Assembly (NCBI GenBank): GCA_016748015.1
Contig: JAAOMT010000197.1
Coordinates: forward strand, 1 to 32,669
Origin: Geosiphon pyriformis
Lineage: Eukaryota > Glomeromycota > Glomeromycetes > Archaeosporales > Geosiphonaceae
Direction of reading: 5' to 3'
Length of the DNA: 32,669 nucleotides
Shown here piece by piece: positions 1 to 32,669 of this stretch. Position 1 is the stretch's first letter. Every line of letters begins with the position of its first letter. The position numbers and the translations under genes are program-made. Below the pieces are notes generated by a model. It saw only the letters and a program-made list of their open reading frames with translations, had not been told where the DNA came from and made no database searches.

Positions 1-2520
1 TTTTTTTTTCTGCTTTAAAGAATTTTTTATAACTCTCTTTTATATAAAGTTAAAAAACATAAAAACTTGTAGAGTTATTATATTAATACTAATTTTATTG
101 CCAGATTGACAAAATAAAAAACTAATCTAAATTGACTTTCTACTTAATGGCTAGTGCTTTTGTTAATAATATAATTTGAGTAAGGAGAAGTTAGACTACT
201 ATTTAATATATTTTAAATATTGTAAGTAAATTTTTCAAGATTAATAACATCTTAATTAACAATAAAAAAACTATAGTAATTTTTATTAATTAAAAAGTTA
301 GAAATGTTTTTTTGTTAATAAGTAGTCTGCCAATCTTTATTACATAGAAAAAAGAGTCTTATAGATATTTGGATATTTTTTTGTCTTTAGAAGATTTATC
401 TAAACCAAGTTTAATAAAAGCTTATTTGAATATTAGATTTTTTATTAACATAATTCTAAAAAAAACTATTTTGGACAAACAATTTTTTTATTTAGTCTTA
501 ACTGTATTACAATCTATTATTAGTTATAAAACTTAATTTAGTTTTATCTTTAGAAGTATGTACAACAAGTAAAATATGCTAATCAAAAAAGATTTGAGAA
601 TAAAAACTAACTTGTTAAAAGATTTTTTTAATAAAGCTCTTTATTATTTGTTATTATATAACTTAAAAACATTTAAACAAATACAAGTAAAGAGTAAAAT
701 AACTTTTGTTTTAAGTTTTTCAAATGCTAATAGTGTTTTTAATTACTTGTTTAATTATAGAGCTCTGAATTTGCAAGTATTAAGTTGGTTTCCTATTAAT
801 CCTTTGCAATGTTCTGTAAAGTTGAAAATTAATCTGATTAACAATTTTTTGGCTGGTATAGTAAAAATTTTTTTGGATTATAATATATCTTTTGTGAACA
901 ATTTGTCTTCTGTATTTCAATTTTTTGGTGGCACTTTAATGTCTTCTGTTTTAAAAAATTCAATGTTTTATAATATTTTTTACTTATTTAAAAGATTTGG
1001 TATTGCTTTTGTTAAATAACTATACAATAAAAAAAAGTTAATTTTTAATTAAAAGAGCTTTTGTTATTGAAAAAAACTCAATTTTAAAGATCTGGTTCCT
1101 GTTTGATTTAAATTGATATGTAATTATTTGGTTAAAGTTGTCTTATATTTTGCTAACTGTTTATTCAATAGTAATATATGGCTTTTGGATATTTTTAATT
1201 CCAGTAATCTTTTAATAGTAAAGTGTTGTTTTGTTGAATGTTATAGAGATTTATACTAATGAATTATTAAAAAATTTAAATATACATAACTTGAGGTACA
1301 GTACAGTTGTGTTTTTTGCTAATCTGAATTTGAGTATAGATGTTAAGATTAGTGGTTTGGTCTTCTTTACTTTGGTAGAGTTATAGACAATAGCTTTAGC
1401 CTTAAAGTGTGCTCTAGCTTTTAATATTGTTATTATATACTTAAATAGCCAAACCACTTTAAATGCCTATGTTGCAGAATTAAATATGCTCTTTTTAGAC
1501 TTTTGCAATTGTTGCTGGCTTAAAAGATACAGTATTATAAATTTTATCAAATATAAAAAACTTGTTGTTTTTTGGTTCAAAGTAAAAAATCATTTAGATG
1601 TCTTCAATAATAAGTATATTAATAAGCTAGCTGACTTAGCATTACATTTAAATTTGGTGTTTTCTATTTGTGTTAAAGAGAAGTATATTAAAGCTAAAAA
1701 AGTAACAGTTTTTGGAAATACTTACTATTTTATTCAAAATGTTTTTAGAACTATTTGTCATGCTTATTGAAAAGTTGAATTTAGATTTAATACTATTAAT
1801 AAAAACATGATTAAAGATGTGAACTGGACTTAAACATTATTAGTTTGGTATTCTGACTTGTATATAACTTTTAGTTTTATATATAAAGCTATTATTGGTT
1901 TATGTTCATATTTCATAAAGATTTTATATTATTATTTGTTAATTATTGTACATAAGTGTCTATATAATAAAGAGTATTCTAGTATATTATGTTTTTATTA
2001 TAAGGAAGTAAAACTTTTTAATTACTTTTTTACATGTGAATAGATTCTGCTGTTTGTAAGGATCTATTTAATAAACATTTAGGTCAATAAAATTTTATAT
2101 TAGGCTTGAACTTGTCATTATTTTATGTTTTATAAATGTTTTTCTTATGTGTATTTAATAATGTTATATATATTGCTGTATATAAAGATTTTATAATTAA
2201 GAAATAATATTTAAAGACTGTGTTTGTTTTTGGCTGTTCTAAAATTGCTGGCAGAAAAATTGTTAATTTGGTATAAGACTTAAGAATAATTCATTATATT
2301 GAGGTATAATTGGTAAGATTACAGTACAGAACTTTTATAAAAAGAAATTGTTTGATTGTATAGGATAATTTTATGTCTCCAATAATCTATGATCTATTAT
2401 TTCTGTTTTCAGATAGTGTTGTTAAATTGCTTGGGATTGTAAAAGTATATAGTGTTGATTTTGATTTGTGTAAATTGTGTGATTTTTTTTAGATGTTGAT
2501 TGTATAATTTTTGTCAAAAT
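1..2520 (+). pseudogene. LINE (non-LTR retrotransposon) ORF relic: RT, RNase H and C-terminal region
   Basis: No intact ORF remains, but one colinear series of LINE domains can be read on the plus strand. Around 145-290 a reverse-transcriptase active-site segment reads SAFVNN followed by an IW-like pair, where FVDD is expected. Around 576-1017 an open stretch ends in FGGTLMSSVL and GIAFV, like the linker between RT and RNase H. Near 1098 the text LVPV, stop, FKL fits a GPVPVWFKL-type motif. From 1247 an RNase H domain follows: IYTNELL (for YTDGSL), TLVEL then stop (for the AEL..A motif), YLNSQ (for YTDSQ), then WFKVKNH and NKLADLA. From 1858 comes a tail with VHKCLYNKEY and a decayed Cys/His cluster, then VVKLLGIV near 2413. 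Known: these are the domains of LINE ORF2-type proteins. Inference: the copy is dead and entered the window already truncated at its 5' side. Confidence 0.87.
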
Positions 2521-3174
2521 AGATTTATAGTATTGCTTTGATTGGCCTAAATGACTGGTCATATGTAGAAAGTATTTAGTTTAAATTACTTAATTTGATG
2601 TATGGTATTAGGTAATGTTAATAAAATAAACAAATAAACACCCAAAAAACCAATATCTTATTTTTTACAAAAAAAACATTAATTTTTTGGTATTTAAAAA
2701 AATTAATGTCAAATTAATGTCAAATTTTTAAAAAAAAAAAGAAAAAAAAAAAGAAACAAAAAAGGTTTTTTTAACTATTTAAAAAGTTGATAACAAAAAA
2801 TAACAGCTTAACTATTAAAGATTTTAAAGCTTTTTAAAATAATAATAATTATATTAAAACTGTTTTTGTATTATTTTAACTTTTATTTAAAGCCAAAAAC
2901 AATGCTCTTTAATAGTTAAAACTGTTTTGTAACTTTATTATACAAAAGAAATGCTTTTTACAAAATAATATTTAATTGCTTTTATAGTTTAAAAAACTTT
3001 TTTGAATGATTACACTATTTAAAAATATGAAAGAAAAAAGAATTAACTTAATTGTATTTGAAAAAAAACATTTATTTTTTTAATTCAAAATTACTAAAAT
3101 TGTAAAATTGCAATATTTATTTCTTTTTAATTAATTAATTAATATTTAATATATTATATTTAAATCAAAAATCA
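2521..3174. other. AT-rich spacer without recognisable gene
   Basis: Long A and T runs, no ORF of note and no tRNA-like fold seen. It may hold the 3' end of the LINE relic, but no poly-A or target-site duplication could be fixed. Confidence 0.6.
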
Positions 3175-3227
3175 AAATAATAATAATAATAATAATAATA
3201 ACGAACCAGCGTGGCTACACGTTAACA

Positions 3228-3259
<32 letters not shown>
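3175..3259. repeat. Two AAT microsatellites around a 27-bp non-repeat core
   Basis: AAT repeats at about 3175-3201 and 3227-3259 flank a short unique core, which includes GCGTGGCTACACGTTAAC. The pair lies directly beyond the stop end of the Fanzor relic, so it may mark the 3' border of that element. In TnpB-type elements the guide RNA is encoded next to that end. Confidence 0.7.
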
Positions 3260-3260
<1 letters not shown>

Positions 3261-3265
3261 GAAAA

Positions 3266-4950
3266 TTAGGTGATTGCGATCAATGCCCGGAGGAAGATCC
3301 CCCGAGCCCACAGTCTCGGCAGTTGTAAAGTTTGGACCCCCGATTCTTTGGATGTGTAGGCTTCATTCTGAATAATAACACGAACCCCTAATTCCTCGGC
3401 CTTGCTTATCAGGCTTCTTTGATAATGATAATGAATCTAACAAAGCATTTTCCGGGCAGTTTTTTGTGTAATCTTTTTTGTCTTACGATTCACCATGTCC
3501 GACACTTCAAAAGGAGGAATAACAATGCATCGAACTCGCGGGTAAAGAATCTAACTGATTTCTGGCGTACAAATTTTTATCGACGCCCATTTTATCTTTA
3601 TATTTTGATGAGGGGACTAATAACTTATGGTTTTTGCAGATGAGTTCATCCAAATACTTGCAAATGCGAATTGTATGTCCAATAGAATGTTCGCCAATCT
3701 TGCCTACATCTTTTTTAGGAGAGCCCCATGTAAAAGGTGTACGGATGCCAGGATCGAGACTGTATGAACAGAACCATCCGCTTGGCGCTGTTTCTGCGTC
3801 TCATATACACAGGCAAGTTTCCACTCATTAGTTTCGCAATACTAAGTGAGGTTGCCATCCGACATTATCTTTTGAGGAAACGGGCTACTTATTACGCCTC
3901 TTTTCGAGATGAAGAGGCGTAAAGAGGCCACAAAGCTAGCTTATCATTATCCAGAATGGTGGTAGGCTTATAAAAATCATCGACGGATTATGGAGATGAG
4001 TGACATAGAAACGATTAAATGTGGATTTCGAAAAATTCTATGCACGAATTGTCGAGATCGAAATGATAGTGTACTGGTGGACCTTGCCATTCGCATTACG
4101 CTTAATTACTTTTTCCCTAGCAATCAATGCTTTATCGATTATATTCGCGAACGCTTTGCCATGAATACCCCGAAACAACATTCCGAGACACACAACCGTT
4201 CGTATGAACTTGCGCTCACCCCATATTGCAGCTTTTCGGACTTTCTCGTCTTCGTGTTCATTGGCGGCTTTTGCTGCTAGAGCTCTGTGTAAAGTATCCA
4301 AGCCTGTTGTGATGGAATTTTGGTATAAAAGCGACGACGTTGACTCTAATAGACAATGGTATTATAAGCAAATCTCGTCAACCCCAGCCATCGCTTAAAG
4401 ACCTGGTTTGAAGATGTTTCGGATACACCTTGATTAATAGTGTACGGTTGAGAGTATCTTCTATCTTCTGAGGTTTGTGATGAGCTGCTGTCGCTTTCGC
4501 CTGTTCTGAAGCTCTGGTCGATAGTAGGCAGCCCTCCTTCTCTGCATGCGGCAGACAAAGACTGTATTGATGGCAAGAATGTCTTGTAAGAGTTCATGCT
4601 CGTCGGAGGTCGCATCGTCGAATAGAACCATGAGTTTTGCAGAATGGAGTAAAAAGATATATTGGCAAAGTCTATCACGGTGGGTGATCACACTTCCCGA
4701 GACCTTTCTGCGGGTTGTTCTTTCCAATAGGGTTTTAAGTCCCGATCTTTTGAAATTGATACCTGACCTGATATCGCTGAGAGGAGTTGCTTTTGTCGTT
4801 CGAGATCCTCTATTTGCTTTGCACTAGACACGGAGATAGAGGTGGTGGAGGTGGCGGTAGTGGTATTAGCATTTTGAGAAGTTAGCTCAGGTATTTATTT
4901 TGAATCTGATCAGCATTACTAAGCAACTGATTAGTTTTATTGATAGGCAT
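3266..4950 (-). pseudogene. Broken Fanzor (eukaryotic TnpB-like RNA-guided endonuclease)
   Basis: Read on the minus strand in several frames. The start MPINKTNQLL at 4950 is followed by a frame change. A Gln/Ser-rich N-terminal region then leads to SKDRDLKPYWKEQ (near 4750) and NSWFYSTMRPP. KRWLGLTRFAYNTIVY (about 4395-4349) matches the N-terminal helix-turn-helix-like segment of TnpB/Fanzor proteins. The RuvC-I motif LDPGIRTPFTW sits at 3758-3726, with its Asp codon at 3753-3755. GKIGEHSIGHTIR follows. The RuvC-II motif IPPFEVSDMV has its Glu codon at 3506-3508. EAYTSK lies at 3365-3348 and the second zinc-ribbon half YNCRDCGL at about 3327-3304. Damage: stops at 4688-4690 and 4346-4348 and near 3455; several frame changes; loss of the first CxxC; and loss of the DRDxNGARN-type RuvC-III segment between CGLG and IFLRALIAIT. 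Known: Fanzors are programmable nucleases related to TnpB. Inference: this copy is inactive. Confidence 0.9.
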
Positions 4951-5106
4951 TAAGCAAATCTTTTCATCGGTTTGTTATGAAAATTTCCCCGCAAGGTAAA
5001 AAGACTTTTGAAAGTGGGACCTTTGCATTTCTTGGGATGCATCCGAACTATAAAATTTACTTTGACTTCATTGCTAAATATCATTGCTTAGAAAAAAACA
5101 GCTATA
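4951..5106. other. Spacer between Fanzor relic and first tandem gene
   Basis: About 150 bp between the divergent starts of the Fanzor relic and the plus-strand gene. It contains an open plus-strand stretch with no recognisable similarity. It probably holds the 5' region of the downstream gene. Confidence 0.4.
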
Positions 5107-6591
5107 ATGAATACTCGATCATCCAGCTGGCCGAAGCCCGAGACCGAGGTATCGAGAATGATTACTAGATCTTTTGAAAAAAGATCAAGTGCTCCACCAC
5201 CAAGTACTGAGAAAAGTAAGGGGCAGCCTTCGAGAATTGGAAATATGTCTTCTCCAACATCAAACTTTCGAACAACCAAAACCACATACCCTAAGACATA
5301 TTACCGCCCTCCTTACGGAAAAAGTATATCAAGGGTTCCGAACAAACATTCAAAGTATAAGTCAGTGGGCCTTATTTCTCAAAATACAATAGCTACCTAT
5401 AAACTAATAATCAAATCTTGGGGTTTCTAAAAGGATTCCAACTCAAAGGGGTGAATCAGCCGATTGGTTGATGACATATCAAAGCAAGTTTGAGGCTGTA
5501 AGTAATGTTCAAGGAATACTCTTTAATTTGGATCTTAAATTTTTTATATTGTTTTTTTAATGTGGCAACAATAGATGTCGCGCGCTTGCGGCGAAGTTTC
5601 GGCAGGATTCCGTCATTTGCGAGAAGCTATTGCAGATATGCATAGCGAAATGCCTGCCCCTAATTTGGGCAACCTTATGGCAGGAATGTTTAGTAGCTTT
5701 GATCAACGACTCCCTTTACGCTCAGAGAATTTGCCAATACCAATACCAATACCAAAATCAAATTTAAATCCTAAATATGCGAATTCACCAGACTTACCTC
5801 TTGGGAATTTTAACCTTCATGAGTTTGATATCAAGGATCAAAGCTGTTCTACTATCCCGCCTATAGATATTAATCAATTAGATGACGAACCACGGGACAA
5901 CCCTTCGGAAACAGGCGAGACATTTTTACAAAAGGGTCAGAACACGGATGCCGATATGAAGGGTGATCTACAATTTGAAAACAACAAAAATCAAAACCAA
6001 GAGCCCACAGAAGATCAGACATTTAAAAATGATAATATAAACGAGGAACTGACGGAGGAGCCTGATTCCAACAATGATGATGAAAGTGAAAAAGGGACAT
6101 GTGAAAACAATAGGGGGGAAGATGAAACAGCGCCTCAAATCAACGTCAATCAAGAAATCCCAATGCAAATTGAAGAATATCATAGAGATAAAACCTCTTT
6201 AGGAAATTCTCCGAATAAAGAGGGGGAGTCATCGAGAAAAAAGCAAACCATGATTCAACTCCAGCTTCATGATTCAACATCACCAAGTCCCCAAGAGCCA
6301 AACCTCTTCATCGATGAAGTTGAAGATCAAGGTTGGAATGACGATGAGCGTCGTCGATTGATTGATGATTTCATTCATTACTTCAATCGGAAAAACGAGA
6401 TCTCCCATATGACCCATAAACAGCTTGCCGACGAAATAATGAATTACTGTAAAGATGCCCCTCACATTGCTCGTTTGGATAATATGGTTGGCAAATATCT
6501 CTTGCGTTATTATCTTCCTAAAGATCCGATAATCTTGAACGCTATCAAAGAATGGACTGATGAGGAAAGGAGGAAAGAATATGGCAGGTAA
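5107..6591 (+). CDS. Uncharacterised protein, tandem paralogue A
   Basis: Not a family I recognise. Suggested exons are 5107-5354, 5434-5497 and 5575-6591; the borders are GT-AG and the phases agree, giving about 442 residues. Exon 2 encodes ADWLMTYQSKFEA. Exon 3 begins MSRACGEVSAGFRHLREAI, a probable helical segment. A long low-complexity middle rich in Asp, Glu, Asn and Gln follows. A conserved C-terminal domain (last 75-80 residues) contains THKQLADEI, RLDNMVGKYL and PKDPIILNAI. The same blocks occur in the gene at 7272-8676, so the coding status is well supported. The last codons read AGG TAA inside a perfect donor, CAG|GTAAGT. Splicing from 6587 to 6723 would replace the stop with 15 other codons (stop at 6766-6768). 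The first exon and the start are the least certain parts. The acidic middle and helical C-terminus could fit a nuclear protein, but no function is claimed. Confidence 0.75.
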
Positions 6592-7271
6592 GTAAAAAAC
6601 CTCGTCATGAGTAAAAAATTGGAAATTATCTAGCGACATAAAAGAACTTAATATAAACGTTCATTGGAGGAACCTTGGTTTTCGTTTTATGTTATGAATT
6701 GTCAGTTTGAATTTATTTGCAGGGTATTTTACAAAAAAATCACGAGTTTCAAGGAGCGACTTCATTAAAAATTTGTCGTGATTTATTGGATATTCGGAAT
6801 TTTCTAAAACATTGTACAAAGACTATAAAAATTATGCCAATAAAATTTATCAATGTGATCATCTGTTATGACAATTTTGTTTTGTACCCCATGTTGAATT
6901 ATCAATATTAGATCATTTAACAACATCAGGGGTTTTAGAAAATTTTGAGCTGGTTAATCAGAGTTTGTGCAACATTATGTATAACACTAAAAATGTTAGA
7001 ACTCAGAAAGGTATAAAAAAAGTTGTCGCACCGCCAAAACAGTTTAATTTCCCACTCACGATCCCTCATTTCGTTTACAGCCGCAGTAATTTTGGAATGC
7101 AAATTTCGGGTGGAGAATTTGAAGGTAATTTGAACCAGTTCTTCCCCAAAATTCCCAATGTAAAACTAGTAAGGGACCTCAAGGAAAAAGCTCTTACAGG
7201 CCCCCGTTTTTCTTGAGAATCTCAAAGGGCATCACTGCAAATATTTGGAAAATTGACTCGTTACAGTAACT
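6592..7271. other. Intergenic stretch between the tandem paralogues, with one open stretch
   Basis: Contains a possible last exon of paralogue A (6723-6768). It also has a plus-strand open stretch of about 115 codons from roughly 6870 to 7216, including ILDHLTTSGVLENFELVNQ and VVAPPKQFNFPLTIPHFVY. Its codons are less AT-driven than the flanks. I recognise no domain. It could be an extra 5' exon of paralogue B, a decayed gene or chance. Confidence 0.35.
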
Positions 7272-8676
7272 ATGGATTATGGATTGTCAAACATACCAAT
7301 TCTTGATCCCCCCGTTGCACTAACAATTACAGCTCCCACACCAAGCAACGATAATAATCAAAACACATTATTGGATGGATCCTCGTTACCAACGTCCAAG
7401 TCGGCTCCAAGACCCTCCACCCCAAAAATAAATAACTGTAAGATTAATATAATCCTTATTAAACCCCAAATTTTTAGGAACTCCTCAAAAAATCATCCCC
7501 TCCATTAATTCCATAAATTATCGGCATATTGAGCATCTTTTACTTTCATCCAATTTTTTATATATCTTATATCCCGTCCAGGCTTCAAAGTAAAGATTTG
7601 GTTTGATTTTATAGGGGCTGATGCAACAACAATTTCAGTTGAAGAGGATCCGACGGCATGGTTGAAAATCTGCCAGAGCAAATTTGAAGCTGTAATTAAA
7701 CAAATTATTTTATTCCAAGTTATTTTTTATCTATCTAATATCTTGTATTTTCGAATAGATGTCCCGTGCATGTAATGAAATCTCAAATGGTTTCTATCAT
7801 TTGCGATATGCCGTAAATGACATTAATAGAGGAATGCCGGAAATAAATTTCCAAAATATATTGGGAGGAATGTTACCGAGTTTCGAAACACACACTACGC
7901 AATATCCTAACCCGTCTCCACGTGAAACAAAGCCTCAACAACCAAATCCATCCCCCTTGCCTCGTAAATTTTCTCCACCCATACCATTTAGTGATTTCGC
8001 TATAAAACTTCCTAAAAATGATCGGAAACCCGCCAACCTCATACCAAAAGTTCCGCGCTCTCTAAGTGCCTCACGTGTCATACCATATATTCGAACTTCA
8101 CATATTCGAGGCTCAATGAAAACACAAAAACAACTGGCTTCCTCTATATTATCTCGAAAGTATCACAATGCGAGAGGAGAGGTTTTGCGAAAAAGACGAT
8201 TTTCAAATTCAAGCGGATCTCGTGTTAATATTGGCTCTGAATCAGAAGATTCTCGGAAACCTAATGTTGAAGAAGAAAATCAAGGGAATCAATACGATGT
8301 AAGTGAAGATGACAAAGGAGGTGAACAAGATGAAGACCAGGAAGAAAGTTATGATGAGGAGGAACAAGGTGACGAAAATGGAGAAAATGACGGAGATTGG
8401 ACGGACGGGAAGCGCCGTGATGTGAACGACGAATTAATCAAATGGTTTGCCCGGCGAAATCAAATTAGACCTACAACGCATAAACAACTCGCTAATGAAT
8501 TAAAAAAATTTTTTAAGGGAAGTCCAATGACCAGTAGGTTAGACAAACAAGTCGGGAGATATCTTCAAAGGTTCAACATCCCAAAGGATCCTGTTGTTTT
8601 AGAGGCCATCCAAGAATGGATTGAGGGGGAAAAAGAAGCAGAATTGATGTCCTCTTCGAAGAAATTAAAGAGATAA
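7272..8676 (+). CDS. Uncharacterised protein, tandem paralogue B
   Basis: Exons 7272-7437, 7615-7691 and 7759-8676 join in consistent phases to about 386 residues. Exon 1 ends in SAPRPSTPKINN; paralogue A has the similar SAPPPSTEK in its first exon. Exon 2 gives DPTAWLKICQSKFEA, matching DWLMTYQSKFEA in A. Exon 3 begins MSRACNEISNGFYHLRYA and ends with the same conserved C-terminal domain: THKQLANEL, RLDKQVGRYLQRF and PKDPVVLEAIQEW. The intron between exons 2 and 3 sits at the identical place in both genes, just before MSRAC. The middle is Pro-rich, then strongly acidic (8270-8400), and the end is basic (SSKKLKR, possibly a nuclear localisation signal). Function unknown. The pair arose by tandem duplication, and the divergence is strongest in the disordered middle. 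Confidence 0.78.
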
Positions 8677-10740
8677 TAAGGGACTCTGTAACTATATTCG
8701 AACTTCCTGAAATTAACATAAAATTTTCATCCTGACGGATTTTTATAATCAAGCTTGGAATGAAGGCTCTTTGAAGGTGCTAACTTTTTTCATGGGAATT
8801 AAAAAAGAATCAAGTAATATTTCTCGGGTATTAAGATTTGCTCATACTTTCTAGTCTCAAAATTATAGGCTCGCAAGTATTTTTGAAATTATGCTTTACT
8901 AAAATAACTGAAAACATAGTTCAAAACAAAACAAAACAAAACAAAACTAAACTAAAAACAAATTGGAAAAAATTGTTATTTTTACAAAATTTAATAAAAC
9001 CTGATGACAAAATTATGAGTTGAGTTGATTTTAATTTTCCTGAAATATTTTATTTATTTATTAAAAAACTTGAATAAAAAATAATACTTGTGTTATTATA
9101 AATTTAATAAAGAAATTAACTGGTTAAAAAAAATAAATTATTTGAAAAAACAATAACTATTTGAATTTTTTTTTAAATGTTTTATTGAATATAATTCAAC
9201 TATTATTTACTAAAATTGCTAGTTATATACATAAATTTAATGTTAATAAATATAGTATAGATAATTTTTTTGGTATAATTTATCTTTTTTAATATACAAA
9301 ATCAAAAAATGTATTTTTTTTTACAAAATAATTTTAATAGTTTATTAAGTTTTATAATAATAATTATTGACAGTATAATTTAAACATATAATATAAAATT
9401 AACCAACTAATTTTAAAATTTTAACAATAGTAAAAATCTAATATTAAAAAATAAAATACTTATAATTATTATTAATTAAATTTGGTTTTAAAAATTTTTA
9501 ATAATATTTTTTTATAAAAATTAATTAAGCCAAATTATTTATAAATAAACTTTTAAAACAAATATTAAAATTTTAAAAAATACAAAACTGTTGTTTTAAA
9601 AATTTCAACTTTTTTTATTGTTATTATAATTATTAATGTTAATAAGTAATAATAATAATTGTAAAAATTGTTAAAGGTTTGTTAATAGTAAAAAAAAAAT
9701 TAAAACATGTTTTTAAAAAAACTTTTAATTAAAAATTAATATTTATAAATTATATAATTGTAAAATAATAATTTATTTTTAAAAACAAAATAATTTAAAT
9801 TTAAAATTTATATGTAATAAATAAGACTATTTTTATTTATAAACACAAGGTTAAAAAAGGTAAAAAATTATTTATTTTGAAAACATATATTATAATTATT
9901 TTAATATTATACTTTATTACAATTTTATTATTATTTAAAAATTTAATATAAAACTATAAATTTTATAATTTTATAATTATATAGTTATTTTTATTAAAAT
10001 TAATTAATTAAAAATATTATTTAGTCATTTTAGTTAATTATTTTTTACTTTTAATTAATTATTATATTATTTAATATATTTATTAAATTCAATAATTATT
10101 ATATTTTTTAATTACATTATAAATTACAATGTTTTTAAATTATATTATAAATTATTAATAAATTAATAAATTTAATTAATAGTAATTATTATATTTTAAA
10201 TTTGAATGTGTTTCTTAAATAAATTGTAAATAAGATTATGTAAAAACAATAAAGCGGTAATAAAAAATACCTTAGTGTTATAAGAAAATAAAAATTCTCT
10301 AAATTGGCAAGTAAATTTGCTTACTTGCCATTGGGGAACTTTGTTTGCTAAGAAATGCAAAACAAGTAATCAAGAATTTTGGCTTTGATTGGCAGAATTC
10401 CATATTTGTTCTCTTATGGTACACGCGACCATTATAAATTAAGGATTAATAACCTGTTGAATAAACTCGTTTTATCTTTGCGTAATTTTTTGACTTTATT
10501 CCCCGCATTTATCTTTAGGTGACCCAATAAGAAAATTTTCCCACCCTTTGTCCCTTACAATATTATGAGTCAAATATTTCATTTTGTGATATCTTTTATC
10601 TCACCAAACTCAAAAGATTCCCAATCTAAAATTTCCCCCCATAATCTTTTATCATTTTTCATAAAAATAAGTTCTCATTGATTCCATGAATCCCGTTTAA
10701 CAATAACCTTGAAATAATTGTTAATTATCGATTTAAATCT
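8677..10740. other. Extremely AT-rich desert
   Basis: No supported gene. From about 9020 to 10240 the sequence is almost only A and T on both strands, with many short A, T, TTA and AATT runs. Any former coding content is no longer readable. From 10240 the composition becomes more balanced towards the next gene. Confidence 0.75.
8923..8946. repeat. AAAAC pentanucleotide repeat
   Basis: Four to five copies of AAAAC in tandem in the 3' flank of paralogue B, followed by imperfect ACTAA copies. Confidence 0.7.
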
Positions 10741-10746
10741 AGCTTC

Positions 10747-10863
10747 AGGTCCACAAAGCAGCACCTGCTAAAAATCACTACCTGCTGCGGGAGCACAACA
10801 CAATCGGATCACCATATCACCACATAAAGGACATTCAAGAGCAAAAACGATTAGTGAATTGAT
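10747..10863 (+). other. Exon-like open stretch of 38 codons, unrecognised
   Basis: After a clear acceptor-like CTTCAG at about 10743-10748, the plus strand is open for 38 codons with balanced codon use in an otherwise AT-rich flank. It includes KAAPAKNHYLLREHN and PYHHIKDIQEQKRLVN. A second strong acceptor-like tract, TTTCTCTCTTGCAG, follows at about 10917-10930. It might be a 5' exon of the Nudix gene, a remnant exon of a lost gene, or chance. No domain recognised. Confidence 0.3.
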
Positions 10864-11264
10864 GAGAAAAATAATTTCAATGACTAAATGTGGCTATTCT
10901 CTCCGATGATCATTGATTTCTCTCTTGCAGCCCCCGCGAGACAAAAGAAGTTTAAAAAAATGTTTAATTTACCAATTTTCTACATCAACCTAAACAATAT
11001 GACAATTGACTTTCTATTTGCCTAATCTCCCACCATCATTTGGATCCCGAATCCAGGAAAAACTTATTTTATTGGGACGATCATGGTGATCATCGATCAT
11101 CCAGTCGTTTCTAAACTAATCCCAGTTACCTCGGAATTTTTTACACCAGTTTTCGTGAGCACATAAAACCCCGCTTCTCCCCTTAAAAAAATTATTAACA
11201 GGATGTCTCTTGTTTTCTCTAGTATCATCTTCTGTCTCGATACTACATAATCAAAGGCAAAGTC

Positions 11265-12809
11265 ATGTCTCCAAACGGTAAAGTTCGCAATCTCGAAACT
11301 TAGGTGTAATGAGCAAGTTATTCCCATTTCTCGAAAAAAGCCGTGCTTGACCTTTGCTTCGCTTTCAACCCCCCCCCCCAATTATGGCATATTGTTTTGT
11401 TTATGAAAAGTGAGCACACTCGGACGTTTACGTATCGCTCTCTCAAACCTATCAAAAATTCCCCCAACGAAAATCAAGTCTCCCGCCTCACAACCACGTC
11501 GTGCCAGTGTTTCAATAATAATACGGATTAGACCTAATTTAACCACCACTAGCGCTGATGATTCAATACAAGCAATCAATGAAGAAGATCCCCTCATCAT
11601 AGATCTTGACCAATTTTGGGATCTAAATTGGGTGAACCAAGGCAAACCTGAAATATTTTATATTAAACGTGCATTAAGAGATGGAGATCGATGGAGTGGG
11701 CAAATGGCCTTTCCTGGTGGGAAACGAGACCCCGAGGATGTGGACGATTTGGATACTGCCGAGAGAGAAACATTCGAAGAAGGTAAGGATCCAATGATCT
11801 GATTGATGATTTATTTTTATACAAGTATCAATTTCAAATGGAAATAAGACTTGGGCAAACTATAATTAGATGAGGTGAATTAACCTGTCTTCATGGCTTC
11901 AAGTGGGATTGGATTTAGGCAATACGAAACAATTTTTATGTTTGGGTGCTTTGGATGATCGAGAGGTCACCACCACATTTGGCAAGAAATTATTAATGAT
12001 CCTGTGTCCTTTCGGTGAGTTTTACTCCAATTCAGTTTACATCTAACTATAATTCGAAACTGTTTTTTTTCGCTACCTAAATTTATCAATCCTTTTCTGT
12101 CATTCTAGTTTTTCTTCAAATCACTCCCAACTCCCTGCCCATTGAAATTTCCGGATCCGAAGTGGCCTCCGCTCATTGGATTCCACTTGATCACTTTTTT
12201 GACCGTGTACTCACGCAAACTTGGGATCCGGTCTCGGTTGATATTTCTTCGCGTCTCGCGCCCAATTCATGGATTCTTCAACGAATGCTACAGACGCTTA
12301 CGGGCCGACTCCACTTTCATTGTATAAAACTCCCATCTATTGTCTCTTTTATCAAAAGTCCACCCAACACAAATATTGAACAAGTGCAGAAAGAGCATTT
12401 ACATTTATGGGGTCTGACTTTACAAATGACCAGCGATCTTATAGATATGATGTATACGGCTGAGGAAGAACCACCGCGACGGTTGGATGCCATTAGACCA
12501 AAATTCGATTATCCTGACGTGAATTTCTTTATTTGGTTTTTCCTAAGGGAGAATAGGGGCCAATATCATCGAAAAAAGATGGAGTTGGCTACTAGAAGGT
12601 ACTTTATTAAGGGAGATCCTTACCTTAATTCATATAATTATGATTTGACTGACTTAATTTGCATTGATACCACTAGAACAAGTTGGGCGGGTGGGTGGTC
12701 GGATTATTATTCGGCTGTTAGGAAAGCCTTGCTCATTGCCATTTTTACTAGATCAATATTTGCATTTTGGTTATTGCGCCAAAGTTCACAATATTTACTT
12801 AGCTCTTGA
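11265..12809 (+). CDS. Nudix hydrolase, CoA-diphosphatase-like, with long C-terminal tail
   Basis: Well-supported exons are 11411-11782, 11904-12014 and 12109-12809. The protein of about 398 residues has a Nudix fold start (RRASVSIIIRIRP). Across the first junction it has the box FPGGKRDPEDVDDLDTAERE, then TFEE and VGLDL. The wording FPGGKRDP..DMDD..TA.RE..EEVGL is that of the NUDT7/NUDT8 and Pcd1 CoA-diphosphatase branch, so hydrolysis of CoA or another nucleoside diphosphate-X compound is likely. The substrate is inferred. The third exon adds about 230 residues outside the Nudix core. It ends in a hydrophobic stretch, ALLIAIFTRSIFAFWLL, which may be a membrane anchor. No in-frame ATG exists in the main first exon. 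A small first exon 11265-11277 (ATG TCT CCA AAC G|GTAAAG) joined to the acceptor at 11410 gives a correct phase, but this is a guess. Confidence 0.8.
11369..11379. repeat. Poly-C run upstream of the Nudix coding exon
   Basis: A run of about 11 C between TTTCAA and AATTATGG, in the proposed first intron or 5' region. Homopolymer length errors here could affect how the gene start is read. Confidence 0.6.
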
Positions 12810-13031
12810 TCTTTCGCAAGTTTCTCATTCTTTTGTATGTACCGGGGAAGGGAGCCGAATCTTTCAGCTCTGCAGGAATCAGTATTTCACTTGATTGAAA
12901 TCATTAATCTTACAACGATTTTGGAATAATTTATACAACCAAACATTATGGCTTTTAGTTAAGAGATTAATTTTTCATTATTTCTCGGGTAATGTATGAG
13001 GAAAAGAATTTGAATAGCAACATCACTTGTA

Positions 13032-13065
13032 CAGACGGGTCACACAAAATTAGGATGATTTACTC
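13032..13065 (+). repeat. Left terminal inverted repeat of the Tc1/mariner element
   Basis: Begins CAGACGGGTCACACAAAATT and continues AGGATGATTTACTC. It pairs with the complement of 14027-14062, with one indel in the G run and a few substitutions. Confidence 0.92.
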
Positions 13066-14026
13066 AAAATCATTAAGAATTTTAAAGATTGCACTTGTGT
13101 GGTTATTGTTAATAACAAAAGACACACAAATGGGTCGCCAAAAGATCTTGGTAAAAATGCTCAATAAAGGTGTTCACCGCAAAAAATGCGCGCACTATTG
13201 GACGGTCCGCTACTTGCTTTAAAAATGCCTTAAACGATAACAGTCGAAAATCTATTGTTGATAAACGTTCTAAACGTCGAATTCTCTGGGAAATCAAAAA
13301 TCCAACAATAGGAAAGATGTCAAAACATCCGTTTACTAATCTAAAACTCAAATTAATGAAAACTCTAAAAAAAAAACAATATTACATCTTACATAATGCA
13401 TAATGCATAAGAAACCAATGATTGATGAAGTAAACCAGATCAAACGGTTAGAGTGGGCTAAAACCTACAAGCATTGGACCAAAGAAGATTGGTGACGTGT
13501 TCTTTGGACATACAAATCTCGTATATGTGTCATAAAAGTGAGCTTTACAACTCTGATCATACACGAGAAACCGTTAAAAGTGGATGTATTTGATTCGTAC
13601 CCTTCACGTATGGCTGGTGAATCATACGGAAGCCTTATATTAGATGTAGTGCATCCAATGATTATGACTGCTGAAAAAGCAATATTTCACTCCAATTCAC
13701 AAGTGAAAGCTTGCGAAAGAGCTCCAAGATAATCTTGGAATTGTGAGTTTGGAATGGCTTCCACAATCGCCGGATCTTAGTCCAATAGAAAATATGTGGA
13801 AGGAAGTTAAGAATTGGTGAAATCAAAATCGAAAGCCACGAACAGAAGCTGACTTGGAGGAGGCACTGCGTGAACTGCTATTCTATTAGAGACTATTCTT
13901 CAATTTATTGACTCGATATGCAAAACCGTGTTAAAGAAGTTATAAAAAGAAAGGGTTATGCGACCCATTGGATAGACGTTTATTTTTCAATAGTGAAAAA
14001 GTTTAATTTTATTAGATATATATATT

Positions 14027-14062
14027 GAGAAAATCAGCCTAATTTTGTGTGACCCCGTCTAT
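14027..14062 (-). repeat. Right terminal inverted repeat of the Tc1/mariner element
   Basis: On the complement it begins ATAGACGGGGTCACACAAAA and continues TTAGGCTGATTTTCTC. TA follows immediately outside at 14063-14064. Confidence 0.92.
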
Positions 14063-14064
14063 TA

Positions 14065-14680
14065 CAACAAATTAAATTTTTAAAAGTGCGTTTTATTAAA
14101 AACATTTTTTATATAAATAATTATTATCATAAATTATTTAAAATAATATTATTCAAAATTTTTTTTTTAAGTTACATTTTTAATGTAATGTTATGAAAAC
14201 CCCATCAGTATATTCTAGTATTGAAGCCGTAGACTTAATATGGGTTATATCTTTAAAATTAAAAGCCGGGAAAAGGTGATGCTCCTCTCTTGTGGGTTAA
14301 ATCATTTTATTTCACATACTTCAAAAAGTTTTAAAAGACTACGTTCATTATTTATGAAAAACTTAAAAAATTTTAATTTCTTGGAAATCAGATACTGCAT
14401 TCTTGATTATTTTTTCACTTGTTCTTTCGGATCAGTTCGTTTTCTTTTGAATTCTCTTTCAGCCGAACTAAAAGGGTAATTAAAACTGAAAAATTCACTA
14501 TTACAAAAAGAAAAGTAAAGAGCGTTTTTTTTTGTTTATAACAGAGAACGTATTTGAATTAAATAAAAAAGGAAAAGTGGATAAATTTTATCACTTTGTA
14601 CCCCACCCACCCACCCCCNNNNNNNNNNNNNNNNNNNNCCCCCCCCCCCCCCCCCCCCGAAATTGCTTTATGGCCTCATT
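14065..14680. other. Spacer with assembly gap in poly-C
   Basis: AT-rich spacer without a supported gene. 14601-14618 is a CCCA-type repeat, 14619-14638 are 20 N, and 14639-14658 are 20 C. The round 20-N length suggests a placeholder, so the true distance is unknown. The complementary G-runs could form a quadruplex, which may explain the assembly break. Confidence 0.85.
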
Positions 14681-17188
14681 TCACTTTGTCTGATTTGCCG
14701 CAGCCCATGACTGAACCTCCTCCACCACCTCTTTCCATGTCCTTCCGCCTTCCCATTGCATAGAATCCCCTTCTTTTTTATTCAAAATCAATGCCGCGAT
14801 TGCATCCCCCACGTACTCTGGCCTCCGCATTCCGACTAACGCACATCCCACTCGGGCATCTGATAATACGATTCTTAGCGCTTTTACCGACAAGGGGGAA
14901 TAATATTTTGACGCGTTTGTTTTAGAACGAGTAAGAGGGTTCGGTCTGTCAACATCATTATCGTCTTCGAATTGAAATTCATCTATACCCCAATTGATAT
15001 TGTGAGCGTTCAGGTGATTATAATCAGATAACGACGAGGAAGAGGAGTAAGATTCAGTGGATAATTGAGGACAAATAGTCGAGATTAGTCGGTCTAGTTC
15101 GTCATTTGTAGAAAGTAATTCTGCACGAGCGTGGGATTTTATGTGGTTTAGTAGAGATTTTGTTTCCTGTTAGATTAATAGGATTGTTGGTGTGAATAAA
15201 AAAAATGTCTAAAATATCTATCAAGCATTAAAAAAATCGAAAAAAAATGCGACCATATCCTACCCGGGAATAATTATCTATCCATTTACACAATTTCACC
15301 TTTTCTTCCTTATCCAATCTAAAACCATCATTTTCGTTTTCATCGTCACTGACTTTTCCGTCCAAATATCCCCTTAACTCTTCTGAATCTCTATCAATAG
15401 CCGGCCTGATTTGTGTATCAAGATAATGTTGAGCAGCGAAATAGTTTTTTGAAAGACGGGTGAGGTTCTCGGCCAATACTTGAGCCCATGCGAATTTTGT
15501 TGATATAGGATGACCGATTGGGACTAGAGAATATGTTTTTAGTTTTAATTAATAGAAAGATTGGAGTGAAAAGGAAGAGTTAAATAAGAATTTGAGTACG
15601 GCAAATTATTGAAAATAAATAAAATGATTGTTAAAACCGACATGTTCCGTTCAAATTATTTTCCAATTCTGATACTTTGATAAAACCTGCCTCTAGGTTT
15701 TCAAAAATTTTGTCTTCAACTTATAATTAGATTGAGAAAATCAAAATAAAATTAGTGGTTAAAGGGTTGTAAAAGGTGGATATTTTAAAAATATCACCTA
15801 AATCCCGGTGATTCGTTAAAGTACGAATGATCCCACCAGTAATAGCTTGTAAGGGGCGATTAGTGAATAGGAAAATATCGTTTATCTAGTATTTCAATCA
15901 AACAAAAATTCCAATAAGCATTAAAAGACTGGATCTCATTAACAAAACTAAAATCTAATTTATTAACTCAAAATCCTAGAAACTCCCTCGACCTTTGCAA
16001 TATCGGCCAAACTCTGTGATTCCTCTCCGACCAATATATCCTGTTCAAACATATTTAACGGGACTTGGATGGCTACAAAATTGTGACGCGTTGATGGTGG
16101 GAGGTTGGACAGGATCTTTGGTAATGAAATGTGATCACTCGCACTTGGGATTGCCATAGAATTCGAGCAGATTCCGTAGCCTCCTATCCGACCTTTGATT
16201 TTTAGTTAAAAAATAGGTAGGATTAAATATGATTAAAATTTTGTAATCGAAATACAAGACGACAAAGGGATTAGATAAACCTAATTCTTGGAGATTTTTA
16301 AATCAGAAATCACAGAATTTCCAACCAAACCTTTTCGACACTCTTCATTGAGGTATACACAGGCTTCAGTAATCTCACGATACAATCTCTCCATCGAATA
16401 AACCTAAATTCCACATTCACATTCAAAATCATGCACACAATAAAATCAGATTATTGAGTCCACTACCCAGCGCAACTCAAGCTCATTCTTTTACTATACC
16501 ATAATACCTGATTTTGAGCTTTGACCATCCTCTCCGGATTATTAATCATCCATAAATCGATTTTGTCCACGCGCAATCGTTTCAAAGATTGTGTGATCTC
16601 TGCCTCTAAAAAATCAGAAGCGATACAATGAGCTGTTTTTTGATTTAGTTTTGCATACCGAGTGTTGATGTTAAGTGGAAGGGTGTCGCGAAGTTGGATG
16701 TATCCGGACTTTGAGATTATCACCGGTTTCTGAAGAAGAGGTGATATTGTGAGTAGGGTTTAGTCCTTCGAAATTGAAATTAAAAGATCCATATTATTCG
16801 TAGCGAGTCAAAGCATAATATATTCCGCATCACTTCCCTATTTCCTCAAATACAAAATAAAACAACTTCATTCTCTAAAAAAATAAATAAATTTCATCAC
16901 CTTTCGATCACCAATCAACTCTTTTTCTAGCACCTCACCAATCATCCTCTCACTATCCCCTTGTTCAAAATGTGAACTCGTATCAATAACATTGATTCCT
17001 TGCTCCAGAGCTTTATGCAATGCGTCACGACATCTCGGATCGCGAGTGTTTACCCGATATCCACCGAATCCGAGACGTGAGACCAGCTGCCCGGTTTTTG
17101 GAATTTTTGAGGTTGGAATTTCATGGGGATGATGAGTGGGGGGTAATGATCTCGACTTTAAGAGTCTTTGTGCTAAATCTCGAAACAT
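14681..17188 (-). CDS. Aldo/keto-reductase-like protein with altered catalytic positions
   Basis: Eight exons on the complement: 17188-16901, 16729-16508, 16403-16331, 16192-15993, 15885-15798, 15719-15642, 15523-15264 and 15166-14681, about 564 residues. The sixth donor (GTCGGT) is weak but keeps phase. Family marks: LVSRLGFGGYRV at the N-terminus, NVIDTSSHFEQGDSERMIGE, VIISKSGYI, RLRVDKIDLWMINNPE, FTNRPLQAITGGIIRTL, and a final ALVGMRRPEYVGDA cofactor-loop segment. The fold is that of NADPH-dependent aldo/keto reductases. The Asp and Lys of the tetrad are present. The position normally Tyr is Phe (SSHF) and the usual LHNPE His is Asn (INNPE), so catalysis may be changed or lost. The protein is longer than the usual 300-350 residues because of insertions before the last block (acidic region near 15330, Ser-rich region near 15040). 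The Arg-rich first 20 residues could be a mitochondrial presequence. Confidence 0.87.
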
Positions 17189-17491
17189 TATTGTGAGTCT
17201 AAAGATCAGACGGAAAAGTTTTTGTAATGATAGTTTTTGATAGAGATCACTTGATATTATATTATTATCATATTATTTTAAGATATACTACAAAATCTTC
17301 AATTTTATTACGGGATTTAATAATCTAGTATAGACTCTATAGACAAATTTTTAAAATAATTCCTCCCAATTAGTCTTCCCGATTTCGCTACTATTTCAAT
17401 ATAGCAATCTAGGATAATATGATATCAATTTTGATTTCCGAGAAAACAATGCTGAAAAAAAAGAAAAGAAAATAGAATACTAATTACACAT

Positions 17492-19413
17492 CTAATTGAA
17501 CTTTGCGTCAGCTTTATCCTCGTTTCCAGTAACATTTGGAGCGGTATTTGAAAACCCAGCAGCTTTATTGCCAATTGTCGATCGAGCATCTTTTACCTTT
17601 TTGTCCCCTAGCATCCTTGCTGGCCCAGATATAAGCTGTAGTATATCGAGTTTTAGAAATCATGTTAAAATGTAAAAAATTTCCCGTAAATTCAAAATAG
17701 CTTAATAATTCCCCAAAATAAAAACGGCATACCCAAGAAATGCTGCAGAGCAAGCTATCGAGAAGGAAATTATTTGTCGGTTGAATGCCTATATAGTAAG
17801 GCGTGTCAAAGAATTCAGAGAATTCATGAAGCTAAAGAAATGAAAGTACCTACTACAATAAAATAATTCTTACCTCGTGTACTAGCTCGCAAAACATCCC
17901 CTATTAAATCTGATGTGATACAGTAATTGTCTTTTTCTAAACCTATTTATGAAGAAATTAAAACTAAAGAAGTAGTCTCGAAAAAAATCCGAAATCTCAC
18001 TATGCTCTCTGCGTACCTTTATATAATGCTTTGGCACATTGTTCCGGTGTTGAACCATCATCTTCACCTTCAATAATTCTCGTAATCTTTGGTTTAGTTT
18101 TATTCTAATTGAAAAGCAGATCAGATCAACAATAAGATCAATTGAATATTAGAAAAAAAGAATCCAAGAATTAATTAAACCTCATTTTCAAATCCAGGTG
18201 TCATGATAGTTCCCGGGAAATAACAATGAACTCCTATATCATACAAGAGAAGTTCATTTCGCAAACAATCGGCCAACCCTAATTAGAAAAGTTCAATTAT
18301 TAATTTTAAATCAGTTGGCTTTGTATAGAATAAGAATTTATAAAGATGAAACATTTACCCCTAATAGCGTATTTTGTGGGTGCGTATTGACTATACCCGA
18401 TAAACCCGACAAACCCAAGAACCGAGCTAATCAATATAATCTTTCCTTTCACACCTTGATAAGCCATTCGTTTAGCACCTTCCTATCATAAATTTTATGA
18501 TGGAAAGCAATTTAATAAAGATTATTTTTCGAATTTAAACATATGGGTCAGAATCAAAAAAAAACCTACATGAACCGTGTACAACGTGCCAAAATAATTG
18601 AGTTTCATGCCATTTTCAAAATCGGAAACGGGTTGATCAATAAATATACCGGGTGTTGATGAGCCTGTATACGTGTGTAGAACAAAATCAGGGTAAAATT
18701 CGGTCAGAAACTTTCATTATCGAACAAAGATAATCTTGTTTATTCTTACCTGCACATGCGATAATAAAATCAGGGACTTGTCCATTATGTTTGGAGGAAG
18801 CTTCGTCTAGTGCATTAATAGAGTCTGCCTGAATTGTTACATCTGCCGAAATTGCATGGAATATTTGTTGTTCATTAACACGAGCCGCCTTTGGAATTCA
18901 ATACAATAGAATACAATACAATTCAATTAAATAATTATAATCAGGTCAAAGAAAGAGTGAGCACAGAAAACACATCAGAATGAAATATTCTAACAAAACC
19001 AACTTTGATTTCTTCCAACGCTTCATTTAAGTTCGTTCTGTCTCGAGCCACTATCGTTACAGAAGCGCCCTTCTTCGCCAAAAGTACACCTATAGCTCTA
19101 CCAAGCCCTAAACTACCACCGGTAATGTAAGCGTGCTATTCCACAAAGAAACGGTGAAAGATGAACTCAATTTTTTTGAAAAAAAAAAAAAAGAATAAAA
19201 ACTTATGCAACCTACAAAGTTCTCCCGCTAACTTACTTTTCCAGCCGGTTTAAACTGAGATCTACCTAGAAATTTTGCCAAAGCCGCATACCCCATAATA
19301 TAGCCAATAGACAGAAGTCCAATAGCGATAATAAGCGAGGCAAACGGGTGTAGTTTCCCGGCCAGGTGAGAATACGGGGTAAACTGTAGTATATAATCTA
19401 CGAGAGACCACAT
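17492..19413 (-). CDS. TSC10: 3-ketodihydrosphingosine reductase (TSC10/KDSR homologue)
   Basis: Ten exons on the complement: 19413-19237, 19135-19004, 18888-18750, 18664-18570, 18482-18359, 18278-18181, 18104-18017, 17936-17874, 17788-17733 and 17635-17492. All phases agree, giving 371 residues. The start is followed by a membrane segment, LIIAIGLLSIGYIMGYAAL. Then come the short-chain dehydrogenase nucleotide motif HAYITGGSLGLGRAIG, ADVT, an ACAGSSTPG segment, LNYFGTLYTVH, IISS-type strand IILISSVLGF, and the catalytic YSQYAPTK. CYFPGTIMTPGFENE follows, a conserved stretch after the active site in this family. Known role: NADPH-dependent reduction of 3-ketosphinganine to dihydrosphingosine on the cytosolic face of the ER, the second step of sphingolipid synthesis. 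Length and N-terminal anchor fit TSC10/KDSR; the assignment is by motif and overall order. It shares a short divergent promoter with the gene at 19561. Confidence 0.9.
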
Positions 19414-19560
19414 TTTTTTGACGGTCTGTGTTCACGGGAAGTATAGTGCTATAGTGGTGGTACAGTACAAAGAAAAGTATCAATAGATTCCCGCTAAATT
19501 TAGACAGTGCCATTGTAACAATGACATCATGATTTTAATTTTAAACTTACATTTCAAAAA
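19414..19560. promoter_or_regulatory. Short divergent promoter region
   Basis: Only 147 bp separate the start codons of TSC10 (minus) and the two-histidine phosphoesterase (plus). Both core promoters and both 5' UTRs must lie here unless the transcripts overlap. No TATA box is obvious. Confidence 0.55.
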
Positions 19561-20394
19561 ATGACTTCCTCAACTCCTGCTCAAGTTATCTTACCCTTTC
19601 AAAAATCCTACAAATCCGCTCTCTGCATAATCCCACCACCTTCATCCAGTTATTCCCCCCAAATTCAATCCATCCGCAAAAAACACGATCCCCATATTAA
19701 AAGATGGCCAGATTCACACATCAATCTTCTCTACCCATTCACTCCTTTACCAATTGTTGGAAACGTGAAGTCTGCCATACTATCACGATTACAAAAGACT
19801 TTAAGGGGTCAAAAACCGTTTATTGTGAGATTAAAACAGCTGGATTACTTTATTCATGGGAAAAGAAGTGTGACCGTTTGGCTGAAACCTGAGTCATGGC
19901 CTAGTGAGGAATTGGAACGTTTGGAGAGGAGATTAGTGGACGGTTATGTATTGGATGATGATAATAATAATAATAATAATAATGATGTTGTAGTTGGAGG
20001 AGACGAAGTTAGTATTAATGATGAGGAGGAAAAAGAACAAGTTGGATTCCAAAATTTCGACGATTTAATTAAATTAGGTGGTGATCATGGGTTCACGCCA
20101 CATTTATCATTGGGTCGATTTCGCAGTGAGGTAAATTATTATCCTCATGGATAAAAAAAAAATACAAAACTTTTAACTAGAATGGAATCTTTTTAATTTG
20201 TAAAAAAAAATCAATTAATCTTGCCTCTTGATTTATAGCAAGAGGCGAAAACTGCAATCACACAATACAAAGCATTTTTCTCTGATGCCAAACAACCCAT
20301 AGAGTTTGTAGTTGATCATGTTTGTTTGATCACCCGTAGTGGATTTCATGATTCGTTTCAAGTTGAGGAGATTATTAGGTTTGATGAAAGTTAA
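19561..20394 (+). CDS. Two-histidine (2H/LigT-like) phosphoesterase family protein
   Basis: Exons 19561-20130 and 20239-20394 give 241 residues. The two signature His motifs are visible: RWPDSHINLLYPF near residue 55, and HGFTPHLSLGRF near residue 180, just before the intron. The order and spacing fit the 2H superfamily (2'-5' RNA ligase-like and cyclic nucleotide phosphodiesterase enzymes). An RNA 2',3'-cyclic-phosphate or related phosphodiester is a likely substrate; the exact reaction cannot be told. The second exon adds the last strands (EFVVDHVCLITRSG). Between the motifs lies an acidic insert (residues about 130-160) with seven Asn in a row, encoded by an AAT repeat. Frame and length are otherwise normal. 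It is transcribed away from TSC10. Confidence 0.85.
19962..19983 (+). repeat. AAT microsatellite inside a coding exon
   Basis: Seven AAT codons give a poly-Asn run in the 2H phosphoesterase, in a predicted surface loop between the two catalytic motifs. Length changes by whole triplets would keep the frame. Confidence 0.85.
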
Positions 20395-20682
20395 AATAGG
20401 AAAATTTTGAAATGTGGAGGACTAAAGAATTCTAAGGGTAGATTAGGTTGGTATATTTTTTCTTAAAAATTGAATGAAATTTAACAAAACTGCAAAAATA
20501 TATGCAATAAAATTTTATCAAGAATTTTAGGAATTTAGAAAATATAATTGGATTAAACACAGTCGTTTCAATATTGGTTTGGTAGAAGCTGAAAAATTTT
20601 ACCCAAATGGGAATTATTATTATTATTATTATTTTACCTAAAAACGCAATCTTTATCCCCCTCTGATCAAATAACCCGAACA
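20395..20682. other. Convergent 3' spacer
   Basis: Lies between the stop of the 2H phosphoesterase (plus) and the stop of MOG1 (minus). It carries an ATT repeat at about 20610-20634. No gene seen. Confidence 0.6.
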
Positions 20683-21703
20683 TTAAGAGCCAAACAATCC
20701 CCAATCAACAATTCGAAACGATTTTAAGAATGCTTTAAACTCTTCAAAACCAACATGTACATTTCCCTCCCGTGCGGTAAGTCGACTGCTACTGGTGGAT
20801 CCGATCAATATTGGGATATTATATGTGATTACAATATCGGTGGAATGTTGTGGTAGTCGAATGACGGCGAGAAAAATGTTGACCAAATTACGAGCATTCG
20901 GATCACGTTCATTGAATTTCGCAACTAGTTGTTGACCGCTGGCAAAAAACATTGAAGTGTCTGAACTTTTGTCGTAATAAGTAGTAAATATAAATAAAAG
21001 TGTTTGGGAGTAATGAAAAAGAAATAGCAAAAAAGAAAATGGATGAAAATTCTCACGGAAGGTTGGGGAAATCATTAGGGTTCAATAGTCCACTTTGTTG
21101 TAAAGTGCTATGGTTTTCGGCATCGTTATCAAAAGCGACCGAAGAAAAATGGAAACTAACAAAAAGCAATTTTAAAATTGTGATAATAAGATTCCCAAGG
21201 ATTTCCACGATAGTCACAAAAATCAAAAGTAGCGTATAATTTCCCCGAATTTTACCTTACAATGCTGGCAGGGTCTGAAGCTTCGGCAACCAATTCCAAA
21301 ATTTCTACAATGATACTTTGATCAGTATTTGGATCAGCAAATACTTCTTGGTTATCGGGGATTTCACGAATATCACTACATTTTAAACATGACATTTTGA
21401 AAACCAAGAAAAGTTAAAAAAATATGAATTATTTAAAAACTGGTCAAAGAAAATAAATAAATAAATAAATAAAAATAGTGAATCATTTAAAGACTGATAA
21501 AGAAAAATAGTGAATCATTTAAAAACTGGTCAAAGAAAATAAAAATAATGATACAAAAACCTGACATCCATGAAATGAGGAGGAATATTTGCTAAACATG
21601 CACCTCCAAATAATTGAGTTTCTGTCGAAGGGTTTTGGAGGGTGGTAATATTAGCGGTAGGTTCGAGTTGCGAAGGTTGGGTAGGTTGTGGGATGGTAGA
21701 CAT
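20683..21703 (-). CDS. MOG1: Ran-binding nuclear import factor MOG1
   Basis: Four exons on the complement, 21703-21561, 21375-21256, 21155-21057 and 20965-20683, give 214 residues, close to the yeast protein length. Family marks in order: TQLFGGACLANIPPHFMDVSD, with the glycine pair of the first strand, split by intron 1; IREIPDNQEVFAD; SIIVEILELV; VAFDNDAENHST; a GQQLVAKFNE strand; and IRLPQHSTDIVITYNIP near the C-terminus. Known role: MOG1/RANGRF binds the GTPase Ran, stimulates nucleotide release and supports nuclear protein import. The reading used here needs the second donor at GTAAG|GTAAAA, the only one that keeps phase with exon 3. The first 20 residues are Pro/Gln/Thr-rich and probably disordered. 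Confidence 0.92.
21449..21475. repeat. AAAT microsatellite in MOG1 intron 1
   Basis: About six AAAT/AATA units. A nearby imperfect duplication reads TGAATCATTTAAAGACTG and TGAATCATTTAAAAACTG around 21479 and 21511, with a further degenerate copy near 21425. Confidence 0.65.
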
Positions 21704-22221
21704 TATTAATTAAGTATTTTTGGCGAAACAAAGAATTTAAAAGAAAAGAAAAGAGGAGAAAAAAAAAAAAAAAGGATAGCAGAAATTTAGGATGAAAGAT
21801 ATCAAAAGTTAAATTCACTTCAAGAGAGTTTTTAATTTGAAAATTTCCTCCAACATTATATATTTGTTTGGCGTATCACGAAAACCTGCGGAACAGTAAT
21901 TTTTGTGATTTTGACGGATTATGGTAATACATGTATCAAATGAATTAAGATTATGATATTCTTTTATACATGTAAATCAAAATTCAGAAATAGTAAGCAT
22001 CAAAAGTACAAGAAATAACAATTCTCATTTCAAATTAAAAAATCCGAATTACCACCAAATTTGTTTGTTAAGTTGATTATGAACATAAAATTTATTTACA
22101 AAATAATAAAAGTTCTTGTTCAATAGTTGTTTGTTACAAAATACGTATTATTTAAAGAGCAAAGAGGGATAATTTCGAAATGAGAGAAATAGTTGAGACT
22201 CAATCTAAAAATCGTATAGAA

Positions 22222-22280
<59 letters not shown>

Positions 22281-22403
22281 GTCATCATTAATTAGATTGA
22301 GCATATTATTTAAAAGATGGTAAAAATTAATTTTGAAACCTTATTCGTATTTACCTCAATAATTTGAACTCGATTAATTGAAAAAAGTAGATTCAAAAAA
22401 CTT
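21704..22403. other. Intergenic AT-rich stretch
   Basis: Between the MOG1 start and the stop of the next minus-strand gene. It holds an A-rich tract at about 21760-21773 and the TTA microsatellite at 22220. No further ORF, RNA gene or element was found. Confidence 0.6.
22220..22280. repeat. ATT/TTA microsatellite, about 20 units
   Basis: A pure trinucleotide run of about 60 bp between MOG1 and the unknown small gene. It is the longest pure triplet repeat in the window. Confidence 0.9.
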
Positions 22404-23015
22404 TTAACCAGAACACCAGAAATCCATTTCATCAGTGTCTGTCTCGTTAATATTGGAATCATGTTGTGCAGAATTCCTACGTAAAAATGTTGTTCTAATT
22501 CTCTGGTTTAAAAAGGGAAAGGAAAGGAAAGGAAAGGATGATAATTTGATAAATAAAAAGTTGAAATTCAAAATTTTTTAAAATAAAAAAATAAACAAAT
22601 TAAATTAAAATTAACTCACACGAAAAATAGCCTTCCTCCTTTTAAAAACACGTCTAGCAATTTTTCTCAAACTTCCCGTATTTCCCCCATCATTTAAAAC
22701 CACCAAATTACTATTTCCCCCTGTTTGTTGACCGGTAACTTCTCTGAGCATCTGAGCATGAACAATTGTAGCAATTTCAGGCGAAGCAGCCCATACAAGA
22801 GTGAATCTTAATCCATTTGGGTGAAGTTGTCGAGGTGGAATGAATACTTGTACATTATTTAGATTATTATCTGTTTCCCCGATGGATGTGGCTGAGGTGG
22901 AATTAGTTGAAAGAGCACTTGTTTGAGAAAAGATTGAAAAGGTAGTGGATACAGTTGTGGAAGTAGAGATTGTAGAAAATTTACGTGAAAGGGGATGACG
23001 TTCTGATGAATTCAT
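22404..23015 (-). CDS. Small uncharacterised protein, two exons
   Basis: Exons 23015-22620 and 22502-22404 join in phase (CGT|GTGAGT to CAG|AGA) for about 164 residues. The first 50 residues are mostly Ser and Thr and look disordered. A better-structured part follows with VQVFIPPRQLHPNGLRFTLV and SPEIATIVHAQMLREVTGQ. A very basic patch spans the splice (RKIARRVFKRRKAIF then RRIRTTFLRRN), and the tail ends in DEMDFWCSG. The basic patch could be a nuclear or nucleolar signal or bind nucleic acid. No family recognised. Coding status rests on the matching exon phase, the more balanced codon use and an intron carrying a GGAAA repeat. Confidence 0.65.
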
Positions 23016-23452
23016 TTGTAAAAAGATTTTAAATTTTAAACTTTAATTAATTATATGCTTAAACTTTTCTTATTTTATTCTTGTCTACAAATTTTTTTCA
23101 TCGACATATGGATCCTCCTCTTTATACTTTTTTTTTCAGCATATATTTTCCAATTTAAGCATAACATCATAAATGCTATATTGAAAAAAAAAAAAACAAT
23201 AAATTTTTTTTTTATTGTATTATTGTTAACTTGTGGGTTTTGTTCATAACTTTATTTTTATTAAAAAAAAATAATAAATAATAAATAATAAATAAAGATA
23301 AAGGAATGTAATGTACCTTTTCACTGATCTTTTATGCGATCAAAAAATTCTTACCAAATTGGGAAACAAATAAATCAAAATTTGGCCAAAATCAATTTTT
23401 TGATGAGTTTGAAACTAGTAAAATTTTTTATAGTGACTGATTTCACATAATA

Positions 23453-23492
<40 letters not shown>

Positions 23493-24353
23493 AGACTCAT
23501 TTCTGATTATTTTATCAAAATAGCATTATGAAAATCCTGTGATACTTTAATTTTTTTTTTCGATCACTTAAGATATACCATTGTGAAAGGAGAGAAAAGG
23601 AGAGGAGAGAAAAGGAGAGGAGAGAAAAGGAGAGGAGAGAAAAGGAGAGAAAAGAAGAGGAGAGGAAAAGAAGAGGAGAGGAAAAGAAGAGGAGAGGAAA
23701 AGAAAAGAAAAGAAAATTTATATTCATTATAATGGTATTTTTGTTAAATGTAGTCGGGTAAATGCTATTTCCACAGTTTACACATTATAAGAATATTGAA
23801 ATATTCTGACAATAACCATATTTTAAGAGTTTAAACTAAAATAAATTAAAAATAAACTCCTTTCATGATATTAAGGAAACTAAATTTTTATCCTAAATAA
23901 ACTGTACACCTACAGACAGCAGGAACATTGGTAAATTAAAACCTTAAATTTATAATGCTTTATAAACTTTATCAATACTTTTTAAAAATTAAACATTTGT
24001 ATTGATTGATTAATTAATTAATCGATTGTTAGAATATTAGGAAATAAACTTTAATCATAAAAACTCTTTGATTAATTGTATTATTTAAATTTTCAAACTG
24101 TACCCCTTTCAAACTCAAAATAAAGAGTATGAGTCATACTAATCGTTAATTGAAAATATCTTCAACTTTTAGAAAAAAAAATTTCCATTCCCGTTTAATA
24201 TTTAATTTTTATTATTCATATTTTCGATTTGTACATTTGAGGCCTCCATCACATGTTCTGAAAGAAGGACCTAAACATAAAGCAAGAAAATTCAAAATTC
24301 TTTAGAAAAACAAAATTATCGTGGTCCTATCAAAAAAAAATATTAACTCAAGC
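23016..24353. other. AT-rich stretch with microsatellite and GA minisatellite
   Basis: No supported gene. It contains an ATT repeat at about 23456-23491, the purine-rich minisatellite at 23586-23715 and further plain AT-rich sequence up to the NmrA-like gene stop. Confidence 0.65.
23586..23715 (+). repeat. Purine-rich minisatellite (GGAGAGGAGAGAAAA-type units)
   Basis: About 130 bp with only A and G on the plus strand, built from repeats of GGAGAGGAGAGAAAA, then AGAAGAGGAGAGGAAA, then AAAGA units. A Ser/Phe/Leu reading on the other strand is a repeat artefact. Such mirror-like purine tracts can form triplex DNA. Confidence 0.9.
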
Positions 24354-25522
24354 TTATGACTTCTCTCTAGCATCACTATCAGTGAATATTTCCTTATGTT
24401 GCAAAAAAAATTGCTCAGGAGTTCTCGGTTCAAACCCATCAATTTCGATAAAATTAGGCGTGATATATTCTAAATTACCATTCTTCACTAATTCAAACAA
24501 CTCCATCAAATTGTTGATTTCGATCTGCGAATGAAAATATTTTTTGAGGTGATCCTCTAAAATGTGATTCTTGTCGTCGGTCGGTTTGAAAGTGATTTGA
24601 CGATGTAGCGTTTTTGAGAGACGATATGCGAGTTCTTCGCCGCTTAATATCTCTTGACCAGTCACCGTGTATACGTGTTCAAAGTAGTTTTCAGATTTAT
24701 CCAGAAGGTGTGCAGCTGCTTTGGCGACCTAGAAAAAGAAAAAAAAATTTGATCACAAGTGCAAATATGGTTACGAAGCGAGGAAGGTTATGTCAATACA
24801 GCTTACGTCCTCAACCGCAACTGGAGCAAACTAAAAAGTTAAATTTTAAATATTCAATCCAGTTATTTTGGAAAATTTTTAATTTCTTATTCTAAATAAA
24901 AACACTAAATCTCACTCTTATTCCTTACCTTCCCTTCTCCAATTGGCAAATCTAAAATACCTTGACGAATACACTCTTGAAAGGCCAACATGAAATGATC
25001 ATAAAAACCAACGCGCAACACGCTCCAATGAAAGTGATGATGATATTTCTTCAACTCTTCAGGGGATTTCTCATAAGCCAATAAAGGATCACATTCTTTC
25101 TTTCCAAACAACTCTTTTAACCTCCGTTCGGTCTCACTAAATATCTTTCCTACACGATCTTGACGCTTCTCAGCCAACACCACCGACTGCAATACGACAT
25201 ACGGAACGTTCTGCTTCTTTGCCGCCTCCAAATATGCTAGTCCGGCATCCAGACGTTCCGGTGAAAGAGTTATAAACAATTTTTGAATAGGTTTTCCTTC
25301 CTCGTTGACATATTTAACACTGGCCGGGTCGTCGAACGTGACCACATTACATTTAAGTGAAGAGAGCTGTTTTCTGGATTCCTCGGAGGCCGAAGAAGTA
25401 ATTGCAGCGGTTAGGTGAAAACGATTACTTGACTGAACAGAGCCATCTGATGTGAGCTCTTTGATGGTTGCCAAGGCTGTTGGACGGTCGGCTTCAATAA
25501 AGAAGATTAGATCTTTAGTCAT
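24354..25522 (-). CDS. NmrA-like NAD(P)-binding family protein
   Basis: Exons 25522-24929, 24830-24807 (a 24-nt micro-exon) and 24728-24354 give 330 residues, all in phase 0. Family marks are in the middle and C-terminal parts: KLFITLSPERLDAGLAYLEA, NVPYVVLQSVV, HWSVLRVGFYDHFML, and FAPVAVEDVAKAAAHLL, formed across the micro-exon junction. A typical YTVTGQEILSGEELAYRLS follows. These are the blocks of NmrA-like atypical short-chain dehydrogenases, which often sense the NAD(P) redox state rather than catalyse. The N-terminal strand (LIFFIEADRPTALATIKEL) lacks the expected GxxGxxG nucleotide loop, so cofactor binding is doubtful. No catalytic YxxxK was identified. A regulatory role is possible but inferred. 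Confidence 0.83.
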
Positions 25523-26215
25523 TGATAAAATGAGAAATGAAAAATGAAATTAGATAGAAAGATGGAAAAGAAAAAAGGTGAGAATTAATAGAGAACCTGG
25601 TCGAAATCTCTCAAGCGCGAATACGACATCATTACATATATATGATGATTTTCAGACATTTGATAAATTTATCTCTTGAAGTCATTCAAATCTATGGCTT
25701 ATAAATCAAAATTTTAGTTTTACTGTAATATATTTCGTTTGTTTTCCTTTGCCACTTTGATCAAGCTTGTGAAATTACCAAAATTCTTTCAGGGTGACAA
25801 GCACTAATTTAAGAATATAGCGTATTAGAACATTACCTCAACTTAAAAACCATTTCTTATTTTAAAAGTTCGAAAATATTTATGAGAAATAGTGTATTAA
25901 ATAAATGGGGTGGGAGAGAATTAAAATCTATAGTATCAAAAGTCCCAATATCATGAAACTTAATACTATCTGCGTGTTATAAGAATATACATAAAGGGAA
26001 AAAATCATATTAATAGGGTTAAAGAATATTATGTAGTAAAAATTTTGATTTAGCAATTTCAGCAAATAAAGAAAAAGTTTATGGAATTGATTCATTAAAA
26101 AATTTTATTGTATAATCTACTGAAACAAAATAGTTTGTAGGAATTTGACATTCTTTTCTTGCTGAATCTTTAATCCTTCCTTCCAACCCCAGGAAAAAAA
26201 ATTCATCATATAAAA
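25523..26215. other. Intergenic stretch upstream of the NmrA-like gene
   Basis: AT-rich, without ORF support. It must hold the promoter of the NmrA-like gene at its left end. No element recognised. Confidence 0.6.
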
Positions 26216-26287
26216 CTCTCGGTCGGGGAATTGAACCCCGGTCTCCCGCGTGACAGGCGGGGATACTAACCACTATACTAACCGAGA
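26216..26287 (-). tRNA. tRNA-Asp (anticodon GTC)
   Basis: The complement folds as a standard 72-nt tRNA. The acceptor arm TCTCGGT pairs with ACCGAGA and the discriminator base is G, as expected for Asp. The anticodon stem CCCGC/GCGGG encloses CTGTCAC, giving anticodon GTC. The T arm is CCGGG-GTTCAAT-TCCCCG-like. The internal promoter boxes (TAGTATAGTGGTTA and GGTTCAATTCC) are intact. No intron. Confidence 0.97.
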
Positions 26288-26459
26288 CTCTTTGTTTCGT
26301 AGTAGCCATTCATTTTTTTGGTATTTATTAAAATTTATTGCGATCTCGAAGTTGACAAATGATTTGTAATCCAGCTTTTCAAAAAAAAATACATAAATAC
26401 CAGAGATTTTATACTTGACACAACCTAAAAAAGTTCAACTATCTTCTATCCTATAAATT

Positions 26460-28354
26460 ATGACATCAGCTGCACTTGCGGTTCCTCTTACTCGTTATGA
26501 AGCTTCAGTTCCACAGAAGCCACGCTCCCACTTATTCACTTGCCTCGCATGTCAAGTTGCCTTTTCAACTGCTGAACAACAACGCACGCACTATGGTACC
26601 GACTGGCATCGGTATAACTTGAAACGTAAGGTTGCTGACCTGCCACCGATCAGCGATGATGTCTTTTCTCAAAAAGTGTTGGCGCAACAGGCGCAGAACA
26701 ATACTGAGAATGCTCGGGCGAATTTTTCGGCAGAGTGTAGTATTTGTAGGTTAGTTTGGAATGAAGTGAAGCTATTTAAGAGAAAAAATGTTGAAAAATA
26801 TAGTTATATTGTTTGGGTGTGCGAATAAAACAGATTTTGCGTTTTTATTACATATCGTACAAAATTATGTATTAATAATATATTACATTATCTTTTGTTT
26901 CCCACAAATTGGCTATATTTTTAGCAAAACCTATTCCTCTGAGAATGCATATACAAATCATTTGCAATCAAATAGACATAAGATCGCTGAAGGAAAAGTT
27001 GGCCAAGAAGGTGTGGATTTTGTCTTTCTTTTGAACTCTTGATTGAGGTTAATTACTATGACCTCGATTGAAATTTGGGCCATTCCGAAAGCCTTAATTT
27101 AATTTTAAAGGCTCAAGACATAAGACTAAAATACTTTTAATTTCTCTAGGAATTAAGCAATCAAGACCCTCATCGGATGCAACGACTACAACAATTCAAA
27201 CACAACCACCTCAAAACGGGATTACTGAAGAGACTACAGAGGTTTTTAAGACTTCAATTTAATTCAATTCCAAAATCATTAAATCACTTTCTCAATTTCT
27301 CCTCTAAAATCTATTTAAGGCTGAAATTCAGGCAATAGTTGATAAAAAAATTGCCCTATCTTTGAAGCTTGCCGAAGTAGATTGCCTCTTCTGCCCACGC
27401 AAATCCAAGTCATTCGAAACTAATATTGAACATATGACGAAAACTCATGGTTTCTTTATTCCTGAATTAGAATATGTAACTGACTTACGTGGACTGATAA
27501 AATATTTGGGCGAGAAAATTACAGTTGGAAATATTTGTCTACTTTGTAACGGTCGTGGAAAAGGGATGAAAAGTTTAGAGGCAGTCCGAAAGCATATGGT
27601 GAGTTACATATTTGCTTTGGTATTCTATTGTAAATTACATTCGGAACAAACAATCTTAAGCATCTTGAAACTCCTTAGATTGATAAAGGTCATTGCATGA
27701 TAGCCTATGAGCGTGAAGAAGACATTTTGGATCTCGGGGAATATTATGACTTCACCTCTACATATCCGGATGAAGAGTGGGAGGATGTGGAGGATGGAGA
27801 AGACGAAGATGGTGAGATTATTGATGAGGAGATCTCTGTCAGTTCACGAGACCTGACTACCAGGTGTGCTTATTTTCATTTTTTCATTTTTGTTTCATGA
27901 ATTTTGTGAAAAAATGTGAAACTAATTTATCCCTATTTTGATAGCACTATTGTATTGTACACGGACAATGAGACGGAGTTAGTTTTGCCATCGGGGGCAC
28001 GACTAGGACATCGTTCTTTGCATCGATACTATAAACAATACTTGCGTCCTCGAGAGGTACCCTTTTCATAATTTTATCTACCAATTTGTGGTTTAAGATT
28101 TTGTAGCATCTAATCTGATTATCAAATTCATCAAAAAAACTTAGGCACGTGAACCAGTTATCGTCAATCGCCTTCTTACGCATTATACCCACAATCTTGG
28201 ATATGAACGTACAATGCGAACGTATAATTTAGGACCAGCAGCGGCTCGACGTGGTACTGTGAATAAAGAAAAACGTTGTCAACATGAATTTGATACTCGT
28301 ATTGGAATCAAAGCGAATAAACTTCAGCGACATTTTCGGGCACAGATTTTATAG
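26460..28354 (+). CDS. REI1: 60S ribosomal subunit biogenesis factor REI1 (ZNF622 family)
   Basis: Seven exons, 26460-26749, 26925-27010, 27150-27241, 27320-27598, 27679-27863, 27945-28056 and 28145-28354, join in phase to 417 residues, close to yeast REI1 (393). Domains in order: a first C2H2 finger in FTCLACQVAFSTAEQQRTHY followed by GTDWHRYNLKRKVADLPP; CSIC then KTYSSENAYTNHLQSNRHK (second finger, split by intron 1); a Thr/Gln-rich linker; VDCLFCPRKSKSFETNIEHM and ICLLCNGRGKGMKSLEAVRK (third and fourth fingers); IDKGHCMIAYE; an acidic stretch; and a basic C-terminus ending in NKLQRHFRAQIL. Known role: a cytoplasmic protein that joins late pre-60S particles, needed for release and recycling of Arx1 and probing of the peptide exit tunnel. 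The start ATG begins the conserved N-terminus. Confidence 0.95.
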
Positions 28355-28574
28355 AATTTGTAGGTTCTGGACAATTATTTGCGCTGATTGGAGAAATAAA
28401 ATCAATTTGGATGAAAATATACGATTTTCCACGATATTCATATAGTTTAAAATTTTAATATTGTTTTTTTAATAAATAATGTTTTTTTGTTAAAATTGAG
28501 ATGTAACAAATTAAAATTTATATAATATAAAATTATGGTTTTATTTATTTGTTAATAGTTATTTTTTTAAAATT

Positions 28575-28612
28575 AATAATAATAATAATCATAATAATAA
28601 TCATAATAATAA
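28575..28612. repeat. AAT-type microsatellite with ATC interruptions
   Basis: Imperfect run of AAT units interrupted by ATC (AATAATCATAATAATAATC), downstream of REI1. Confidence 0.7.
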
Positions 28613-29083
28613 CTTGATTTTTATTTTTCATTAAAAGCTGGCTTGTATTGTATAAAACATTGAATAAAAAACAATTATTTTTATTATTTTTATTATTATT
28701 TTTAAACTCTTTTGTGCTAATTTTAAAATTAGTTTTAAAAATCAAAACAACAAATTTGCACGCAGGAATAAAATACATAAAAGTATGCCATTTTTTATCA
28801 CAACCCATCAAAAATTATTAACTTTTTTCTTTTACATTATATTAATAATATAAATACCGTGTAGCTGGAACCGCATGATCTAAATAAAGCAGATAAAAAA
28901 AATAAATTTTTATATAAAATTGTAATAATTTATCATTAATAAATATTAAGTTTTATTATTTTATTAATAATTAACAATAATAATTTTTTTTTTTTTTATT
29001 AATATTGAATTTACATAATCAATTTAAAAAACGCATTAATATTAAAAATATTTATTGATAAAATTTACTTATAAATTGAGAAC

Positions 29084-29085
<2 letters not shown>

Positions 29086-29126
<41 letters not shown>
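29086..29126. repeat. AAT microsatellite, about 13 units
   Basis: Pure AAT/ATA triplet run of about 40 bp in the right-hand desert. Confidence 0.88.
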
Positions 29127-29128
<2 letters not shown>

Positions 29129-29648
29129 TGAATTAATAAAAAACTGTGACACAGCTATAACCAAATTATAATCTTCATTTTTGATTAATAGTAAACAAAT
29201 CTGAACATCTAGCTATATTTTATAATATGAATAACCGGATAACCTTTAATTCTATCACATTTGAATAATTAAAAATTTCAAATAACAAAAATATCTTAAA
29301 TTGGACTCGAAAAAATGTACAAGTGGAAACAAAAATAAAAATTATTGAATTATCTCTCAACTGATAAAAAAAGGAATTTTCAACAACTTTGAAAAAATTT
29401 GGTGGTTTCGAATAACATATTCTATTAATTTCTAGATATTATCTTGTTCTTGAATATATTTATATTAAATTATTTCTATTATTTTCATAAATAGAAAATA
29501 ATATTAAAAGGAATCTTTCCCCTATCCGTAATTTATCAACATCGTGAGATGGTTTGTGTATGTGTTTATGTACTCCTTCCCAGAGGCTGAACTGAAATCT
29601 ACCCGCTGTCTAGGGTCTTCTCTGAGGCTATCCTTGCAATTGCCTGAT

Positions 29649-29671
29649 GTGTTTCTCTAATCTAGAAACAC
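29649..29671. other. Perfect hairpin, 8-bp stem
   Basis: GTGTTTCT, a 7-nt loop (CTAATCT), then AGAAACAC. It lies within the GC-richer island at 29520-29800. Confidence 0.6.
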
Positions 29672-29740
29672 GGAATGTTAATGGCCTTTAGCCCTTTTCC
29701 TAATTCTTACAATAAAGCTTTTATCAATTAGTAACAACGT

Positions 29741-29765
29741 GAATAATCTTGATCAAGGATTATTC
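29741..29765. other. Near-perfect 25-bp palindrome
   Basis: GAATAATCTTGATCA joined to AGGATTATTC. It reads the same on the other strand apart from one position, with TGATCA at the centre. It could be a protein-binding site or a fold-back end of an old element. Confidence 0.55.
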
Positions 29766-30887
29766 TTCCAAGGGATTCAGCTGATGAATGATAGTTTCAT
29801 TCAATAAATAATACAAGTAAGTTTCTTAACACTTTGGGTTGTGATAATTCAGTTTTCAATATTTTTTTCATTTCTTTTTGATTAAAGGTTTTTGTGAATA
29901 TTTATTTTAAAAGTAAAGACTAGAAGATAATTAAAGTGGAAATTTTGGATGAATTGTTTTATAACTTGTTGTTTTTCTCAATATTAAAGCTACTGTATAT
30001 ATACATGTTTGTAGTTCTATGAGAAAACACATTGTAATACTTTCTTTTTATTACTGTGCTATATTATGATTGAATAATTTATATTATTTTATGATTCTTT
30101 TGAACCGTAAAAATGATTTAAAAAAAAAAGGTAAGAAATGTTCAAAATATAGCTTTTGTCCCAATTAACCTAAGGGTGCCATATTAAACCTAAATTTAAA
30201 GGTAAGTCTAAGCTAACTTCGAGTGCTATTCATTGCCTTTGGAATTGTGGAATCGATAAGAGGAAGTAATTTAATTTTTGTATTTTCACCATTAAACAAG
30301 TAGTTTCATTTTTTTAATTAATTCACTATCATTCGCTATTAGATATATTTAATACTTACTTGAAATAATTTTTACCAATCTTTTTTAATTTTGTTATTTG
30401 AAAGATCTTTGTAAATTTCAAATGCAAGACAAAATCAGTATTTGATTAAAATGACATTTTTTGATATACATGAGAATTTCAATTCTAAAAGATTTTTTTG
30501 GTAAGGTTTTCATAGATATTTATCATATTGATTATTTTTTTTCCTAATTATTACCTGAGAAAGGTCGAAAAAAGAAAATCTGTAACAGTTGGAAGCTCAG
30601 GATTTTTGACTTAAACAAGTTCAATATTCAATCAATCCTCTTAACTTTATATTGAAAAATCTATTTTTTGTTCTCAATTGAAAATTTTATTGGTTTTTCT
30701 TTTGAAAATTAATCCTTTTGGTAACAACTTTCTGACTCAATACTCTAAACTTTGACGTTTTCATTTTTTCGAATTCTTTAAAAATATATGAATAGGTTCA
30801 AAAATGGGTCTCTAAGTCATTAACTGTTAGATAGCGTATTTTTGATGTTTTAATATTTTGAATATTTCTACTTGAAAGTTTTAACCA

Positions 30888-30915
30888 TTATTATTATTAT
30901 TATTATTATTATTAA
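30888..30915. repeat. ATT microsatellite
   Basis: About nine TTA/ATT units in the right-hand desert. Confidence 0.85.
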
Positions 30916-31892
30916 ATAATAAAAGGAAAGAATCAGTTCTGAGCCGAATTGTGTATTTTTCTCTGTCATATCATGATAATATTTTTTATAAGACTTTTAT
31001 ATACATGATAAGCAATATTAAAAATATAAAAATTCGTTTACACATATCCATTTTAATGACTTGAATTATAAAAAAAAAAATTTTTCACGTTTTATTTGAC
31101 AAAATCTTTTTCCATAAAAATTTTGAATGAGCCTGGTTTAGAATAAATTTTCGCATTTAAAATATATATATATATTGAAATCAGATATTTCTCATTCTTT
31201 ATTCGAGAGCTTAATTATTGTACACAAATTTCAAATTTGGCAAAGGGTCATTTTTGAACTCATTCTTTTCTGAATTTTGATCCACAATAACACACAATAA
31301 CCCATAATAAAAATGTTTTTATTGAAAAATAAATATTTTTATAAATAAACTTAGTTTTCAAAAAATATTTAACAATAATTATGATTATAAAATCAAAAAA
31401 TTGGTATTTCTTACATAGTAATATTTATCTTATAGAAAACTCCCCAATATTATTATACTCTATATTTAATTATTTTTCTCTCTCCCACTATTCACTTTAA
31501 TTAATATCGATTCAGGGAATTACTTCCCTTCCAAAAATTGCTTTCCGACACCCCGAAGGGGTCGTAAAGACGGGATATTGGTTTAGTTTGCAATTAGCAA
31601 TAATCTAGCTTCGGATAAATCCTCACTAGCGTAGATAATGCCCGTGCACAAAGATGAGGTAATATCAAACAAATTCGATCAACAATTTATAAAGTTTCAC
31701 CAAAAACCTGTTAAACTTCATGAATAGTGGGACATGGTTTTCTATAAATTAATTAATTAATTAATTAAATTAATTTTTTTATGCGAAATGGAAAAAAGGT
31801 TATTATATTTATTATTATCAAAACGTTATAATATCTTTTAATATAATAACATTTAAAAGAATTGATCTAAAGTATAAAGTATAAAGTTTGAA

Positions 31893-31900
<8 letters not shown>

Positions 31901-31925
<25 letters not shown>
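31901..31925. repeat. TA dinucleotide repeat
   Basis: About 12 TA units. Confidence 0.85.
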
Positions 31926-31929
<4 letters not shown>

Positions 31930-32598
31930 CAGGAAAAAGTTTCTTTGAACTTTTTAAAACATGAGATTTTTTTTCCTCAGAATCAAGATTTTCAAAATTT
32001 AATTAAAGAGAATATTTCGCAAAAAACTTTAAATTACTACTCTTTCCCCCTTCTCAATTAAAAAAAAAATTTTTCATCATCATTTTATCTATCTGAAAAA
32101 ATAGGAAGAACATTATTTTCACAAGTGATATTAACTATACCAATAACGAGTTTTACCTATCCTCAAATCTTTTTTTGGGTATACATATTTCTACGAGTAA
32201 AATTTATTTCACAAGTCACTTTTTCAAGATACACTAAATGAATTCGATTTTTAATTCTTTAACGAAATATCATCAATGTTCAAAAAAGTAAAAATAAAAG
32301 TCGTTCCCCTAAAAATTTCTCAAAATAGAACCATCTTTTAAAGCCTTCATTTGTATTCATATGATAAATGTTTGATTCTTATAGAAAGTTCGATACAGCC
32401 ATATGGGGTTTGCCCCTGCGGATAAATACAGTTTATATTGATGATATGTTTAAGAAATTTACTGTTTCTTAAATTCTAATATAAATACAAATTATTATTG
32501 ACACGAGAAAATATTTAATAATAAGAAACCTATTTAAAGATTTTAAATCCATTCAAAAATTTTATCACGATATTTAAAAAATGAGGGCTCTTTCTTGA

Positions 32599-32600
<2 letters not shown>

Positions 32601-32669
<69 letters not shown>
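32601..32669. repeat. Terminal poly-T tract (69 T)
   Basis: An uninterrupted T run reaching the window edge. It is either the end of a contig that stopped in a homopolymer, or the poly-A tail of a minus-strand retroelement lying beyond the edge. Confidence 0.85.

Follow-up and report, generated by a model that had tools for sequence, protein, structure and literature searches.

The 32,669 nt of Geosiphon pyriformis DNA analysed here (the window) hold at 3281-4968 on the minus strand what is very probably a dead, deletion-riddled copy of an IS607-type transposon, which at one time encoded both a serine recombinase (TnpA) and a nuclease of the Fanzor2 type. Similarity to the related copies in the same genome (siblings) begins sharply at 4968, the left end, and is recognisable down to about 3281. 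Along the minus strand, the relic of the IS607 serine recombinase occupies the front half of the element and the Fanzor relic the back half.

The Recombinase Half and an Overlapping Frame

The non-coding left end (LE, 4897-4968, minus strand), located by an LE search and by the sharp start common to the siblings, is followed by SVSSAKQIEDLERQKQLL (4834-4781, minus strand, frame 2 of the three-frame translation), by eye the start of the recombinase domain, and by an IS607 TnpA relic preserved as one open frame (4461-4823, minus strand, frame 1). This frame matches the NF033518 family (transpos_IS607) with an E of 1.6e-15 over profile positions 92-184 of 187, at 57.2 bits against a whole-protein cut-off of 110, and it is 39% identical (E 5e-23) to the intact IS607 TnpA of the IMG/VR contig L133. 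The initial annotation had taken 3266-4950 for a Fanzor relic, which holds for the back half, but the front is IS607 recombinase and the left end lies at 4968. Three of four sibling pieces examined hit NF033518 too, and one sibling TnpA piece matches the catalytic domain of the ISC1926 TnpA (PDB 6dgc, E 5.9e-7). An IS607 recombinase in the same element as the Fanzor, as expected of Fanzor2/IS607 elements, is present in the window. Genome-wide, the resolvase family has given five matches, three of them inside copies of the Fanzor/IS607 family (two of these three being the same place on overlapping contig ends) and a fourth (C354:2051181) about 0.2 kb upstream of a RuvC-I match. IS607-family recombinases have already been reported in a yeast (PMC2715888, cited in part). 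The fifth resolvase match, the best in the genome (C200:11250-11525, E 3.0e-8, two stops), lies at a place absent from every Fanzor search.

A second open frame (4346-4687, minus strand), known from the open-frame list and its translation, overlaps the TnpA relic and leads into KRWLGLTRFAYN (4396-4361, minus strand, from the translation), the start of the TnpB/Fanzor core. HTH_OrfB_IS605 reaches an E of 0.2 in the window and of 4.7e-7, over its cut-off, in the sibling L021. The two window frames, 4346-4687 and 4461-4823, are open across the same stretch, and a matching overlapping layout is found in L131, L133, L194 and L195. Against the tnpB of L133 the window frame has no significant similarity (E 1.2); the sibling L042 gives an E of 6e-9. 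A survey of 74 relative loci has yielded five DPG loci with a tnpA (L131, L132, L133, L194 and L195, of which L131 and L132 gave identical coordinates and scores), and each of the five has a tnpB frame that crosses 497-569 nt of tnpA, in frame +1, without a stop. Among 11 other tnpA/tnpB pairs (DLG or no motif recognised), 10 overlap by 1-65 nt, L139 with an alternative glutamate by pattern being one of them, and the exception, L147, overlaps by 553 nt in another frame. Stops interrupt tnpA in L192 and L193 while the tnpB frame is still open. In IS607 elements generally, the two genes are known to overlap (PMC6188088, PMC9956272, both cited in part). As the window frame itself has no significant similarity to tnpB (E 1.2), the course of tnpB through tnpA in the window is regarded as a lead only. 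Dual coding in the relic is not claimed, since passive conservation can be seen whenever a conserved gene is read in a shifted frame.

The Fanzor Half and Its Predicted Catalytic Glutamate

An open piece at 4038-4361 (minus strand), which is DNA common to the siblings and has no Pfam match of its own over cut-off, lies in the Fanzor relic after the HTH piece and before the RuvC-I piece. Behind it, the three-frame translation of the minus strand gives LDPGIRTPFTW (frame 1, 3758-3726), IPPFEVSDMV (frame 2, 3520-3491), NEAYTSK (frame 2, 3367-3347), YNCRDCG (frame 0, 3327-3307) and ARGIFLRAL (frame 2, 3307-3281) in this order, spread over three frames, and thereby bears out the earlier reading of a Fanzor/TnpB relic with its motifs in sequence on the minus strand but in different frames. 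The RuvC-I piece (3507-3800, minus strand), whose translation contains LDPG, has 93 matches in its own genome at E<=10, itself included (best non-self E 3.4e-18), and aligns with the intact Lyngbya TnpB L193 in BLASTP (36% over 73 aa, E 2e-9); accordingly, the motifs go beyond what chance would produce. LDPG falls on the DPG of L193, a signature of Fanzors. The same piece has no match in the curated libraries including Pfam, nor in the PDB. The adjoining piece from IPPFEVSDMV to NEAYTSK (3347-3532, minus strand), identified by translation, PF07282 and NF040570, represents RuvC-II with an alternative glutamate and contains one in-frame stop. The profile search that the initial annotation had proposed has brought weak matches in the window (PF07282, E 0.026 at 3341-3433; NF040570, E 0.0023 at 3344-3526) and, with PF07282, matches over the cut-off in four sibling pieces. 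From curated libraries alone the Fanzor half of the window could not have been named; its naming draws on the siblings and on BLASTP to relatives.

Yoon et al. 2023 (PMC10711439, cited in part) define Fanzors by two signatures, a DPG within RuvC-I and a glutamate that precedes the zinc finger by six residues. The siblings L009 and L014, for whose pieces the best solved structure is the mimivirus TnpB-like L79, carry E-x6-Cys, and the window keeps the glutamate in NEAYTSK, the CxxC that would follow being deleted. As the LDPG of the window and the E-x6-C of L009 and L014 fit these signatures, the catalytic RuvC-II glutamate is predicted to be that of NEAYTSK and not that of IPPFE, which lies near the canonical TnpB position. 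The glutamate is thereby moved from the motif to which the initial annotation had assigned it. The full Fanzor/TnpB motif, D-X(125,275)-[TS][TS]XX-[C4]-X(5,50)-RD (PMC3627910, cited in part), is incomplete in the window, where the first CxxC and the RD are deleted, and its parts are present in siblings. With RuvC-III lost and the frames broken, the window has no intact D-E-D triad in one frame.

Lesions of the Window Copy

Alignment with other copies in the genome, likewise advised at the outset, has placed the lesions by means of siblings, no intact copy having been found. Comparison with 30 siblings gives 25 deletion runs in the window copy, one of them being the lost right end, and four small insertions. 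When the 24 better copies are used, the count is 22 deletions, which take up 282 columns altogether; 13 of these deletions measure at least 8 bp. Two 28-bp deletions in this sibling alignment account for the missing motifs, as had been supposed when short internal deletions were held responsible: one at about 3356 (site 3347-3357, minus strand), between 8-bp direct repeats, removed the first CxxC, and one at about 3307 (site 3306-3307, minus strand) removed the DRDxN block of RuvC-III. What is left between and behind them is the second zinc-ribbon half YNCRDCG, seen in the translation at 3307-3327, and ARGIFLRAL at 3281-3307, the remnant directly after RuvC-III and the last recognisable part of the element by translation and sibling alignment. 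GIDRNH near 3284 has been considered as a RuvC-III remnant and rejected, as the sibling alignment gives ARGIFLRAL, in another frame, as the true continuation, with the DRDxN block deleted.

The CxxC deletion occurs with identical ends in two of 24 copies, the window copy included; in the alignment the row of L050 looks alike, and L053, L056 and L063 have similar gaps. On the tree, where inner branches are short and have weak support, the copies with this gap are not next to the window copy, and the CxxC block has therefore likely been lost repeatedly and independently, the flanking 8-bp repeats likely acting as a hotspot. The RuvC-III deletion has 1 base of microhomology and ends shared by none of the 23 other copies; several other copies in the sibling alignment have lost the RuvC-III block too, with different ends. 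Because both reading frames are broken and RuvC-III as well as the right end are gone, the copy cannot function; the window relic is an ordinary dead member of the known IS607/Fanzor2 kind.

Ends and Core Motif

At the left end, the window junction reads CCG, with ACC on the outer and GATGAAAAG on the inner side of 4968. Sibling ends were located by local alignment (the LE slices L104 and L114 failed the filter and were left out of the junction count). Most left junctions follow the pattern ACC|GATGAAAAG; the 20 distinct ones are CCG in 6/20 and CTG in 4/20, against 0/180 and 1/180 background trinucleotides from the same flanks; the remaining 10/20 have neither. Right ends of siblings terminate in CCATCCG, with CCG in 25/29 and immediate divergence beyond. 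A matching short core motif at both ends, as expected of IS607 elements, is thus present in the siblings, and CCG is the tested TAM of NlovFz2 (PMC10432273, cited in part). In four siblings with both ends kept (L020, L047, L057 and L063), by eye no duplication is common to the flanks, and their weak end-to-end inverted similarity was matched by 246, 51, 176 and 16 of 300 shuffles, respectively. Ends, target site behaviour and TAM of the family are read from decayed copies and are to be taken as probable assignments. Right ends (RE) of siblings carry a hairpin, and nine right-end folds have given z-scores of -3.34 (L063), -3.36 (L041) and -2.04 (L060), the other six ranging from -1.34 to +0.83.

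In the window, ARGIFLRAL is followed by a few bases and then by (TTA)n repeats, in the region 3150-3280 (minus strand) where the sibling alignment places the right end with its hairpin and CCATCCG. No RE match with a score of at least 28 occurs in the slice 3000-5300, and 146 alignment columns are absent at the right end of the window copy. Two (TTA)n runs are seen at 3150-3258, with about 25-30 bp of other sequence between them.

Copies in the Genome and Relatives

The genome searched comprises 124.7 Mb in 406 contigs. The zinc-domain model PF07282 has 123 matches in it at E<=10, with 68 places over the curated cut-off. Searched as DNA, the interval gives 88 matches (152 candidates, 40 scored), of which the 29 best non-self ones are 68-77% identical. 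The cut-off of the whole-Fanzor family NF040570 is passed by none of 71 genome matches in a search that ignores introns, the best one, which contains one stop, reaching 81.7 bits. L009, L011, L012 and L024 form a second Fanzor subfamily in the same genome, which is more distant and differs in its 3' end.

The best of 13 prokaryotic relatives are mostly cyanobacterial: Prochloron (51% identity), Lyngbya (49%), Planktothricoides (48%), SAR202 (48%) and Okeania (47%); the IMG/VR contigs L131-L133 reach 46-47%. These identities suggest that the window element is close to cyanobacterial pro-Fanzors, in keeping with the derivation of Fanzors from mostly cyanobacterial IS607 TnpBs, Fanzor2s being found in other transposons as well (Yoon et al., PMC10711439, cited in part). 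The pro-Fanzors of Prochloron (L192) and Lyngbya (L193) resemble the family here in their DPG, the alternative glutamate and the tnpB frame running through the tnpA region. L193-L196 and L198 differ from it in having no zinc-ribbon cysteines in the matched stretch, where the family here has C4; L192, unlike these, keeps them. Since five such TnpBs show none in their matched stretches, this clade may tolerate losing the zinc cysteines; loss of RuvC-III would be fatal, judging from the catalytic triad. These cyanobacterial and SAR202 TnpBs near Fanzor2 (L193-L196 and L198) have been seen to keep E(A/G)(Y/C)TSKT and, where the match extends that far, MDRD.

The family shares with the Fanzor2 elements of IS607 type (Bao and Jurka 2013, PMC3627910; Yoon et al. 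2023, PMC10711439; both cited in part) the combination of serine recombinase and Fanzor, the DPG, the alternative glutamate and the cyanobacterial relatives; in its four copies with both ends, likewise, no TSD has been seen and no TIR is clear. It is unlike them in being large and dead, with 68 PF07282 places and no intact copy found, and in that the window copy is devoid of RuvC-III, the first CxxC and the right end. Likewise, the TAM of NlovFz2 equals the motif at both ends of the family, but NlovFz2 is an active enzyme, whereas the copies here are relics whose TAM would follow from their junctions.

Age and Mode of Decay

Divergence and tree are based on 31 copies, namely the window copy and the 30 of 48 sibling segments with at least 900 matched bases; for deletions and Ti/Tv, seven more diverged copies (L003, L015, L048, L049, L053, L054 and L059) were left out, leaving 24. 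L066 repeats L042 on an overlapping contig end. Compared with the sibling majority, the window copy has 31/290, 28/285 and 35/288 differences at codon positions 1, 2 and 3, and the pooled values of the 31 copies are 0.155, 0.144 and 0.149. The tree is a star, its terminal branches summing to 6.27 against 0.24 for the internal ones. As change is about equal at the three codon positions, the tree is star-like and none of the 71 matches passes the whole-Fanzor cut-off, the record fits one old burst with subsequent neutral decay, rather than a recent death or the spread of a deletion derivative. A third-position excess has been found in L015 (42/239, 30/235 and 76/238), and part of the wider family accordingly diverged while functional.

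The initial annotation had left two origins to choose from, a recent death and an internally deleted derivative, and neither is supported by the comparison with the siblings. That the element died recently and is still near an active source is very unlikely: the window copy differs from the sibling majority by 11.5% and so belongs to the less diverged copies (range 9.1-25.5%), and its terminal branch of 0.142 is the fourth shortest of 31, but even the 29 best non-self DNA matches do not exceed 77% identity, not one match attains the whole-Fanzor cut-off, the even distribution of change over codon positions applies to the window copy as to the pool, and 22 deletions have accumulated in it. Highly improbable, too, is a non-autonomous, internally deleted subfamily that spread after the loss of RuvC-III. 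It would account for the same-ended CxxC deletion in two of the 24 copies and the similar gaps in three others, but no other of the 24 copies shares the ends of the window copy's RuvC-III deletion, and the CxxC deletion, lying between direct repeats that are a likely hotspot, recurs in copies that are not neighbours of the window copy on the weakly supported tree.

TldR repressors are nuclease-dead derivatives kept for guide-directed binding, and a copy that lost RuvC-III between preserved neighbours might be thought to be of this kind, with guide binding retained. This is the least credible of the alternatives and borders on the implausible, as the core is spread over three frames with stops, the right end with the guide scaffold is missing, and a codon-position bias is absent. 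The preferred reading thus remains that of an old, neutrally decaying copy of a burst-born family.

Deletion-Size Record

Among the distinct deletions of the Fanzor family (24 copies), 69 have a length of 10-12 bp, and the classes of 6-8 and 14-16 bp together have 42 (binomial p 5e-10 against an expected one third, a value calculated after the fact, as the peak was first noticed in this family). At 20-22 bp, 26 deletions compare with 21 at 16-18 and 24-26 bp (p 0.0016). A peak at 10-11 bp is also obtained by pairwise alignment, with four reference copies at one gap setting and with one reference at three settings. An unrelated Tc1/mariner family served as a control (20 copies and the query, 21 in all: L077 and L079-L098, chosen over the identity range); it has 12 deletions at 10-12 bp against 2 (p 8e-5) and 2 against 1 at 20-22 bp (p 0.26). 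The LINE-like family of window 1-3200, with nine copies, has 18 deletions (13 single-base ones, two of 11 bp and single cases of 4, 9 and 51 bp), and its 2 against 0 at 10-12 bp (p 0.11) come from a set too small to tell. At the junctions of the 10-12 bp deletions, the Fanzor family has a microhomology of 1.46, where 0.68 is the random value, and the mariner family one of 3.00, where it is 0.97; a similar excess is found in the other length classes of the Fanzor family. We consider it somewhat better than an even chance that a mutational process in this genome, with short microhomology at the junctions, removes about one helical turn of DNA at a time (10-12 bp, and more weakly two turns, 20-22 bp) and thereby erodes unrelated dead transposons, those of the Fanzor/IS607 family included.

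Distinct deletions per kb amount to 9.49 in the Fanzor family, 2.50 in the mariner family and 1.16 in the LINE-like family, at similar divergence from the majority (0.144, 0.151 and 0.160, respectively). The only pointer to the source of this contrast in deletion rate is that changes in the LINE-like family are nearly all transitions. Helical periodicity is known for SPO11 double cuts, from two to three turns upward, and mouse mutants also show some microdeletions of another or an unclear origin, 11-24 bp long, one class of which lies near 13 bp (PMC12918824, cited in part). Among the titles and abstract openings listed from the open-licence literature, no other description of a 10-12 bp deletion peak has been found.

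Neighbourhood of the Relic

Copies of the LINE-like repeat at window 1-3200 are about 75% identical, with nearly all differences being transitions and few indels, as after RIP-like or deamination mutation. Its Ti/Tv of 5.96 (9 copies) compares with 1.84 in the Fanzor family (24 copies), and the lower AT content of the Fanzor relic, which had already been remarked upon, fits a different type of substitution. Window 1-2546 is 100% identical to contig C362:1-2546, and the end of C310 likewise to the start of C397, probably as unresolved assembly overlaps. ORFs at 5575-6591 and 7759-8676 (plus strand), with similar starts (MSRAC...) and ends, appear by eye to be a tandem gene pair beside the relic.

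The Living Ancestor and the Record of Its Dead Copies

The observed remnants of both proteins allow a way of working to be proposed for the living ancestor. By homology, TnpA would have excised the element as a circle and inserted this circle at a short core motif; at either end of the family this motif reads CCG, for which the junctions show a preference. The right end, which folds into a stable hairpin in some siblings, would have been transcribed to give the scaffold of the guide, and the guide itself may, again by homology, have come from the DNA immediately past that end. Fanzor2 would have recognised the CCG motif and the guide match at the emptied donor site and, as its homologues suggest, cut there, upon which repair may have copied the element back into the donor site. 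The copies have decayed neutrally after one burst.

To be recorded for the family are a large, extinct IS607/Fanzor2 lineage in one eukaryotic genome, whose ends are still readable and whose CCG motif matches that of a tested Fanzor2, and a corrected location of the catalytic RuvC-II glutamate, which the motifs place in NEAYTSK as predicted above. The element itself is ordinary; what is unusual here is the deletion-size record of its dead copies, which, by being many, constitute a neutral mutation record of the genome and reveal an unusual and directly testable preference in deletion size.
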